From Novosphingobium sp. EMRT-2 (GTDB lineage Bacteria; Pseudomonadota; Alphaproteobacteria; Sphingomonadales; Sphingomonadaceae): a stretch of DNA of 64,000 bases. This document shows, one piece after another, positions 1 to 64,000 of this stretch (position 1 is the stretch's first letter; each line of letters opens with the position of its first letter). The position numbers were made by a program, and so were the translations under genes. The stretch covers positions 1,421,501 through 1,485,500 of the forward strand of contig NZ_CP039695.1 in assembly GCF_005145025.1 (NCBI RefSeq). Reading direction: 5' to 3'. The notes beneath the pieces are model-generated. The model ran no database searches and was not told where the DNA came from. It saw only the letters and a list, made by a program, of their open reading frames with translations.

Positions 1-88
1 TCCACTCCAGCGCCTTGGCCGCTTCGGACCAGAACCGTTCCGGCTGCTCGATACTGTCGCGCCATGCGCGGCTGTAGGCTTCGCTCAT
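1..88 (-). CDS. Acyl-CoA synthetase, propionyl/acetyl-CoA ligase type (N-terminal fragment)
   Basis: Only the first 29 codons lie in the window; the gene continues beyond position 1. The ATG at 88 is preceded by a GGAGAGG ribosome site. The peptide (SRAWRDSIEQPERFW, then ALEW) matches the N-terminal cap of the AMP-forming acetyl/propionyl-CoA synthetases, whose usual pattern is a serine-isoleucine, PE.FW and a terminal W. It resembles the start of the acs product at 3725 but is a different gene. The adjoining MHS transporter, porin and acs suggest activation of a short-chain acid, perhaps propionate (PrpE-like). Substrate cannot be judged from this fragment. Confidence 0.7.
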   Translation of the reverse strand, partial: MSEAYSRAWRDSIEQPERFWSEAAKALEW

Positions 89-170
89 CGTCGAACCTCT
101 CCTGTCCCCGTCCCCGTACCAAGGGGTTCGGCGCCGCACCTTGATCGAACACAAGGCGCGGCGCCATTGG

Positions 171-1934
171 TCATTGGTCGATGTTCCGGCGGAAGGTTTC
201 GGGCAGGAAGAACAGCCCGATCACCACAGTGGCCGCCGCGACCACGACCGGGTACCAGAAGCCGTGGTAGATATCGCCGTTAGCCGCGACCATCGCGAAA
301 CCGATCGCCGGCAGCAGTCCGCCCAGCCAGCCGTTGCCGATGTGATAGGGCAGCGACATCGAGGTGTAGCGGATGCGGCTGGGGAACAGTTCCACCAGCA
401 TGGCCGCGATCGGGCCGTAGACCATCGTCACCAGCAGCACGAGGTAGAACAGCAGCGCGACGACGAGCGGCTTGTTCATCTGCGCCGGATCGGCCTTGGC
501 CGGATAGCCGACCTTCTCCAGCTCGCCCACCACGGCGGGCTTGGCTTCGACCGCGGGCTTGTCGCCCTCCGCCGGCTTCGCCTTCACTTCAGGCGCACCC
601 GCGACCTTGGCGGTGAAGGCGGCGATCGCCTTCTTCCGGTCGTCGCCGGAAACCGTGGACGGATCGGGCGCCAGGATCGTTTCCCCGCCGATGGTCACCG
701 ACGCGATGGCACCAGCCGGTGCGGCGACGTTCTCATAGTTCACCGCCGCCTTGGCGAGCGCGTTCTTGACGATATCGCAGCTGGTGGTGTCGAACTTGTT
801 GCCGCCCACCGGATCGAACTGCGACGAGCATTCGCCGGGGAACGCCGTCACTTTCACCGGCGCCGTGGCCTGGGCCTTCGCCAGCGCGGGGTTGGCCGCG
901 TCGGTCAAGGCATGGAACACGGGGAACAGCGTGACGGCCGCCAGCGCCGCGCCGCCGAGGATGATCGGCTTGCGACCGACCTTGTCCGAAAGCCAGCCGA
1001 AGAACAGGAAGAACGGCGTGGCCATCGCCAGCGCGATGATCGTCAGGGTGTTGGCCTGGATGCCATCCACCTTGAGCATCTTTTCCAGGAAATACATGGC
1101 GTAGAGCTGACCAGTGTACCAGATCACGGCCTGCCCGGCGATCGCGCCGAAGAAGGCGATGAGTACGACCTTCAGGTTCTTCCATTCGCCGAAGGCTTCG
1201 GTCAGCGGCGCCTTGGAGGCGGTGCCTTCCGACTTCATCTTCTGGAACACCGGCGATTCATGCAGCTTCAGGCGCAGCCACAGGCCCACCACCAGGAACA
1301 GGCCCGACAGCAGGTAGGGAACGCGCCAGCCCCAGGCCTTGAACGCATCCTCGCCCACGCCGGTCACGGGCGAACGCACCGTGATCACGATCAGCAGCGC
1401 CATGGCCAGGCCCGCCGTGGCGGTGATCTGGATCCAGCTGGTATAGAGGCCTCGCTTGTTGTTGGGCGCGTGTTCGGCGACGTAGGTCGCCGCGCCGCCG
1501 TATTCGCCACCGAGTGCCAGCCCCTGGAACATGCGCAGCACGACCAGCATGATCGGCGCGGCGACGCCGACCGTCTCGTACGTGGGCAGGCAGCCGACGA
1601 GGAAGGTGGAAAGCCCCATCACCACCAGCGTGATGATGAAGGTATAGCGCCGGCCGAAGGTATCGCCGATCTTGCCGAAGACCAGCGCGCCGAACGGGCG
1701 GACGATGAAGCCCGCCGCAAAGACCAGCAGGGCCATGATGAACGACGTGGTCGGGTTCAGCCCGGTCAGGAACTTGGCCGCGATGATCGAGGTCAGCAGA
1801 CCATAGAGGTAGAAATCGTACCATTCGAACACCGTGCCCAGTGACGATGCCGTGATGATCAGCTTTTCGCTGTGTGTCGCCTGATGATGCTTTGGCAGTC
1901 CGACGGCATCCGCCGGTATTTCCTGATAGTCCAT
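171..1934 (-). CDS. MHS-family MFS transporter (metabolite:H+ symporter)
   Basis: A 587-residue inner-membrane transporter of the major facilitator superfamily. The N-terminal GTVFEWYDFYLYG motif is the signature of the metabolite:H+ symporter branch (ShiA, ProP, KgtP), which imports carboxylates and related small solutes. It is longer than the usual 430-550 residues because of an Ala/Pro/Lys-rich soluble insert at about residues 341-483, between two membrane segments of the C-terminal half. The insert includes two cysteines (ECSS, TSCD) that could form a periplasmic disulphide. It lies between an acyl-CoA synthetase gene and a porin gene on the same strand, so uptake of a short-chain acid is the likely job (inference). 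Confidence 0.88.
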   Translation of the reverse strand: MDYQEIPADAVGLPKHHQATHSEKLIITASSLGTVFEWYDFYLYGLLTSIIAAKFLTGLNPTTSFIMALLVFAAGFIVRPFGALVFGKIGDTFGRRYTFIITLVVMGLSTFLVGCLPTYETVGVAAPIMLVVLRMFQGLALGGEYGGAATYVAEHAPNNKRGLYTSWIQITATAGLAMALLIVITVRSPVTGVGEDAFKAWGWRVPYLLSGLFLVVGLWLRLKLHESPVFQKMKSEGTASKAPLTEAFGEWKNLKVVLIAFFGAIAGQAVIWYTGQLYAMYFLEKMLKVDGIQANTLTIIALAMATPFFLFFGWLSDKVGRKPIILGGAALAAVTLFPVFHALTDAANPALAKAQATAPVKVTAFPGECSSQFDPVGGNKFDTTSCDIVKNALAKAAVNYENVAAPAGAIASVTIGGETILAPDPSTVSGDDRKKAIAAFTAKVAGAPEVKAKPAEGDKPAVEAKPAVVGELEKVGYPAKADPAQMNKPLVVALLFYLVLLVTMVYGPIAAMLVELFPSRIRYTSMSLPYHIGNGWLGGLLPAIGFAMVAANGDIYHGFWYPVVVAAATVVIGLFFLPETFRRNIDQ

Positions 1935-2032
1935 GATTGCCTCTCCCAGTCCCAGACAGGATCTGAACGTCTATTTTACGGCTGTTCGACCCGAAGAGCC
2001 GCGTGCATCGTTATGATTTTTAGGTACTTCTT

Positions 2033-3547
2033 CTAGAAACTATACTTCGCGGCGAAATCCAGGCGATCGACGTGGCCGTTCAGATCGTTGACCAGACGCC
2101 GGTCACCATGGCGGTATTCGACACCAAGGTCGACATTCTTGACCGGCGAATAGAATACGTTGCCGGCGATGCTCCACGCCTGGCGGTTGTACATGGCGAT
2201 GCCCGCCGTGGTGCGGTTGAGATAGCCGGCGTAGCTCACACGCTGGAAGCTGCCGATCAGGTTCACGCGCCATTGATCGTTCAGCGCGAAGCGGCCCGCG
2301 CCGAACAGGGCCAGGTTGCGCACGCTGCCGAGCTGGCCATTGGCCTGCAGCACCGTATCCGGGCTGAAGTTCAGGCCCAGGTAGCGGCCAATCCCTTCGC
2401 CATAGGTCGCCTGGAAGCGGACGTCGCTGGTGTGCTTTTCGTTGAGGAATATCTTGCCGGTGGTGCTGATGCCCCAGCCCACGCGCGAATCGCTGATGTG
2501 GGCCAAGCCTGTCCGAGCGTTGTCCACGCGCAATTGGCGGCCCAGCGCGGCAACGTCGAGGAACCCGAACTTGCCCGCGTATTCGAGCCGCGCGGTGAAA
2601 TCGGGCGCGTGGTCCTCGCCATTCTCGATCAGCGCGGCGGCACCTGCCGTGGCCGACGCCGTTTCGGGATTCTCCGCCGCGAGATGCAGCGTCAGCCCCT
2701 TGTCGAGCGGCAGGCTGTAGCGGACCATCGGCTGGCGCACGAAGATCAGGCCATCGACGCCGCCGACATAGTCGGTGCTTTCGGGATAGACGGCGGGGTT
2801 CGAGAAGTTGGTGAATTCCTGCCCGAACATCCACCGATCGAACTGCACGAACGCGCGCCGCATAGCAAGGTCATAGGCGTTGGTCGTCCGCTGCGTGCCC
2901 TGCCCCAGCGCCTGCGGCGTGCCCGGCGCAGCCTGGAAGTCGAACTCGATATAGGCCTTCAGCGCGTGGCTGCCGAGCTTGGTGTTGGCATCCACCCAGA
3001 ACCGGGTCTGCTTGGCGGTGAAATCGGTGACACGCGTCGGCGAGGTCGGGCTGGCCGGGTTGAACACCGGGATCGACTGCGGCAGGTAAAGGTCGCGCCC
3101 CAGCGAATTGCTGGGATCGTCGCCGCCGCTGTAGCGCGCGCTGCTAGCCAGCAGCTTGATGTAGCCCGACAGGACGACGCTGGAATTGCCCGAGCGGAAA
3201 CCCTGCTTCGGCGCGGCGTCCGCCAGCGCGGTGGCCTTGGCCGTCGCCTCGTCGCTTTTCGTGGCGGCGGCTTCCGCCGTGCGCGTGGCGGCCAGCGCCT
3301 GGGCCTGCGCCTGTTCGGCGGTCTGCCGCACCGCGATAGCCTGATTGGCAGCCTGATCGGCATGGGCTGCCTGCTCGTCGCGCGCGCTCTTGAGATCGGC
3401 ACGCAGCTGCGTCATTTCGGCTTCGAGCCGTTGCAGGCGCGCCTCGAGTGCGGCTTCACGGCTGGTCGGACGTGCCTGGACCATGCCCGGCACCGCCAGC
3501 GCGGTTGCGGCGAGCAACCAAACAGATCCCCTGATCTTGATGCTCAT
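2033..3547 (-). CDS. DcaP-like outer-membrane porin with coiled-coil N-terminus
   Basis: 504 residues with an N-terminal signal sequence (hydrophobic stretch ending near AQA/VQA), then an Ala/Gln/Glu-rich heptad region at about residues 30-110 predicted to form a coiled coil. A beta-barrel with alternating aromatic and polar residues follows and ends in the outer-membrane sorting signal KYSF (terminal Phe). Trimeric DcaP-type porins of Acinetobacter have this architecture and pass carboxylate-like solutes. It is divergent from acs, with a 177-bp intergenic region, and lies next to the MHS transporter. The two may give outer- and inner-membrane passage for the same substrate (inference). Confidence 0.82.
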   Translation of the reverse strand: MSIKIRGSVWLLAATALAVPGMVQARPTSREAALEARLQRLEAEMTQLRADLKSARDEQAAHADQAANQAIAVRQTAEQAQAQALAATRTAEAAATKSDEATAKATALADAAPKQGFRSGNSSVVLSGYIKLLASSARYSGGDDPSNSLGRDLYLPQSIPVFNPASPTSPTRVTDFTAKQTRFWVDANTKLGSHALKAYIEFDFQAAPGTPQALGQGTQRTTNAYDLAMRRAFVQFDRWMFGQEFTNFSNPAVYPESTDYVGGVDGLIFVRQPMVRYSLPLDKGLTLHLAAENPETASATAGAAALIENGEDHAPDFTARLEYAGKFGFLDVAALGRQLRVDNARTGLAHISDSRVGWGISTTGKIFLNEKHTSDVRFQATYGEGIGRYLGLNFSPDTVLQANGQLGSVRNLALFGAGRFALNDQWRVNLIGSFQRVSYAGYLNRTTAGIAMYNRQAWSIAGNVFYSPVKNVDLGVEYRHGDRRLVNDLNGHVDRLDFAAKYSF

Positions 3548-3724
3548 TGGATAATCCCTCTCCCGGTGCCCATCTGACGAGACACTGCGGATCGGACTTT
3601 TCCTCGAACGAGAACTGGCAACCAGCCGGAGCTTGGTCTTATATCTACGACCATTGTCTAGGCGCGCCGCGCCGGCCCCGTGCGGTAGGGTTGCGGCAAC
3701 GAATTATGTGAGGAGAGCCTGAGT

Positions 3725-5677
3725 ATGGGTGAGGCCATCTACCCCGTTCCGTCGGAATGGTCGGCCAACGCGCTGATCGACGATGCGCGCTATCAGGAAA
3801 TGTACCGCCGCTCCGTCGAGGAACCCGACGCGTTCTGGCGCGAGGAAGCGCAGCGGATCGACTGGATCAAGCCGTTCACCCGCGTCAAGGAAACCAGCTT
3901 TCACGAGGCCGATTTCGGCATCAAGTGGTTTGCTGATGGCACGCTGAACCTGTCCGCCAACTGCCTCGACCGGCACCTGGCCGAACGCGGCGACGCCATC
4001 GCCATCCTGTGGGAGCCGGACAGCCCCGAGGATGCGGAACGCCGCATCACCTATCGCCAGCTTCACGAGGACGTTTGCCGCTTCGCCAACCTGCTGCGCG
4101 CCAAGGGCGTGAAGAAGGGCGAGCGGGTGACAATCTACCTGCCGATGGTGCCCGAGGCCGCCGTGGCCATGCTGGCCTGCGCGCGCATTGGCGCCATCCA
4201 TTCGATCGTGTTCGCGGGCTTTTCGCCCGACGCGCTCGCCGGCCGCATCATCGACTGCGACAGCCGCATCGTGCTCACCTCCGACGAAGGCCTGCGCGGC
4301 GGCAAGAAAGTGCCGCTCAAGGCCAATGTCGATGAAGCGCTCAAGCAGTGCCCCGACGTCGATACGGTGATCATGCTCCGGCGCACCGGCGCCGCCGTAG
4401 CCATGGTCGAAGGCCGCGACGTGGACTGGGCGACCGCTGTCGCCACGCAGGCCGCCGAATGTGCGCCGGAGGAAATGAGCGCGGAAGACCCGCTGTTCAT
4501 CCTCTACACCTCCGGCTCCACCGGCAAGCCCAAGGGCGTGCTGCACACCACCGGCGGCTATTCGGTCTGGGCGTCGCTGACGCACCAGTACGTGTTCGAC
4601 TACCGGCCCGGCCAGATCTACTGGTGCGCGGCGGACATCGGCTGGGTCACGGGCCATTCGTATGTGGTCTATGGCCCGCTGGCCAACGGCGCGACCACGG
4701 TGATGTTCGAAGGCGTGCCCAACTTCCCCGACGCCAGCCGGTTCTGGCAGGTGGTGGACAAGTTCGGCGTCGAGATCTTCTATGGCGCCCCCACCGCACT
4801 ACGCGCGCTGATGCGCGAAGGCGACGAATGGGTGAAGAAGACCAGCCGCAAGACGCTGCGCCTGCTGGGTTCGGTGGGCGAACCTATCAATCCCGAAGCC
4901 TGGGGATGGTATCACAAGGTGGTGGGCGAAGGCCGCTGCCCGATCGTCGACACCTGGTGGCAGACCGAAACCGGCGGCGCGATGATCACCCCCCTGCCCG
5001 GCGCCACCGCGCTGAAGCCGGGTTCGGCTACGCGCCCGATGTTCGGCGTGAAGCCCGCGCTGGTCGACAACGACGGCACGTTCCTGGACGGCGCGACCGA
5101 CGGCTGCCTGGTCGTGACCGATTCGTGGCCCGGCCAGATGCGCACCGTGTGGGGCGATCACGAACGCTTCTTCCAGACCTATTTCACCACGTTCAAGGGC
5201 CTCTATTTCACCGGTGATGGCGCGCGGCGCGACGAGGACGGGTACTTCTGGATCACTGGCCGCATCGACGACGTGATCAACGTGTCCGGCCACCGCATGG
5301 GCACGGCCGAGATCGAAAGCGCGCTGGTTGCCCATCCCAAGGTGGCCGAAGCCGCCGTGGTCGGCATGCCGCACGAGATCAAGGGACAGGGCATCTACGC
5401 CTACGTCACCTGCAATGCCGAGATCGAACCGGATGAGGCGCTGCGCAAGGAGCTGATCCAGTGGGTGCGGCACGAGATCGGCCCGATCGCCACGCCGGAC
5501 GTGATCCAGTTCGCCCCCGGTCTGCCGAAGACCCGATCGGGCAAGATCATGCGGCGAATCCTCCGCAAGATCGCAGAAAACGACGTAAGTAACCTTGGCG
5601 ATACGTCTACCCTTGCCGATCCTTCGGTCGTGGACCATCTTCTGGCCAATCGACCGAAATTGGCGGAGGCCGTATAA
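3725..5677 (+). CDS. acs: Acetyl-CoA synthetase (AMP-forming)
   Basis: 650 residues, the normal length for Acs. It converts acetate, ATP and CoA to acetyl-CoA, AMP and pyrophosphate in the cytosol. The adenylation loop [11 protein letters not shown], the WWQTETGG motif and the C-terminal TRSGKIMRR, whose lysine is the known acetylation-controlled catalytic residue, are all present. The ATG at 3725 follows GAGGAGAGCC. The gene is divergent from the porin and is followed without a gap by a LuxR-type response regulator, then by a convergent SLC5-domain hybrid kinase. CrbS/CrbR controls acs in Vibrio and Pseudomonas, so this acs is probably under local two-component control. Confidence 0.97.
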
Positions 5678-6294
5678 GTACGATCCTGATCGCCGACGAT
5701 CACCCGCTGTTCCGTCAGGCCCTGACGGTCGCGGTTGCCCACGTCGCGCCCGAAGCAAAAATCCTGGAAGCAGGCACGCTGGCCGCCGCCGCGAAGGCGA
5801 CGGCCGACGCGCCCGACCTGCGCCTTATCACGCTGGACCTGAAAATGCCCGGCGCGGTCGGCTATTCCGGGATCGCCTTGCTCCATGCCGAAAAGCCCGA
5901 TGTGCCGATCCTGGTGGTGTCGAGCGCTGAGGGCGCCAATGCCGCGCAGGAAGCGCGCGCATTCGGCGCGGTGGGCTTCTTGCGCAAGGATGCCGATCTG
6001 ACCGTGATCGAGGATGCCATCCGGAAGGCGCTGGGACGGCCCGAGGAGATTCACCCGCAGGCCGAGCCTGTCGATCAGGTTCGCCGCGAGGTGGCGGGCC
6101 TGACGCCGACTCAGCTCAAGGTGCTGCTCGCGGTGCTGGAAGGCAAACTCAATAAGCAGATCGCCCACGACCTTGGTATGAGCGAAGCCACCGTCAAGGC
6201 GCACATGACCGCGATTATGCGCAAGCTGGACGTGCGCAACCGCACGCAGGCCGCGCTCGTCGCGCGGTCACTGGGGCTCGACCTCGCGCATTGA
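5674..6294 (+). CDS. CrbR-like LuxR-family response regulator (non-AUG start)
   Basis: Receiver domain (acidic pair in ILIADDHPL, phosphoacceptor in ITLDLKMPG, lysine in FLRKDA) followed by a LuxR helix-turn-helix (LTPTQLKVL ... [19 protein letters not shown]). The first in-frame ATG (5845) would remove half the receiver domain. No ATG, GTG or TTG exists in frame upstream of it. The reading frame is intact back to ATA at 5674, which overlaps the acs stop as ATAA and sits 4 nt after GGAGG (5665-5669). Translation from ATA gives [11 protein letters not shown], the usual family start. The likely role is activating acs in response to the kinase at 6268. The 3' end overlaps that convergent gene by 27 bp. 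Confidence 0.85.
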
Positions 6295-9200
6295 GACCCG
6301 CGCGAGGAAGGCTTCCAGCGCGGACGGATCGATTGGCTTCACGAACAGCGGAATACCGCGCCGGCGCGCGCGTCGGCGCAGTTGCGCGCCGCTTTCGGCC
6401 GTGACCATCGCCATCGGCATGGCCGGACGATCCTTGTGGATCAGATCGGCCAGGGCAATGCCGTCCTCCCCGCCATCGAGGTGGAAATCGAGCAGCGCGA
6501 CATCCGCGCGCGCCACCAGCGCCAGCGCCTCGGCCATGGTCGCGGCGCCCAGCACGGTATGACCGCTGCCGCCCAGCAGGGCTTCGGAGGCCTCGATGAT
6601 GACCGGATCGTTGTCCACCACCAGCACCGTCAGTGCGCGGAGCGGCCGGCCGGCGCTAAACGGCGCGTGGGCATCTCCGTCCTCGTCGGGCATCGCGACG
6701 GCGGGCAGGATCACGCTGAACCGGCTGCCCTTGCCCGGCGTTGACGCAAGCTCCAGGCGAACGCCGAGCAGCCTGGCGATCCGTTCCACGATGGCAAGGC
6801 CAAGGCCAAGGCCTTCCGCCTCCACCGTCCCCAGCCGGGTAAATTCCGAAAACACGGCCTTCTGCTGGTCTTCGGGAATGCCCACGCCCGTATCGACCAC
6901 GTCGATCCGCAGAGCGTTGCCGCGCCGCCGCACGCCGACGAGAATGCCGCCCTGCTCGGTGTAGCGCACGGCGTTGGAGAGCAGGTTCTGAAGAACGGAG
7001 CGCAGCAGGCCCGGATCGGTTTCCACTGCGCCGAACACCGGCCCCACCGTCAGCCGCAGTTCCTTTTCCTCCGCCATCGGGCGAATGCCTTCGGCGATGT
7101 CGCGCAGCAGGCGCGCCAGCGGAATCACCTCGGGACTGGGCTGGATGCCGCCAGCATCAAGCTTGCTGATATCGAGCAGCGCGCGCAGCAGGTCTTCCGC
7201 CGCCACGATCGAGCGCTCCACCCGCGCGACCATGATTTTCGCGCCGCCTTCCACGCTGCGATCGAGCGCGGAAGCGAACAGCCGCGCGGCATGGAGCGGT
7301 TGCAGCAGATCGTGGCTGGCGGCGGCGAGGAAGCGCGTCTTCTCGCGCGTCGATTCGGCCAGCAGGCGATTGGCTTCGGACAATTCCCGCGTGCGTTCGG
7401 CGACGCGGCTTTCCAGCTGTTCAAGCGTCCGCCGCAGTTCCCCCCGCACGCGGGCTTCCTCGGTGGTATCGGCAAAGGCGGTGACATAGCCGCCGCCCGG
7501 CATCGGCCCACCGGTGGACCGGATGACGCGCCCGTCCGGCCGCACGCGCTCCGACGTGAACGTCCGGCGCGCGCGCAGGTGCGCCAAACGTTTCTCCACT
7601 TCCTCGTCCGGCGTTCCCGCGAAATGGCCGCGTTCCACGTTGAAGCGGATCAGGTCGGCGATGGGGACGCCCACGCGCACCAGCCCCGGCGGGTAGTTGA
7701 ACAGTTCGATGTATTGGGTGTTCCACGCCACCAGATTGAGGTCCGCATCGATGACGCTGATGCCCGAATGCAGGTTCTCGAACGTGGCCGCCAACAGCGT
7801 GCGCGAGAAGCGGAGCGACTGGCCGCCCTCGTCAAGCAGCCGCGCCACATCCTCGATGCTCATCTGCGCGCCGGCCAGCGCGGAGGCGACGAGCGTGCGC
7901 GCCGACGAGACTCCGACCACCCCGGCGATGAGGTCCTGCGCCCGTCGGGCCGTCAGCCGATCGACCGGCAGCGTCCGTCGATAAGCCGGGAACTCCTCTT
8001 CCGCCCGTTCCTCGCCGGTGAAGCGACCGACCAGATCGGCCAGTTCGCCGATGTTGCGCACCGGCCGCGCGCCCCGCAACATGATCGGCAGGCGGCTTCC
8101 CGGATCGCGCCCCGCCGTCCCGGCGACAAGCACGATCAGGTTGGCCGCCATGCTCCACAGCACGCCATGGACCAGCGGGCTGGCATGGCCGATGCCGAGC
8201 AGGCGCAAGGGATCGGCCAACGTTCCGGCCAATGCGATCATCCACGCTTCGGGGAGGACCTGCGGCATGGCCAGCGTCCACAGCCACAGCGCGAAGCCGG
8301 CGGCCAGGCTGGCGCGCCCGGCAACCGGATCGCGATCCTTGCCGAAAATCCCCAGCACGAAGTGCGGCGTGAACTGCGCCATCGCCGCGAAGGCGACCAG
8401 CCCGATCGAGGCGAGCGAGCTGCGCGGCGACAGCATCAGCGCCCATACCAGCGCCAGCGCGACAATGCCGACGATCGCCGAGCGCCGCACCACCATCATG
8501 CGCCGCCCCAGGGCGCCGGCGGCATCGTCGGTCTCGCTGCGCAGAACGGCGGGGAAGATCAGGTCGTTCGAGACCATCGTCGCCAGCGCGGTAGCGTCCA
8601 CGATAACCATGGCGCTGGCAGAACTGATCCCGCCGAGCAGCGCGATCGAGGTCAGCCAGTGCAGCCCTGCGGCATCGGGCAGCGCCAGCACAAACAGGTC
8701 GGGCGCGGCGGCGGGCGGCAAGGCCACCAGCCCCGCAAGCGCGATCGGCAGGACCAGCACCGCCATGCCGATGACATAGGCCGCCACGCCCCACCGCGCG
8801 CGCGGCAGATCATCGGGCTGCTGCGCTTCGGCCAGGCCCATGAAGAACTGGCGCGGCAGCACCACGATCGCCATCGCGGAAATCATGCCGATCACCACGA
8901 ATTCGAACGAGAGATGCGAAGGGCCGAAGCGCGCCGCCGTTTCGCGCAATCCGATCGCGAACCGCTCCGGCGGCGCCTGCGCGATGACATAGACGGCGAT
9001 CGCGCTCACCACGATCAGCGCCACCAGCTTGATGATTGATTCCAGCGCGATCGAGAACAACATGCCCTCGCTTCGCCCGGCGACTTCATACCGCCGCGCG
9101 CCGAACAGGATCGCGAAAGCGGCAAGCACGACCGACGCGGCAACCATCACCGGTACCGCGACGTCGCTGCCCGAAACGACCGCTATGGCACTGCCGATCG

Positions 9201-9612
9201 AGCGCAATTGCAGCGCGACGTAGGGAATGATGCCCACCAGCGCGATCAGTGTGACCAGCCGCGCCATTCCGGGATCGTGCCCGAAGCGGGCGGCGATGAA
9301 ATCCGAAATGGTGGTAGCCTTTTCCTCGTGCACCGCTTCGGCCAGCCGCCGCAGCAGGGCCGGGGCAAAAATCAGCAGCAGCGACGGCGCGAGGTAGATC
9401 GGCAGGTAGTTCCACCCTTCGCGCACCGCGCTGCCAACCGCGCCATAGAACGTCCAGCTCGAACAATAGACGCCCAGCGCCAGCGTGTAGGCGACATGGC
9501 GCAGCGCCGGACGACTACGCGCCGCGTCCGCGCGCGCTTCGACCAGGGCGGCAACGACAAACAGGATACCAATCAGTGCAAGCGCATAAAGCGCCGCCAA
9601 CGTCAGGCTCAT
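6268..9612 (-). CDS. CrbS-like hybrid histidine kinase with SLC5 transporter domain
   Basis: 1114 residues. The N-terminal half (about 1-500) is a sodium:solute symporter (SLC5) domain with many membrane helices. A STAC-like linker follows at about 500-610, PAS at about 615-720 (NLVAWNTQYIELF), the HisKA H-box ASHDLLQPL near 765, HATPase (NAVRYTEQGG near 880; GLGLGLAIVERI) and a C-terminal receiver with LLDFHLDG near 1040. This is the architecture of CrbS/CbrA kinases; CrbS is the sensor of the acetate switch controlling acs. The gene runs convergent to its probable partner regulator, overlapping it by 27 bp. The signal sensed is inferred, not shown. Confidence 0.9.
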   Translation of the reverse strand: MSLTLAALYALALIGILFVVAALVEARADAARSRPALRHVAYTLALGVYCSSWTFYGAVGSAVREGWNYLPIYLAPSLLLIFAPALLRRLAEAVHEEKATTISDFIAARFGHDPGMARLVTLIALVGIIPYVALQLRSIGSAIAVVSGSDVAVPVMVAASVVLAAFAILFGARRYEVAGRSEGMLFSIALESIIKLVALIVVSAIAVYVIAQAPPERFAIGLRETAARFGPSHLSFEFVVIGMISAMAIVVLPRQFFMGLAEAQQPDDLPRARWGVAAYVIGMAVLVLPIALAGLVALPPAAAPDLFVLALPDAAGLHWLTSIALLGGISSASAMVIVDATALATMVSNDLIFPAVLRSETDDAAGALGRRMMVVRRSAIVGIVALALVWALMLSPRSSLASIGLVAFAAMAQFTPHFVLGIFGKDRDPVAGRASLAAGFALWLWTLAMPQVLPEAWMIALAGTLADPLRLLGIGHASPLVHGVLWSMAANLIVLVAGTAGRDPGSRLPIMLRGARPVRNIGELADLVGRFTGEERAEEEFPAYRRTLPVDRLTARRAQDLIAGVVGVSSARTLVASALAGAQMSIEDVARLLDEGGQSLRFSRTLLAATFENLHSGISVIDADLNLVAWNTQYIELFNYPPGLVRVGVPIADLIRFNVERGHFAGTPDEEVEKRLAHLRARRTFTSERVRPDGRVIRSTGGPMPGGGYVTAFADTTEEARVRGELRRTLEQLESRVAERTRELSEANRLLAESTREKTRFLAAASHDLLQPLHAARLFASALDRSVEGGAKIMVARVERSIVAAEDLLRALLDISKLDAGGIQPSPEVIPLARLLRDIAEGIRPMAEEKELRLTVGPVFGAVETDPGLLRSVLQNLLSNAVRYTEQGGILVGVRRRGNALRIDVVDTGVGIPEDQQKAVFSEFTRLGTVEAEGLGLGLAIVERIARLLGVRLELASTPGKGSRFSVILPAVAMPDEDGDAHAPFSAGRPLRALTVLVVDNDPVIIEASEALLGGSGHTVLGAATMAEALALVARADVALLDFHLDGGEDGIALADLIHKDRPAMPMAMVTAESGAQLRRRARRRGIPLFVKPIDPSALEAFLARVSMREVEPQ

Positions 9613-9721
9613 CCCTGGTGGCCTTTCGAGCTACTCCCGCGTCCTTAGCAACAGTCGGACACATGGCAAGCGATGCCACGCTCAAAAGGACGCGGGGTGG
9701 CCCGGGAAATCGGTCAGGGAA

Positions 9722-10531
9722 TCAGGGCAGAAGCCGGGTGGGTTCGCCGGCGGCGGCATCGGCTTCCTGCTTCGCCTTTTCCGCCGCGTCGGATTTCTCG
9801 GCGAAGCGCATCACCACCAGCGTGCCTTCGAACAGGAACAGCAGCGGAATGGCGAGCATCAGCTGCGAAACGACATCGGGCGGGGTAATCACGGCCGCCA
9901 GCGCGGTGATCCCGACAATCACGTAGCGCCGCGCGGCCACCAGTTGCGCGCGCGTGACGATTCCCGCGCGGTTCAGCAGCATCAGCAGCACCGGCAGCAG
10001 GAAGCTGATGCCGAACGCCAGGATGAACTGCATGACGAGGTTCAGATAATCGCCCGTGCCCGGCAGCGCCTCCAGATGCAGCCCGCCCTTGTCGCCCTGA
10101 AAGCCGAGGAACCATTTGAAGGCGGTGGGCATGACGATGAAATAGGCGAGGCTGGCGCCGGCGGTGAACAGAATCGGCGTGGCGATCAGAAACGGCAGGA
10201 ACGCCTTCTTTTCCCGCGCATAGAGCCCCGGCGCCACGAAGGCCCAGAGCTGGTTGGCGATGATCGGGAAGCTCAGCAGGAACGCCGCGAACAGCGAAAC
10301 CTTCAATTCCACGAAGAACGCTTCGTAGAGCTTGGTGTAGATCAGCTTGCCCTGCCCCGGCGGAAACGCTTCCATCAGCGGACGCGCCAGCAGCGCGAAG
10401 ATATCGTCCGCGAAATAGAAGCAGATCGCAAACGTGACCGCCAGCGCATAGACGCACCGCAACAGCCGCGTGCGCAGTTCCAGCAGGTGATCCAGCAACG
10501 GCGCCTGGGTTTCGTCGATATCGCGAATCAT
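9722..10531 (-). CDS. tatC: Twin-arginine translocase subunit TatC
   Basis: 269-residue polytopic inner-membrane protein that binds twin-arginine signal peptides and, with TatA and TatB, exports folded proteins. The N-terminal ETQAPLLDHLLELRTRLL region and the conserved FVELKVSLFAAFLLSFP segment are typical. It overlaps tatB by 4 bp (ATGA), so the two are translationally coupled, and is the last gene of the tatABC set. A C-terminal Ala/Glu/Lys-rich tail is longer than in enteric TatC. Confidence 0.96.
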   Translation of the reverse strand: MIRDIDETQAPLLDHLLELRTRLLRCVYALAVTFAICFYFADDIFALLARPLMEAFPPGQGKLIYTKLYEAFFVELKVSLFAAFLLSFPIIANQLWAFVAPGLYAREKKAFLPFLIATPILFTAGASLAYFIVMPTAFKWFLGFQGDKGGLHLEALPGTGDYLNLVMQFILAFGISFLLPVLLMLLNRAGIVTRAQLVAARRYVIVGITALAAVITPPDVVSQLMLAIPLLFLFEGTLVVMRFAEKSDAAEKAKQEADAAAGEPTRLLP

Positions 10532-10917
10532 AGCAGCCGGGGCGCGTCGGTTTGAGGAGATGGAGCCGCTGGGGCGGTCTCGACCGGCGGCGTGGGCGCG
10601 TGCGCCGCCACTTCGGGGATCACGCCGGGCGCGGCGACCTGATCGGCAGCGGCCTCAGGCGTCTGCCCTTCGGCAGCCTTTCCCCCGTCCTGCGCCATGA
10701 TCGTGGCATTCTGTTCGCGCCATTTGCGCTCCATTTCCTCCATTTCCGCCTCGCGGATCATGGTTTCGATCCCGGCGCGGAAATGGTTGGAGACGCGGCG
10801 GATCTTGCCGATCCAGCGGCCTGCTGTGCGCAGGGCGAGCGGCAGGTCCTTGGGGCCGATCACAACGATGGCGACAATGGCCACCAGCAGCAGCTCTGAC
10901 GGCGCTACGTCGAACAT
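10528..10917 (-). CDS. tatB: Sec-independent translocase subunit TatB
   Basis: 129 residues: an N-terminal membrane helix (ELLLVAIVAIVVIGPKDLP, with the Gly-Pro hinge), an amphipathic helix with basic residues, then a Pro/Ala-rich tail. Begins MFDVAPSE, as usual for alphaproteobacterial TatB. TatB works with TatC as the receptor for twin-arginine signals. It lies between tatA (33 bp upstream) and tatC (4-bp overlap). Confidence 0.93.
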   Translation of the reverse strand: MFDVAPSELLLVAIVAIVVIGPKDLPLALRTAGRWIGKIRRVSNHFRAGIETMIREAEMEEMERKWREQNATIMAQDGGKAAEGQTPEAAADQVAAPGVIPEVAAHAPTPPVETAPAAPSPQTDAPRLL

Positions 10918-10949
10918 GGTTCAGATCGGGTCCGGTATCCAGGCCGCGT

Positions 10950-11204
10950 TCAGGCGTTGCCCGAAGGCCCCTGCTGCTCGGCCGGAGCGGCAGTCGGTTG
11001 GGCAGACGGCGCCGGCGGCGCGGACTGCTGGAGCTGCGGCGGCGGTGCGGTTACCGGGCGATCGGTCTCTTCCGTCATACCTTGCTTGAAGCTTTTGATA
11101 CCCTTGCCGAAATCGCCCATCATTTCGGAAATGCGACCACGCCCGAAAAGCACGAGAACGACCAGCGCGAGGATAATCAGGTGCGGTAGGGACAGGCTAC
11201 CCAT
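10950..11204 (-). CDS. tatA: Sec-independent translocase subunit TatA
   Basis: 84 residues: membrane helix ([20 protein letters not shown]), then an amphipathic helix containing [14 protein letters not shown] and a Pro/Gln/Ala-rich tail. The FGRGR hinge and phenylalanine-glycine pair are TatA hallmarks. TatA oligomerises to form the passage for folded substrates. The ATG at 11204 follows AAGGAGA. It starts the tatABC run, 72 bp downstream of scpB on the same strand. Confidence 0.94.
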
Positions 11205-11276
11205 CGTAAAATCTCCTTCTCCGCTCCAGATAGGGCATCTCGCGCGGAATCGCCAGTCAATCCAAGCCGTAAAGAG

Positions 11277-11951
11277 TCAATCCGACCGCAAAGGTTCGTC
11301 TTCGTCGTCGGAAAAGGCCGGTTCGGCGTCGCCCCGGTCCTCTTCATCATGCCCCGTCAAGGCCGCGAAAACATCGTCCACCGGGTCAAGCAAGCCGGCA
11401 GCGCGCAATTCGTCGATCCCCGGCAAGTCCTTGCGTGACTCCAGACCGAAGTGCGCCAGGAAGCCGGGCGTCGTGGCATAGATCGTGGGCCGTCCCGGCA
11501 CCTCGCGCCGCCCCGCAACGCGAATCCAGCCCGCTTCCAGCAGCACGTCCAGCGTGCCGCGCGATGTCTGCACGCCCCGGATCGCCTCGATCTCGGCGCG
11601 GCTGACTGGTTCGTGATAGGCGATGATCGCCAGGGCCTCGGTCGCCGCGCGCGACAGGCGGCGCACGTCCTCGCGCTCCTTCCGCAGCAGGTGGGCCAGA
11701 TCGGCCGCCGTCTGGAAGTGCCAGCAGCCGCCGCGTTCGACGAGTTCGATCCCGCGCCCGGCGTAGTGCGCGACAAGCTGCGCCAGCGCGCCATCGACCC
11801 GTGCGCCGCCGAGATGGGCGGACAGTTGCTGGGGCGTCAGCGGCTCGCCCGCCGCGAAAAGCGCCGCTTCCACGGCACGAACGAGATCGTCCGGCGATCC
11901 GCCCCATGCGTCGGTCAGGCCATCCGCCCGATCTTCCGGCAGCTGTTCCAT
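11277..11951 (-). CDS. scpB: SMC-Scp complex subunit ScpB
   Basis: About 224 residues. ScpB has two winged-helix domains and binds the kleisin ScpA in the SMC condensin. The LVRAVEAALFAAGEPL start, the ATEALAIIAYHEPVSRAEIE block and GRPTIYATTPGFL are diagnostic. The start is either ATG 11951, sharing one base with the scpA stop (TGATG), or GTG 11954 (GTGA overlap); either way the two genes are coupled. The C-terminal tail is very acidic. Confidence 0.93.
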   Translation of the reverse strand: MEQLPEDRADGLTDAWGGSPDDLVRAVEAALFAAGEPLTPQQLSAHLGGARVDGALAQLVAHYAGRGIELVERGGCWHFQTAADLAHLLRKEREDVRRLSRAATEALAIIAYHEPVSRAEIEAIRGVQTSRGTLDVLLEAGWIRVAGRREVPGRPTIYATTPGFLAHFGLESRKDLPGIDELRAAGLLDPVDDVFAALTGHDEEDRGDAEPAFSDDEDEPLRSD

Positions 11952-12769
11952 CACGGCTGCGCCGCCCGCAGCATGAGCGGCCCGAACATCTCCTCCTGCG
12001 CGATTTCCGCTCTCCCCTGCTTGGCCAGTTCCAGCGCTGCGACGAAGCTGGAGGCCAGCGCGGAACGGCGCAATTGCGGGTCGGTCCAGGCGGGATCGCG
12101 CCGCGACGGCAGGAACGCGCGCAAGTCCATCCAGTCCACGGTCACGCCCAGCATCGTCGACACCCGCGTAAGCGCGGATTCGAGCGTCATCACCGGGCGC
12201 TCGCGTACCATGTGGACCACCGGCGCGGTGCGCGCCTTCACCTGGCCGTAGGCCTGCATCAGCATGAACAGGTCACACTGCCAGCGCCGCTCCTGATCGA
12301 CATGCAGCCCTTCCGGCGCGCCGCGCGGAAACACGTCGCGCCCCAATCGGTCCCGCGCCATCAGCCGTGCCCCCGCTTCCCGCATCGCGCCCAACCGTTG
12401 CAGGCGCAATTGCAGGCGCAGCGCCAGTTCCTCGGGCGATGGCTGGATTTCCGGATCGTCCGGCAGCAGCAGCAGCGACTTGAGGTAAGCGAGCCAGGCG
12501 GCCATCACCAGGTAATCCGCCGCCAGCTCCAGCTTCAGCGCCTCAGCCCGTTCGATATAACCGAGGTATTGGTCCACCAGTTCGAGGATCGAAATCCGCC
12601 GGAGATCGACCTTCTGCCGCCGGGCAAGATCCAGCAGCAGGTCGAGCGGCCCTTCCCAGCCGTCCAGCTCCAGATAGAGCGAAGCATCCTCGGTCGCCGC
12701 CGAAGCCACGCCGTTCCACACCGCATCGCCATCGAACAGCGAAGCGGGCGTGGCGGCGGCCTGTTCCAT
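11951..12769 (-). CDS. scpA: Segregation and condensation protein ScpA (kleisin)
   Basis: 272 residues. The LELDGWEGPLDLLLDLARRQ block near residue 30 is the kleisin N-terminal signature; the C-terminal winged helix contains FVAALELAKQGR. ScpA bridges SMC heads in chromosome condensation. The frame is open further upstream, but that part lies inside nagZ and has shadow composition. The ATG at 12769 forms a TGATG junction with the nagZ stop, so nagZ-scpA-scpB is a coupled operon. Confidence 0.94.
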   Translation of the reverse strand: MEQAAATPASLFDGDAVWNGVASAATEDASLYLELDGWEGPLDLLLDLARRQKVDLRRISILELVDQYLGYIERAEALKLELAADYLVMAAWLAYLKSLLLLPDDPEIQPSPEELALRLQLRLQRLGAMREAGARLMARDRLGRDVFPRGAPEGLHVDQERRWQCDLFMLMQAYGQVKARTAPVVHMVRERPVMTLESALTRVSTMLGVTVDWMDLRAFLPSRRDPAWTDPQLRRSALASSFVAALELAKQGRAEIAQEEMFGPLMLRAAQP

Positions 12770-13803
12770 CAGGCGTCCGCCAGCGCGAGCAGAGCGTCGC
12801 GCTTGGCGACAAGCGCGGCATGGCGCTCCATCGGCGCGCCGGGGGCAAAATCGGCGGCGAAATCGGTGGTATCCCGCAGCGCGCGCGCCAGCCGTTCCCG
12901 CGCCGCCGCGCTGATCACGGGCGTGGCGCTGGCGATGCCGATCATATCGTCCATCTTCGCCCAGCAGTTGAGCACCAGATCGCACCCTGCCGCGATGGCC
13001 CGGGCGGCGCGTTCGGGCACGCTGCCCGCCAGCGCTTCCATGTCGAGATCGTCGGTCATCAGCAGGCCATCGAAACCGATGCGCTTGCGGATCACCTCGC
13101 CGATCACGAACGGCGATTGCGTGGCCGGATTCTCCGCGTCCCAGGCGGTGTAGCGCACATGCGCGGTCATCCCGATCGCGGCGCCGGCCAGCGTGCGGAA
13201 CGGTTCGAGATCGATCTCCAGTTCCTCGGCCGAGGCATCGACGGTGGGCATTTCCTTGTGGCTGTCCGCCGTGGCGCGGCCATGGCCCGGCATGTGCTTG
13301 ACCACGCCGGCCAGACCCGCGCGCGCCAACCCGTCCAGCGCCGCGCGCCCCAGCGCCGCCACGCGCAACGGCTCGGCCCCATAGGCGCGATCGCCGATCA
13401 CGTCGTGCGCGCCGGGCTGGCGCACATCAAGCAGGGGCAGCAGATCGACGCTGATCCCCGCTTCGGCCAGATCGAGCCCAAGTGCCTCGGCATTGGCGCG
13501 TGCTGCTTCGATTGCGGTGGCCGGCGCCACGTCCCACAGCCGGCCGAACCATTCGCCGGGCGGATAGGGCGGCCACACCGGCGGCTTCATCCGCGCCACC
13601 CGGCCGCCTTCCTGATCGATGCAGATCAGCGTGCGATCGCGCCCGTGCAGCGCGCGCAATTCATCGGTCAGCGCCCGCAGTTGCGCGCGATCGGCCACAT
13701 TGCGGCCGAAAAGCACGTAGCCGGCCGGATCGGCATCGCGAAAGAAGGCGCGCTCGTTATCGGTGAGAGTCAGGCCCGAAAGGCCGAAGATCGCCGGAAC
13801 CAT
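12769..13803 (-). CDS. nagZ: Beta-N-acetylhexosaminidase NagZ
   Basis: 344-residue cytosolic glycoside hydrolase family 3 enzyme that removes GlcNAc from anhydromuropeptides in peptidoglycan recycling. The KHMPGHGRATADSHKEMP block carries the His-containing catalytic loop and MTDDLDMEAL carries the nucleophile aspartate. The length is normal. It heads the nagZ-scpA-scpB operon, and an inverted repeat separates it from the SPOR gene upstream. Shed peptidoglycan products are AmpR ligands elsewhere, but no beta-lactamase regulator is visible here. Confidence 0.95.
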   Translation of the reverse strand: MVPAIFGLSGLTLTDNERAFFRDADPAGYVLFGRNVADRAQLRALTDELRALHGRDRTLICIDQEGGRVARMKPPVWPPYPPGEWFGRLWDVAPATAIEAARANAEALGLDLAEAGISVDLLPLLDVRQPGAHDVIGDRAYGAEPLRVAALGRAALDGLARAGLAGVVKHMPGHGRATADSHKEMPTVDASAEELEIDLEPFRTLAGAAIGMTAHVRYTAWDAENPATQSPFVIGEVIRKRIGFDGLLMTDDLDMEALAGSVPERAARAIAAGCDLVLNCWAKMDDMIGIASATPVISAAARERLARALRDTTDFAADFAPGAPMERHAALVAKRDALLALADA

Positions 13804-13820
13804 GCATCAGGATTCGGCCA

Positions 13821-13861
13821 AAACCCGCCATTCCGCAAGGCTTCGCAGCCGGAATGGCGGG
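13821..13861 (-). terminator. Inverted repeat, probable terminator of the SPOR gene
   Basis: An 11-bp perfect inverted repeat (CCCGCCATTCC, 13824-13834, pairing with 13851-13861) with a 16-nt loop. Read leftward it lies just after the SPOR gene stop and is followed by TTTT (13820-13823 region), as in an intrinsic terminator. It sits 21 bp upstream of the nagZ start. Confidence 0.55.
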
Positions 13862-13871
13862 GAAAACCGGA

Positions 13872-14660
13872 TCAGCGCTTCACCTGGCACTTGAGGCCGC
13901 CTGCCTGCAACCGGCCGCACAGCGCGTTGGCTGCGCCCGCATCCCCCGCCAGCGCCTGCAAGCGATAGACCGTGCCGATATCCGCCTTGCCTTCGACCAC
14001 GCGGTGATTGAGGCCCTTCAGCGCCTCGTGCTGGCTGGAAAGCTTGCTCCACGCGGTCTCGGCGGCGGAACTGCTGGAGAACGCGCCAATCTGCACGCCC
14101 ACGCCACCCGCAGCCGGCGCGGCCGGGGCCGTGGCCGGCTTGGGCGCATTGCTGCCCGCTGCGGCCGACGCATTGGCGGCGGCGGAGGCCGATGCGGAAG
14201 CCGCCGGAGCCGCTCCCCCGGCAAGGTTGGCCGCGGGCCTTTCGCCCTCGCTGACCTTGAAGCTGGAATCTCCGGTGCCCTGGAACGTCTTGCCGCCTGG
14301 CTCCTTCGGCGCGATCTTGTAGGGCTCGCGGCTGGCTTCGATCAGGCTGCCATCGGCATTGGCGGCAGGGCCGCCCCGGTGCGTGGCCCAATAGACCCCG
14401 CCGAGAATCGCGGCTAGCAGGACCAGCCCGAGAACCGCGAACCCGATGAAGCGGCCGTTGCCCGGCTCCTCGTCATCGAATTCCACGTCGTCCGCGCCTT
14501 CGAGCCACGGCAACCGCTGTTCGTCGCCCAGCGCCAGACGCGCGCCGGCAGCGCTCTCGGCCGCTTCCTCCGTCGCGTCGAACGGCATCGACGCGGAGGG
14601 ATGTTCATCCCCGTCGTGCCGTTCGTGCTGCCCGTCCTGATCCCCGTCCGCCATGTTCAC
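13872..14660 (-). CDS. SPOR-domain membrane protein
   Basis: 262 residues. A cytoplasmic acidic N-terminus (about 1-70) is followed by one membrane helix (FIGFAVLGLVLLAAILGGVYW, about 72-93), an Ala-rich periplasmic linker and a C-terminal SPOR domain (VQIGAFSSSSAAETAWSKL to KCQVKR). SPOR domains bind denuded glycan strands at the division septum, so a divisome-associated role is likely. It is 12 bp downstream of argS, an order typical of sphingomonads. Confidence 0.85.
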   Translation of the reverse strand: MNMADGDQDGQHERHDGDEHPSASMPFDATEEAAESAAGARLALGDEQRLPWLEGADDVEFDDEEPGNGRFIGFAVLGLVLLAAILGGVYWATHRGGPAANADGSLIEASREPYKIAPKEPGGKTFQGTGDSSFKVSEGERPAANLAGGAAPAASASASAAANASAAAGSNAPKPATAPAAPAAGGVGVQIGAFSSSSAAETAWSKLSSQHEALKGLNHRVVEGKADIGTVYRLQALAGDAGAANALCGRLQAGGLKCQVKR

Positions 14661-14672
14661 GTCGCTGACCCT

Positions 14673-16421
14673 TCACAGTTCCTCGGCCGCTTCCACCCCA
14701 AGGATGGCGAGACCGTTGCGCACAACCTGCCCGATTTGCGCCGCGAGGAAAAGCCGAGCCGCCGTCAACGCCGCATCCTGTGCCACTATGAACCGTTTTT
14801 CGGGTCGATCGTTGCCCAGGTTCCAGTAGGAGTGGAAGCCTGCCGCCAGATCGTAAAGGAAGAACGCCACCCGGTGCGGCTCGCGCGCGACGGCGGCCGC
14901 TTCCACCAGACGCGGAAACTGCGCGGCAAGCTTCACCAACGCCAGTTCCTCAGGCCCCAGCACCGAAAGATCGGCGCCGGACGGCGCGAAACCTTCCGCC
15001 GCGCCCTTGCGCAGCGTCGAGCTGATCCGGGCGTGGCAATACTGCACGTAAAACACCGGATTGTCCTTCGACGCTTCCACCACGCGGGCGAAGTCGAAGT
15101 CCATCTGCGCGTCGGGCTTGCGCGTCAGCATGGTGAAGCGCACCACGTCCTTGCCCACTTCGCGCACCACGTCGGCCAGCGTGACGAACGTGCCCGCCCG
15201 CTTCGACATCTTCACCGGCTGGCCATCGCGCAGAAGCTGCACCATCTGCACCAGCTTCACCTCGAACGGGATCGGCTTGCCTTCGGCGCCGGTCAGCGCG
15301 GCGACGGCGGCCTTGATCCGCTTGACCGTGCCGGCATGGTCGGCGCCCCAGATGTCGACCAGCGCATCGGCCTTTTCCGCCTTCTGGAAGTGATAGGCGA
15401 GATCCGCGCCGAAGTAGGTCCAGTTGCCGTCGGACTTCTTGATCGGACGGTCCTGATCGTCGCCGAACCGGGTCGAGCGGAACAGCGGCAATTCCACCGG
15501 TTCCCAGTCTTCCGGCGTCTTGCCCTTGGGCGCTTCGAGATGCCCGTCATAAACCAGATCGTGCGCGCGCAGCCAGGCTTCCGCCGCTTCGGGCTTACCG
15601 GCCGCCTGCAGTTCCGCCTCAGACGAGAACAGGTCGTGATGGATGCCGAGCAGGGCGAGATCGTCCTTGATCATCACCAGCATGGCGGCGACGGCCTTCT
15701 GCCGGAACAGCGCGAGCCATTCGGCTTCGGGCGCGGCGGCGTAGCGATCGCCGAATTCCTCGGCCAGCGCCTTGCCCACGGGCACCAGATAGTCGCCCGG
15801 ATAGAGCCCTTCCGGAATCTCGCCCACGGCCTCGCCCAGCGCCTCGCGATAGCGGACGTGCGCCGACCGGGCGAGGACATCGACCTGCCCGCCAGCATCG
15901 TTGACGTAGTATTCCTTGATGACCTTGTGGCCGGCGACTTCGAGCAGGCTGGCCAGCGCATCGCCCACCACCGCGCCCCGGCAATGGCCCATGTGCATCG
16001 GCCCGGTGGGATTGGCGGAGACGTATTCGACGTTGACGACCTTGCCGCCGCCCAGCGTCGAGCGGCCATAGCCGGCGCCCGCCACCGCGATCAGCCGCAG
16101 TTCGTCCAGCCAGGCGCCGTCGGTCAGGCGCAGGTTGATGAAGCCCGGCCCGGCGATGTCCGCCGACGTGACGCGCGGTTCCTTCTCCAGTTCCGCCACC
16201 AGCGCCGCCGCCAGCGCGCGCGGATTGGTGCCGGCGGGCTTGGCCAGCACCATCGCCGCGTTGGTCGCCAGATCGCCGTGCGCGGGATCGCGCGGCGGCT
16301 CGCAGGTCACCGCGCCGCGCGGCAGGCCAGCAGGTAGCGTGCCGGCGGCTTCCAGCGCATCGAGCGCGGCGTCGATCACCCGGGCAAAGGCGGCGTGAAG
16401 ATTGGCTTGAACATCGGGCAT
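14673..16421 (-). CDS. argS: Arginyl-tRNA synthetase
   Basis: 582 residues, normal length. The class I HIGH motif appears as PTGPMHMGHCRG and the KMSKS loop as VKMSKRAGTF. The C-terminal DALR domain ends in GLAILGVEAAEEL, which contains the usual anticodon-binding helix. It charges tRNA-Arg. It is probably co-transcribed with the SPOR gene 12 bp downstream. Confidence 0.97.
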   Translation of the reverse strand: MPDVQANLHAAFARVIDAALDALEAAGTLPAGLPRGAVTCEPPRDPAHGDLATNAAMVLAKPAGTNPRALAAALVAELEKEPRVTSADIAGPGFINLRLTDGAWLDELRLIAVAGAGYGRSTLGGGKVVNVEYVSANPTGPMHMGHCRGAVVGDALASLLEVAGHKVIKEYYVNDAGGQVDVLARSAHVRYREALGEAVGEIPEGLYPGDYLVPVGKALAEEFGDRYAAAPEAEWLALFRQKAVAAMLVMIKDDLALLGIHHDLFSSEAELQAAGKPEAAEAWLRAHDLVYDGHLEAPKGKTPEDWEPVELPLFRSTRFGDDQDRPIKKSDGNWTYFGADLAYHFQKAEKADALVDIWGADHAGTVKRIKAAVAALTGAEGKPIPFEVKLVQMVQLLRDGQPVKMSKRAGTFVTLADVVREVGKDVVRFTMLTRKPDAQMDFDFARVVEASKDNPVFYVQYCHARISSTLRKGAAEGFAPSGADLSVLGPEELALVKLAAQFPRLVEAAAVAREPHRVAFFLYDLAAGFHSYWNLGNDRPEKRFIVAQDAALTAARLFLAAQIGQVVRNGLAILGVEAAEEL

Positions 16422-16548
16422 CGGAAAAGGCTCACGAAAAACGGGCGAGCACCCCCGCAGGAACGGAGGCGATCATCATCCAGCGCCCCTTTGCGGCGGC
16501 GCGGCGGTTTTGCAAGCCCGGCAATCGCCGCCGGACCCGCAACAAGCG

Positions 16549-17241
16549 TCATCGCGTGGCGTTGAACGTCAGTTGCTGGTCGGTCAGCTGGAAACCGACG
16601 AGCAGTTCGAACGTGGCGCGCGCGATCGCGGCGCGCACGTCGGGCTGCGCCAGCGGATCGATCGCGGCATCGGCATCGCCCGCGCGCCGCTTGCGGCTGA
16701 GGCGGTTGCGAATCTCTTCCGGCAGCGTCGCCTGCGCGCGATCCACGTAGGACGCAGCCTTGGCATGGCCCGTGGCGCGGTCCTGCCCGTCGGCGAAATC
16801 GATGCTCACCGTGCCGACGCGCTTGGCGATGACAACGTTGCCGCCGCGCATCACGGTGGAGAAATAGGGCAGTTCGACGTGGCGTGCGCCGCGCGTGTCG
16901 GAACGGCGCGCCAGCACGTCGAACGTGGCGACGGTGTAGAGCTTGTCCCCACCCTGCCCCTGATCGCAGGTGCTGCGCAGGTTGGTGATCGAGGCGGTCA
17001 CGTCGAGCGCGCCCGAATCGGTGCGCTTGGGATCGGAGAACAGCGTTACGTCGCCGGCGTATTCGGGAATCGCCACGCGCGGGCACGGATCGCGCAGCGC
17101 CGTCACGCCCACGCTGTCGTCCACCACCAGTTCGCCCTTGCTCTTGGCGCAGCCGGAGAGCGTCCCCGCCAGCAAGGCGACGCCGATCGCGGAACCGATG
17201 GCGACACCGGACTTCGGAACACGGCGGAAGATGGCGGTCAT
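16549..17241 (-). CDS. Putative lipoprotein of unknown function
   Basis: 230 residues from the ATG at 17241, chosen for its AAGGAT site 10 nt upstream (17252-17257). The open frame runs much further upstream but only as an antisense shadow of ispH and thrB. A hydrophobic signal segment ends in the lipobox LSGC (Cys31), so the mature protein should be lipid-anchored. The remainder is a beta-rich domain (VTLFSDPKRTDSGALDVTAS) with a basic patch RLSRKRRAG near the C-terminus. It faces ispH divergently. I do not recognise a characterised family. Confidence 0.78.
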   Translation of the reverse strand: MTAIFRRVPKSGVAIGSAIGVALLAGTLSGCAKSKGELVVDDSVGVTALRDPCPRVAIPEYAGDVTLFSDPKRTDSGALDVTASITNLRSTCDQGQGGDKLYTVATFDVLARRSDTRGARHVELPYFSTVMRGGNVVIAKRVGTVSIDFADGQDRATGHAKAASYVDRAQATLPEEIRNRLSRKRRAGDADAAIDPLAQPDVRAAIARATFELLVGFQLTDQQLTFNATR

Positions 17242-17397
17242 GAGCGCAGAAATCCTTAAAAGACGATGCCGCATCCGCGCGAACCGACAAGATGATCCAC
17301 GGGGCAGCGCAATTCCTCTAGCCACGCCCGAACCTTTCGGCAATGCTTGGACTTTGAGAGGTTTCCGGAACGTGATGCCGCTGCTAATGGCCCCCCG

Positions 17398-18393
17398 ATG
17401 AACGCCACCTTTCCAGACCAGGCCCAAACGGCCCCCGGCGATGCCGCCGACGCCAAGGCTCCGCTCAAGCTTCTGATCGCGGCGCCGCGCGGCTTCTGCG
17501 CCGGGGTGGACCGCGCGATCGAGATCGTTGAGCGCGCGATCACGCTCTATGGCGCGCCGGTCTATGTCCGGCACGAGATCGTTCACAACCGCTTCGTTGT
17601 GGACGGGCTGAAGTCCAAGGGCGCGATCTTCGTGGAGGAACTGGACGAAGTGCCCGATGGCGCGCCGGTCGTGTTCTCGGCACACGGCGTGCCCAAAGTG
17701 ATTCCGGCGGAAGCCAATTCGCGCGGGCTGGACTGGCTGGACGCCACCTGCCCACTGGTGAGCAAAGTCCACCGGCAGGCCGAACGGCAGGTCGAGGCCG
17801 GGCGCCACATCCTGTTCATCGGCCACCACGGCCATCCCGAAGTGATCGGCACGATGGGGCAGGTTCCTGACGGCGCGATCACGCTGGTCGAAACGGTCGA
17901 GGACGTGGCGCGGCTGGAGTTCCCGGACGATCTGCCGCTGTCGTTCCTGACCCAGACGACGCTTTCGGTGGACGATACCGCGGAAATCGTGACCGCGCTG
18001 CGCACGCGCTTTCCGCGTATCGTTGGTCCGCGCGCCGAAGACATCTGCTATGCCACGTCCAACCGTCAGGCGGCGGTCAAGGCGATCGCGGACGCCTGCG
18101 ACCTGATTCTGGTGATCGGCGCGCCCAACAGCTCCAATTCGCTGCGGCTGGCCGAAGTGGCCGAACGGCAGGGCACGCGCGCCTTCCTGATCCAGCGCGC
18201 GGCGGAAATCGATCCGGCCTGGCTGGACGGCGTGACCACGCTGGGCCTGACTGCCGGCGCTTCCGCGCCGGAAATCCTGGTGCGCGAAGTGGTGGACCTC
18301 CTCTCCACATGGCGCACGGTCACCGAGGAAACGGTGAAAGTGCGCGACGAGGAGAACATGGTGTTCAAGCTGCCTCGCCAGCTTGCCAACTGA
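17398..18393 (+). CDS. ispH: 4-hydroxy-3-methylbut-2-enyl diphosphate reductase
   Basis: 331 residues. IspH makes IPP and DMAPP in the last step of the MEP isoprenoid pathway using a 4Fe-4S cluster. The three cluster cysteines lie in [22 protein letters not shown] and [10 protein letters not shown]; the catalytic glutamate region and TQTTLS are also present. The ATG at 17398 gives the usual start a few residues before the core; an upstream in-frame start at 17347 adds an unconserved segment. thrB follows after 12 bp. Confidence 0.96.
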
Positions 18394-18405
18394 GAAGACC
18401 GGGCA

Positions 18406-19383
18406 ATGGCGGTCTATACCCACCTCGACGCCGGGGCGATGGCCGATATCGTGGCTAGCTTCGCCATTGGCGAGCTCGTCTCGGCCAAGGGGATCGCGGA
18501 AGGCGTCTCGAACAGCAACTGGCTGATCGAGACGACCGGCGCGGATGGAAAGGGCGCGCGGTTCATCCTGACGATGTACGAATTCCGCATCGAACTGGAC
18601 GACCTGCCCTATTTCCTGTCGCTGCTCGATCACCTCGCGGCCAAGGGTTGCCCGGTGCCGCGCACGATCCACGCTCGCGATGGGCGGCTGTATCAGGTGC
18701 GCGACGCAAAGGCGCTGGCGCTGATCGAGTTCCTGCCGGGCGTTTCCGTGGCAGATCCCACGCCGGCGCAGGCGCGTGCCGTCGGCGCGGCGCTGGCGCA
18801 GTTGCACCTTGCCGCCGCCGACTTTCCGCAGACGCGCGCGAACGGCATGGACCGCGCCGAATGGCAGCGCCTGCTGGACGCGTGCGGGCATGACGGTCTT
18901 GCCTCGATCGATCCCGTTCTGGCCGATCTGGTGGAGGAAGCCCTGCCCCGGCTCGCCACGCAATGGCCCGCTGGCCTGCCCCGCTCGGTGATCCATGCCG
19001 ACCTGTTCCCCGACAACGTGCTGATGCTGGGTGACAGGGTGACCGGCCTGATCGACTTCTACTTCGCCTGCAACGACACGACGGCCTACGATGTGGCGGT
19101 GACGCACGCCGCCTGGTGCTTCGACAGCGCGGGCATGGCGTTTCGCGCCGACATCTCCGCGGCGCTGCTCGAAGGCTACGAAAGTGTGCGTCCGCTGCTG
19201 CCGGAAGAGCGCGCCGCCTTGCCGGTGCTGACACAGGGCGCGGCGATCCGCTTCACAGCCAGCCGCGCCTATGACTGGCTGAACACCCCTGCCGACGCGC
19301 TGGTGACGCGCAAGGACCCGATGGCCTTCGCCCGCCGGCTGGCGTTCTATACTGATCCCGCCAACGCCGGGGTCTTCGCGTGA
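18406..19383 (+). CDS. thrB: Homoserine kinase (ThrB, choline-kinase fold)
   Basis: 325 residues of the aminoglycoside/choline-kinase-like homoserine kinase family common in alphaproteobacteria. The Brenner motif [12 protein letters not shown] and the following [11 protein letters not shown] carry the catalytic and Mg-binding aspartates. It phosphorylates homoserine for threonine synthesis. It follows ispH by 12 bp and overlaps rnhA by 4 bp (GTGA), a conserved ispH-thrB-rnhA arrangement in sphingomonads. Confidence 0.93.
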
Positions 19384-19811
19384 AGCACGTCCAGATTTTC
19401 ACCGACGGCGCGTGCAAGGGCAATCCCGGCAAGGGCGGCTGGGGCGCTCTGCTCCGCATGGGCGAGCACGAAAAGGAAATGGCCGGCTCCGAAAAGGAGA
19501 CGACCAACAACCGCATGGAACTGATGGGCGCGATCAAGGCGCTCGAAGCGCTCACGCAGCCGTGCCAGGTGACGCTGCATACCGACAGCAAGTACGTGCT
19601 GGACGGCATCACCAAATGGGTCTTCGGCTGGCAGAAGAACGGCTGGAAGACCGCCGACAAGAAGCCGGTCAAGAACGATGACCTGTGGCGCGCGCTGGTC
19701 GCCGCCGCCCGCCCGCACAGGATCGAATGGGTCTGGGTGAAAGGCCACGACGGCCACCCCGAGAACGAACGCGTGGATCGCCTGGCCAGCGACGCCGCGC
19801 AAGCCGCCTGA
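19380..19811 (+). CDS. rnhA: Ribonuclease HI
   Basis: 143 residues with the four catalytic acids: [30 protein letters not shown] and ENERVDRLA. It removes RNA from RNA-DNA hybrids. The GTG start at 19380 overlaps the thrB stop (GTGA), implying coupling. The length is normal for the bacterial enzyme, including the basic handle region [16 protein letters not shown]. Confidence 0.96.
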
Positions 19812-19849
19812 ACGCGGCCGCGCGGCGCCCTTCGCCAGCTCAGCAGCGC

Positions 19850-20032
19850 TTATTCGACGGTCGTGTCCTTCACCGGCGCGGCCGGCCCGTTCTTCTGGAT
19901 CGATTCGATCGCGCTCTTCGCGCTCGCCTTGCTGGAATAGCCTTCGGTCCAGAAAATGGTTTCGCTGTTGTAGCAGAAATAGGCCACGAACTCGCCGGCC
20001 TTGTTCTTCCGGATTTCAAAACGATGCGCCAT
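19850..20032 (-). CDS. DUF1508 (YegP-like) small protein
   Basis: 60 residues with one DUF1508 unit: FEIRKNKAGEFVAYFCYNSE and GYSSKASAKSAIESIQKN. YegP/UPF0339 proteins usually hold one or two such units; their role is uncertain. An AAGGAG site precedes the start; ATG 20032 and GTG 20035 are both possible. It is convergent to rnhA, 38 bp away. Confidence 0.85.
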   Translation of the reverse strand: MAHRFEIRKNKAGEFVAYFCYNSETIFWTEGYSSKASAKSAIESIQKNGPAAPVKDTTVE

Positions 20033-20159
20033 CACACCCGCTCCTTCGCGCTGGATCAGTTAGTAACAGTCCCCGTACACGGGATAGCACGCGGCCCGGT
20101 GGCGCAAAGGGGCTATCGTCAATCGCCACCGGAATGGTGATTTTGCCGACGTCGGACCG

Positions 20160-21278
20160 TCAGGCAGCCATGACGAAGCGCGACGGGGCATAGCGCGCCC
20201 GGTCGACCCCCGCCGTCATCGCATCCGCCGGTTGCCCCAGCACGATCTGGGCGGCCAGCCGCGCCGCCGCCGGAGCGGTCTGGATGCCGAATCCGCCCTG
20301 CCCGGCGAACCAGAAGAACCCTTCGCGCAGCGGGTCAAAGCCATAGACCGGCAGGCGATCGGGCGCGAAGCTGCGCAGACCCGCCCAGCGCCGTTCCAGT
20401 GCGGCGATGCGCCAGTCGACCACCTGCTCGAAGCGATCGATCGCGACCGCCACGTCCAGTTCCTCGGGCGCGGCATCGCAGGGCGCGTCGGGAATTTCGT
20501 CGTGCGGCGAAAGCCACAACCGGCCGGCCTGCGGCTTGAAATAGAAGTCTCCGTTGATGCCCAGCGTCAGCGGCATGTCGGCCGACGCTTCGGGATCGGT
20601 GCGCAATTGCACGATCGTGCGCCGCAGCGGCAGGATGCCGACCGGGTCCGCACCGGCCAGCGCTGCGACCTCGTCCGCCCACGCACCGGCCGCATTGACC
20701 ACGATCGCCGCGCGCGCCGCGCCGGCCCCCTGTCCCTCACCCCAGGCCACGCGCCAGCCCGCCGCATCGCGCTCCACGGCGGAAACACGCGCGCGGACGC
20801 GCAGCACGGTTCCCGCCCGGCGCCCGATGGCAAGGTAATGCTGGTGCAGCGCGGCCACGTCGATGTCCGAACAGTCCGGCTCCCACGTCGCGAAAGCCCA
20901 CTCCGGGCGGAGGCCGGGCACGCGCGCTTCCATCGCCGCGCGGCTTTGCCATTCGATGTGGATGCCCATCGCGCCGAAGCTTTCGGCATAGGCTTCCAGC
21001 TTGTGCCGGTCCTCGGCCGTCGCGATGCTCAGCGCCCCGCGCGGAGACAGGAAGCCATGCTCGCGCAGGTACCTGCCCGACGCCATCGTCAGCGGAACTA
21101 CGCCCGGCCCGCCGTAGGTTTCCTCCCAGAACGCTGCCGACCGGCCGGTGGTGTGATAGCCCGGTGCATCCTCCGCCTCGATGACCAGCACGCGGGCGTA
21201 AGGCGCAAGCTCGGCGGCAAGGCTGGCGCCGGCCATGCCCGCGCCGATCACGGCAATGTCGAAAGTCTCGGTGGTCAC
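20160..21278 (-). CDS. FAD-dependent oxidoreductase (DAO family)
   Basis: 372 residues. The N-terminal dinucleotide fold AVIGAGMAGASLAAEL binds FAD; GYHTTGRSAAFWEE and the C-terminal WFAGQGGFGIQTAPAAARL complete the D-amino-acid oxidase/DadA-type FAD pocket. The substrate is probably an amino acid or hydroxy acid but cannot be read from sequence. It lies 38 bp downstream of the alpha/beta hydrolase gene, so the two are likely co-transcribed. Confidence 0.87.
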   Translation of the reverse strand: MTTETFDIAVIGAGMAGASLAAELAPYARVLVIEAEDAPGYHTTGRSAAFWEETYGGPGVVPLTMASGRYLREHGFLSPRGALSIATAEDRHKLEAYAESFGAMGIHIEWQSRAAMEARVPGLRPEWAFATWEPDCSDIDVAALHQHYLAIGRRAGTVLRVRARVSAVERDAAGWRVAWGEGQGAGAARAAIVVNAAGAWADEVAALAGADPVGILPLRRTIVQLRTDPEASADMPLTLGINGDFYFKPQAGRLWLSPHDEIPDAPCDAAPEELDVAVAIDRFEQVVDWRIAALERRWAGLRSFAPDRLPVYGFDPLREGFFWFAGQGGFGIQTAPAAARLAAQIVLGQPADAMTAGVDRARYAPSRFVMAA

Positions 21279-21315
21279 GGGTTGCGGCAGAGTCCTGAAG
21301 GCAGCATTCGGTGGG

Positions 21316-22278
21316 TCAACGTGCGATAGCCGGGGCCATTCGGTCGAGGAAATCGTCGATCGTCGCGATCACCCGATCGCGCACGGGGTCGGCCTCGCGC
21401 AGCAGTTCGTGGCGGCCTTCGCGGCCCCAGGTCACGAGTTGCGCGCGCGGCAACCGCGCTGCAGCCCGCGCGATCGCCCGGTAGCCGACCAGTGCATCGT
21501 ACCGCGCGCCAAGGATCAGCACGGGAACGTCGACCGCCTCCAGAGCGCCCGGCTGCTCCATCCCGCGAATCGAGGCGACCGCCCGTTCCACCCAGCGCCA
21601 GGTTCCAGGCCCGATCGCCAGCGCGGGGCGCTGTTCCTTCCACCACAGTTCGTCCGCGTAACGGTCGGCATCGTGCGTCAGCAGGACATGACGGCCCGCT
21701 GGAGACGAGCCCGGCTTCTCGCTGGTCTTCCACGCCAGCCGCCCCGGATCGCCGATGCGGCACATGAAGCGCGCCAACGCCTGATGCAGCGCGGAAGGAC
21801 CGGGCGTGGTCAGCCCCAGCATCGGCGCGCTGAGCACGACCGCGACCGGATCGATCCGCCGTTCCACCACCGCCCGCAGCACGAGATGCCCGCCCATCGA
21901 ATGGCCAACGATCACGTGCGGCCCCGGAGTCTGCGCCCGCCAATCGGACCAGAACGCCGCCAGATCGTCTATCCACACGCCGAAATCGCGGACGTCGCCC
22001 GCCATGGGGTTCGCACCATACCGCCCCGAAGCGCCCTGCCAGCGCCAGTCGGCTGCGGTTACGCGCCAGCCCTCCCGGTGCCAGTGGTCCAGCGTCTCTA
22101 GGTACTTCTCATAGAAATCGCCGCGCCCCGGCATGAACAGCAGCGATCCGCGCACGGCAGCGGCGTCTTCGGGGGCCCGCTGCCAATCGATACGCCGGAT
22201 GGCATGGCCGTCGCGCGCGGACCACCATGCTTCCGTCGCCGCGGCGGGAATCGCTCTCCGATCGATGTTCACCGCCAT
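21316..22278 (-). CDS. Alpha/beta hydrolase, lysophospholipase-like
   Basis: 320 residues of the PldB/monoglyceride-lipase type. The nucleophile elbow is GHSMGGH; the acid and His of the triad are likely in VLILGARYDALV and GREGRHELL. A broad acyl-ester or lysophospholipid substrate is expected for the family. No signal peptide is obvious. It is divergent from cpaA and precedes the FAD oxidoreductase. Confidence 0.85.
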   Translation of the reverse strand: MAVNIDRRAIPAAATEAWWSARDGHAIRRIDWQRAPEDAAAVRGSLLFMPGRGDFYEKYLETLDHWHREGWRVTAADWRWQGASGRYGANPMAGDVRDFGVWIDDLAAFWSDWRAQTPGPHVIVGHSMGGHLVLRAVVERRIDPVAVVLSAPMLGLTTPGPSALHQALARFMCRIGDPGRLAWKTSEKPGSSPAGRHVLLTHDADRYADELWWKEQRPALAIGPGTWRWVERAVASIRGMEQPGALEAVDVPVLILGARYDALVGYRAIARAAARLPRAQLVTWGREGRHELLREADPVRDRVIATIDDFLDRMAPAIAR

Positions 22279-22371
22279 GCAGGTCCGATCCCCATCGGGC
22301 CAGAATCGGCGGAAATCCCCGCCAACTCTTGGTTACCGTTTGGTAAGTGGTTGTCGCGTAAGGCATAGCCC

Positions 22372-22860
22372 ATGCAGGGCAATTTCATCGTTTACGGACT
22401 GGTCGGAGCCTTGGCAATCGCGCTGCTGGTTGCCGCTTTCACCGATATCCGTCGCCGCCAGATCGACAACTGGCTGAACGCCGCCATCGCGCTGGCCGCG
22501 CCCGCGTTCTGGTTCGCGATGGGCTGGCATGTCTGGCCGGACATCGCGGTGCAGATCGGCGTGGCGCTGTTAACCTTCGCCATTCTCGCCGGCCTGTTCG
22601 CGTTGCGGGTCATGGGCGGCGGCGATGTCAAGCTGCTCGCCGCGCTGGCGCTGTGGATACCCGGCAAGCTGTTCCTGCAATTGCTGGTGATCATGGCGCT
22701 GACGGGAGGAATCCTGACGATCGTGCTGGGCGGCTGGCACGTGATGCGGCGGCAGAAGGACAAGCTGAAAATCCCCTACGGCGTGGCGATCGCCGCCGGC
22801 GGGCTGTGGATCATCGGCACTACCAACTGGGCCGCTTTGCAAGCCGTTTCGGCAGGATAG
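22372..22860 (+). CDS. cpaA: Prepilin peptidase CpaA (Tad pilus)
   Basis: 162-residue A24-type aspartate peptidase with several membrane helices. The catalytic aspartates are in AAFTDIRRRQID and in the GxGD motif VMGGGDVKLL. It lacks the N-terminal methylase domain of PilD, as normal for CpaA/TadV. It matures Flp pilin and pseudopilins, though no pilin gene is next to it here. First gene of the Cpa/Tad run. Confidence 0.92.
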   Translation: MQGNFIVYGLVGALAIALLVAAFTDIRRRQIDNWLNAAIALAAPAFWFAMGWHVWPDIAVQIGVALLTFAILAGLFALRVMGGGDVKLLAALALWIPGKLFLQLLVIMALTGGILTIVLGGWHVMRRQKDKLKIPYGVAIAAGGLWIIGTTNWAALQAVSAG

Positions 22861-22923
22861 GCCAATTTTAACCAATTTCCCTGAAAAGGCGCAAATCCGG
22901 ACAAGAGGGCGGGATAGAAGGCC

Positions 22924-23955
22924 ATGGATAGAAAGAAGCTGTTTCTGCTGGTGGGGGCGCTGATCGTCGCGATCGGCACGGCCTTTGCGGCAAGGAGCCT
23001 GCTCTCCGGCGGCGCACCGACGCCGCAGGCCGAGGCTGCCGCGAAAATCGAAAGCGGTCCCAAGGTACTGGTAGCCAAGCGGGCGTTGCCGCTGGGCACG
23101 ATCATCACCGCGGATGCGATCGGCTACCAGCCCTGGCCCAAGGATCTCGTTCAGGACGCCTATTTCGTCGAAGGCGAAGCGGACATGGCGAAAATGCTCG
23201 GCACCGTGGTGCGCCAGCCGATCACGGCGGGCGAACCGGTCACGCGCGGCTCGCTCGTCTCGCCGGGCGATCGCGGCTTCCTCGCCGCCGCGCTCGGGCC
23301 GGGCATGCGCGCCGTGACCATCGCGGTTTCGGATCACACCGCCGTCGCCGGCTTCGTCTTCCCCGGCGATCACATCGACCTTGTCCTGACGCAATCGGTC
23401 AAGGGTGCGGAAAATCAGGCCGCGCTGCAGACGTCGGAAACCATCCTCAAGAACCTGCGCGTGCTGGCGACCGACCAGTCGACCGAGCAGGAAACCGTGG
23501 ACGGCAAGACCCGCGTCCACACCTTCGGCACGGTGACGGTCGAAGTGACGCCCAAGATCGCGGAAAAGATCGCCGTCGCCCAGACGCTGGGCACGATCAG
23601 CCTGTCGCTCCGCTCGATCGCCGACAATTCGGCCGATCTGGAACAGGCGCTGGCATCGGGCCAGGTCAAGATCCCGGCCGGCGCGACCAAGGCCGACGAG
23701 GAAAAGCTGATCAAGCAGGCGATGCACCAGCCGGTCGAGAACGGTTCCAGCTTCGTCACCGGCGGCGACGTCTCGCGCTTCCAGCGCAGGACCATGCCTT
23801 CGATGGTGCCCGCTGGCTTCGGAACGCACGGCATGGCCGCCGGCGCGCCGCCGATGGCCGCCCCGGCCGGAGCGCCGATCATCATCAACCGTGGCCCGAT
23901 CGTCAGGATCACCCGCGGCAAGGACACCGAAACCGTCGCGGTGGGGGGAAACTGA
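22924..23955 (+). CDS. cpaB: Tad pilus assembly protein CpaB (RcpC)
   Basis: 343 residues: N-terminal membrane anchor (KKLFLLVGALIVAIGTAFAA), then an SAF/AFP-like domain (VLVAKRALPLGTIITADAI; RQPITAGEPVTRGSLV) and a long beta-rich periplasmic region. CpaB/RcpC lies beside the secretin in Tad machines and may bind peptidoglycan. A Met/Pro/Ala-rich tail at residues 290-320 is unconserved. It lies 63 bp after cpaA and directly before cpaC. Confidence 0.92.
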   Translation: MDRKKLFLLVGALIVAIGTAFAARSLLSGGAPTPQAEAAAKIESGPKVLVAKRALPLGTIITADAIGYQPWPKDLVQDAYFVEGEADMAKMLGTVVRQPITAGEPVTRGSLVSPGDRGFLAAALGPGMRAVTIAVSDHTAVAGFVFPGDHIDLVLTQSVKGAENQAALQTSETILKNLRVLATDQSTEQETVDGKTRVHTFGTVTVEVTPKIAEKIAVAQTLGTISLSLRSIADNSADLEQALASGQVKIPAGATKADEEKLIKQAMHQPVENGSSFVTGGDVSRFQRRTMPSMVPAGFGTHGMAAGAPPMAAPAGAPIIINRGPIVRITRGKDTETVAVGGN

Positions 23956-23956
23956 G

Positions 23957-25591
23957 ATGACTCAGCACAAGCCCGCGCAGGCGAAAGGCAAAACCATGAA
24001 AGCCCGCATCACCTTCCCGCTGCTTCCGGCCGCGCTGCTCGTCACGCCGCTGGCCCTGGCAGGCGCCCTGGACGCGGCAAGCGCCCAGAGCGTGACCAGC
24101 CCGGCGCGCAGCATCGCCATCGCCATCGGCCGCGGTGAACTGATCACCCTGCCCGGTCGGATGTCGGACGTGTTCGTCGCCAACAACGACATCGCCGACG
24201 TGCAGGTGAAGGCCACGAACCAGCTCTATGTGTTCGGCAAGGCCGGCGGCGAAACCACCGTCTATGCCAGCAACGGCAAGGGCGACGTGATCTGGTCGGC
24301 CAATGTCCGCGTCGGCACCAACATCGACAGCGTGGACCAGATGCTCCACCTGGCGATGCCCGATGCCAAGATCTCCACGGCAACGATGAACAGCACCGTG
24401 CTGCTCACCGGTACGGTCGGCGCGCCGGAAGACGCGGCCGAGGCAGAGCGGCTGGTGAAGGCCTTCGTCGGCGACAAGACCCAGGTCATCAGCCGCCTGA
24501 AGCTGGCCACCCCGCTGCAGGTCAACCTGCAGGTCCGCATCGCCGAAGTCAGCCGCTCGCTGGTCAAGTCGCTGACGTCGAACATCACCTCGATCGACGG
24601 CACCGGCGGTTTCAAGTTCGGCATCGGTCAGGGATCGGCTGCTTCCACCTTCCATCCCGGCGCCCCGCTGGGTGTCGGTTCGAGCGTCAGCTACTATGGC
24701 GTCGACCCGTCGACCGGGCAGGTCGCGCTGCTGCCGGGCACCACGGTTAACCCCGCGTCCACCGGCACCACGCTGGCGGCGGCGGGCAAGCTGTTCGGGC
24801 TGGGCATGCTGGCCAAGCTGGATGCGGCCGAAACGGTCGGCCTTGCAACCACGCTGGCGCAGCCCAACCTCACCACGATGTCGGGCGAGACCGCCGATTT
24901 CCTGGCGGGCGGCGAATTCCCGATCCCGATGAGCCAGGGCCTTGGCACGACCTCGGTCGAATACAAGCGCTATGGCGTGAGCCTGTCCTACACGCCGACG
25001 GTGCTCTCCAACGGCCGCATCTCGATGCGCGTACGCCCGGAAGTGTCCGAGCTGTCCTCGCAGGGCGCCGTACAGATTTCCGGCTTCACCATCCCCGGGC
25101 TGACCGTGCGCCGCACGGAAACGACAGTGGAACTGGGTTCGGGCCAGAGCTTCATGATCGCGGGCCTGATGAACAGCAACTCGCAGAACAACATCCAGAA
25201 GCTGCCCGGCGCCGGCGACATCCCGATCCTCGGTTCGCTGTTCCGCTCGACCGGCTTCAAGCGCGGCGAGACCGAACTGGTGATCGTGGTCACGCCTTAT
25301 CTGGTGAACCCGGTCGATGCGAACCAGATCAAGCTGCCGACCGACGGCTTCCAGGCCGCCAACGACCTGCAGCGCATCCTTGGCAACATGGAAAGCGACA
25401 GCGTCAGCGGCAAGCAGGGCATGCACCCGACCGAAAAGCCGAGCACGGTGCAGTCCGGTTCGCAGGTCGGCGCGCTCGACAAGCCATCGGGGCCGGCCGC
25501 GGCCGCCGACAAGGCCGCGCCCGAACCGCGCAACGCCCGTCGTTCCGGCAAGAGCGCCGAGGCGCCCGCGCCCGGCTTCAGCATCAATTGA
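23957..25591 (+). CDS. cpaC: Tad pilus secretin CpaC (RcpA)
   Basis: 544 residues from the ATG at 23957. A second ATG at 23996 would start right at the signal peptide (KARITFPLLPAALLV) and is equally possible. A BON-like N-domain (SDVFVANNDIADVQVK) is followed by the secretin barrel (LSYTPTVLSNGRISMRVRPE, GQSFMIAGLM, LPGAGDIPILGSLFRS). It forms the outer-membrane channel for the pilus. The Pro/Ala/Lys-rich C-terminal tail is unconserved. cpaD starts 15 bp downstream. Confidence 0.94.
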   Translation: MTQHKPAQAKGKTMKARITFPLLPAALLVTPLALAGALDAASAQSVTSPARSIAIAIGRGELITLPGRMSDVFVANNDIADVQVKATNQLYVFGKAGGETTVYASNGKGDVIWSANVRVGTNIDSVDQMLHLAMPDAKISTATMNSTVLLTGTVGAPEDAAEAERLVKAFVGDKTQVISRLKLATPLQVNLQVRIAEVSRSLVKSLTSNITSIDGTGGFKFGIGQGSAASTFHPGAPLGVGSSVSYYGVDPSTGQVALLPGTTVNPASTGTTLAAAGKLFGLGMLAKLDAAETVGLATTLAQPNLTTMSGETADFLAGGEFPIPMSQGLGTTSVEYKRYGVSLSYTPTVLSNGRISMRVRPEVSELSSQGAVQISGFTIPGLTVRRTETTVELGSGQSFMIAGLMNSNSQNNIQKLPGAGDIPILGSLFRSTGFKRGETELVIVVTPYLVNPVDANQIKLPTDGFQAANDLQRILGNMESDSVSGKQGMHPTEKPSTVQSGSQVGALDKPSGPAAAADKAAPEPRNARRSGKSAEAPAPGFSIN

Positions 25592-25605
25592 GAGAGGGAC
25601 GACCG

Positions 25606-26280
25606 ATGCCCGTGATTTCCAACCGTCCTGCAAGCGTCCGTCTCGCCGGGGCCGCCATCGCCCTTTCGCTTGGCCTTGCCCTTTCCGGCTGCGCCGGCAT
25701 GCCGACCAACCGGTCGCTCGAAAGCGTTCATCAGCCCGTGGTGGAGCGCAATCTCTATACCTTCGACGTCAACACCCTTACGGGCGGCGGCGTTCCAGTT
25801 GCGGACCAGCGCCGTCTGGCCGACTGGTTCGAGACGCTGGGCCTGCGCTATGGCGACCGCGTTTCGGTGGACGATCCCGTCCAGTCGGGCGCGACGCGCA
25901 CGGCGGTAGAGGCCGTGGCCGCGCGTTTCGGGCTGCTGCTGGCCGATACCGCGCCGGTGACCGAGGGCGTGGTCCCGGTAGGCATGGCGCGCGTGGTCAT
26001 CACCCGCACCACCGCCAGCGTGCCCGGCTGCCCGGACTGGTCCGCCAAGTCGGACGCGAATTTCGGCAATGGCGCATCGCCTAACTTCGGCTGCGCGACC
26101 AACGCCAACCTTGCCGCGATGGTGGCCGACAAGGAACACCTTGTCCACGGCGCGACCGGCACCGGCGATACGGTGGTGATGAGCTCGACCAAGGCGATCA
26201 GCACCTATCGCGACGCCAAGCCGACGGGCGGTGGTGGCACCACCGTCAAGCAGCAGTCGAGCCAGTCGGGAGTGAACTAA
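25606..26280 (+). CDS. cpaD: Tad pilus lipoprotein CpaD
   Basis: 224 residues. The ATG at 25606 follows GAGAGAGGGACG; the frame is open a little further upstream to the cpaC stop. The signal peptide ends in lipobox LSGC (Cys29). The CpaD signature GCPDWSAKSD and FGCATNANLAAMV is present. It is an outer-membrane lipoprotein associated with the secretin CpaC. cpaE begins 3 bp after its stop. Confidence 0.92.
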   Translation: MPVISNRPASVRLAGAAIALSLGLALSGCAGMPTNRSLESVHQPVVERNLYTFDVNTLTGGGVPVADQRRLADWFETLGLRYGDRVSVDDPVQSGATRTAVEAVAARFGLLLADTAPVTEGVVPVGMARVVITRTTASVPGCPDWSAKSDANFGNGASPNFGCATNANLAAMVADKEHLVHGATGTGDTVVMSSTKAISTYRDAKPTGGGGTTVKQQSSQSGVN

Positions 26281-26283
26281 GCC

Positions 26284-27567
26284 ATGAACGCGCCCTTCAA
26301 GAACGGCAATCGCGATACGTTCGCCGCCTTCATGTGTGACGACGCGGCGCTGGATGTCCTGCGATCGATCGTGGTCGACATGGGCTGGCAGCCTGAAAAG
26401 TGCAACAAGGGCGGCCTGCGCAACGCGATCCAGTCGCTCTCGATCACGGCCAGCCCGGCGATCCTGATGGTCGACCTTTCGGAAAGCGGCGATCCGCTGA
26501 CCGACATCAACGCGCTGGCCGAAGTCTGCGAACCCGGCACGGTGGTGATCGCCGTCGGCCAGGTCAACGACGTGCGGCTCTATCGCGATCTGGTTGCCTC
26601 GGGCATCCAGGACTATCTGCTGAAGCCGCTGTCGCCCAACCAGGTCCGCGATGCGCTGGTCCAGGCCCAGGCGATCTTCGCCGCGCCCAAGACCAGCGAT
26701 GCCGGCGCGATCAAGCGCCACATCTCGACGGCTGTTGTCGGCACGCGTGGCGGCGTCGGCGCATCGACGATTGCAACCTCGCTGGCATGGCTGTTCAGCT
26801 CCGACCAGAAGATGCCGACCGCGCTGCTCGATCTCGACGTTCACTTCGGCACCGCCGCGCTGACGCTCGATCTCGAACCGGGCCGTGGCCTGACCGACGC
26901 GATCGACAATCCCAGCCGTATCGACGGGCTGTTCATCGAGCGCGCCATGATCCGCGCGAACGACAATCTCGCGATCCTGTCCGCGGAAGCGCCGATCAAT
27001 GCGCCGCTGATGACCGATGGGGCGGCCTTCGTGCAGTTGCAGGAAGAATTCCGCCACGCGTTCGAAATGACCGTGATCGACATGCCGCGCAACATGCTGA
27101 TCAACTTCCCGCACCTGCTGGGGGAAGTGAACGTGGCGGTCGTGGCGACGGAACTGACGCTGGCCGGCGCGCGCGACGCGATCCGCCTGCTGTCGTGGCT
27201 GAAGGGCAACGCGCCCCACGCGCAGGCGCTGGTGGTGGTCAACAAGGTCCACGCCGGCATCGGCGAAATCAGCAAGACGGACTTCGAAGCCTCGATCGAA
27301 CGCAAGATCGACTTCATGATCCCCTATGACGCCAAGGCCGCCGCCAACGCGGCCAAGCTGGGCCAGACGTTCGTGGGCGCCAACCGCAACATCAAGGCCA
27401 CGACGGTCATCGCCGAAATCGGCAAGGCGATCGTCAACGCCGGCGACGATGCGGACATGAAGCCCGTGGCCGCAGCCGCGGCGGGCAAGGCTTCGCTGCT
27501 GAGCAAGTTCGACCTGAAGAAGATGCTCGCGGCCAAGAAGGGCAAGGCGGCCGCCCCGGCCTCCTGA
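26284..27567 (+). CDS. cpaE: Tad pilus localisation ATPase CpaE (TadZ)
   Basis: 427 residues: an atypical receiver-like N-domain (DYLLKPLSPNQVRDALV) and a MinD/ParA-type ATPase with the deviant P-loop GTRGGVGASTIATSLAW. CpaE/TadZ recruits the pilus machine to the pole. The lysine normally seen in the P-loop is replaced, as often in this family. The C-terminus is Lys/Ala-rich. In Caulobacter and relatives cpaF follows; here the next gene is tadB after 85 bp. Confidence 0.93.
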   Translation: MNAPFKNGNRDTFAAFMCDDAALDVLRSIVVDMGWQPEKCNKGGLRNAIQSLSITASPAILMVDLSESGDPLTDINALAEVCEPGTVVIAVGQVNDVRLYRDLVASGIQDYLLKPLSPNQVRDALVQAQAIFAAPKTSDAGAIKRHISTAVVGTRGGVGASTIATSLAWLFSSDQKMPTALLDLDVHFGTAALTLDLEPGRGLTDAIDNPSRIDGLFIERAMIRANDNLAILSAEAPINAPLMTDGAAFVQLQEEFRHAFEMTVIDMPRNMLINFPHLLGEVNVAVVATELTLAGARDAIRLLSWLKGNAPHAQALVVVNKVHAGIGEISKTDFEASIERKIDFMIPYDAKAAANAAKLGQTFVGANRNIKATTVIAEIGKAIVNAGDDADMKPVAAAAAGKASLLSKFDLKKMLAAKKGKAAAPAS

Positions 27568-27652
27568 TCCCGCCCCTGCTCTGGCGCACGACAATGAAGC
27601 CACTTTTCCGTCCCCGACAGGCTGGAAGGTGGCGGTTTGAGGTAAGAGACCG

Positions 27653-28630
27653 ATGCCGATGAACGCCCTGCCCCTGATCGTCGTCGTCTTCGGCGTGCTG
27701 GCGCTGTTCGGCATCGGCTATGCCCTCTTCCTGGGGCCTTCGCCCGCCAAGGAAAGCCAGCGCCGGCTTCAGGCCGTGCGTTTCCGCCATTCGGAAAGCG
27801 CTTCCGACAAGATGGAAGCGCAATACCGCAAGGCCGTGGCCGCGCGGAAGCCAACCACCTATCGCATCGCCGGATCGGCATCGCGGTCCGAAGCCCTTGC
27901 GCTGCGCCTGCACCGCACCGGCAAGGGATGGACGCTGACGCAGTACGTCTATGCCTCGATCGGGCTGGGCATCGCCGTCATGGCGCTGGCCACGCTCAAG
28001 ACCGGCGCACCGCTGCTGGGCCTTGGCGCCGGTATCCTCGTTGGCGCTGGCCTGCCCCACATGATCGTCAACCGCGCGATCAACAAGCGGACCAACGCCT
28101 TCGTCACCCGCTTTCCCGACGCGCTGGAACTGCTGGTGCGCGGCCTGCGCTCCGGCCTGCCGATCAGCGAAACGCTGACCGTCGTGGCAAACGAACTTCC
28201 CGGCCCGGTGGGCGAGGAATTCAAGCTGGTAACCGACCGCATCAAGGTGGGCCGGACGATGGACGAAGCGATGCAGGAAACCGGCGATCGGCTGGACCTT
28301 CCGGAATTCAACTTCTTCTGCATCACGCTGGCCATCCAGCGCGAAACCGGCGGCAACCTTGCCGAAACGCTGGCGAACCTGGCCGACGTGCTGCGCAAGC
28401 GCGCCCAGATGAAGCTCAAGATCAAGGCAATGAGCTCCGAATCCAAGGCTTCCGCCTACATCATCGGTTCGCTGCCGTTCATCGTGTTCGCGCTGATCTA
28501 CTGGATCAACCCCGCCTACATGCTGAAATTTTTCACCGACGAACGCCTGATCGTCATCGGCCTGGGCGGCATGGTCTGGCTCAGCCTGGGCGGCTTCATC
28601 ATGGCCAAGATGGTCAACTTCGAGATCTGA
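27653..28630 (+). CDS. tadB: Tad pilus inner-membrane platform protein TadB (CpaG)
   Basis: 325 residues of the GspF family. N-terminal membrane helix, cytoplasmic domain with the F motif (FVTRFPDALELLVRGLRSGL; FFCITLAIQRETGGNLAETL), then two C-terminal helices. TadB and TadC form the platform that the CpaF ATPase drives. An adjacent second ATG (27659) is possible. It is preceded by 85 bp without a gene, where cpaF would be expected. Confidence 0.92.
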   Translation: MPMNALPLIVVVFGVLALFGIGYALFLGPSPAKESQRRLQAVRFRHSESASDKMEAQYRKAVAARKPTTYRIAGSASRSEALALRLHRTGKGWTLTQYVYASIGLGIAVMALATLKTGAPLLGLGAGILVGAGLPHMIVNRAINKRTNAFVTRFPDALELLVRGLRSGLPISETLTVVANELPGPVGEEFKLVTDRIKVGRTMDEAMQETGDRLDLPEFNFFCITLAIQRETGGNLAETLANLADVLRKRAQMKLKIKAMSSESKASAYIIGSLPFIVFALIYWINPAYMLKFFTDERLIVIGLGGMVWLSLGGFIMAKMVNFEI

Positions 28631-28648
28631 GCGAGGGAAACGCACACC

Positions 28649-29647
28649 ATGGATGCCCCGCACGGCCCCACCCTCCTCGGCTTCGACGTTCTTGCCGTCG
28701 GCTCGATCCTTGCCGGCGTCGCCGCGGCGGCGGTGATGCTCGCCATCTACGCCGCGATCACGGTCAAGGACCCGATGGCCAAGCGCGTCAAGGCGCTGAA
28801 CGAACGCCGCGAACAGCTCAAGGCCGGCATCGTGACGCCCAACACGCGCAAGCGTGCGAGCATCGTCCACCGCAACGAGACGACCGATATCATCCGCACG
28901 TTCCTCGAAAAGATGAGCGTGCTGCAGGACAGCCAGCTTGCGACCATCCAGCAGAAGCTGGCGCAGGGCGGCATCCGCAAGAAGGAATGGGCCGTCGCGG
29001 TCATCCTTGGCCGCATGATCGGACCGATCGTGCTGGGCCTGATCGCCGCGCTGGTGATCTACGGCATCAACTACTTCCCCGAATGGGGCAGCTTCAAGCG
29101 CTTCATGGCGTTCGCGGTCATCGTGATCCTGGGCTACAAGGGGCCTGACCTGTTCGTGCAAAACCTCATCGGCAAGCGTACCTCCGCAATCCGCAAGGGA
29201 TTGCCCGATGCGCTGGACCTGCTGGTCATCTGCGCCGAAGCCGGCCTCACGGTCGACGCCGCATTCAATCGCGTGGCGCGCGAACTGGGCCGCGCCTATC
29301 CCGAACTGGGCGATGAATTCGCGCTGACCGCGATCGAACTGTCGTTCCTGACCGAGCGGCGGCAGGCCTTCGAGAACCTTGCCTATCGCGTGAACCTGGA
29401 ATCGGTGAAGGGCGTGACCACCACGATGATCCAGACCGAGCGCTACGGCACGCCGCTGGCATCGGCGCTGCGCGTGCTGTCCGCCGAATTCCGCCACGAA
29501 CGCATGATGCGCGCCGAGGAAAAGGCCGCGCGCCTGCCCGCGATCATGACCGTGCCGCTGATCCTGTTCATCCTGCCGACGCTGTTCATCGTGATCCTTG
29601 GCCCGGCAGCCTGCTCGATCAGCGACAACTTCATCAACCGCAAGTAG
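28649..29647 (+). CDS. tadC: Tad pilus inner-membrane platform protein TadC (CpaH)
   Basis: 332 residues, second GspF-like platform protein. Key block: KGLPDALDLLVICAEAGLTV, then AIELSFLTERRQAFENLA and C-terminal helices (VPLILFILPTLFIVILGPA). It pairs with TadB, 18 bp upstream. It is the last recognisable gene of the run; no TadD, TadE or TadG follows, because the next gene is convergent. Confidence 0.92.
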   Translation: MDAPHGPTLLGFDVLAVGSILAGVAAAAVMLAIYAAITVKDPMAKRVKALNERREQLKAGIVTPNTRKRASIVHRNETTDIIRTFLEKMSVLQDSQLATIQQKLAQGGIRKKEWAVAVILGRMIGPIVLGLIAALVIYGINYFPEWGSFKRFMAFAVIVILGYKGPDLFVQNLIGKRTSAIRKGLPDALDLLVICAEAGLTVDAAFNRVARELGRAYPELGDEFALTAIELSFLTERRQAFENLAYRVNLESVKGVTTTMIQTERYGTPLASALRVLSAEFRHERMMRAEEKAARLPAIMTVPLILFILPTLFIVILGPAACSISDNFINRK

Positions 29648-29658
29648 GCGTTCCAAAG

Positions 29659-29692
29659 CCACGTCGTCCCCGCGCAAGCTGGGACGCCGTGG
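29659..29692. terminator. Inverted repeat between convergent genes
   Basis: An imperfect inverted repeat: CCACG-T-CGTCCC (29659-29670), a 10-nt loop, then GGGACG-C-CGTGG (29681-29692), with one mismatch pair. It fills the 47-bp gap between tadC and the convergent FAH-like gene. It may be a bidirectional terminator or a REP-like element; no clear T-run is present, so Rho-independent activity is uncertain. Confidence 0.45.
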
Positions 29693-29694
29693 CC

Positions 29695-30477
29695 CTAGAA
29701 CCGCGCGGCTTTCTGCTCGATCGCGCCGAACACCGCGCGGCCCTTGGCATCGCGCGCCTCGATCCGCAGCGTTTCCCCTACCGCGATCGGCACCACGCCC
29801 AGCGGCGCGGTCGCGACCAGCGTTCCCGCGCCCAGCCCTCGCACCGTCGCCAGATGCGCGATCTGCGCCCCGAAATCGGACACCGTGTCTCCCGAAAGCC
29901 GCTCGACCGGTTCGGCGCCACGCTCGACCGTCAGCGGCAGGCCCAGCCGGCCGCCCTGCCATGCCTCGCCAAGGCCGTCGGGCGTGACGAATACCGGCGA
30001 GAAATGGCGCGCCGCCAGTGCCGGCACGCCTTCTGCCCCGCGCAGCACGAGATCATCGACCAGCCCCACCAGCCTGATCCGCGCCAGCGCATCGGCGGCG
30101 GAAACGCCTTGGGGCACGTCACCCGTAACCGCGACCAAGCCAATCTGGACATCGCCCGGCACGTCATTGCCAGGCAGCGTCAGCGGATCGCGGCCTCCGC
30201 GCAGATCGTCGCTGGGCGCCCGCTCTGCGCCAGTGAACGCGGCAAAGGTGCGCGGCAGCGGCGCGGCCGCCTCGCGCTCGTGAAAACGCTTGCGCGGGAT
30301 CGCGCCATGTTCGAGTTCGATCGCCAGCGATTCCAGCACCGGAGCGTTGCGATCCCAGGAATCGAGCAGATCGCGCAAGGTGGGTACGATGTGGTCCGCA
30401 TCCGCATACCAGGCCAAATCGCTGGAGACGATGATCAGTCTGCCATCCCGGCCCTGTGGTAGCGACGTCAGCTTCAT
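29695..30477 (-). CDS. FAH-family protein lacking the metal-binding motif
   Basis: 260 residues from ATG 30477, coupled to the upstream MarR gene (ATGA). The start (MKLTSLPQGRDGRLIIVS) and end (DAKGRAVFGAIEQ) match fumarylacetoacetate hydrolase family proteins, which usually have about 330 residues. The middle is shortened. Where the family has a metal-binding E-x-E (FEAEVAVVTGDVP), this protein reads GDVQIGLVAVTGDVP, and the usual ND(V)SLRN is DDLVLRGAEG. Catalytic hydrolase activity is therefore doubtful. It may be a degenerate or repurposed FAH protein. Confidence 0.72.
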   Translation of the reverse strand: MKLTSLPQGRDGRLIIVSSDLAWYADADHIVPTLRDLLDSWDRNAPVLESLAIELEHGAIPRKRFHEREAAAPLPRTFAAFTGAERAPSDDLRGGRDPLTLPGNDVPGDVQIGLVAVTGDVPQGVSAADALARIRLVGLVDDLVLRGAEGVPALAARHFSPVFVTPDGLGEAWQGGRLGLPLTVERGAEPVERLSGDTVSDFGAQIAHLATVRGLGAGTLVATAPLGVVPIAVGETLRIEARDAKGRAVFGAIEQKAARF

Positions 30478-30932
30478 CTTCGCTCTCCCTCGATTACCCG
30501 CGCCGCCTTCAGCAGCTTGTCGAGCATCACGCGCAGACGTTGCGTCTCGCGCTCGGTGAGCGCGGAGAATATCCGCTCGTAGATTTCCTGCGCCTGCGGC
30601 CACAGACGATCGTACATGGCGCGGCCGGCTTCGGTAAGCATAAGATGATGCGACCGTCCGTCGGCAACGTTGGGACTGCGGCTGACCAGCCCGCGATCTT
30701 CCAGCACCTTGCAGGCGCGGTTGACAGCCACCTTGTCCATCAGCGTCACGCGCACCAGTTCGCGCTGGGTCAGCGATCCCGCATCCCCCAGCACCGCCAG
30801 CACGCGCCATTCCGGGATCTTGAGGCCGAATTCGTTCTTGTATTCGCCGGAAATGAGATCGGTTACCGCATTGGCGGTAACAGCCATGCGATAGGGTATG
30901 AACTCATCGAGACGGGTCTGCTTTCCGGCCAT
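30474..30932 (-). CDS. MarR-family transcriptional regulator
   Basis: 152 residues with a winged helix (LTQRELVRVTLMDKVAVNRA, then LEDRGLVSRSPNVADGRSHH, the wing). MarR proteins usually repress neighbouring genes and respond to aromatic or acyl ligands. It overlaps the FAH-like gene by 4 bp (ATGA) and likely controls that two-gene operon. I saw no clear palindrome upstream in the 159-bp gap to the TetR gene stop. Confidence 0.88.
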   Translation of the reverse strand: MAGKQTRLDEFIPYRMAVTANAVTDLISGEYKNEFGLKIPEWRVLAVLGDAGSLTQRELVRVTLMDKVAVNRACKVLEDRGLVSRSPNVADGRSHHLMLTEAGRAMYDRLWPQAQEIYERIFSALTERETQRLRVMLDKLLKAARVIEGERR

Positions 30933-31091
30933 AAGATCGCTTCACATGAAACCAACCTGACTCGCAAGCGAAACAATGTTGCCTGCGAAAAGGACGATGC
31001 CATTAATTCAAGCGAAGCTGACCGGTCGCACGACATTTTCTTTAGGCGGGCATCGGGCCAACTACCTTGGCCCTTCCCGTGGCGGCGCGTG

Positions 31092-31730
31092 TCAATGCGC
31101 CAGAATACCGGCCATGATGATGTCGATGGTGTGTTCGCGATAGCGGTCGCGCAGTTCTTCGGTCAGCGTATCCTGATCGAAGCAGTGCCGCAGCACCAGC
31201 CGCGCGGAAAAGAAGCGATCAGCGGCTCCGGTCAGCGTGAAGTAGAAGAGCTGCGCATCGATCGGCCGGAACACGCCAGCCTTCACGCCTTCATCGATCA
31301 GCCGTTCGTAGGCAAGGTAGAGCGGCGTCAGGTATCGTTCGGCGATCCGCTTCGCTTCCGCATCGTCGCTGTCCCGAACCAGCCGCATCAGCAGGCGGTT
31401 GAGATAGGGGTAGGCGTAGAAGGTTTCGATGACCTTGGAGATGTGGCGCCGCAGCTTGGCTTCGGGCGCCATGTCGTCCTTGGTCACCAGCGCATCGACA
31501 CTGCGGACGATGGCTTCCATGTCCCGGTCCAGCAAGGCTTTGAGCAGACCGGCCTTGTTACCGAAATAGTATTTCACCAGCGCCGAGTTCAGCCCCGAGC
31601 GCAACGAAAGCTCGGACAAGGAAATGTCCACCAGATCGCCTTCGCGCATGATCGCGGAAGCCGTCTGGAGCAGCAGCTCGCGCGCGCCGGGCGTATCCAT
31701 CGTGTCCTGTTTCCTGTTCGTCTCGGTCAT
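31092..31730 (-). CDS. TetR-family transcriptional regulator
   Basis: 212 residues from the ATG at 31730, which overlaps the enoyl-CoA hydratase stop (ATGA). The HTH is DISLSELSLRSGLNSALVKY followed by YFGNKAGLLKALL; the C-terminal ligand domain is of the FadR/AcrR-like size. As the last gene of a thiolase-SDR-hydratase operon it probably senses acyl-CoA and represses that operon. The palindrome at 34673-34690 is a candidate binding site. Confidence 0.88.
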   Translation of the reverse strand: MTETNRKQDTMDTPGARELLLQTASAIMREGDLVDISLSELSLRSGLNSALVKYYFGNKAGLLKALLDRDMEAIVRSVDALVTKDDMAPEAKLRRHISKVIETFYAYPYLNRLLMRLVRDSDDAEAKRIAERYLTPLYLAYERLIDEGVKAGVFRPIDAQLFYFTLTGAADRFFSARLVLRHCFDQDTLTEELRDRYREHTIDIIMAGILAH

Positions 31731-32599
31731 TCCCAGTCCGGCTCGTCCCACCATGGATAAAAGGCGGGCATATCCGATGAAACGCGTCCGGGGTAGCGGG
31801 GAGCGCGTTTTTCAAGAAAACTAGCCACACCTTCCTGTGCATCGCTGCCGCGCGACAGGGTATAGATGGCCCGGCTGTCGACGCGGTGCGCCGCCATCGG
31901 GTGGTCCGCCGCCGCATTGCGCCACAACATCGCGCGGGTCATGGCCACGGACACGGCGCTGGTATTATCGGCAATCTCGCGCGCGAGGCCCCTGGCCGCA
32001 TCGAGCAGTTCGCCAGGCTCGTGCAGCGATCGGACGAGGCCGCCGCGCAAAGCTTCCTCGGCATCGAACACGCGGCCGGTCATGGTCCATTCCAGCGCCT
32101 GGGGCAGCCCCACGATGCGCGGCAGGAACCAGCTCGACGCCGCTTCGGGCACGATGCCGCGCCGCGCGAAGACGAGGCCGAAACGCGCCGTCTTCGACGC
32201 GAGCCGGATGTCCATCGGCAACTGCATGGTAACGCCCACGCCCACCGCCGCGCCATTCACGGCGGCGATGATCGGCTTCTTCGACCGGTAGAGCCGCAAG
32301 GTCAAAAGGCCACCACTGTCGCGCACCCGTGGGTCCGACAGGTCCGTGACCTGTTCATCGCTGGAGAACGGCCCGCCCTTGCCATCGGGGGTGAGGTCCG
32401 CTCCCGCGCAGAAGGCGCGATCACCCGCCCCGGTGACGATCACGACCCGCACCGCGTCATCGGCATCAGTGCGGTCGAACGCGTCGATGACTTCCTGCAT
32501 CATCGTGCCCGTGAAGGCATTCATCTTCTCGGGGCGGTTGAGCGTCAACGTGGCAACGCCCTCCTCGATATCGAGGAGAATCTGCGAATAACCGGTCAT
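31727..32599 (-). CDS. Enoyl-CoA hydratase/isomerase family protein
   Basis: 290 residues of the crotonase fold. The oxyanion-hole segments are AFCAGADLTPDGKGG and NGAAVGVGVTMQLP; the catalytic acid lies in RGIVPEAASSWFLPR. It hydrates trans-2-enoyl-CoA in beta-oxidation or acts on a related CoA ester. It is co-oriented with the SDR and thiolase genes upstream and overlaps the TetR gene by 4 bp. Confidence 0.9.
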   Translation of the reverse strand: MTGYSQILLDIEEGVATLTLNRPEKMNAFTGTMMQEVIDAFDRTDADDAVRVVIVTGAGDRAFCAGADLTPDGKGGPFSSDEQVTDLSDPRVRDSGGLLTLRLYRSKKPIIAAVNGAAVGVGVTMQLPMDIRLASKTARFGLVFARRGIVPEAASSWFLPRIVGLPQALEWTMTGRVFDAEEALRGGLVRSLHEPGELLDAARGLAREIADNTSAVSVAMTRAMLWRNAAADHPMAAHRVDSRAIYTLSRGSDAQEGVASFLEKRAPRYPGRVSSDMPAFYPWWDEPDWE

Positions 32600-32658
32600 G
32601 GCCCTCTCCCGGGGACGGCAGGGCGCGCCCGTTGACGCGCCCCGCGTCTGTTATGGTA

Positions 32659-33444
32659 TCAGCGCGGCGCCATGCGGATGGCACCGTCGAGGCGCACGTC
32701 CTCGCCGTTGAAATAGCCCGTTTCGATCATGCAGAGCGCGAGGTTGGCATATTCCTCGGGCATGCCGAGCCGCTTGGGGAACGGGACGGAGGCGGCCAGC
32801 GCATCCTTCACGTTCTGCGGCGCGGCCGCCAGCAGCGGGGTGTTGAAGATGCCGGGCAGGATCGTGTTCACGCGGATGCCTTCGCCCATCAGGTCGCGCG
32901 CGATCGGCAGGGTCATGCCGACGACGCCTCCCTTCGAGGCGGAATAGGCCGCCTGGCCCATCTGGCCGTCTTCCGCGGCGACCGACGCGGTGTTGACGAT
33001 CGCGCCGCGCTCACCGAACTCGTCACACGGATCAAGCGTCAGCATGCCGGCCGCCGACTTGGCGATGCAGCGGAACGTGCCGACCAGGTTGATCTGGATG
33101 ATCCAGTTGAAGGCGTCCATCGGGAAGTGCTTGACCTCGCCGGTTTCCTTCGAGCGGCTGGCGGTCTTGATCGCGTTGCCGGTGCCAGCGCAGTTGACGA
33201 GGATGCGTTCCTGGCCATGGGCCGCGCGCGCCTTCGCGAAACCGGCATCGACGCTTTCGTCCGACGTCACGTTCACTTCACAGAACACGCCGCCGATTTC
33301 GGCCGCGACGGCTTCGCCCTTTTCCTTCTGCAGGTCGAAGATGGCGACCTTTACGCCCTTGGCGGCGAGCGCGCGGGCGGTGGCGGCGCCGAGGCCGGAC
33401 GCGCCGCCGGTGACGACCGCGGCAACAGTGTTATCAAGCTTCAT
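32659..33444 (-). CDS. 3-hydroxyacyl-CoA dehydrogenase, SDR type
   Basis: 261 residues, short-chain dehydrogenase. NAD site TGGASGLGAATARAL, catalytic Ser in VNTASVAA and Tyr-Lys in YSASKGG. The sequence resembles the HSD10/type-II 3-hydroxyacyl-CoA dehydrogenase group. The ATG at 33444 is preceded by GAGAGGATTGAGAACC; an earlier in-frame start at 33453 adds three residues. It oxidises 3-hydroxyacyl-CoA between the hydratase and thiolase steps, whose genes flank it. Confidence 0.9.
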   Translation of the reverse strand: MKLDNTVAAVVTGGASGLGAATARALAAKGVKVAIFDLQKEKGEAVAAEIGGVFCEVNVTSDESVDAGFAKARAAHGQERILVNCAGTGNAIKTASRSKETGEVKHFPMDAFNWIIQINLVGTFRCIAKSAAGMLTLDPCDEFGERGAIVNTASVAAEDGQMGQAAYSASKGGVVGMTLPIARDLMGEGIRVNTILPGIFNTPLLAAAPQNVKDALAASVPFPKRLGMPEEYANLALCMIETGYFNGEDVRLDGAIRMAPR

Positions 33445-33471
33445 GGTTCTCAATCCTCTCCCGGAAAACGA

Positions 33472-34644
33472 TTACAGCGCCTCGACGATGGTGACGTTGG
33501 CAACGCCGCCCCCTTCGCACATCGTCTGCAGGCCATACTTCTTGCCCCGCGCGCGCAGCGCGTGGATCAGCGTCGACATCAGCTTGGTGCCCGATGCGCC
33601 GAGCGGATGGCCCAGCGCGATGGCGCCACCGTTGACGTTGAGCTTCTCAGGGTCCGCGCCGGTATGCTTGAGCCAGGCGAGCGGCACCGAAGCGAAAGCC
33701 TCGTTCACTTCATAAAGGTCGATGTCGCCGATTTTCATGCCGGCGCGCTGGAGCGCGCGGTCGGTGGCGAACAGCGGTTCTTCCAGCATGATAACGGGAT
33801 CGCCAGCGGTCACGGTCAGGCTGTGAATGCGGGCGATGGGCGTCAGATTGTAACGCTTGAGCGCCTCTTCCGAAACGACCAGCGCCGCGCTCGAACCGTC
33901 GCAGATCTGGCTGGAGGTTGCGGCGGTCAGCGAGCCGTCCGGGGAAAGCAGCTTCACGCCGGCGATGCTTTCCAGCGTCGCGTCGAAACGGATGCCTTCG
34001 TCCACGGTGTGCTGCTGTTCGCCTTCGGGCGTTTCGATCGTGATCGGCACGATTTCGTTGGCGAAGGCATTGGCCTGCGTCGCCGCGATGGCCTTCTGGT
34101 GGCTGGCGAGCCCGAACCGGTCGAGATCGTCCTTGGTGAAGCCGTGCTTCTGCACGATCATTTCCGCGCCCATGAACTGCGAGAACATGACGTTCGGATA
34201 CTTGGCCTCAAGGCCCGGCGACTTGTAGTGCCCCAGCCCTTCCTTCATGTGGAAGGTGGCATTCGAGCCCATCGGCACGCGGCTCATGCTTTCGACGCCA
34301 GCCGCGATCACCACATCCTGCACGCCCGACATCACCGCCTGCGCCGCGAACTGGATCGCCTGTTGCGAGGAACCGCACTGGCGGTCGATCGTCACCGCCG
34401 GGGTGGATTGCGGCAGCAGCTTCGAGGCGAGCACGGCGTTGCGCCCCACCTGCATCGCCTGCTGCCCGGCCTGGGTGACGCAGCCCATGATAACGTCGTC
34501 CACCGCCGCCGGATCGATACCGGTGCGCGAAACGATCGCATCGAGGCTCGCCGCCGCCAGATCGACCGGGTGAACCCCGGCGAGCCGGCCACCGCGCCGC
34601 CCCCCGGCCGTGCGAACCGCATCCACGATATAGGCCGTTGCCAT
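33472..34644 (-). CDS. Acetyl-CoA acyltransferase (thiolase)
   Basis: 390 residues. Catalytic cysteine in IDRQCGSSQQ, His in ALGHPLGASG, second Cys in MCEGGGVANV. The usual C-terminal motif CIGGGxG is here CEGGGVA, as in a subset of acyl-CoA thiolases. The ATG at 34644 follows GAGAGGAGTCGG. It is the first gene of the thiolase-SDR-hydratase-TetR operon, which covers the last steps of beta-oxidation. A palindrome lies 29 bp upstream. Confidence 0.93.
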   Translation of the reverse strand: MATAYIVDAVRTAGGRRGGRLAGVHPVDLAAASLDAIVSRTGIDPAAVDDVIMGCVTQAGQQAMQVGRNAVLASKLLPQSTPAVTIDRQCGSSQQAIQFAAQAVMSGVQDVVIAAGVESMSRVPMGSNATFHMKEGLGHYKSPGLEAKYPNVMFSQFMGAEMIVQKHGFTKDDLDRFGLASHQKAIAATQANAFANEIVPITIETPEGEQQHTVDEGIRFDATLESIAGVKLLSPDGSLTAATSSQICDGSSAALVVSEEALKRYNLTPIARIHSLTVTAGDPVIMLEEPLFATDRALQRAGMKIGDIDLYEVNEAFASVPLAWLKHTGADPEKLNVNGGAIALGHPLGASGTKLMSTLIHALRARGKKYGLQTMCEGGGVANVTIVEAL

Positions 34645-34672
34645 GATCTTCCGACTCCTCTCGGGCAAATGA

Positions 34673-34690
34673 TTTAATCGAACGGTTAAA
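34673..34690. promoter_or_regulatory. Palindromic operator candidate upstream of the thiolase operon
   Basis: TTTAATCGAACGGTTAAA: an 18-bp near-palindrome with arms TTTAA-CG and CG-TTAAA (14 of 18 positions symmetric). It lies 29 bp upstream of the thiolase ATG in an AT-rich patch of an otherwise GC-rich region. This is the expected position for an operator of the operon's own TetR regulator (inference). Confidence 0.55.
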
Positions 34691-34785
34691 CCGCACACGA
34701 TCCATGGTCAAGCGGTCACGCCGCAACGCCCTCTATCCGCGACAGGAAGGCGGGCCTTTACCCGCACGCCGTCTCGCCCCAAAGG

Positions 34786-35718
34786 ATGGGGGTGACCGAT
34801 CCCCTCCCTCTTGACGAAAGCGGGTTCATCGCCGCGCTGCGCGCGCTGGCGCGCGATCCCGCGGCGCGCGGGCTGGCCGATGATGCCGCCGTGCTGGCGT
34901 TCGGCGGGGAAGCTCTGGTGCTCACGCACGACATGATGGTCGAAGGCGTGCACTGGCTGCCCACGCAGGACATGGCGGACGTGGCCTGGAAACTGGTCGC
35001 CACCAACCTGTCCGACCTTGCTGCCAAGGGAGCGGTGCCGGCGGGCGTTTTGCTGGGCTATATGCTTGGCCGCGATGACGCGCGGTTTCTTGCCGGCTTG
35101 CGCGAGGCGCTGGACGCGTTCGACGTACCCCTGCTGGGAGGCGACACCGTGGGCGCCACCGCGCCGGGCACGCATGCAGCCGAACGGCGCGCAATCGGGC
35201 TGACCGCGATCGGCGGGGCGACGCACCGCCCGGTTCCGTCCCGAAGCGGCGCGAAGCCGGGCGATGGGCTGTGGCTGACCGGCCCGGTCGGCGCGGCCAT
35301 GCTTGGTTTCGAGGCGCTGCAGGCAGGCGGCACCCCGGCCGACACCGCAGCCTTCCGCCGTCCCGTGCCGCGCCTGGCCGAAGGCAAAGCGCTCGCACCG
35401 CTCGTCAGCGCCATGATGGACGTGTCGGACGGCCTGCTGATCGACAGCGCCCGCCTGGCCGAAGCCAGCGGCGTGACCATCGCGATCGATTCCGGCGCAG
35501 TGCCGCTCCCCGCGGCCCTGCCCGCCGCGCGCGCCGCCGATGCCATGCGCTGGGGCGACGACTACGAACTGCTGTTCACCCTGCCGGGTGGCATGACGCC
35601 CCCGTGCCCCGCGTGGCGCATCGGATCGGTCGCGCCGCAAGGTCCGCATCCGCTGCTGGTGGACGGCATCCCGCCCGCAGGAAGGCTGGGCTATATCCAC
35701 GGCACCCAGGACAATTGA
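34786..35718 (+). CDS. thiL: Thiamine-monophosphate kinase
   Basis: 310 residues. ThiL phosphorylates thiamine phosphate to thiamine diphosphate. It has the metal-binding DDAAVL, the MMVEGVHW motif, MMDVSDGLLIDSARL and GDDYELLFTLP. The start ATG 34786 gives the usual beginning (LDESGFIAALRAL). It is divergent from the thiolase operon and 115 bp upstream of hppA. Confidence 0.94.
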   Translation: MGVTDPLPLDESGFIAALRALARDPAARGLADDAAVLAFGGEALVLTHDMMVEGVHWLPTQDMADVAWKLVATNLSDLAAKGAVPAGVLLGYMLGRDDARFLAGLREALDAFDVPLLGGDTVGATAPGTHAAERRAIGLTAIGGATHRPVPSRSGAKPGDGLWLTGPVGAAMLGFEALQAGGTPADTAAFRRPVPRLAEGKALAPLVSAMMDVSDGLLIDSARLAEASGVTIAIDSGAVPLPAALPAARAADAMRWGDDYELLFTLPGGMTPPCPAWRIGSVAPQGPHPLLVDGIPPAGRLGYIHGTQDN

Positions 35719-35832
35719 TCCAGGTCATCGTTTCGCTTGCGAGGCGCGAATAAACCTATAGCCTCCCCGACCAACCCGCAACGACGGGCAACCGGACAGA
35801 AAGGCGCCGGATCAATAAAGGGGGATGCTCTC

Positions 35833-37950
<2,118 letters not shown>

Positions 37951-37982
37951 TCATAACGTCCGGCCCGAGTCGGGGAGAAAGC

Positions 37983-38020
37983 GACCCCGCCCGTTCATTC
38001 GGGCGGGGTCATTTCATTTC
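37983..38020 (+). terminator. Intrinsic terminator after hppA
   Basis: A perfect 11-bp stem, GACCCCGCCCG (37983-37993) with CGGGCGGGGTC (38000-38010), and a 6-nt loop TTCATT, followed by the T-rich ATTTCATTT. It is 32 bp past the hppA stop. Confidence 0.85.
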
Positions 38021-38112
38021 GGTGCGATCATTAACATAACTTTCGGTCCTTGCTGGTAGCCCGGACACGCGGCGTTGATCCCGCAGGCAGTCCAGGGCCG
38101 GAAGTCAGTTTC

Positions 38113-39297
38113 GTGAGCGCGCAACCTTTCATCGAACGCCGATCCCGGCAGCGCCTTGCGCCAGCACCGGCTAACGCCGTCATCACGGGCGATTCCGCGC
38201 TGATCGTCGCGCCGTGGAACAGCTGGGTCGATGCCGAGGCGGTGCGGCGCTGGGATGCCCTGGCGCGCGATGCCTCCACGCCCAACCCGTTCTTCGAAAG
38301 CTGGTATCTGCTGCCGGCGCTGCGCCGTTTCGACCCCGCAGGCACGGTTCGGATCGCCCGGCTGGAGCGCGGCGGTGAACTGATCGGGCTGATGCCGCTG
38401 GCGCCTTCCTGGCGCTATGGCCGGTGGCCGCTGCCGCATCTGGCCAACTGGCTGCATCCCAACTGCTTCCTGGGTGCGCCCCTGGTCGCGCGCGGGGACG
38501 AGCCGTCATTCTGGCGCGCCTTGCTGGCCTGGGCCGATGCCAATGCCGGCCCGGCCCTGTTCCTTCACCTTGCGCTGCAACCGCTGGACAACGGCCTGAT
38601 CGGCAGCCTCTACGCGATCGGCGCGGAACAGGGCAGGCGCATCGCACTGGTGCATCGGGAAGAACGCGCGCTGCTGTGTTCCCGGCTTGCGCCCGACGAT
38701 TACCTGCAGCGCGCGGTGCCGGGCAAGAAGCGCAAGGAATACCGCCGGCAACAGGCCCGCCTGTCCGAACTGGGAGCGCTGGAGTTCCACCGCGAAGATG
38801 GAATCGAGCGGGTCGCTTCGTGGGTCGAGCAATTCCTGACGCTAGAAGCCGAAGGCTGGAAAGGCCGTTCGGGCAGCGCGCTGGCCTGCGCGCCGCAAAC
38901 CCAACTGCTGTTCCGCGAGGCGATGAACGATGCCGCCCATCGTGGACTGCTTGAACGCCTGAGCCTTACCCTTGACGGACAGCCGATCGCCATGCTGGCG
39001 AACTTCCTGACGGCGCCCGGCGCCTTTTCCTTCAAGACCGCTTTCGACGAACGCTATGCCCGTTTCTCGCCCGGCGTTCTCCTCCAGCTGGAAAACCTGG
39101 CCATGCTGGAACGCGAAGATATTGCATGGTGCGACAGTTGCGCCGCAGCCGATCACCCGATGATCGATTCGCTGTGGATGGAACGCCGCTCGATCGGCCG
39201 TCTCTCCATCGCGATCGGCGGATCGACCCGCCGCGCCGCGTTCGAACGGCTGGTAGCCATGGAACTCAACCGCAATCCCGCAGGGATCATCCCATGA
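38113..39297 (+). CDS. GNAT acetyltransferase of the CelD/BcsL type
   Basis: 394 residues from GTG 38113 (GGAAG upstream; the frame is open from TTG 38050). It has the Acetyltransf_6 fold: WDALARDASTPNPFFESWYL at the start and PGKKRKEYRRQQARL in the central domain. CelD-like proteins acylate polysaccharide or related substrates; the family is broad. The stop overlaps the next gene (ATGA), a cupin-8/JmjC-type protein, so the pair is co-translated. I cannot name the substrate. Confidence 0.75.
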   Translation: MSAQPFIERRSRQRLAPAPANAVITGDSALIVAPWNSWVDAEAVRRWDALARDASTPNPFFESWYLLPALRRFDPAGTVRIARLERGGELIGLMPLAPSWRYGRWPLPHLANWLHPNCFLGAPLVARGDEPSFWRALLAWADANAGPALFLHLALQPLDNGLIGSLYAIGAEQGRRIALVHREERALLCSRLAPDDYLQRAVPGKKRKEYRRQQARLSELGALEFHREDGIERVASWVEQFLTLEAEGWKGRSGSALACAPQTQLLFREAMNDAAHRGLLERLSLTLDGQPIAMLANFLTAPGAFSFKTAFDERYARFSPGVLLQLENLAMLEREDIAWCDSCAAADHPMIDSLWMERRSIGRLSIAIGGSTRRAAFERLVAMELNRNPAGIIP

Positions 39298-40175
39298 AAC
39301 CAGACCACGGATCGTTTGGCGAAAGCCACCGCTTGCCCGTCTTCGCCGACGAGGCCCGCGCCACCTTCGCGTCCTGCTATCCCGAACAGCCGCACAAGCT
39401 GACGCACCGGCTGGGCGATCACCCGCTGATGGCGCTGGACGCGCTGGCGGCCATGGCCGAAGCACTGCCGGCGCCATCGGTCGAATACAACCGCTCCGAC
39501 TTGCCCGTGGGGCTGAACGGCGCGAAGGCCGAAGGCAACGGCCTGGGCATCGGCGATACGATCCGCAACATCGCGTCGACCGGCAGCTGGGCGGCGCTCA
39601 AGAACATCGAACAGGTGCCCGCCTATGGCGAACTGCTGGCAAGCCTGCTGGAAGAACTGCGCCCGACGATCGAGGCCCGCACCGGCGCGATGCTGAAGCC
39701 GCAAGGCTTCGTCTTCGTCACCAGCCCCGATGGCGTCACGCCCTATCACTTCGATCCGGAACACAACATCCTGCTGCACTTGATGGGCAGCAAGGTGATG
39801 ACGATGTTCCCGGCGGGCGATGCCTTCTACGCCCCAGACGAAACGCACGAGACCTATCACACGGGCGGCGGGCGCGAACTTTACTGGCGCGACGAGCTGG
39901 CGGCAGGCGGCCGCGAATGGGCGCTCTCCCCCGGCGAGGCGCTGTTCGTGCCGGTGATGGCCCCGCATTTCGTCCGCAACGGCCCCGCACCTTCGGTATC
40001 GCTGTCGATCACCTGGCGTTCCGAATGGAGCTTCGCCGAAGCCGATGCGCGGGCCTTCAACGGACTGCTGCGCAGGAACGGCCTGAGCCCGCGCGCGCCC
40101 GGCCGGTGGCCCGCGAGCAACAAGGCCAAGGCCTTCGGCTGGCGCCTCTATGCCAAGGTCAAGGGTTTGCGTTGA
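39294..40175 (+). CDS. Cupin-like (JmjC/cupin-8) Fe(II) oxygenase-type protein
   Basis: 293 residues from the ATG overlapping the GNAT stop. The HxD metal motif appears in PYHFDPEHNILLHLMG and the distal His in VMAPHFVRNGP, as in cupin-8/JmjC-fold 2-oxoglutarate oxygenases. Such proteins hydroxylate proteins or small molecules. Coupling to the acetyltransferase suggests that both modify the same target (inference). tesB begins 31 bp downstream. Confidence 0.8.
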   Translation: MKPDHGSFGESHRLPVFADEARATFASCYPEQPHKLTHRLGDHPLMALDALAAMAEALPAPSVEYNRSDLPVGLNGAKAEGNGLGIGDTIRNIASTGSWAALKNIEQVPAYGELLASLLEELRPTIEARTGAMLKPQGFVFVTSPDGVTPYHFDPEHNILLHLMGSKVMTMFPAGDAFYAPDETHETYHTGGGRELYWRDELAAGGREWALSPGEALFVPVMAPHFVRNGPAPSVSLSITWRSEWSFAEADARAFNGLLRRNGLSPRAPGRWPASNKAKAFGWRLYAKVKGLR

Positions 40176-40206
40176 CGTAAACGGCAGGTTCGCGCATGGG
40201 AGCGCG

Positions 40207-41109
40207 ATGACCGACGCATCCCCTGCCCCCCAGCTTTCCGGCGAGGAACTTGTCAGCGGCCTGTTGCGCCTGCTCGACGTCGATGATCTGGGCGGCGACC
40301 GCTTCCTGGGCAGCCGCAAACCCGGCGGCGTCGGCCGCGTCTTCGGCGGACAGGTCATCGGACAGGCACTCGCGGCGGCCGAACGCACGGTGCCGGAGGA
40401 TCGCCCGGTCCATTCGCTTCACGCCTATTTCCTGCGCGGCGGCAACGAGGACTACGAGATCGATTTCCGCGTCGAGCGCGATCTCGATGGCGGCAGCTTC
40501 TCCAACCGCCGCATCGTCGCCAGCCAGCTTGGCAAGCCGATCCTGACCATGCTGGCCTCGTTCCACCGGCGGGAGCCGGGCGTACGCCATGCGAGTGCGA
40601 TGCCCGCCGTCCCCGCGCCCGAGGAACTGGTCAACGAGCGTGAACTGCGCCGCCGCCATCTCGACAAGTTGCCCAAATCGCAGCAGGAATTCGTGCTGCG
40701 CCAACGCCCGATCGACCTGCGGCCGGTGGAACCGGAACGCTGGACCTCGGCGAAGCGGATGGAACCGGTCGCGAATACCTGGTTCCGCAGCATGGCCGCC
40801 CTGCCGGACGATCCAAAGATCCACCGCGCGGTGCTGGCCTACGCCAGCGACATGACGCTGCTGGGCACCTGCACGCTTCCCCACGAACTGCGCTGGGACA
40901 AAGGCAACGTGATGAGCGCCAGCCTCGATCACGCGATCTGGTTCCACGACGATTTCCGCGCCGACGAATGGCTGCTCTATGCTTGCGACAGCCCGTGGGC
41001 GGACCATGCGCGCGGCTTCAATCGCGGCAGCATTTACACGCGCGACGGCCGGCTGGTCGCCAGCGTGGCGCAGGAAGGCATGATCCGGCCGATCGCGCCC
41101 AAGGCCTGA
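40207..41109 (+). CDS. tesB: Acyl-CoA thioesterase II (TesB)
   Basis: 300 residues, a double hotdog. RFLGSRKPGGVGRVFGGQVI, SLHAYFLRGGN and FSNRRIVASQ are typical of the first half; the second carries the catalytic aspartate in SLDHAIWFHDDFR. It hydrolyses medium to long acyl-CoAs. The ATG at 40207 is preceded by GGGAGCGCG. The frame is open into the previous gene but unconserved there. Confidence 0.93.
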   Translation: MTDASPAPQLSGEELVSGLLRLLDVDDLGGDRFLGSRKPGGVGRVFGGQVIGQALAAAERTVPEDRPVHSLHAYFLRGGNEDYEIDFRVERDLDGGSFSNRRIVASQLGKPILTMLASFHRREPGVRHASAMPAVPAPEELVNERELRRRHLDKLPKSQQEFVLRQRPIDLRPVEPERWTSAKRMEPVANTWFRSMAALPDDPKIHRAVLAYASDMTLLGTCTLPHELRWDKGNVMSASLDHAIWFHDDFRADEWLLYACDSPWADHARGFNRGSIYTRDGRLVASVAQEGMIRPIAPKA

Positions 41110-41198
41110 TCCGCGTCCGCCAGTCGCCATTCCACCAGCCGCCAAAGCGCGTCGACCAACGCGCTTGACCCGGCGGAGCCTTGTGCGAGCATGGCGGG

Positions 41199-42362
41199 AT
41201 GAAGCTGCCTTATCCCATCCTCGCCATGCTGGCCTTTGCTCCGCTGCCCACCGGCGGCTTCGTCGCCATGGCAGAGGCACCGGCGCTATCGGGCTTTCCT
41301 GTCGATGTGGCGATACCGAAAGCACCCGCGCCGGTGGTGACCGATGACCGCGCGCGGCTGCTTTACGAACTGCGCGTCACCAACTTTCACACGGCGCCGA
41401 TCGATCTGGCGGCACTGGACCTGCTCGACGATGCGGGAACGGTACTGGCCCACTATGCTCCGGCCGATCTGGCCGCGATGATCGGCACTATCGGCCCGGA
41501 GCCCACCCCCGGCACCGAACGTACGCTGCCCGGCGGACGGACCGGCGTGGTGTTCATCGATCTTGCGCTTCCCGCCGGCGCAAAAGTGCCGGCGGGCCTG
41601 GGCCATCGCCTGACTTTCTCGCTGACACTGCCCGATGGAAAGACGATCGAACGGTCGCTGACCGGCCCGGCCACTCCGGTCGACGCGCCGGCCGTGGTGA
41701 TCGCCCCGCCACTTGCCGGCGACGGCTGGCTGGCCGCCAATGGTCTGGCCGCGCCCGATCACCGGCGTTCGTGGAACGCGATCAACGGGCGGGCGCATCT
41801 GGCGCAGCGCTTCGCGATCGACTGGGTCCGGCTCGACAACAAGGGTCGCTTCCTCGCGGGTGACCCGGGCCGCAACGAAAGCTATCCGGGCTACGGCGCG
41901 CCCGTGCTCGCGGTGGCGGATGCCAGGGTGGTCTCGATCATCAACGATCTGCCGGAAAACGCCGGCGCCAACCCGCAGGAAGGCCGTCGTCCGACGGTGG
42001 AGACGATCAGCGGCAACACCGTGATCCTGGACCTGGGGAACGGTGCTTTCGCGCTCTACGGCCACCTTCAGCCCGGCAGCGTTCTCGTCCATCCGGGAGA
42101 GGCCGTGCATACCGGGCAAGCACTGGCCAGACTGGGCAATTCGGGCAATTCCGATGCGCCGCACCTGCATTTCCAGCTGATGGACGCGCCGTCCGCGCTC
42201 GGGGCGGAAGGCCTGCCCTATGCCATCACCCGGTTTACCGTGGCCGGCGTGGCCCACGATTCGGCCGTGCTGGAAGGAAAGGCCGCGTGGAAAGCATCGG
42301 GCCTGCCCCATGCCGTTGCCGCCGAATTTCCAGACGACAACGCCGTCGTCAGCTTTCCCTGA
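41199..42362 (+). CDS. M23-family (LytM-like) metallopeptidase, exported
   Basis: 387 residues from ATG 41199 (an in-frame TTG lies at 41181). An N-terminal signal peptide is followed by a beta-rich domain (about 30-175) and a C-terminal M23 domain with VAHDx downstream, LYGHLQPGS and DAPHLHFQLMDAP. The first metal-ligand region reads LAQRFAIDWV, so the histidine seen in many LytM enzymes is not obvious and the aspartate is kept. Expected to act in the periplasm on peptidoglycan or as a cofactor. The gene after it (uvrC) is convergent. Confidence 0.83.
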   Translation: MKLPYPILAMLAFAPLPTGGFVAMAEAPALSGFPVDVAIPKAPAPVVTDDRARLLYELRVTNFHTAPIDLAALDLLDDAGTVLAHYAPADLAAMIGTIGPEPTPGTERTLPGGRTGVVFIDLALPAGAKVPAGLGHRLTFSLTLPDGKTIERSLTGPATPVDAPAVVIAPPLAGDGWLAANGLAAPDHRRSWNAINGRAHLAQRFAIDWVRLDNKGRFLAGDPGRNESYPGYGAPVLAVADARVVSIINDLPENAGANPQEGRRPTVETISGNTVILDLGNGAFALYGHLQPGSVLVHPGEAVHTGQALARLGNSGNSDAPHLHFQLMDAPSALGAEGLPYAITRFTVAGVAHDSAVLEGKAAWKASGLPHAVAAEFPDDNAVVSFP

Positions 42363-42385
42363 ACGCGTGCTATCCGTTCGGCCGG

Positions 42386-44323
42386 TTATCCGTTCGGATG
42401 GTAGAAATCGTACACGGTCTGCGCGACCGCTGAACTGACCCCCGGCGCGCGCTGCAGGTCCTCCAGGCTGGCCGCGCGCACCTTCCCCGCCGTGCCGAAG
42501 TGCAGCAGCAGCGCCCGCTTGCGCGCCGGGCCGATGCCCGGAATCTCGTCGAGCGGGCTGGCCGTGATCGCGCGGCTGCGCTTTTCGCGGTGCGCGCCGA
42601 TGGCGAAGCGGTGCACCTCGTCACGCAGACGCTGCAAGTGGAACAGCACCGGCGAATTGACGGGCAGCGTCTTCTCCCGCCCATCCGGGAAATGGAACAC
42701 TTCGCGCCCTTCGCGGCCGTGGTGCGGCCCCTTGGCGATGGCGATCAGCGGCACGTCGTCGATGCCGAGTTCCTCCAGCGTCTCGCGCACCGCGCTCATC
42801 TGGCCCTTGCCGCCGTCGATCAGGACCAGATCGGGCCAGACGCCGCTTTCGCGATCCGGGTCTTCCTCCTGCGCCCGGACGAAACGGCGGCGGAAGACCT
42901 CGCGCATCATCGCGAAATCGTCGTTGGATTGCGCCGCCTTGATGTTCCATTTGCGGTACTGGCTGTTGAGGAAGCCATCCGGCCCCGCCACGACCATCGC
43001 CCCCAGCGCGTTGGTGCCCTGGATATGGCTGTTGTCGTAGATCTCGATGCGCTGCGGCACTTCGGGCAATTCCAGAAACTCCGCCATCTCGCGGTTGACC
43101 TTGGCCTTGGTGCCGGTTTCGGCCAGACGCCGCTCCAGGGCTTCCACCGCGTTGCGGCTGGCCTGCTCCATCAGCCGCCTCCGGTCGCCCCGCTGCGGCA
43201 CCGAAATCTCCACCTTGCCGCCGGCCGCCTCCTGCAAGGCCTCCGCCAGCAGGTCGGCTTCCGGCAGCGCCCGGTCGACCAGGATCAGGCGCGGCGGCGG
43301 CACCTCCTCGTAGAACTGGGCAAGGAAGCTGGTCAGCACCTCGGCTTCCTCCAGCCCTTCGGTATGGCTGGGGAAGAACGCGCGATGGCCCCAGTTCTGC
43401 CCGCCCCGGATGAAGAAGGCCTGGATGCCGATGTGACCGCCCTTCGCGGCCATGGCGAAGACATCGGCGTTGCCCACGCCTTCGGCATTGATCGCCTGGC
43501 TGCCCTGGATGAACGTGGCGGCGCGCAAGCGATCGCGCAGCATCGCCGCCCGTTCGAAGTCGAGCGCTTCGGAAGCCTGCGCCATCTGCCCTTCGATCTC
43601 GCGCTGCACGGCGGACGACTTCCCCCCCAGAAAATCGCGCGCCTGTCGCACCAGATCGGCATAATCGTCCTCGCTGATCCGGCCGACGCAGGGCGCCGAA
43701 CAGCGCTTGATCTGGTAGAGCAGGCACGGCCGGTCGCGCCGCGCCATGAAACCATCGTTGCACGAGCGCAGCAGGAAAAGTTTCTGCAGCGCGTTGATCG
43801 TGGTGTTGACCGATCCGGCGCTGGCGAAGGGGCCATAGTAGTTCCCCTTTGCCTTGCGCGCGCCGCGATGCTTCATGATGCGCGGAAACGCATGGTCGGT
43901 GCGCAGCAGGATGAACGGAAACGATTTGTCGTCGCGCAGCAGCACGTTGTACGGCGGGCGGAAGCGCTTGATGAGCTGCGCTTCCAGCAGCAGCGCCTCA
44001 GCCTCCGAATTGGTCGTGACGATGGTCATCGACCGGGTCTGGCTCACCATGCGCCGCAGGCGGTTGGGCAGGCGTTCCACCTGGGTGTAGTTCGTGACGC
44101 GGTTCCGCAGCACCCGCGCCTTGCCCACGTAAAGCACATCCCCGCGCGCATCGTGCATGCGATAGACGCCGGGCTTGGCCGGCAGCGTGCGCACCACCTC
44201 GCGAATGGTCTCCACGCCCTTGTCGATATCCGGCTGGTCCGACCCGCGCAGCGCATAGGTCGCCTTGTCCTCGTGGAAACGTTCGGACGATTGCCGGTCA
44301 GGGGGAACGGAGCCGCGGGCCAT
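42386..44323 (-). CDS. uvrC: UvrABC excinuclease subunit C
   Basis: 645 residues from ATG 44323; the open frame upstream is spurious. The N-terminal GIY-YIG nuclease ([20 protein letters not shown]), a Cys-rich segment ([17 protein letters not shown]), the UVR motif ([14 protein letters not shown]), the RNase H-like nuclease ([29 protein letters not shown]) and a C-terminal helix-hairpin-helix ([13 protein letters not shown]) are all present. It makes both incisions in nucleotide excision repair. Confidence 0.97.
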
Positions 44324-44533
44324 GATGGTGCAGATAGGCGCTGTGCCCCGCTTTGGGGAGATGCCCGCCGCTGCGCACGGTGGACAAACCGGGCACATCC
44401 ACCCGCGCCGCCTGACGGCGTCGGCATGGGCTTCCCTTTTTGCTCGCGGGACGCTATGGGCGCGCCGCGCGGGACTGTTTCCGACAACCTTGCGACATAC
44501 GCAAACCAAGCGAAAAGGCATCCGAACCCGCCG

Positions 44534-44779
44534 ATGGCGAAAGAAGAACTCCTCGAAATGCGCGGCACGGTGGTGGAGCTGCTGCCCAACGCGATGTTCC
44601 GCGTGCGCCTTGAAAACGATCACGAGATCCTGGGCCACACCGCCGGTAAGATGCGTAAGAACCGCATCCGCGTGCTGGTGGGCGACGAAGTGCTCGTGGA
44701 ACTGACGCCCTATGACCTGACCAAGGGCCGGATCACCTACCGCTTCATGCCCGGCCGGGGCGGCCCCGGCCCCTACTGA
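44534..44779 (+). CDS. infA: Translation initiation factor IF-1 (extended C-terminus)
   Basis: 81 residues. The canonical 72-residue S1/OB fold is complete ([20 protein letters not shown] to [11 protein letters not shown]) and is followed by an extra [10 protein letters not shown] tail. IF-1 binds the ribosomal A site. The start ATG 44534 is conserved. The stop shares one base with the maf start (TGATG), so infA-maf are coupled, an order common in alphaproteobacteria. Confidence 0.95.
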
Positions 44780-45384
44780 TGGTCGGCGTACCCACGCCGC
44801 CTTCCCCGCTGCCGCCCCTGGTTCTGGCCTCCGCCAGCCCGCGCCGCCTTGAGCTGCTGGCACGGCTGGGCGTGACGCCCGACAGGGTGCTGGCCACCGA
44901 CATCGACGAAACCCCGGCGAAGGGCGAACTGCCCCGCCCCCACGCAGTCCGCCTCGCCGCCGAAAAGGCGCGCGCCGCCGCCGCGCAGGCGCCCGGGGCC
45001 TTCGTGCTGGCAGGCGATACCGTGGTGGGCGCGGGCCGGCGCATCCTGCCCAAGGCGGAAGACGAAGCCACCGCGCGCGCCTGCCTGGCGCTGCTCTCCG
45101 GCCGCCGCCATCGCGTGTTCTCGGCCGTCGCCGCCGTCACCCCCGACGGAACCCTGCACGAGGCGCTGAGCGAGACGATCGTGCGCTTCAAGCGGTTCAC
45201 GACAGAGGAAACGGAAGGCTACATCGCCGGCGGCGAATGGCGCGGCAAGGCCGGCGGCTATGCCATCCAGGGCAGCGCGGAAGGGCTGTGCCTGTGGCTT
45301 TCCGGCAGCCATTCCGGCGTGATGGGCCTGCCGCTCTACGAAACCCGCCTCCTGCTGCGCCGCGCGGGCTTTCCGCTTGGCTGA
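44779..45384 (+). CDS. maf: Maf-family nucleoside triphosphate pyrophosphatase
   Basis: 201 residues. ASASPRRLELLARLG near the start, the KGELPRPHAVRLAAEKARAA block and GGYAIQGSAEGL near the end are Maf signatures. Maf proteins hydrolyse dTTP/UTP or modified nucleotides. It is translationally coupled to infA upstream and overlaps the RNase gene downstream by 8 bp. Confidence 0.93.
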   Translation: MVGVPTPPSPLPPLVLASASPRRLELLARLGVTPDRVLATDIDETPAKGELPRPHAVRLAAEKARAAAAQAPGAFVLAGDTVVGAGRRILPKAEDEATARACLALLSGRRHRVFSAVAAVTPDGTLHEALSETIVRFKRFTTEETEGYIAGGEWRGKAGGYAIQGSAEGLCLWLSGSHSGVMGLPLYETRLLLRRAGFPLG

Positions 45385-46369
45385 ATGGCTGCACGAAGAC
45401 GGGATCGGCGAAGAACGCGCGATCCTTGTGGAACGGGGCGACATCATCGCCGCGCGCGTCGACTGGGGCGAAGCGCTGCGGCCCGGCTTCACCGGACCCG
45501 CGCAAATCGTGGTGAAGCACAAGGGCACCCGACGCGGCATCGCGCGGTTCGCCGATGGCGGTGAAGCGCTGGTCGATGGCCTCGATCCCGCCGTCACCGA
45601 AGGGGCTACCCTGCTGCTGCGCGTGACCCGCGCCGCGATCGCGGAAAAAGGCCGCACCAAGCTGCCGCAGGCGCGCCCCGCCGGTCCCGAAGCCCTCCCC
45701 GCCCCCGCTCCCGGCCTGCTCGCGGAACTGCGCGCCGGCCCCTTGCCCGTCCGCTCGCTGCCGATCACCGACCGTTCCTTCGACGAAGCCGGCTGGCACG
45801 AACTGGTCGAACAGGCGCAGGGCGGCGAGATCGCCTTTCCCGGCGGCAGCCTCCTCGTCAGCCCGACGCCGGCGATGACGCTGATCGACATCGATGGCAC
45901 GCTGCCGCCGCCGATGCTGGCGCGCGCCGCCGTCCCCGCGATTGCCCGTGCGCTGACGCGGCTGGACATCGGCGGATCGATCGGCGTCGATTTCCCGACG
46001 CTGGCGGACCGAAAGGACCGCCTTGCCGTCGATGCCGCGCTCACCGAAGCGCTGGCCGGATGGAAGGGCGAACGCACCGCCATGAACGGCTTCGGCTTCG
46101 TCCAGCTCGTCGCCCGGCTCGAACGGCCCTCGCTGGTCGCGCGCTTCGCCCGGCACCGCACGGGCGCCGCCCTGCGCGCCCTGCTGCGGCAGGCGGAACG
46201 GGTCACCGATCCCGGCGTGCTGCTGCTGACCGCCGCTCCGGCGCTCCGAAGGGCCATGCCGGCGGAATGGGAAGCCGAACTGATCCGCCGCACCGGACGC
46301 GCCGTGCGCTGGCAGGAGGACACTGGCCTTGCTCTCGACGGCGGATTCGCGCAGGCAGTTGCGGCATGA
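45377..46369 (+). CDS. Ribonuclease E/G family protein (short form)
   Basis: 330 residues from TTG 45377, overlapping maf by 8 bp. It has an S1-like N-terminal part (GDIIAARVDW; GIARFADGGEALVDGL) and the RNase E/G DNase I-like catalytic region, seen as MTLIDIDGT and GVDFPTLADRKDR (the usual acidic metal ligands). The Zn-link and large C-terminal scaffold of RNase E are absent, as in other short alphaproteobacterial forms. Codon use is normal. Confidence 0.8.
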   Translation: MAEWLHEDGIGEERAILVERGDIIAARVDWGEALRPGFTGPAQIVVKHKGTRRGIARFADGGEALVDGLDPAVTEGATLLLRVTRAAIAEKGRTKLPQARPAGPEALPAPAPGLLAELRAGPLPVRSLPITDRSFDEAGWHELVEQAQGGEIAFPGGSLLVSPTPAMTLIDIDGTLPPPMLARAAVPAIARALTRLDIGGSIGVDFPTLADRKDRLAVDAALTEALAGWKGERTAMNGFGFVQLVARLERPSLVARFARHRTGAALRALLRQAERVTDPGVLLLTAAPALRRAMPAEWEAELIRRTGRAVRWQEDTGLALDGGFAQAVAA

Positions 46370-46548
46370 CCCTCAAACCCACTCCGCGCGCGAACGGGCA
46401 AAGGCGCTGCCCGATCTGCGGCAAGCCCCGCGTGGAAGCCCACGCGCCGTTCTGCTCCACCCGCTGTCGCGATCGCGATCTGGTGCAGTGGCTGGACGAC
46501 GGCTATGCCCTGCCCGGTCCGCCGGCCGACCCTGACGCGCAGGATTGA
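46366..46548 (+). CDS. yacG: DNA gyrase inhibitor YacG
   Basis: 60 residues with one zinc finger, CPICGKP and FCSTRCRDRDL (C-x2-C and C-x3-C). YacG binds GyrB. The ATG at 46366 overlaps the RNase gene stop (ATGA). It is the last gene of the infA-maf-RNase-yacG operon; tRNA-Phe follows after 129 bp. Confidence 0.93.
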   Translation: MTLKPTPRANGQRRCPICGKPRVEAHAPFCSTRCRDRDLVQWLDDGYALPGPPADPDAQD

Positions 46549-46677
46549 ACCGCGCCCGCCGGCGTTCGACGGGGAGCGGTGAAAAGTGCAAAACAGGGCT
46601 GGACAAGCCAGCCGCGCTTCGCCATAGCCGCGCTTCCAATCGCCAGACGCCCTCTCGGGGAAACGTCCGCAGCGATG

Positions 46678-46753
46678 CCCGGGTAGCTCAGTTGGTAGAG
46701 CACGTGACTGAAAATCACGGTGTCGGCGGTTCGACTCCGTCCCCGGGCACCAC
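46678..46753 (+). tRNA. tRNA-Phe (GAA)
   Basis: 76 nt with encoded CCA. Acceptor GCCCGGG pairs with CCCGGGC; the D-loop is AGCTCAGTTGGTAGAGC, the anticodon loop CTGAAAA gives anticodon GAA, and the T-arm holds GGTTCGACTCC. The prophage begins directly after the 3' end, which makes this gene the likely integration target. Confidence 0.97.
46729..46753 (+). other. Putative attL core in the tRNA-Phe 3' end
   Basis: Tyrosine integrases commonly use the T-arm and acceptor end of a tRNA gene. The integrase-containing element starts within 25 bp of this end and its int gene reads toward the tRNA. A second copy of this 3' sequence (attR) is not seen in the window, so the boundary is inferred. Confidence 0.45.
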
Positions 46754-46775
46754 CTTTAAAATAGCGCATTGATTT

Positions 46776-47297
46776 TCATCCACTTTTTCGGTTGGACATT
46801 TTTTCAGAGGCATCGGTTGGACAAATTCCGACTTTGAGAAGGCGCTTTATCTCATCGGAAAGCTCCGCCTTTCTCGAGAACCATTCGCCATTTATGCGTA
46901 GATGAGCGAATTGCTCGTGGTACGCCGCTTCTGCGCTTTCATCCCCGAATGTCCATGCAAGAAGTCTCAACCTATGGGGCGATCCCGTCTGCAGTTTCTT
47001 CATGCGCGCAGGAAGATTGATGGTGATGCCAATTTTCACGGCACCCTTCTGATTTCCGATAAAGTAGATCACACTCCTGCCTTTCGGGACGAGAGTATGG
47101 TCGGTCAGATTTGATCTGGGTTTCCGCCTGTCTTGGGGGCGATAGTCAGGATCCTGACAGTCAGAATATGACCGCAGGAATTGTTCTGTACCTGGTTCGC
47201 CTTGGACATACCGGCTTGGAAGCCCCTTACGACGGAATCGGTATCGCGCCTTGCCATGGCGATCTTTCGTCGCTCTGACATTTGGTGGAAGTTCCAT
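46776..47297 (-). CDS. Integrase-N-domain/GIY-YIG fusion protein
   Basis: 173 residues from ATG 47297 (TGATG with the integrase stop; GTG 47300 also possible). Residues 1-47 copy the N-terminus of the adjacent integrase: both read ELPPNV..., DRHGK.RYRFRRKG, YV.G.PG, about 60 percent identical by eye. After a short linker comes a GIY-YIG-superfamily domain of the Mug113/T5orf172 type: VIYFIGNQKGAVKIGIT, LPARMKKLQTGSPH, then AAYHEQFAHLRINGEWF, where the catalytic glutamate is expected. The gene is AT-richer than the integrase. The integrase-like part should target the same arm-type DNA sites; the GIY-YIG part could cleave there (inference). I know of no described function for this pairing. Confidence 0.75.
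   Translation of the reverse strand: MELPPNVRATKDRHGKARYRFRRKGLPSRYVQGEPGTEQFLRSYSDCQDPDYRPQDRRKPRSNLTDHTLVPKGRSVIYFIGNQKGAVKIGITINLPARMKKLQTGSPHRLRLLAWTFGDESAEAAYHEQFAHLRINGEWFSRKAELSDEIKRLLKVGICPTDASEKMSNRKSG
46789..46823. repeat. Direct repeat TCGGTTGGACA, candidate integrase arm sites
   Basis: An 11-bp perfect direct repeat at 46789-46799 and 46813-46823, 24 bp apart, within 70 bp of the tRNA end and inside the last codons of the fusion gene. A third GGTTGGACA lies at 47326-47334 in the end of the integrase gene. The position next to the att core fits arm-type integrase sites. Confidence 0.45.
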
Positions 47298-48361
47298 CAC
47301 TGTTCCTTATCGAACGTGGACAGCAGGTTGGACATTGCGGCGTCTGCCAGCTTGCTTCGGTTCGCCCTGGCGCGGTACTTCACGAACGTCGCCGCCTTCT
47401 TGTGACCGGTGATCGCCATGCCCTCGGCATCGGTCCCTCCGCTCTCGGCGATCCGGCGCGACACCGCTTTGCGCAGGCCGTGCATTGAGCAGTTCTCCAG
47501 CCCGGCATCATCGCACCACTTGCGCATCCGATTTCCGAGCCCGGCGACGCTGAAAGGCTTGCCGTGCTGCGTCGTGACCAGATGCCGGATCGGCGCTGCC
47601 GGCAGGGCTTCCAGCGCCGCTTTCGCCATCGGTAGCATTTCGACCGAAGCCTCTTCGTTGTCCTTGGCGTGGGCGATGATGATCCGGCCGTTCTGAATAT
47701 CGTCTCGGGTCAGGGTGGCGACGTTGCAACGCCGTGCCGCGGTGTTGAGGGCAAGCTCCAACGTCAGGCGCGCCATGGTGCCCAGCTCGTGCTTGGCGCG
47801 ATAGCGCTCGATCTCGTCTTCCGTCCATGTATGGAAGCCGGGGCCTTCCTTATAGACGTCGGTGAGCCGCGCCGGGTTTTCCGTGCGCCATCCTAGCCGA
47901 ATGGCATGGTCCATCACGCCCGCAAGCACCTTGCGCAATTCATTCGCGGCGGCAGGCGTGGCAGACATGCCGGCAAGGATCTTGTCGAGCCAGATGACGG
48001 TGATCTTGGCCACCGGCCGGTTCCCGTATCGACGCCCCTTCTGGTCCTTGCGATCAGCAAACCGCTCAAGGATGCGGGCCTGCTTATACATGGTCCTCTC
48101 GCCCTTCTTCTTCCACTTCGTCGTGGCCTTGAAGCGGGCGATCAGGTCATCAAGGCTTTGCGGCTCGATCCTCGCCGCCGACACCGGTCCTGTCTCTGCC
48201 AATGGGCCGGCCTTGATGATGTTCGCATAGCCTTCGTGGAATGCGATTGATCCGGGATCTCCGGGAACATAGGCGCTTTTCCAGCCCTTGCGGCGGAACC
48301 GGTAGCGTATCTTGCCGTGGCGATCGGGGACGGCGCAGACGTTGGGCGGAAGTTCAGACAT
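47297..48361 (-). CDS. int: Tyrosine-type site-specific integrase
   Basis: 354 residues from ATG 48361 (an in-frame ATG lies 2 codons earlier). N-terminal arm-binding segment (SELPPNVCAVPDRHGKIRYR), SAM-like core domain, and catalytic domain with Arg in NTAARRCNVATL, HxxR in MHGLRKAVSRR, ITGHKK and the Tyr nucleophile in TFVKYRA. It inserts and excises the element at tRNA-Phe. It overlaps the small gene upstream and is coupled to the GIY-YIG fusion downstream. Regulation is probably through the leftward promoter near 51900. Confidence 0.93.
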   Translation of the reverse strand: MSELPPNVCAVPDRHGKIRYRFRRKGWKSAYVPGDPGSIAFHEGYANIIKAGPLAETGPVSAARIEPQSLDDLIARFKATTKWKKKGERTMYKQARILERFADRKDQKGRRYGNRPVAKITVIWLDKILAGMSATPAAANELRKVLAGVMDHAIRLGWRTENPARLTDVYKEGPGFHTWTEDEIERYRAKHELGTMARLTLELALNTAARRCNVATLTRDDIQNGRIIIAHAKDNEEASVEMLPMAKAALEALPAAPIRHLVTTQHGKPFSVAGLGNRMRKWCDDAGLENCSMHGLRKAVSRRIAESGGTDAEGMAITGHKKAATFVKYRARANRSKLADAAMSNLLSTFDKEQ

Positions 48362-48539
48362 CTTCATCCGTCCATTCTTCATCACCCGACGGCTTCGTGT
48401 CGACCGATTCGCCGATAACCACCTCGATCGTCGCCCGCTTGAGATCCATGATGATCCGGGCACGCGCGATGCCTGCGTTGGCGACGGCCTTGGTGGCGCG
48501 ATCCATGTCCGCCTGGGTAATGCGTGCCGGGGCCGTCAT
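48354..48539 (-). CDS. Small phage protein of the integrase operon
   Basis: 61 residues from ATG 48539: PARITQADMDRATKAVANAG, then ARIIMDLKRATIEVVIGES and an acidic tail. Small proteins starting ARITQAD are common just upstream of integrases in alphaproteobacterial prophages; their role (perhaps in excision control) is not known to me. It overlaps int by 8 bp, and its 5' half lies in the out-of-frame end of the gene upstream. Confidence 0.72.
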   Translation of the reverse strand: MTAPARITQADMDRATKAVANAGIARARIIMDLKRATIEVVIGESVDTKPSGDEEWTDEDV

Positions 48540-49020
48540 GCCGACTGCCCGGAAAAGAGCCCCGGCGCTCCGCGGCAACGCGCTCGCGTTCGGCCCGCGC
48601 CTCCGCTTCCTTCTTGGCGGCGTAGTCGTTGAGCTGGCCCTGAACCTTGTTGCGGGCAGTCATCAGCTTCGCGCCAAGCTCGTTCTTCTCGGCATCGACC
48701 ACGCGCCCGCCGGTCAGATAGTGGGCCTTGGCCGACTTGTGCGCGGTATCGACGTGATCGATCGCGGCACGCACCAGCTTGATGAAGCTGCCGCCACGGG
48801 CATAGCTTTCGTCGTCAACGACCTTGGCGCGATCGGCGGCCGCCATGATGTCCTCGACCTTCTGCTCGAAGTCGGGGCGATCGGTCAGTAGCGCCTCACG
48901 AAACGCCGCGCGCGCCTCCTCCTCAACCGGTGGCTTGTTGTGGCCGGAAAGGGCTTCGGCCGGCTTGGGCTTCTCAGGCCACGGCGCGACATCATCGAAC
49001 ACGGGTTGGGTAATCGGCAT
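48382..49020 (-). CDS. Phage protein with Lys/Glu-rich helix; 3' end probably frameshifted
   Basis: 212 residues as read. The start (PITQPVFDDVAPWPEKPKPA) and the helical core (FEQKVEDIMAAADRAKVVDD; VQGQLNDYAAKKEAEARAER) look like real coding, resembling phage proteins next to recombination functions. After ERVAAERRG, at about 48574, the frame becomes Gly/His/Arg-rich and merely shadows the small gene at 48354. In another frame the sequence would read LFSGQSA and stop, overlapping the next ATG as ATGA. A G-run (GGGG) sits at the switch, so an indel is likely. Confidence 0.6.
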   Translation of the reverse strand: MPITQPVFDDVAPWPEKPKPAEALSGHNKPPVEEEARAAFREALLTDRPDFEQKVEDIMAAADRAKVVDDESYARGGSFIKLVRAAIDHVDTAHKSAKAHYLTGGRVVDAEKNELGAKLMTARNKVQGQLNDYAAKKEAEARAERERVAAERRGSFPGSRHDGPGTHYPGGHGSRHQGRRQRRHRACPDHHGSQAGDDRGGYRRIGRHEAVG

Positions 49021-49040
49021 GGGGAATGCTCCTTCGGGGG

Positions 49041-49439
49041 TCAGAAAGGCAAAGGCGTGTTGGTGCTCAGCCGGTCGATTTTCCGCCCGCGCTCCGCGTA
49101 GGCGCTGTCCGGCGCTTGCTCGCGCGCCCACGCCTGCCGGGCGACGAGCGAGCGGTATTCGGCTTCCGTCACCGGTCCCCCGGCGCACTTCGGCCACACG
49201 GTATCGAAGTCGATCGGCTCACCGTTGGCCTCGGCCTGCCAGCGCCACGACCGGTCCATGACCTCGCCGGTCTCGGGATCGTGCGGCGGGCCAAACCAGA
49301 GGCGGACGCCAAGAATGATCGTGTCGCGGCCGAGCCGGACCTTGTAGAAGCCCGCCACCGGCTCGGATGCATCGACACCACGAAAGGTGCGCGCCATGAC
49401 AGCCTGGGCATCGGCATAGGTGGCGGGCGCGCGGCTCAT
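49041..49439 (-). CDS. Hypothetical phage protein
   Basis: 132 residues from ATG 49439, which overlaps the stop of the 55-codon gene upstream (ATGA). It contains FYKVRLGRDTIILGVRLWFG and DPETGEVMDRSWRWQAEANG, then EAEYRSLVARQAWAREQAPD. I do not recognise the family. Composition is normal coding. The frame is open further upstream but that part antisense-shadows other genes. Confidence 0.7.
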   Translation of the reverse strand: MSRAPATYADAQAVMARTFRGVDASEPVAGFYKVRLGRDTIILGVRLWFGPPHDPETGEVMDRSWRWQAEANGEPIDFDTVWPKCAGGPVTEAEYRSLVARQAWAREQAPDSAYAERGRKIDRLSTNTPLPF

Positions 49440-49603
49440 TTCGCGATGAACTTCGATGCGATCCACCGCCACCACGGCGCACGCTTGGCCATGCGCTCGG
49501 CGTACCATGCGCGGGTTGGCGTCACGCCGAACAGGGGCGGATGCGCGGTGCCGGCGCTGCTCTGGCGCATGGTGGGCACGGGGACGTGGACGCGGGCGGT
49601 CAT
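49436..49603 (-). CDS. Small hypothetical phage protein (55 aa)
   Basis: ATG 49603 overlaps the stop of the repeat-containing gene upstream (ATGA), and its own TGA overlaps the next ATG (ATGA). The product begins [16 protein letters not shown] and ends with a Trp/Lys-rich stretch [17 protein letters not shown]. These two couplings are the main evidence that it is real. Confidence 0.65.
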
Positions 49604-50605
49604 GATACAGGGACCAGCTTGCCCGACTGGCAGACGTACCAGACATCGGCATCAATGCCGTCCTGCCCGACAATCCCAGCGGCTACAGAGATGATCTTGT
49701 AGGAAGGGTAAGCCTCACGCTCGACAGCAAAGATTGCGCATCCTTCCGCGCCCATAACTCGTCCGACATAGCCGGTCGCACTGGCCGCGCCCCAAGTGCC
49801 GGTCGCACTGGCCGCGCCCTGATCGCCGGTCGCACTGGCCGCGCCCCAAGTGCCGGTCGCACTGGCCGCGCCCCAAGTGCCGGTCGCACTGGCCGCGCCC
49901 CGAGTGCCGGTCGCACTGGCCGCGCCCCGAGTGCCGGTCGCACTGGCCGCGCCCCGAGTGCCGGTCGCACTGGCCGCGCCCCGAGTGCCGGTCGCACTGG
50001 CCGCGCCCCGAGTGCCGGTCGCACTGGCCGCGCCCCAAGTGCCGGTCGCACTGGCCGCGCCCTGATCGCCGGTCGCACTGGCCGCGCCCCAAGTGCCGGT
50101 CGCACTGGCCGCGCCCCAAGTGCCGGTCGCACTGGCCGCCCCGAGTGCCGGTCGCACTGGCCGCGCCCCGAGTGCCGGTCGCACTGGCCGCGCCCCAAGT
50201 GCCGGTCGCACTGGCCGCGCCCTGATCAATCGTCACATGGGCGTCATCGGACTTGATCGCCCGTTCCCACACCCAATCCCATGCGCGCTTCACCAGATCG
50301 CCGATGCCGATCTCGATATTGACGGTCAGGATAGTGCTGGCAGCCTTGTCGTCTTCGCGGCGGCAAATGTCGCCGGACTGCGTGACCGTGAAATACCTGG
50401 ACCGTCCGGGAGCGTAATATCCGAACACCGAAAGCGGATGAATGTCTTCGGGGCAGGCATGAAAGCCATTGCCGCAGCACTCCGCCTTGCCTTCGACGGT
50501 ATAGGTCTTGCCCGGTTCGAACTGGAAACCGCGACAGGTCAGATCGGTGTTGAAGCCCTTGATCGACTGGATCGCCGTCTCGGGCTGCTCTTTTTTCTTG
50601 GACAT
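49600..50605 (-). pseudogene. DUF7666-like phage protein with 9-residue repeats, frameshifted in the repeats
   Basis: The N-terminal half (from ATG 50605) has the phage domain KGFNTDLTCRGFQFEPGKTY, NGFHACPEDIHPLSVFGYY, with C-terminal [10 protein letters not shown] leading into the repeats. The C-terminal half ([32 protein letters not shown]) is also intact, but in a different frame. They are joined by 17 repeats of 27 bp encoding (T/D)(W/R/Q)GAASATG; the unit at 50122-50146 is only 25 bp. This 2-bp loss breaks the frame after the third repeat. Similar phage proteins have G.QSAA.T repeats expected to form a beta-solenoid. It may be phase-variable, decayed, or a sequencing error. Confidence 0.72.
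49771..50227 (-). repeat. Tandem array of 17 x 27-bp units (one 25 bp)
   Basis: Each unit reads GCCGGTCGCACTGGCCGCGC on the + strand followed by a 7-nt variable end: CCCAAGT, CCCGAGT or CCTGATC. These encode TW, TR or DQ plus GAASATG on the minus strand. The order from left is W-DQ-W-W-R-R-R-R-R-W-DQ-W-W-R*-R-W-DQ; the starred unit (50122) lacks 2 bp. The W-DQ-W-W-R block occurs twice, suggesting block duplication. Confidence 0.95.
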
Positions 50606-50615
50606 GGGGAGCCTT

Positions 50616-50975
50616 TCAGGACCGCAGCGCGGCCACCAGTTTTTCGGAAAGGAAGACGTTTTCGGTCGCGCCCGAGAACATCGGGGCGATGTCGCGGGGA
50701 TCGTGCCCGGCAAGACCGCAGCCAATCGCGGTCACCAGAAAGGACATCTCGGGATGTTCCGCCGCATACCGAACGAAATCGGCGACATACGGAGCAATGC
50801 GCTCGACCGGCATCGTCCGGATATTCTCGTCCTTGGTAGGGATGGCGTAGGAATTGCCGGACAAGCCAACGCCGCACCCCAGCGCAGCACCCCATGATTG
50901 AAGCGCCTCGCGGGCAGCGCCGGCACCATGGGCACCAGCCAGATTGGAACCGAAAACGAAAATCGGCTTAGCCAC
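50616..50975 (-). CDS. Phage macro-domain-like protein
   Basis: 119 residues from GTG 50975, chosen for GGAGG 5 nt upstream. The sequence begins AKPIFVFGSNLAGAHGAGAA, with SYAIPTKDENIRTM and FLVTAIGCGLAGHDPRDIAP: the glycine-rich loops of a macro-like nucleotide-binding fold, seen in phage A1S_2505-type proteins. Macro domains bind or hydrolyse ADP-ribose derivatives, so this could counter NAD-based defence (inference). Confidence 0.75.
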   Translation of the reverse strand: MAKPIFVFGSNLAGAHGAGAAREALQSWGAALGCGVGLSGNSYAIPTKDENIRTMPVERIAPYVADFVRYAAEHPEMSFLVTAIGCGLAGHDPRDIAPMFSGATENVFLSEKLVAALRS

Positions 50976-51105
50976 AGAAAGCCTCCATAACGAGAACGAG
51001 AAACGGTGAGACGGCCATCGCCACCGCCACGACAAGCGCGGTCAGGGCGGTATCGGCAGGGTCAGCGGCGAGGATGGCGCGCGCGGTGCGGAGCTGGTGG
51101 AGCAT
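50968..51105 (-). CDS. Small membrane protein (45 aa)
   Basis: ATG 51105 shares one base with the upstream gene stop (TGATG). The sequence is a short cytosolic part (LHQLRTARAILAADP) and a single membrane helix (ALTALVVAVAMAVSPFLVLV). It overlaps the macro-like gene by 8 bp. Unknown function. Confidence 0.65.
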   Translation of the reverse strand: MLHQLRTARAILAADPADTALTALVVAVAMAVSPFLVLVMEAFCG

Positions 51106-51533
51106 CACAGCCTCACCTCGTTCCGATCGGCCCCGACGACATCGGCGCCGGGCGACCATGACCACGGCTCAACCGGATCGAACGCGTCCATCGCCATGGC
51201 GAACAGCTTGACCGAATAGGGCACGCCGACGTTGCGCGTGACGCCGGTGTCCGGGCACTTGAGCCACTTCTTGGTCTCCTTGACCTGGTAGAAGTGGGCC
51301 ACCGTCTTGCCGGTGATCGTGTCCGTCTCGTGGATGACGAAGTGCCGCTTGTGGAACAGCGGAACCTTGCCCAGCGCTTCGGCGAGCGTGGTGGCGTCCG
51401 CTACGTCGATGGCCGCGCATTCGGTGCTGTCCATGATGTGCCACGCCCGATAGGTGTGGCGGACCAGCGGGCGGGCGCGCATATCAGCCTTGACGCTATC
51501 GAAGCAGGCGGCGCGGGTGCGGGTGGCGTTCAT
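51105..51533 (-). CDS. Hypothetical phage protein
   Basis: 142 residues: VKADMRARPLVRHTYRAWHI, FHKRHFVIHETDTITGKTVA, then KKWLKCPDTGVTRNVG. I do not recognise the family. Start and stop both overlap neighbours (ATGA at 51530-51533, TGATG at 51105), so it is part of the coupled leftward operon. Confidence 0.72.
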   Translation of the reverse strand: MNATRTRAACFDSVKADMRARPLVRHTYRAWHIMDSTECAAIDVADATTLAEALGKVPLFHKRHFVIHETDTITGKTVAHFYQVKETKKWLKCPDTGVTRNVGVPYSVKLFAMAMDAFDPVEPWSWSPGADVVGADRNEVRL

Positions 51534-51817
51534 GCCACGACGCTCCCCGACAGGCCCAGCGCGGCGTTTTCAGCCATGCGCCCGGCAAGTGCCCCGGCTT
51601 CGATCCGCTCGATCGCGGAGCGCATCCAAGCGGCATCCTCGCTCAGCGCCGGGCCGAACACGCCGACCGCCATGCAGACGGACTCGGGCTTGCTCAGGAT
51701 GCGCTCGATATCGCCAAGCGCGGCCGACAGCTTGATCCGCAGGCGCTCCAGATCGCGCACGACTTCATCGCGATCGTAGTTCGCGGGAATTGCCGAAGTG
51801 ATGGATTGCAACTGCAT
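51530..51817 (-). CDS. Hypothetical helical phage protein, first gene of the leftward operon
   Basis: 95 residues from ATG 51817, 5 nt after GGAGG; an in-frame ATG at 51835 lacks such a site. It has RDEVVRDLERLRIKLSAALG and ERIEAGALAGRMAENAALG, mainly helical. It is first of the leftward run that ends with the integrase and GIY-YIG fusion. Two operator palindromes lie about 70-115 bp upstream. Confidence 0.7.
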   Translation of the reverse strand: MQLQSITSAIPANYDRDEVVRDLERLRIKLSAALGDIERILSKPESVCMAVGVFGPALSEDAAWMRSAIERIEAGALAGRMAENAALGLSGSVVA

Positions 51818-51886
51818 CTTCGCCTCCATTGCCATCGCTGGCTTCCGGGTCTGCGCTTTCGGCTCACCGGGTATGGAGGTTTAATA

Positions 51887-51932
51887 TTTGCATATTGCAA
51901 AGTCGTCAACTGGAAATAGTTGCAATTTGCAA
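51887..51932. promoter_or_regulatory. Two repressor operators at the leftward promoter
   Basis: TTTGCATATTGCAAA (51887-51901) and TTGCAATTTGCAA (51920-51932) share TTGCA-N3-TGCAA. They lie between the leftward operon and the rightward gene at 52025, in an AT-rich stretch. The same motif is found at the repressor/cro promoters. Confidence 0.75.
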
Positions 51933-52024
51933 ACTTGGTGCGAATCACCTATCCGCAGACTGCGCTTATGGCGTAGATGTAGGAAAGCTATTTGACGCGC
52001 GGGCCAAGGCAGGAGTTCGGGACC

Positions 52025-52519
52025 ATGATCAATCGCGATGAGATTGGCCTAAAGGAGATCAATCAGGACGTGGCGCGCGAAGCATTTGCTCAGGCTGAGC
52101 GCTATCTGACTGACGTAATCGAAAACAAGGACCGCATCGATCAGCGATGCTTCATCTTGCTTGCAGGATACCTCCCTGTCACGCTGGCTGTAGCCAGCGG
52201 CAAGCCCGATTTATGGGGCGCACTTGCGGCTCTGCTGCTTACGGCCGGGTCCGTCTCGTTACTTTTGGCGCTTCGGGCTTTACCTTATCCTGCGGTTGCC
52301 GTGTCACCGGCGGCCTACATGATGGAAGGTATAATCGACGGGGATGAGAGAGCCTTGCCAATAGCGCAAGCCGCCTTGGCCCATGACGCAATTGAAAAAA
52401 TCGCTATTGCGGTCAAGTCGAACCGGATGAAGCTGCGGATGCTTGGCTTCGCTATCTGGTGCGGAGCGCTTTCGATTGCCGCGCTGGCAGCGATCAGAAT
52501 TTACGCAGCGGTGAGCTAG
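52025..52519 (+). CDS. Membrane protein with three predicted helices, unknown function
   Basis: 164 residues from ATG 52025 (AGGAG 9 nt upstream). A charged helical N-terminus (about 1-45), a first hydrophobic pair (CFILLAGYLPVTLAVAS and LWGALAALLLTAGSVSLLLA), a soluble loop and a C-terminal helix (FAIWCGALSIAALAAIRIY). The layout recalls small prophage membrane proteins used in superinfection exclusion or SLATT-like effectors, but I cannot assign it. It stands alone between the operators and the repressor gene, convergent to the latter, and is AT-richer than the chromosome. Confidence 0.72.
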   Translation: MINRDEIGLKEINQDVAREAFAQAERYLTDVIENKDRIDQRCFILLAGYLPVTLAVASGKPDLWGALAALLLTAGSVSLLLALRALPYPAVAVSPAAYMMEGIIDGDERALPIAQAALAHDAIEKIAIAVKSNRMKLRMLGFAIWCGALSIAALAAIRIYAAVS

Positions 52520-52622
52520 GCACTGACCGCTCGAAGTATTCGTCTTCTCGCGCCGGCAACGGCTGCTGCTTGGGTGTCGGGCTAGGTGATGGCTGCGGGG
52601 CTGGCTTCGGCTGATCTGTCAT
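52494..52622 (-). CDS. Small Pro-rich protein downstream of the repressor (42 aa)
   Basis: ATG 52622 overlaps the repressor stop (ATGA). The product is Pro/Gln-rich (TDQPKPAPQPSPSPTPKQQP) with a charged end (REDEYFERSVPSSPLRKF). The 3' end overlaps the convergent membrane-protein gene by 26 bp. The coupling is the main evidence. Confidence 0.45.
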   Translation of the reverse strand: MTDQPKPAPQPSPSPTPKQQPLPAREDEYFERSVPSSPLRKF

Positions 52623-52948
52623 CCGTTGGTTCCATCCTTAATGTAATCGACGACAAACTTTTCGACCTTGGCAAGCTGAGCTGGGGCCAGATCCGAGATC
52701 ATCTCTAGCGTGCGTGTATCGACCTCCTTGGGGTCGTACTCTGCGATGAAGCCTGGGCGAGTTTTGAGGGCCGGCGCGAGCCTGCGCAACCACTTGAGAG
52801 AAAGGCCGCGCTCGCCTTCTTCAAGCAGGCTGATGACCGCCCCGGTGGTAGGGGGCTCGCATAGATTTGCTAGCTGCTCCTGCGTCAGTTTCATGAACTC
52901 ACGCCACGCCCGAAGGTGGTTTGGTCCGCCGTTTTTGTCATCAGCCAT
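52619..52948 (-). CDS. XRE-family phage repressor
   Basis: 109 residues from ATG 52948. An HTH (WREFMKLTQEQLANLCEPPT, GAVISLLEEGERGLSLKWL) sits in the N-terminal half; the C-terminus (VDTRTLEMISDLAPAQLAKV) likely mediates multimerisation. It has no LexA-like protease part, so induction would need another route. An operator copy (52958-52970) lies 10 bp before the start codon, leaving no room for a standard ribosome site; leaderless translation is possible. It is divergent from the Cro-like gene. Confidence 0.85.
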   Translation of the reverse strand: MADDKNGGPNHLRAWREFMKLTQEQLANLCEPPTTGAVISLLEEGERGLSLKWLRRLAPALKTRPGFIAEYDPKEVDTRTLEMISDLAPAQLAKVEKFVVDYIKDGTNG

Positions 52949-52957
52949 TTTCGCAGT

Positions 52958-53031
52958 TTGCAAGATGCAACGCGGCATGTCCTCACGCATACTGCAAAGG
53001 TTGGGCTTGCAAGTCTCTTTGCAATCTGCAA
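52958..53031. promoter_or_regulatory. Repressor/cro operator region
   Basis: TTGCAAGATGCAA (52958-52970) and TTGCAATCTGCAA (53019-53031) both fit TTGCA-N3-TGCAA, and half-sites (CTGCAAAG near 52992, CTTGCAAG near 53007) lie between. They flank the divergent promoters of the repressor and the Cro-like gene; the right site ends 11 bp before the ATG at 53043. Confidence 0.78.
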
Positions 53032-53042
53032 AGTAATGCGCC

Positions 53043-53270
53043 ATGGAAACGATCACTCCCACGGCGCTGGCGGAGGCTTCTGGCATCTCGCTTCCCTATG
53101 CCTCGCAGATTATTAGCGGCAAGCGGACTCCCGCTCGCTCGCTCGCCATCCACATCTTGCGCACGACCGGCTGGCGGCATGGCAGCATTGCCAAGTTGAC
53201 CGACGAGCAGATCAGCACGCTCGAAAGCGTCGATCCATGGGTTCCCCGCGCCTCCCCGGAGGCCGCGTGA
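53043..53270 (+). CDS. Cro/YdaS-like HTH protein
   Basis: 75 residues, short DNA-binding protein: PTALAEASGISLPYASQIIS then GKRTPARSLAIHILRTTGW. It is the first gene of the rightward early operon, opposite the repressor and bordered by the operator, the position of Cro. Its stop overlaps the next gene (GTGA). Confidence 0.82.
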   Translation: METITPTALAEASGISLPYASQIISGKRTPARSLAIHILRTTGWRHGSIAKLTDEQISTLESVDPWVPRASPEAA

Positions 53271-53560
53271 CCACCGGGTTCTGCATCACCCCCGATGATT
53301 ACCTGTCGGTCGGCATGGCGCTCGCCGCGTGCATGATCTCGCTGGCGACGTGCGTTTTGCTCCACCGGAACGAGCGCGCGTGGTTTCGCGACCAGATCGT
53401 CACGATCAGGCGCGAGCGCCGGCAGATCATCGGATGGACCAAGGAAGGTTGGCCCATCGCCAGCGCCCGCGACACTGCCGTCATGGTGGACAGCAGCCGC
53501 GTCGCCTTTACCCCGATCGCGGAACTGCCTTTGCCCTCCACCGGTCCGGGAGAGGCGTAA
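53267..53560 (+). CDS. Small membrane-anchored phage protein
   Basis: 97 residues from GTG 53267 (GTGA overlap with the cro stop). One membrane helix (YLSVGMALAACMISLATCVL) then basic residues (RRERRQIIGWTKEGW). Unknown function. Most of it is antisense to the 3' part of the leftward frame at 53299-53931. Confidence 0.68.
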   Translation: MTTGFCITPDDYLSVGMALAACMISLATCVLLHRNERAWFRDQIVTIRRERRQIIGWTKEGWPIASARDTAVMVDSSRVAFTPIAELPLPSTGPGEA

Positions 53561-53931
53561 ACATGGATCGTCTCCACGCCCCCGGAGGTAACCACCCGGT
53601 TGACTGCAAAGGCTTTGGTGACGGGCTTTGCATCGGACGGGCTCCAGCCCGCGACTTCGATGCCGGCAAACAGGCTCATGGTAGAGCCATTCACAAACCT
53701 GCTGCCGGGCCGGTCCATCAGTTCGATGGAGCGCACTGTCCACGTCGAGGCGGTCTTGTTCTCGACACGCACCTCCAGCCTGACCCAATTCGGCCACGAC
53801 GTTTTTTTGAAATCCACGCTGAACACGGGTGCATCCATCCAGTGCGCCCTTTTGTGCGCGGCTCGCGCGTAACGAAACGACGCCGCGCTCAGCAGCAGCG
53901 CCAATCCCGAAATTGCCGTGGAGATGGTCAA
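53299..53931 (-). CDS. Antisense gene: membrane-anchored beta-domain protein
   Basis: 210 residues if started at TTG 53931 (a longer frame starts at 53997). A membrane helix (TISTAISGLALLLSAASFRY) is followed by a beta-rich domain (SWPNWVRLEVRVENKTASTW; GSRFVNGSTMSLFAGIEVAG). This part, 53560-53931, has good coding character and no rival on the + strand. The last 260 bp are antisense to the rightward gene at 53267 and look less protein-like, so the true 3' end is uncertain. Confidence 0.5.
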   Translation of the reverse strand: MTISTAISGLALLLSAASFRYARAAHKRAHWMDAPVFSVDFKKTSWPNWVRLEVRVENKTASTWTVRSIELMDRPGSRFVNGSTMSLFAGIEVAGWSPSDAKPVTKAFAVNRVVTSGGVETIHVYASPGPVEGKGSSAIGVKATRLLSTMTAVSRALAMGQPSLVHPMICRRSRLIVTIWSRNHARSFRWSKTHVASEIMHAASAMPTDR

Positions 53932-54011
53932 TGATCTGTCCCGCGCAGTTCTTGTTGGCTGCCGCGCGCACGATGCAGCGCGCTGGCACCGAGTCAAGGG
54001 AGGCGGCGTAG
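53931..54011 (+). CDS. Very small phage protein (26 aa)
   Basis: ATG 53931 with GGAG 8 nt before it. The product reads ICPAQFLLAAARTMQRAGTE and ends SREAA; the TAG stop abuts the next ATG (54012). It overlaps the start of the leftward gene. Supported only by its ribosome site and tight spacing. Confidence 0.4.
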   Translation: MICPAQFLLAAARTMQRAGTESREAA

Positions 54012-54146
54012 ATGCTCGCCGCCCTCCTCACCTTCGGCCTTCGCCTCTCCGCCGGCGCGCTCGTGATGATCGCGGTGAGCTGCGCGGCCGACATCCTGAT
54101 CCGCCGGGCGCGCCGCGCGCTCCGCAACCGCAGGAGCCGGCCATGA
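54012..54146 (+). CDS. Small membrane protein (44 aa)
   Basis: A hydrophobic helix (LAALLTFGLRLSAGALVMIA) and an Arg-rich tail (RRARRALRNRRSRP). The start abuts the previous stop and the TGA overlaps the next ATG (ATGA). Unknown function. Confidence 0.6.
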   Translation: MLAALLTFGLRLSAGALVMIAVSCAADILIRRARRALRNRRSRP

Positions 54147-54268
54147 ACATCGCGACGCTTGTCATCTTGGACGTTATCGCGCTCGCCGTCCTGTTCTGGC
54201 TGGCCGCACGCGCGCCGCTCGGCTGGCAGGATGAGGACGGGTTTCATGTCAGGGAGCGTCCCGAATGA
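54143..54268 (+). CDS. Small membrane protein (41 aa)
   Basis: ATG 54143 with AGGAG 6 nt upstream and an ATGA overlap with the gene before. One helix (IATLVILDVIALAVLFWLAA) and a polar tail. The stop overlaps the next gene (ATGA at 54265). Unknown function. Confidence 0.62.
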   Translation: MNIATLVILDVIALAVLFWLAARAPLGWQDEDGFHVRERPE

Positions 54269-54408
54269 GTGGCATCCCCACAGTTTGCCCGCCGGGTCGC
54301 ACCGCAGGGCAGGAGGCGGCGGCCTCCATCCTCTCCCGGCTTGCCGCCTCCAACCATTCCCATGTCGCTGACCCGTACTTCCATAATGGAGATTTCCCAC
54401 ATGCATGA
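54265..54408 (+). CDS. Small soluble phage protein (47 aa)
   Basis: ATG 54265 overlaps the previous stop. Reads SGIPTVCPPGRTAGQEAAAS then ILSRLAASNHSHVADPYFHN; helical middle, His-rich end. It overlaps the next gene by 8 bp. Unknown. Confidence 0.52.
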   Translation: MSGIPTVCPPGRTAGQEAAASILSRLAASNHSHVADPYFHNGDFPHA

Positions 54409-54859
54409 CCCGTCGTCAGCGTCCGAAGGCGGTTTCGTTGGACGAGATCGTGTCTGCCGTGTCGTGCAGGGGCTTCTCCGCGGCGCGCAGCAGATGGGTT
54501 GGACCGACGAGAGCCTGGCCGCCGCATCCGGCGTGCCGGCGCGCACGATCAAGTCCTATCGCGTCGAGGGCAAGGAGCCGTCGCTGAGCAATGCGCTGTC
54601 GCTCGGATCGGCGCTTGGCCCGGCCGTCGTGAACGGGCTGCTCGCCGTGATTGGTTTCGGCGGCGCCCGGTCGCTGGGCGAGGAAGACGCGATCGACCCC
54701 GCGCAGCTGGTCGCAACGGTGCTGGAGCCGCTGTCCGCAATCGCTTCGGCCGCCGCCGATGGTCGGATCGACCACACCGAGCGCCCGGCGGTCGAACGCG
54801 CCGCCGACGCCATCATTGCCACCATGGTTCCGATTTCGAGCGCCGGCCGCAACGGCTGA
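54401..54859 (+). CDS. Phage HTH protein (early regulator)
   Basis: 152 residues from ATG 54401 (GGAG 9 nt upstream). HTH-like segment WTDESLAAASGVPARTIKSY, then KEPSLSNALSLGSALGPAVV and an Ala-rich helical C-terminus. It occupies the place of a CII-like regulator in the rightward operon. Target unknown. Confidence 0.68.
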   Translation: MHDPSSASEGGFVGRDRVCRVVQGLLRGAQQMGWTDESLAAASGVPARTIKSYRVEGKEPSLSNALSLGSALGPAVVNGLLAVIGFGGARSLGEEDAIDPAQLVATVLEPLSAIASAAADGRIDHTERPAVERAADAIIATMVPISSAGRNG

Positions 54860-54882
54860 GCGCGATGCAAGGGAGGGTCCCC

Positions 54883-55326
54883 ATGATCGATTTCCTGAAT
54901 GCGGCTTACGCTGGTTTAGGCGCTGCTGGGTTTACCGTCGGCTTGGTGCAGACGGCGATCGCGTTTCACGAGAACCGGCGCGCGGCCGCTTTGGCGAAAC
55001 TGCTTGCCGATGCCGTCGAGCAGGGCACCGCCGCGCGCGGCCACGTCGTCAACCTCCAGCAGTCGTTGACCAAGATGGCAACCGACCTCGACGAGGCACT
55101 GGTCCGCAGCGTCGAAATCCACGCCGAGAACGACAAACTGCGCCAGCAAGTCGAGCGCGTGCGCCAGCAGCGCATTCGCGCCTCCCGCGCCGCAGCCGCC
55201 AAGCGGATCGCCGACGCGCAGCAGCGCCGGGTCGCCGCGCAGACCAAGACCATCTCCGCCCTCGCCGGCGGCGCACTTCGTCCCCGCGACGAGGTTGTCG
55301 CCGACGTGCGCCGGCACAGCGCCTGA
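54883..55326 (+). CDS. Coiled-coil membrane-associated phage protein
   Basis: 147 residues from ATG 54883 (GGGAGGG upstream). N-terminal hydrophobic helix (FLNAAYAGLGAAGFTVGLVQ), then heptads (EIHAENDKLRQQVERVRQQR) and a basic Ala-rich stretch. Unknown function. Confidence 0.65.
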   Translation: MIDFLNAAYAGLGAAGFTVGLVQTAIAFHENRRAAALAKLLADAVEQGTAARGHVVNLQQSLTKMATDLDEALVRSVEIHAENDKLRQQVERVRQQRIRASRAAAAKRIADAQQRRVAAQTKTISALAGGALRPRDEVVADVRRHSA

Positions 55327-55464
55327 AATCCACGGGGCGCGGTGGCCCCGATAGAGGAACGATGCGGTCCCGATAGCCCGTGCGACGCTGATGGATACGG
55401 TGCCTTTACCCACCGGCAGCGCCAATCGTTCCCCACCGGCCAACCCCAAGCACAGGAGGCCGCC

Positions 55465-56100
55465 ATGGCCAGACGTAGAGCCCCCGATACCGAGACTGAG
55501 CAGGATAACGGCGGCGTGTATAACCGCCCGAATGCCGAGGTCGCGCTCAAGATCCTCGACACCGAGATCAAGCCGCGCAAGGCGTTCATCCAGGAAAAGA
55601 CCGGCGACCTTTCCGACCCCTACAAGCGGGTCAAGGACGAGTGCCACTTCCCGCGATCGATCCTCGACCTGATCGCCAAGTTCGACGGCATGGAAGACGC
55701 CAAGCGGGATCACAACCTGCTCGCCCTGCACCTCGCGCTTGAGCTTCGCGGCTATCGCCGTCCGCTCGATCTCGTTTCCATGGCGGAAGGCGCTCAGGGC
55801 AACGAGCCGATCGTGAAGGCCGGCGCCACCGGTGGTCGTCCGAGGCTGGCCACGGTGCCCGACCATACCGGCGGCGACGACGATCTTGCCGAAGCCGGCG
55901 GGGCCGATCCGACCAATCTCGACCTGGGCGGCGGCACGGATGGCGACAAGGCCAATCCGTTCGAAGCGACCGACGAGGAACTGTCCAAGCAGGAAGGCCG
56001 GGGCAAGAGCCGCGCCAAGGACAAGGACAAGGCCGAGCCCGGATACGGCACCAGTGCCGCGGCGATGGCCGCCATGTCCGGTTCCACGCAACTCAACTGA
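55465..56100 (+). CDS. Hypothetical phage early protein
   Basis: 211 residues from ATG 55465 after AGGAGGCCGCC; an earlier GTG (55342) is possible. Conserved-looking core VALKILDTEIKPRKAFIQEK and PRSILDLIAKFDGMEDAKRD, then a Gly/Asp/Lys-rich disordered tail. Lies between early genes and the RuvC-like nuclease. I do not recognise the family. Confidence 0.7.
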   Translation: MARRRAPDTETEQDNGGVYNRPNAEVALKILDTEIKPRKAFIQEKTGDLSDPYKRVKDECHFPRSILDLIAKFDGMEDAKRDHNLLALHLALELRGYRRPLDLVSMAEGAQGNEPIVKAGATGGRPRLATVPDHTGGDDDLAEAGGADPTNLDLGGGTDGDKANPFEATDEELSKQEGRGKSRAKDKDKAEPGYGTSAAAMAAMSGSTQLN

Positions 56101-56154
56101 CCATTTCCGGGCGGGGCCGAAATGGTGCCCGCCCGGGTCTGCCGGAGCGTCATA

Positions 56155-56823
56155 ATGCAATACGCTGCTTTCGACCTGGCCAAATCTTGCTCCGGATGGG
56201 CTGTCCAGATGGAGGGAGACATCCGGGAGAAGTTTTCAGGAAGTTCATGGCTTAAGGCACTCGAGCGCCTTCGCCTAAGCAATGTCAGCCGAAATTGGCG
56301 TGTGTTTGAGGATCCCAAGCGTGGCGTAATTTCGGTAGCTCACGGTTATTGGATTTTGGCCACCGAATTTGACGATGAAGGTCAGTGCCTCGCGCTTCTT
56401 CACGAGAACCTTGCAATACTTCACGAGGTTTTCGGATTTGACGCGATGTTATACGAACGATCTCTTACCCCGGAGCAGAGGGGTGGTAGGTCGAATGAAG
56501 CAAATGACGTCCTTATCGAACTGAATGGTCATGCAAAAAGCTTCTATTTTGCGTATCGCCGCGCCGGATTGATGCGCACCATTCAAGGAATTCATCGAGC
56601 TTCATGGCAAACTGGATTTCTCGGCGGAGTTAAGCGCGGAACCAAGCGCAAGGAACTTACCGAACTCTATGTAGATCGCGCCAGAGAATACGGTTTCGTA
56701 TTTCGTAAGCCCGATGAAGCCGCTGCACTCGGCATCCTCACGTATGGAATGCTTTCACGAAAAGAGCATGTCCCGTGGGTCTTGGACGAAGTGCTGAGAC
56801 CTATGGCGGAAGCGCGCGCATGA
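56155..56823 (+). CDS. RuvC-like (RNase H fold) phage nuclease
   Basis: 222 residues from ATG 56155. The first strand AAFDLAKSCSGWAV, a second acid in DAMLYERSL and the C-terminal RKPDEAAALGIL (a DEAxA-type motif) fit RuvC/phage Holliday-junction resolvases. It would resolve recombination or replication intermediates. Base use is markedly AT-richer than its neighbours, suggesting separate origin. It overlaps the next gene by 4 bp (ATGA). Confidence 0.72.
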   Translation: MQYAAFDLAKSCSGWAVQMEGDIREKFSGSSWLKALERLRLSNVSRNWRVFEDPKRGVISVAHGYWILATEFDDEGQCLALLHENLAILHEVFGFDAMLYERSLTPEQRGGRSNEANDVLIELNGHAKSFYFAYRRAGLMRTIQGIHRASWQTGFLGGVKRGTKRKELTELYVDRAREYGFVFRKPDEAAALGILTYGMLSRKEHVPWVLDEVLRPMAEARA

Positions 56824-57098
56824 AGAAGCTCAGCCTCACCCACGCTGCCCGCGCCGCCCGCCGTCGCCTGATCCTGCGTGAGTACCGCGCCGGCATGAAG
56901 GCGGAAGCCTTGGCCGAGCGCTACGGCGTCAGCCCTCGCACGGTCCGTCACTATGCTGCCGACGCCAAGGTCCAGCGCCCACGGGGACGTCCCAGCGTGT
57001 GGCCGGAGTGCCCGCCCGACCAGTTGCGGATCTTCCGCAAACTCGCGCGTGAAGTCGGCGCCATAGCGGCCCGTGCTGCAATGGAAGGCGCCCGATGA
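56820..57098 (+). CDS. HTH DNA-binding phage protein
   Basis: 92 residues; basic N-terminus and an HTH: KAEALAERYGVSPRTVRHYA, then DAKVQRPRGRPSVW (AT-hook-like RPRGRP). Coupled to both neighbours by ATGA overlaps. Probably a regulator or accessory of replication. Confidence 0.72.
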   Translation: MKKLSLTHAARAARRRLILREYRAGMKAEALAERYGVSPRTVRHYAADAKVQRPRGRPSVWPECPPDQLRIFRKLAREVGAIAARAAMEGAR

Positions 57099-57376
57099 GC
57101 GAGCGCATCGAAATGCTGCGCCAGAAGGCGCGCGAGGAAGCGGCCGAGCGCGAGCTGAGCTTCATCCACGCGAACCGGACCACCGGGATGCGGCACGACA
57201 TCGGCGCGGCCGAGCATTCGTCTGCCGGTATCCGCTGGTTCGGCGGCGTGCGCTCCCTTGGCGGCATCCGTGGCGGCGACATCGAGAATGGCGGCCAGAT
57301 CGTCGCCGACCGCTCGCCCTGCCCGCGTTGTGGCATCCGAAGTGACATCGGCTGCAAGCATCGGAGGCCAGCATGA
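57095..57376 (+). CDS. Phage protein with C-terminal zinc-binding motif
   Basis: 93 residues: helical start (EMLRQKAREEAAERELSFIH), Gly-rich middle, and CPRCGIRSDIGCKH near the C-terminus, a likely zinc site. Coupled to both neighbours. Unknown function. Confidence 0.68.
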   Translation: MSERIEMLRQKAREEAAERELSFIHANRTTGMRHDIGAAEHSSAGIRWFGGVRSLGGIRGGDIENGGQIVADRSPCPRCGIRSDIGCKHRRPA

Positions 57377-57576
57377 TCCCGATCCGTGGCACGAGAGCCG
57401 CGCCGCCGCGCTGGCCCTACACCGATCACCGGACGATCGCGGAAGTCGATGCGGCGATGGCGCGCCCCGATACCGTGCCGCCGAACAAGACCTGGTGCGA
57501 GCATTGCCGCGTGGCGTTGTCGGCCAAGCAGATCGGGTCGTGCGTGCGTGCGGCGTGCCCGGTGAGGATCTGGTAG
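57373..57576 (+). CDS. Small phage protein with Cys motif
   Basis: 67 residues: TDHRTIAEVDAAMARPDTVP, then CEHCRVALSAKQIGSC and CPVRIW, four or five cysteines that may bind zinc. Coupled to the gene before (ATGA). Unknown. Confidence 0.62.
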   Translation: MIPIRGTRAAPPRWPYTDHRTIAEVDAAMARPDTVPPNKTWCEHCRVALSAKQIGSCVRAACPVRIW

Positions 57577-57581
57577 CCACG

Positions 57582-57815
57582 ATGGACCTCGACCAGACCC
57601 CCACCATGTGCTGCCCCGATCAGGACCGGATCAAGGACGTCGAAACGCGCGATGGAAGCGCCGTGGCGGACGTACACCGGCACAAGGGCCTGTTGCGCGG
57701 CTTCATCCTTGAAAGCGGCTCCTACGGCACACGCCGGCGGCTGATGCACTGGCTGCGGAATGGGCGTCTGACGCGGGCCGTGGAGCATCCTCAGGATCTC
57801 AGGAGGGTGCGGTGA
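57582..57815 (+). CDS. Small phage protein (77 aa)
   Basis: ATG 57582, 5 bp after the previous stop. Begins DLDQTPTMCCPDQDRIKDVE and ends LMHWLRNGRLTRAVEHPQDL. Coupled to the next gene (GTGA). No family recognised. Confidence 0.6.
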   Translation: MDLDQTPTMCCPDQDRIKDVETRDGSAVADVHRHKGLLRGFILESGSYGTRRRLMHWLRNGRLTRAVEHPQDLRRVR

Positions 57816-57988
57816 AGCGCAAGATCAAGCACGCAGACGGACGCGCCGCCGAAATGGCGTTTGAGGTCCATGCGGCCCTGCTCCGTACCGAAACAGCAAC
57901 CCCGTCCCTGCGCGACAATCCGCTTTGGATCATGCTCCGCCAGGACGCCTACGAAACCTTCTATCTCGCGCTGGACAAGATCATATGA
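57812..57988 (+). CDS. Small phage protein (58 aa)
   Basis: GTG 57812 overlaps the previous stop and the TGA overlaps the helicase ATG (ATGA). Reads KRKIKHADGRAAEMAFEVHA then NPLWIMLRQDAYETFYLALD. Unknown, but both couplings support it. Confidence 0.6.
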   Translation: MKRKIKHADGRAAEMAFEVHAALLRTETATPSLRDNPLWIMLRQDAYETFYLALDKII

Positions 57989-58938
57989 ATGCGCAGACCG
58001 CAGAAATCACCGAGCTTCCGCCGCCGGCCGACATCTCGAATGTCGAGGCCGAAGCGTTTCTTCTTGGCTGCATGATGACAAATCGTGCCGCGATTGATCG
58101 CGTTGCGGACATCCTGCGCGCCGAGGACTTTCGGCACCCGCTGCATGGTCGCATTTTCGAAACGCTGGTACATCAGGCATCGCTTGGGCGCGGCACTTCG
58201 CCGATCGCCATCAAGGGTATGTTCGAAGGCGATCAAGACTTAGCCGATCTAGGGGGGGCCAGTTATCTCGCCAAATTGACCGGCGACAATTCCATCGGCG
58301 TGCTCGACGAGCGCGAGTTTGCCCGCCAGATCATCGACCTCGCCGATCGCCGCCGGATGCGCGCCGGGCTGCTCGAAGCCGTCGCCAAATGCTCGGACTT
58401 GAACGCGCCGCTTCTTGAAATCGCATCCTGCGCCGACGCCGCTGTATCTGCCCGCGCCGAGACTGGCCTGGTCGAAGCCGATGCCGCCGATTGCGTGGCA
58501 TCGTTCATGGCCGAGATGGATGATGATTCCACCGGGGTTCGCTGCGTCAACATTCCCGCGATGGACGATCTTCTCGGTGGCCCTCGCCCCAAGAGCCTGA
58601 CGATCCTTGGCGGTCGCCCCGGCATGGGCAAGACCGCTGTCGCCTGCTCCTACGCCCGCGGCGCCGCCAACAATGGGCACGGCGTCCTGTTTGTCACGCT
58701 GGAAATGGCCAAGGAAGAACTGATCGGACGAATGATCGCCGAAGCGCTGTTCGACAACGAGAAGCAGCGCGTGCCCTACAGCGTCCTGCGAGGCCGCCCG
58801 AACCATTGGGAGCGGCAACAGATCGAAATGGCCGGGAACTACCTCTCCAGCCTGCCCCTGACCGTCGTGGATACGCGCGCATCGATGGGCGGATTTCCAC
58901 GAGCGAAGGCACCCTTGGCGACGACGAGGTCGCCGTGA
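57985..58938 (+). pseudogene. dnaB: Replicative DNA helicase DnaB, truncated by deletion
   Basis: The N-terminal domain (NVEAEAFLLGCMMTNRAAID; RIFETLVHQASLGRGT) and the start of the RecA-like motor (ILGGRPGMGKTAVACSYARG, Walker A; LFVTLEMAKEELIGRM) are normal. After LPLTVVDTRASMGG, at about 58890, the sequence loses homology and ends 17 codons later, so the protein has about 317 residues instead of about 450-500. Walker B, the arginine finger and the DNA-binding loops are missing. The junction carries a fragment of a different gene. Confidence 0.85.
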
Positions 58939-58964
58939 TCCCGATCAGCATCCTCACCGCCTGA
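58893..58964 (+). pseudogene. 3' remnant of a tail-region gene
   Basis: In a frame different from dnaB, 24 codons read ISTSEGTLGDDEVAVIPISI and LTA then stop. This has the look of the end of a virion gene, and it lies just before the tail tube gene, where a tail terminator or completion gene is expected. It has no start of its own. Confidence 0.5.
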
Positions 58965-58998
58965 CAACCTGTTTCCCGGCCTTCCGGCCACCACCTTG

Positions 58999-59021
58999 CC
59001 CCGCCGCTTTGGCGGGGTTTT
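58999..59021 (+). terminator. Intrinsic terminator before the tail tube gene
   Basis: CCCCGCC (58999-59005), loop GCTTT, GGCGGGG (59011-59017), then TTTT. A strong hairpin 17 bp before the tail tube ATG, so that gene probably needs its own promoter or antitermination. Confidence 0.85.
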
Positions 59022-59037
59022 CTATGGAGTAGTGCAA

Positions 59038-59799
59038 ATGGCACAGTACGGATTCGGCGCGGGCGTCCTTGTCGGCACCGCGCAGTCGGATGCCGCGGGC
59101 AACGCGATCGCCGCGCCCACCCCGATCCAGTTCGGGATCATGCAGGAAGCATCGGTCGACTTCTCGTTCGACATCAAGGAGCTGTTCGGCCAGTACCAGT
59201 TCCCGGTCGCGATCGGGCGCGGCAAGGGCAAGATCGCGGGCAAGTCGAAGTTTGCGCAGCTCAACGGCCTGACCATCAACTCGCTGTTCTTCGGCCAGAC
59301 GCTGCTTTCCGGCGAAATCGGCGAAGTGATCGACACGACGGGGACGGCCATTCCGGCAACCCCCTTCACGATCACGCCGACCGTGCCGAACTCCGGCACC
59401 TGGACGAACGATCTCGGCGTGCTCGACCCCAACGGCCTCCCCATGACCCGCGTGGTCAGCGGGCCGACGGCGGGGCAGTACAGCGTCAGCGCCGGGGCTT
59501 ATGTATTCGCAGCGGCCGACACGGGCAAGGTTGTCCGCATCAGCTACCAGTACACCGCGACGTCGACGACGAAGAAAAAACTTGCGATCAGCAACGTGCT
59601 GATGGGCTACGCCCCGCAGTTCCGGGCCGACCTGCTCGTGCCCTACGGCGGCAAGCAATTCGTCCTCACGCTGCCGGCGTGCATTGGCACCAAGCTTTCG
59701 TTCGCGACGAAGCTCGACGACTTCATGGTCCCCGAGTTCGACTTCTCGGCCTTCGCGGACGCCGCCGGCAACGTCGCCTATCTCGCAACCTCGGAGTAA
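59038..59799 (+). CDS. Phage tail tube protein
   Basis: 253 residues from ATG 59038 (GGAG upstream). It has beta-rich, repetitive strand pattern (VDFSFDIKELFGQYQFPVAI, GKIAGKSKFAQLNGLTINSL) and a C-terminal DDFMVPEFDFSAFADAAG, as in siphophage major tail proteins. An Ig-like insertion (PFTITPTVPNSG, RISYQYTATS) is present in the middle. It is followed by tail assembly chaperones. Confidence 0.75.
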   Translation: MAQYGFGAGVLVGTAQSDAAGNAIAAPTPIQFGIMQEASVDFSFDIKELFGQYQFPVAIGRGKGKIAGKSKFAQLNGLTINSLFFGQTLLSGEIGEVIDTTGTAIPATPFTITPTVPNSGTWTNDLGVLDPNGLPMTRVVSGPTAGQYSVSAGAYVFAAADTGKVVRISYQYTATSTTKKKLAISNVLMGYAPQFRADLLVPYGGKQFVLTLPACIGTKLSFATKLDDFMVPEFDFSAFADAAGNVAYLATSE

Positions 59800-59806
59800 C
59801 GAAACC

Positions 59807-60148
59807 ATGATCCCCGGCATCCCCATGCAGCTCGGCGACGGAAAGACCTACACCATCCCGCCGCTGACACTCGGCTCCCTCGAGGATCTTCAAGACCGGA
59901 TCGACGCCGTCTCCGGCATGGACAAGGCATCGATCGCGACGATGATCGATGTCGCCCTGGCCGCGCTCAGGCGCAACTACCCGGACCTCACCCGCGAAGA
60001 AGTAGGCGGCCTGATCGACGTTGCGAACATGGACGAGGTTTTCACCTCGGCGCTCGACGCATCTGGTCTCAAGCGAAAGGCTCTGGAGGCTGAGGCCGCC
60101 GAAGCGCAAGGCGCGCCGGAGGGAAACGCACCAACCGAGAGCGAATAA
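59807..60148 (+). CDS. Tail assembly chaperone (gpG-like)
   Basis: 113 residues: LPPLTLGSLEDLQDRIDAVS-type start, then TREEVGGLIDVANMDEVFTS and a Glu/Ala-rich end. In siphophages the gene after the tail tube encodes gpG, and a -1 frameshift near its end makes a longer gpGT. A slippery site G GGA AAC is at 60121-60127, seven codons before the stop. Confidence 0.75.
   Translation: MIPGIPMQLGDGKTYTIPPLTLGSLEDLQDRIDAVSGMDKASIATMIDVALAALRRNYPDLTREEVGGLIDVANMDEVFTSALDASGLKRKALEAEAAEAQGAPEGNAPTESE
60121..60127 (+). promoter_or_regulatory. Slippery heptamer for -1 ribosomal frameshift
   Basis: G GGA AAC in the gpG frame, a canonical X XXY YYZ site close to lambda's G GGA AAG. Slipping back moves ribosomes into the frame of the next ORF, which is open from here (RTNRERITALIAWLATMTGW) to its stop at 60465 without interruption. 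Confidence 0.72.
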
Positions 60149-60465
60149 CCGCTCTCATCGCCTGGCTCGCGACCATGACCGGATGGACGTGGGATCAATG
60201 CCGGGCACTCGACCTTCCCCGTGTCGATGCCCTCCGTGCCGCCTGGCGGGACAATCCGCCGCTGGCGATCACGATGCGAATGGCGGCCGAAGCGCTGGGC
60301 GCGCGGTTCGATGGAGCGAGCAAGCCAAATGCCGCGCCGGCCGAGGAGACGGCGCGCGGCGAGCAGGCAGATCCGCACGCCTTGATGGCCGCGCTGGGTC
60401 AGTCCGAGCCTGTGCCCTATGTGGCTCCGAAGAGGGGAATTGCGCTTCCTACAGACGGCGGTTGA
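60127..60465 (+). CDS. Tail chaperone T-extension (expressed by -1 frameshift)
   Basis: 112 residues in the -1 frame after the slippery site; an internal ATG at 60175 alone would give 96 residues. The segment RITALIAWLATMTGWTWDQC, DLPRVDALRAAWRDNPPLAI resembles tail chaperone T domains. The last few residues (GIALPTDGG) lie over the convergent gene at 60449, so the natural end may be lost. Confidence 0.65.
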   Translation, partial: RTNRERITALIAWLATMTGWTWDQCRALDLPRVDALRAAWRDNPPLAITMRMAAEALGARFDGASKPNAAPAEETARGEQADPHALMAALGQSEPVPYVAPKRGIALPTDGG

Positions 60466-60973
60466 CGCGATCGGTCAGAATGAAAACTGCCTTCGGGCAG
60501 CTCTTGTTGAAGTACGAAGCCTCTTCCTTGGGCGATCCATCCTTGAAGGCAACGAATGATCGGTTCATCCCACCGAACCCGTTTCGCGCCCGATACTCTA
60601 TGCAGACAAGCGACCCGGCATCATCCGTGCCGATCCGCTCTACGACGAGCGAATCGGGGTCTCTCAGCGCGGCCTTAACGGCCTTAGCCGCCGCGACCGC
60701 AGATTTGAGCCTAGTCTGATCCGCTACCTGATCGGCACTCAAGGTTGGGGTCGCGGGGACGGTCGGCTTGATGTCCGGGTTGAAAACCAGAACAAGGCCA
60801 TTCGCGACCACTCCGAGACCAAGGAAGCAGAGGATGTAAAACCAGCACCCTCGCTTCTTTTTGGCGCTCAACTGCACCTGCTGCTGCTCGAAGTTGTAGC
60901 CGCAATGCTTGCACACAACCGCAGCGGCTTTGATGGTCTCGGCACACTTAGGGCACTGCTTTTCGTCCGACAT
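60449..60973 (-). CDS. Zinc-ribbon membrane protein
   Basis: 174 residues: a zinc ribbon at the N-terminus (CPKCAETIKAAAVVCKHCG), one membrane helix (WFYILCFLGLGVVANGLVLV), then an alpha/beta domain (VKAALRDPDSLVVERIGTDD; IEYRARNGFGGMNRSFVAFK). Zinc-ribbon/TM proteins of this sort are frequent prophage cargo. It is tail-to-tail with the tail chaperone gene, overlapping it by 17 bp. Confidence 0.78.
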   Translation of the reverse strand: MSDEKQCPKCAETIKAAAVVCKHCGYNFEQQQVQLSAKKKRGCWFYILCFLGLGVVANGLVLVFNPDIKPTVPATPTLSADQVADQTRLKSAVAAAKAVKAALRDPDSLVVERIGTDDAGSLVCIEYRARNGFGGMNRSFVAFKDGSPKEEASYFNKSCPKAVFILTDRVNRRL

Positions 60974-61084
60974 GTGAAACCCCTCTTTCGGCGCAGAGAT
61001 TATTCACTGTCGGCAGATAGTCCAGCGTTAGGGCGTCGTGAGCCATTCACCGCCGTTGTGGGTTCGAACTGCGAGTGAAATGGA

Positions 61085-61101
61085 GGTGGCTCACTGCCAC
61101 C
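61085..61101. other. Short hairpin upstream of the zinc-ribbon gene
   Basis: GGTGGC, loop TCACT, GCCACC: a 6-bp perfect stem in the 231-bp gap between two leftward genes. No T-run, so its role is unclear. Confidence 0.35.
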
Positions 61102-61123
61102 CCCATCCATCACGGTTCAGCGC

Positions 61124-61188
61124 CTGCCTAGCCCCGCCATGCCAAGCCACGCCTTGCTGAGCCATACCGTTCCATACCTTGCCTTGCC
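61124..61188. repeat. Array of 13 pentamers, consensus NNGCC
   Basis: ctgcc tagcc ccgcc atgcc aagcc and so on, 13 units in strict 5-bp phase, nine of them exactly NNGCC. It starts 16 bp past the stop of the leftward gene at 61205. On the minus strand it reads GGCNN. Apart from this array and the hairpin I see nothing in the 60974-61204 gap. Confidence 0.7.
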
Positions 61189-61204
61189 TGCCATGTTTCG
61201 GGGC

Positions 61205-61669
61205 CTATTCGGCGCCCCGAGCCTCGTCGATTGCCGCAAAAACCTGCGCCAGTTCCACGAGCTCTGCGTAGCGCTTCCGCCACGCCTCCAGTTCCGTGAG
61301 CGCCGCCCTTAGAACCTGCTTGCGCAGATCGGGATCGCTCATCGCGTGAACGACGCTGGTGTAAGACCGGTCGCGCTCCTGCACAACCGATACGAACGCC
61401 CGCATCGGCTTCCGCTCTTCCGCCGCCTCAACCACGACCTCAATCGACCGGATGATGCCTCTGGCCTGATCGACGCGGTAATTCTGCGCCGCCACGTTGT
61501 CATCCCACTCGAACAGGTCGTGCAGCGGGTTCTTGGCGGCCTTGGCAGTGTGAACCACCCATTCCGGCTCAAGGCGGCCATTGTGGCGAACGCGGATGCG
61601 CTCAAGTTCGTCGCCGGCCGCCTGGGGGTCAACGGAGATCCGGGCGCCCTCTTTCCAGCGGTAGATCAT
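61205..61669 (-). CDS. Conserved phage protein, unknown function
   Basis: 154 residues from ATG 61669 (ATGA overlap with the upstream gene). It has YRWKEGARISVDPQAAGDEL, NPLHDLFEWDDNVAAQNYRV and a long C-terminal helix. I recall this pattern in many siphophages, next to the gene that is also upstream here, but no function is known to me. Confidence 0.72.
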   Translation of the reverse strand: MIYRWKEGARISVDPQAAGDELERIRVRHNGRLEPEWVVHTAKAAKNPLHDLFEWDDNVAAQNYRVDQARGIIRSIEVVVEAAEERKPMRAFVSVVQERDRSYTSVVHAMSDPDLRKQVLRAALTELEAWRKRYAELVELAQVFAAIDEARGAE

Positions 61670-62244
61670 GCCTCTGCTCCTCCGACATGGAAGCGCCCAT
61701 AGGAGCCGTTCCGTTCCGGCCGCCATTCGCCAATCCCGACCCCAAAGCCGGCGACGTTGAGCAAGTTGGCAATTTGCTCGGCACTGATCGCGGACGTGTT
61801 GAACTTGATCTGGACCGGGATGCTCCACTCCGGAAACTCGGGGCGATAGCGAATGTCGGCGGTCCCCATGCCGACGCGGACCATGTCCTCGCGCGGCCGT
61901 GGTTCCCCGATCACCGGCAGCATTTCGGCGTCGATATGGAACGCGCCGCGCAAGACGGTCATCTTGGCGTCAACGTACCGCGCCGCCGAAACCATGGCAG
62001 CCTTCACCCCTATCGCGGGGAAGCCATAGGCTCCCGTCTCGGTGCGATAGAAGCAGGCTTCGTAATCGGCCTCGGGGTCTTTCGCCTCCTTGCCCTTGGA
62101 CGCCTTCTTCATCTGCTTGTCGAGCATCTGGCGCTTGGCCTTCTCGCTCCAGGCATGGACAATAAGGGGACTGTCCCCGATGAGCATGAGCGTGATCGTT
62201 TCGATTTGAAGCGCCGGGAGGATGATCTGTTGGGAGGCGGCCAT
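61666..62244 (-). CDS. Conserved phage protein with glycine-rich loop
   Basis: 192 residues. An N-terminal strand region (ITLMLIGDSPLIVHAWSEKA), basic helices (LDKQMKKASKGKEAKD), then AARYVDAKMTVLRGAFHIDA and a C-terminal GFGVGIGEWRPERNGSYGRF. The Gly-rich end recalls RAMP-type or nucleic-acid binding folds, but this is a weak analogy. Coupled to both neighbours (ATGA). Confidence 0.7.
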   Translation of the reverse strand: MAASQQIILPALQIETITLMLIGDSPLIVHAWSEKAKRQMLDKQMKKASKGKEAKDPEADYEACFYRTETGAYGFPAIGVKAAMVSAARYVDAKMTVLRGAFHIDAEMLPVIGEPRPREDMVRVGMGTADIRYRPEFPEWSIPVQIKFNTSAISAEQIANLLNVAGFGVGIGEWRPERNGSYGRFHVGGAEA

Positions 62245-62612
62245 TATGCGTTCCCTCCTGCAAGCCTGGCAATGTCGGCAAGAATGATATCGAAATCGCT
62301 TGCCTCAAGGATCATGTCCTCGCTGAAAGTCCGACACCAGCGCAGCTTCCATTCGACCGCGCGTAGATCTGGAGCCGGCATATCGAGCAGAACGCCTTCA
62401 GCTTTCACTAGCGCGTCACCCGACCCATTAAGGTAATTCTGCGCATCAGCCTCCGCTTTAGCCTTGATGCAATCCCGCATCGCAGCATCCCATTGCGCTC
62501 GAAGGCCGGGGCCATAGATGTTGACGGCGGCGGCCACCGGAGCGGCGGCAGCAAGTGCGATACCAGCGGATAGGAATCCGCGGCGATCTGATGTAGTGGC
62601 AATCGAAGCCAT
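62244..62612 (-). CDS. Exported phage protein with Tat-type signal
   Basis: 122 residues. The N-terminus TTSDRRGFLSAGIALAAAAP fits a twin-arginine signal (RRxFL followed by a mild hydrophobic stretch and AAA cleavage). The mature part is helical (LRAQWDAAMRDCIKAKAEAD; MILEASDFDIILADIARLAG). Similar Tat-like small proteins occur in alphaproteobacterial prophages. It overlaps the downstream gene (ATGA) and is divergent from the RHH gene. Confidence 0.7.
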   Translation of the reverse strand: MASIATTSDRRGFLSAGIALAAAAPVAAAVNIYGPGLRAQWDAAMRDCIKAKAEADAQNYLNGSGDALVKAEGVLLDMPAPDLRAVEWKLRWCRTFSEDMILEASDFDIILADIARLAGGNA

Positions 62613-62679
62613 GACCTGATCCTTCGGTGATCGGTTGCGGTTAGGGCGGCTTGAGAGGGCTCAATCTCTCTTGCCGCCC

Positions 62680-62703
62680 GCCTTTTATGCGCGTATAAAA
62701 GGC
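62680..62703. promoter_or_regulatory. 24-bp palindromic operator of the RHH gene
   Basis: GCCTTTTATGCGCGTATAAA followed by AGGC; 22 of 24 positions are symmetric. It ends 2 bp before the RHH ATG and contains a TATAAA-like stretch, the typical place for an autoregulatory operator. It also lies 68 bp upstream of the divergent Tat-signal gene. Confidence 0.7.
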
Positions 62704-62705
62704 GC

Positions 62706-62882
62706 ATGTCAACAATTAATCCGCGCAAAAAACCACGAGGCCGCCCGCCTGTCGAAAGCGAGGAGATCCGCGCTCGCGTGCAACAACCATTGCTAGGTAG
62801 GTTGGACGAATACGCGGAGAAGAATAATTTGCCGCGCTCTGAAGCCATCCGCCGCCTGGTCGAAAAGGGGCTGGGCAGCTAA
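62706..62882 (+). CDS. Ribbon-helix-helix (CopG/Arc-type) DNA-binding protein
   Basis: 58 residues. A basic N-terminal arm (NPRKKPRGRPP), then the RHH core RVQQPLLGRLDEYAEKNNLP and RSEAIRRLVEKGLGS. RHH proteins bind palindromes as dimers of dimers; the palindrome directly before its start is its likely site. The start leaves almost no leader. No toxin partner is evident downstream. Confidence 0.8.
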   Translation: MSTINPRKKPRGRPPVESEEIRARVQQPLLGRLDEYAEKNNLPRSEAIRRLVEKGLGS

Positions 62883-62897
62883 GACTTGCGACGCTTC

Positions 62898-63254
62898 CTA
62901 AACCAAGTCCTCAACACCAACCTGCAGCGCCGCCGCCAGCTTGCACACAGTCTCTACCGAACCTTTCTTCCGGCCGGCTTCGATGTCAGCAATCTGAACG
63001 CGGTTCACGCCCGACGCGCTGGACAGGGTGGCTTGTGTCATGCCGCGAAACTCACGCCAGACGCGCAAGGGGTTTTCCCCGCTAACAAGCCGCTTCGCAA
63101 CATCGGCTGGCACCAGCTCATCGCGGCCGGCGGCGATGTCGGTCATGGCGCGATCATAGGTGCGCAGATCGGCGAGTTCATCGACCGCAGCCTTGAGGTT
63201 CCGGTACTCGTCCAGCGGGATCGTAATCATCTCGCCCATGTTCATCTCCATCAT
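62898..63254 (-). CDS. XRE-family antitoxin
   Basis: 118 residues: an N-terminal ITIPLDEYRNLKAAVDELAD segment and a C-terminal HTH (VWREFRGMTQATLSSASGVN, RVQIADIEAGRKKGSVETV). It is coupled to the RelE-like gene upstream (ATGA overlap), the toxin-first order of HigBA-type modules. It should neutralise the toxin and repress the promoter. Confidence 0.85.
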   Translation of the reverse strand: MMEMNMGEMITIPLDEYRNLKAAVDELADLRTYDRAMTDIAAGRDELVPADVAKRLVSGENPLRVWREFRGMTQATLSSASGVNRVQIADIEAGRKKGSVETVCKLAAALQVGVEDLV

Positions 63255-63499
63255 TCGTAGATGCCGCCGCGCGGCCCAATTTCCAGAACGGCCAACACCA
63301 CGCCATCATCCATGATGACGCGCCAGTCGCCGACCCGCAGCCTGATCCCTTCGCGACCCTTGAGCGCCTTGACGTTGTTCGCGAGCGATACCGGATCAGC
63401 CGCATATTGCTCGACCTTGCTGATGATCCGAGCAGCATCATTCGCGGGCATCTTGCGAAGGGTCTTGATCGCGGCGCGGGTATAGCTGATCGGCTTCAT
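63251..63499 (-). CDS. RelE/ParE-superfamily toxin
   Basis: 82 residues from ATG 63499. TRAAIKTLRKMPANDAARII, KGREGIRLRVGDWRVIMDDG and VLAVLEIGPRGGIYE fit the RelE fold, with the usual basic and C-terminal aromatic residues. RelE toxins cleave mRNA at the ribosome. It is the first gene of the pair, preceded by two inverted repeats. Confidence 0.88.
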   Translation of the reverse strand: MKPISYTRAAIKTLRKMPANDAARIISKVEQYAADPVSLANNVKALKGREGIRLRVGDWRVIMDDGVVLAVLEIGPRGGIYE

Positions 63500-63507
63500 G
63501 CGATTTG

Positions 63508-63542
63508 TGTAGCCTAAAGCTACATTGTAGTCAATAGCTACA
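63508..63542. promoter_or_regulatory. Two tandem operators of the toxin-antitoxin pair
   Basis: TGTAGCCTAAAGCTACA (63508-63524) and TGTAGTCAATAGCTACA (63526-63542), each 17 bp with arms TGTAG and CTACA, one base apart. They cover the promoter region of the toxin gene. Confidence 0.75.
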
Positions 63543-63658
63543 TTTACAGATGTGCGTTTCGCCTTGCCACCGCTGCAACGAAAACGTATCAGTTTCATCA
63601 CCTCGGGAACTGCGCCCATAGGCCGGAAGCCCGATCCCCACAGATCAGGATTGACCCC

Positions 63659-63970
63659 GTGAGCGACATCGTGTTCCTTCGCGGCGTGAGCGAGAATCGC
63701 GACTTCGAGGCGCTTGGGCGCTACGTGGATGCCAGCGAGCGTATCGACAGGCTGTTGTCCGCGCGTCACAATCTCGGCTCCGCCATCGCGCAGATCGTCA
63801 GGCCGTTGTCGTTGCCCGCCGACAAGACCTCGATACCGTCCATCGATGTCGACGCGCTTGCCGAGCAGGTGAGCAACCTCACCGTGATCGAAAGCGAGCT
63901 GCGCGCCGCGATCGATGACGCCAACCAATACGCCGAAGCCGCCGGGAAGAAGGCCGTTCGCCGCCTGTAG
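63659..63970 (+). CDS. Hypothetical helical phage protein
   Basis: 103 residues from GTG 63659. It has YVDASERIDRLLSARHNLGS and DALAEQVSNLTVIESELRAA, mainly helical with possible coiled coil. Rightward, separate from the toxin-antitoxin pair. The 117 bp between the operators and its start show nothing else recognisable. Confidence 0.58.
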   Translation: MSDIVFLRGVSENRDFEALGRYVDASERIDRLLSARHNLGSAIAQIVRPLSLPADKTSIPSIDVDALAEQVSNLTVIESELRAAIDDANQYAEAAGKKAVRRL

Positions 63971-64000
63971 GCGACACCGCAACATCACCGACAAGCATCG

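Follow-up and report, generated by a model that had tools for sequence, protein, structure and literature searches.

Why should a gene that lies between an integrase gene and the tRNA gene used as its integration site encode a relative of that integrase's N-terminus, joined to a nuclease domain? Such a gene, P0001, is found in the 64-kb stretch of Novosphingobium sp. EMRT-2 DNA analyzed here (the window), at the attL of a ~20.6-kb element, a small prophage, where it sits between the tyrosine integrase gene int (product P0002) and tRNA-Phe (Table 1).

Table 1. Features of the int–tRNA-Phe locus, in window coordinates
Feature	Position	Strand	Remarks
tRNA-Phe (GAA), integration site	46677-46752	plus	
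attL core, last 17 bp of tRNA-Phe	46736-46752	plus	exact attR copy at window coordinate 67384-67400, beyond the window
Arm-domain nuclease gene P0001	46776-47297	minus	173 aa + stop
Presumed arm-type site GGTTGGACA	46790-46798	plus	inside P0001 gene 3′ end
Second presumed arm-type site GGTTGGACA	46815-46823	plus	25 bp further in, inside P0001 gene
GIY-YIG (T5orf172/MUG113) domain of P0001	46842-47069	minus	residues 77-152
Integrase-like arm domain of P0001	47160-47294	minus	residues 2-46; integrase alignment
Tyrosine integrase gene P0002	47297-48361	minus	354 aa + stop; PF00589 catalytic domain
Presumed relict arm-type site GGTTGGACA	47326-47334	plus	inside int 3′ end
N-terminal domain of P0002, part matched by P0001	48221-48355	minus	residues 3-47

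Architecture of P0001 and its surroundings

The initial annotation had read the first ~47 residues of P0001 as a repeat of the N-terminus of the adjacent integrase, with a Mug113/T5orf172-type GIY-YIG domain in place of the catalytic part, and both halves of this description are borne out. Residues 2–46 are identical to residues 3–47 of P0002 at 28 of 45 positions (62%; E 5e-16 in a single comparison), and the P0002 N-terminus was the only other match to P0001 in a search of the whole genome at E ≤ 1. Homology to the N-terminus of an integrase, with PF00589 as the catalytic domain of the partner P0002, characterizes this segment as a tyrosine-integrase arm-binding domain, for which an AF2 model predicts three strands and a helix. 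The C-terminal part exceeds the curated Pfam cut-offs for MUG113 (residues 87–149, 44.3 bits against 22.3) and T5orf172 (residues 77–152, 31 bits against 20), which places it in the GIY-YIG superfamily. The overlap of the two genes, also claimed at the outset, amounts to one base common to the int stop codon TGA (47299–47297) and the P0001 ATG (47297–47295); an in-frame GTG upstream of this ATG gives a 174-aa alternative.

Catalysis by GIY-YIG nucleases depends on a conserved Tyr, a (Y/K)IG motif, an Arg and a Glu. The active site that the initial annotation supposed is conserved: P0001 possesses the expected residues Y78, K88-I89-G90, R98 and E138, all invariant in an alignment of 32 chimeras (P0001 and 31 relatives, gathered by two protein searches), in which the mean column identity is 30% and the invariant positions comprise Tyr78, Lys88-Ile89-Gly90, Arg98, Glu123 and Gly137-Glu138-Trp139. 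A separate alignment comprised P0001 and 11 relatives, 12 sequences that all contain the two parts, and both alignments indicate more than chance. On the strength of the genome search, the integrase match and the alignment of 32 chimeras, we reject a chance match, a bad gene call and a mere second copy of int. In the database, the 46776–47297 gene is represented by P0003, a 98-aa version whose start is an internal Met, so that the arm domain is missing; short gene calls of this kind would conceal arm-domain chimeras from domain surveys.

The closest known domain systems are the arm-binding domains of tyrosine integrases, such as 3ju0 (HAI7) and 3rmp (P4-like); lambda Int has an arm-binding domain too. 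No Pfam arm family matched P0001 or P0002 at E ≤ 10, the best match of a chimera profile to solved structures had an E value of 0.039, and a Foldseek search was without matches at E ≤ 0.001; an integrase fold predicted from a single sequence (pLDDT 37.8) was set aside. P0001 likewise had no match to RepA_N in Pfam at E ≤ 10, nor to an excisionase family in Pfam at that threshold or in PHROGs and NCBIfam at E ≤ 1.

The element is bounded at the length given above by the recurrence of the 17-bp tRNA end at genome position 1488884 (window coordinate 67384). A second integrase gene, of P4 type (Arm-DNA-bind_3), lies outside the window (L204:9066–10319, plus strand, ~window coordinate 67565) and begins ~165 bp past attR, so that a tandem pair of elements probably occupies tRNA-Phe. 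A tape measure protein fragment (L204:5545–6825, from window coordinate 64044 on, outside the window) and an HTH regulator adjoining a RelE-like toxin (window 62898–63994) were also seen, and the lack of any capsid match among 20 proteins scanned around these positions suggests that the element may be a reduced prophage. Within the gene of a DUF7666 protein, a 27-bp unit is repeated 16.8 times with 94% matches (window 49771–50222).

Recurrence of the design between integrase and tRNA

Non-integrase reading frames with this arm domain numbered 18 in the loci fetched for comparison (numbered with the prefix L); six end at a locus edge, two are short (L168, 78 aa; L347, 89 aa) and ten have a nuclease part. 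Seven of these ten distinct nucleases are of the MUG113/T5orf172 type by profile search (own, L032, L033, L034, L060, L207 and L208). The nuclease of Phyllobacterium sp. YR531 (L055) is HNH/EndoVII-like, with matches to the PHROG endonuclease (E 1e-23), endonuclease VII (E 6.7e-13) and HNH (E 1e-9) families, and the last two, L264/L284 and L285, are classic GIY-YIG proteins by weak matches (Pfam GIY-YIG E 0.059 for L264, below the cut-off; PHROG endonuclease E 2.5e-4 and 2.8e-3, respectively). The N-terminal match thus holds in homologues, a check that the initial annotation had proposed, and at nine of the ten loci the nuclease gene comes directly after an integrase gene whose product has a homologous arm domain. 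Eight of these nine nuclease genes begin within the integrase gene, with an overlap of at least one base, and that of L060 begins ~140 nt after int. The exception, L208:5923–6492, adjoins an integrase of another family without such a domain, and is possibly aimed at a different element. GIY-YIG genes without an arm domain directly follow int in L073 (3863–4303), L075 (7758–8333) and L214 (5821–6264); in L074 a GIY-YIG gene lies upstream of int. Among 83 distinct integrases with at least 600 nt of downstream sequence, nine are followed by an arm-domain nuclease and 74 are not, a proportion that is no natural frequency because the loci came from chimera or arm-domain queries.

Evenly drawn genomes, each set including our own, yielded the full chimera in one of 397 from the family (our own genome only), two of 396 from the order (with at most eight candidates scored per genome) and one of 385 from the class. 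Searched with P0001 and P0136 as single sequences, viral_contigs yielded no relative. Matches to P0001 in tblastn searches of phages and plasmids were mainly to the nuclease domain, and at least 80% of the protein was covered in none of 112 phage records and two of 47 plasmid records.

A second integrase family provides a parallel. In genome G362 (L003), a 265-aa frame combines Pfam Arm-DNA-bind_3 (E 4.5e-21) with MUG113 (E 9.1e-8), a match to a Pfam arm family not seen for P0001 or P0002; it sits between tRNA-Met and a P4-type int, and both genes overlap by a few bases. A database listing holds six proteins with Arm-DNA-bind_3 and MUG113, two of which have NCBI names that mention the arm domain only; two carry the species names Sphingomonas montanisoli and Rhizorhabdus histidinilytica. 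The whole P4-type chimera was matched only in G362 among the matches listed for 397 family genomes, and its arm domain is not closest to that of its own int, which ranks 17th of 30. Short Arm-DNA-bind_3 frames from a longer match list (L348–L378) were considered as further chimeras but looked, by eye, like broken or cut integrases. Since hhalign detected no profile similarity between the P0001-type arm domain and Arm-DNA-bind_3, and the two profiles could not be aligned, the P4-type chimera is treated as a parallel and the design probably arose twice.

The fetched loci comprise 160 distinct integrases with a homologous N-domain; for 69 of them a tRNA gene, each time on the strand opposite to int, lies no more than 800 nt downstream. 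The gap between int and tRNA is 2–81 bp in 64 of these and 500–582 bp in the other five (own, L032, L033 and L207, with MUG113 nucleases, and L055, with the HNH-like one), and each long gap is filled by an arm-domain nuclease gene. Presence or absence at a fixed place, here in 5 and from 64 of 69 intervals, is a feature of homing endonucleases, and plus and minus alleles with a common tRNA and arm motif can be paired at tRNA-Phe (own, L032 and L033 versus L036) and at tRNA-Met (L055 versus L054).

The 9-mer GGTTGGACA occurs three times in the window, always in the span from the tRNA gene to the int 3′ end, with a fourth copy ~90 bp inside attR. We read these copies as arm sites of Int because of their place and repetition; in the whole 4.77-Mb genome the 9-mer occurs 35 times, and the reversed pattern, as a control, 53 times. 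Novosphingobium sp. 28-62-57 (L032/L205) has three GGTTGGACA sites with the same positions and 25-bp step. In nine nuclease-minus loci (L036, L037, L039, L045, L061, L062, L063, L086 and L121), AACC-ending repeats such as TGTCCAACC or TTTCCAACC start 73–77 and 49–52 bp from the tRNA gene, mostly within the int 3′ end and, in L036, after int. With the nuclease gene present, repeats start at 71 and 46 bp in our locus and at 72 and 47 bp in L032, now within the nuclease gene 3′ end, and at 73 and 58 bp in L033, so the presumed arm repeats hold their distance from the tRNA gene with or without the nuclease. One repeat copy also lies 37 bp before the int stop in our locus and L032, compared with 39 bp in the nuclease-minus L061, L062, L063 and L086; L033 lacks this copy. 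The nuclease genes of our locus, L205, L033, L034, L060, L055 and L285 themselves contain presumed arm sites. The simplest history would be that the nuclease gene entered between int and the core, displaced the old sites and now carries the working ones.

Arm domains of nucleases and their partner integrases

We asked whether the nuclease arm domain retains the specificity of the neighboring integrase. By the repeats near the tRNA gene, the 69 integrases fall into a [TC]CCAAC class (14), a GC[TG]AAC class (31), both (2) or neither (22), and the 45 with one clear class were compared. The residue two before DRHG is V, I or Q in all 14 integrases of the first class and F, Y or M in all 31 of the second; in the 22 classless integrases it is F (14), M (2), Y, V, D or E (one each) or unread (2). 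The nucleases match the class of their locus, as a non-aromatic or an aromatic residue at this position, in seven of seven classed loci: T, V and V at the [TC]CCAAC loci (own, L205 and L033) and F, F, Y and F at the GC[TG]AAC loci (L034, L055, L060 and L207), where L034 and L060 were classed from the repeats TTGGCTAACC and TTGGCTAAC, without a tRNA gene, and L207 from one site. The remaining two of the nine pairs, L284 and L285, differ in their repeats and received no class; by alignment, the residue is F in both proteins of L284, and D in the integrase and I in the nuclease of L285. Arm class and residue switch just twice on the tree of the integrases, both times together; the Fisher value of 6e-12 is therefore not independent evidence, and the association cannot be significant once relatedness is counted.

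The pairing of each nuclease arm domain with its own integrase was also compared with shuffled pairings. The true BLOSUM sum was reached in none of 200,000 shuffles and the identity sum in 5 of 200,000, and in a reduced set without two near relatives the true pairing was the best of 5,040. Ranked by score for each of the nine nucleases, the own integrase came first for three, second for four, third for one and fourth for one. Between our locus and L205, identity is 76% for the integrase arm domain, 73% for the nuclease arm domain and 53% for the nuclease part; the corresponding values between our locus and L033 are 69%, 52% and 37%. Across six MUG113 loci the nuclease part diverges together with the integrase (Mantel r 0.66, a value reached in 4 of 720 permutations), a pattern equally compatible with an established partner and with a selfish gene that moves about. 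Trees of the N-domain, whose 45 columns are too short to resolve them, have 14 label changes compared with 31 in shuffles and do not reject a single common origin of the chimeras (AU p 0.094). In a comparison of tails, nine class-A sequences were all non-aromatic and four class-B sequences all aromatic, with 19 of 32 unassigned, a result of little weight since the patterns were picked after the tails had been seen and the loci overlap those of the seven-locus comparison.

Proposed targeting of att arms and its alternatives

The initial annotation knew of no described system with this design. A literature search of titles and abstract openings and of text from PMC10448857 and PMC8263062, with most subscription papers outside its scope, likewise gave no description of a nuclease fused to the arm domain of an integrase. 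The statement nevertheless calls for qualification, since the origin-directed nuclease Odn of vibriophage ICP1 embodies the same idea with RepA_N. Odn joins T5orf172 to RepA_N and cuts the origin of the PLE satellite, its DNA-binding part is 42% identical to the RepA_N of PLE1, and its E180A variant is unable to cut (PMC8263062). P0001 resembles Odn in uniting a T5orf172 nuclease with an N-terminal DNA-binding domain akin to that of a mobile-element DNA-processing protein, and while Odn is aimed at the repeat sites of the RepA_N protein, P0001 would presumably be aimed at the arm repeats of Int (PMC8263062). Unlike P0001, however, Odn has a RepA_N-like domain and is encoded by the adversary of the satellite (PMC8263062), whereas P0001 has an integrase-type domain and its gene lies beside the integrase that it resembles, at att and near its own presumed target motif. 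By analogy P0001 may work like Odn, although we do not class it as Odn-type because RepA_N is absent.

The nuclease part belongs to a family in homing use. Of 229 T5orf172 phage homing endonucleases, 200 have CapR, DUF723 or DUF4397 zinc fingers, and they share with P0001 a common nuclease family, a modular DNA-binding part and domain shuffling; the available text makes no mention of an integrase arm domain (PMC10448857). Nor does the available text on F-CphI, an EndoVII-type homing endonuclease to which the L055 nuclease part may be likened through its endonuclease, endonuclease VII and HNH PHROG matches (PMC6083498).

The interpretation in the initial annotation is partly supported: of the three mechanisms that it offered, cutting of competing elements, competition with Int and nicking of att DNA, each is compatible with the sequence data. 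We propose, as the account we lean toward with modest confidence, that P0001 is a chimeric nuclease of homing-endonuclease type directed, in the manner of Odn, at the att arms of kin elements. Its first ~47 residues would act as an integrase arm-binding domain recognizing the arm-type repeats of the neighboring Int (TGTCCAACC class), and its GIY-YIG domain would cut DNA close to them; both binding and nearby cutting are suggested by analogy with Odn. Likely targets would be the att DNA of related elements with common arm sites and often a common tRNA, in the form of attP of entering or excised elements or attL/attR of residents, and nuclease-minus kin that share the arm motif and tRNA (L036; L054) would be natural targets for exclusion or homing. 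The outcome could be exclusion of the competitor, repair from the nuclease-bearing copy that brings the gene into the int–att interval, or both. Recurrence of the same design with other nucleases and with another integrase family also suggests an enzyme aimed at the att sites of related elements. The chimeric build, the position between int and att, the invariant active-site residues, the preserved repeat spacing and the joint variation of arm domain and arm motif speak for it too. Against this proposal stand the arm-less GIY-YIG genes after int (L073, L075 and L214), the other-family integrase of L208 and the rank of 17th of 30 in the P4-type pair, as do the two unclassed pairs, the effect of relatedness on the class association, the six nucleases for which the own integrase does not rank first, the single origin that the trees do not reject and the ambiguous co-divergence with int. 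Carriers moreover bear identical repeats themselves and would need some means of escaping their own nuclease. At classic homing sites, insertion abolishes the cleavage site. Here, insertion parts the repeats from the int 3′ end and might remove a cleavage site at a fixed distance there.

A different possibility, with a low though appreciable probability, is that P0001 serves its own element: bound to arm sites in the attP/attL of that element, it would nick or occupy them, so that, for example, relaxed attP keeps an excised element out, or competition with Int sets direction. The agreement of arm class with the own integrase at seven of seven classed loci, the overlapping starts in eight of nine pairs (L060 excepted), co-divergence with int and the presumed arm sites inside the nuclease genes of the loci named above are all as expected of such a partner, but 74 of the 83 integrases do without an arm-domain nuclease downstream, known directionality factors are, to our knowledge, without a nuclease, and the varied nuclease types in one slot would suit destruction more than a shaped nick.

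Somewhat less probable, in our view, is an ordinary free-standing homing endonuclease in the int–att interval, purely selfish and without a role in inter-element competition, whose arm domain, taken from int, aids binding near the insertion. Both T5orf172 and EndoVII-type nucleases are used for homing according to the available texts (PMC10448857; PMC6083498), and patchy presence after 9 of 83 integrases, plus and minus alleles and the arm-less GIY-YIG genes of L073, L075 and L214 are in keeping with such a gene. It accounts less readily for the co-divergence of nuclease and integrase and for a nuclease arm domain nearly as conserved as that of the integrase between own and L205 (73% versus 76%), although the difference is wider between own and L033 (52% versus 69%). 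That the arm domain became fused by chance or has decayed, and plays no part in targeting by what would be a general or inactive nuclease, is very improbable, for although the database gene call drops the domain and no Pfam arm family matches P0001, the domain is retained in 32 aligned chimeras, recurs with other nucleases, has a parallel in a second arm family and tracks the arm motif of its locus.

To return to a nuclease directed at the att arms of kin, P0001 could exemplify an undescribed and repeatedly evolved class, a generalization that we hold tentatively and that falls a little short of an even chance: arm domains of at least two families, joined to several homing-type nucleases, would be placed between int and att, often with arm sites in the gene 3′ end, and would cut the att sites of kin while the displaced arrangement shields the carrier. 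If this is true, integrases, known as tools of genome entry, would also be the source of the part that aims weapons or homing devices in contests over attachment sites. The natural pairs of one DNA-binding domain in an integrase and a nuclease, together with readable arm motifs, make arm-site specificity testable from sequence, and our analysis gives reason to re-examine small proteins whose annotation reads as a broken integrase or "integrase arm-type DNA-binding domain-containing protein".
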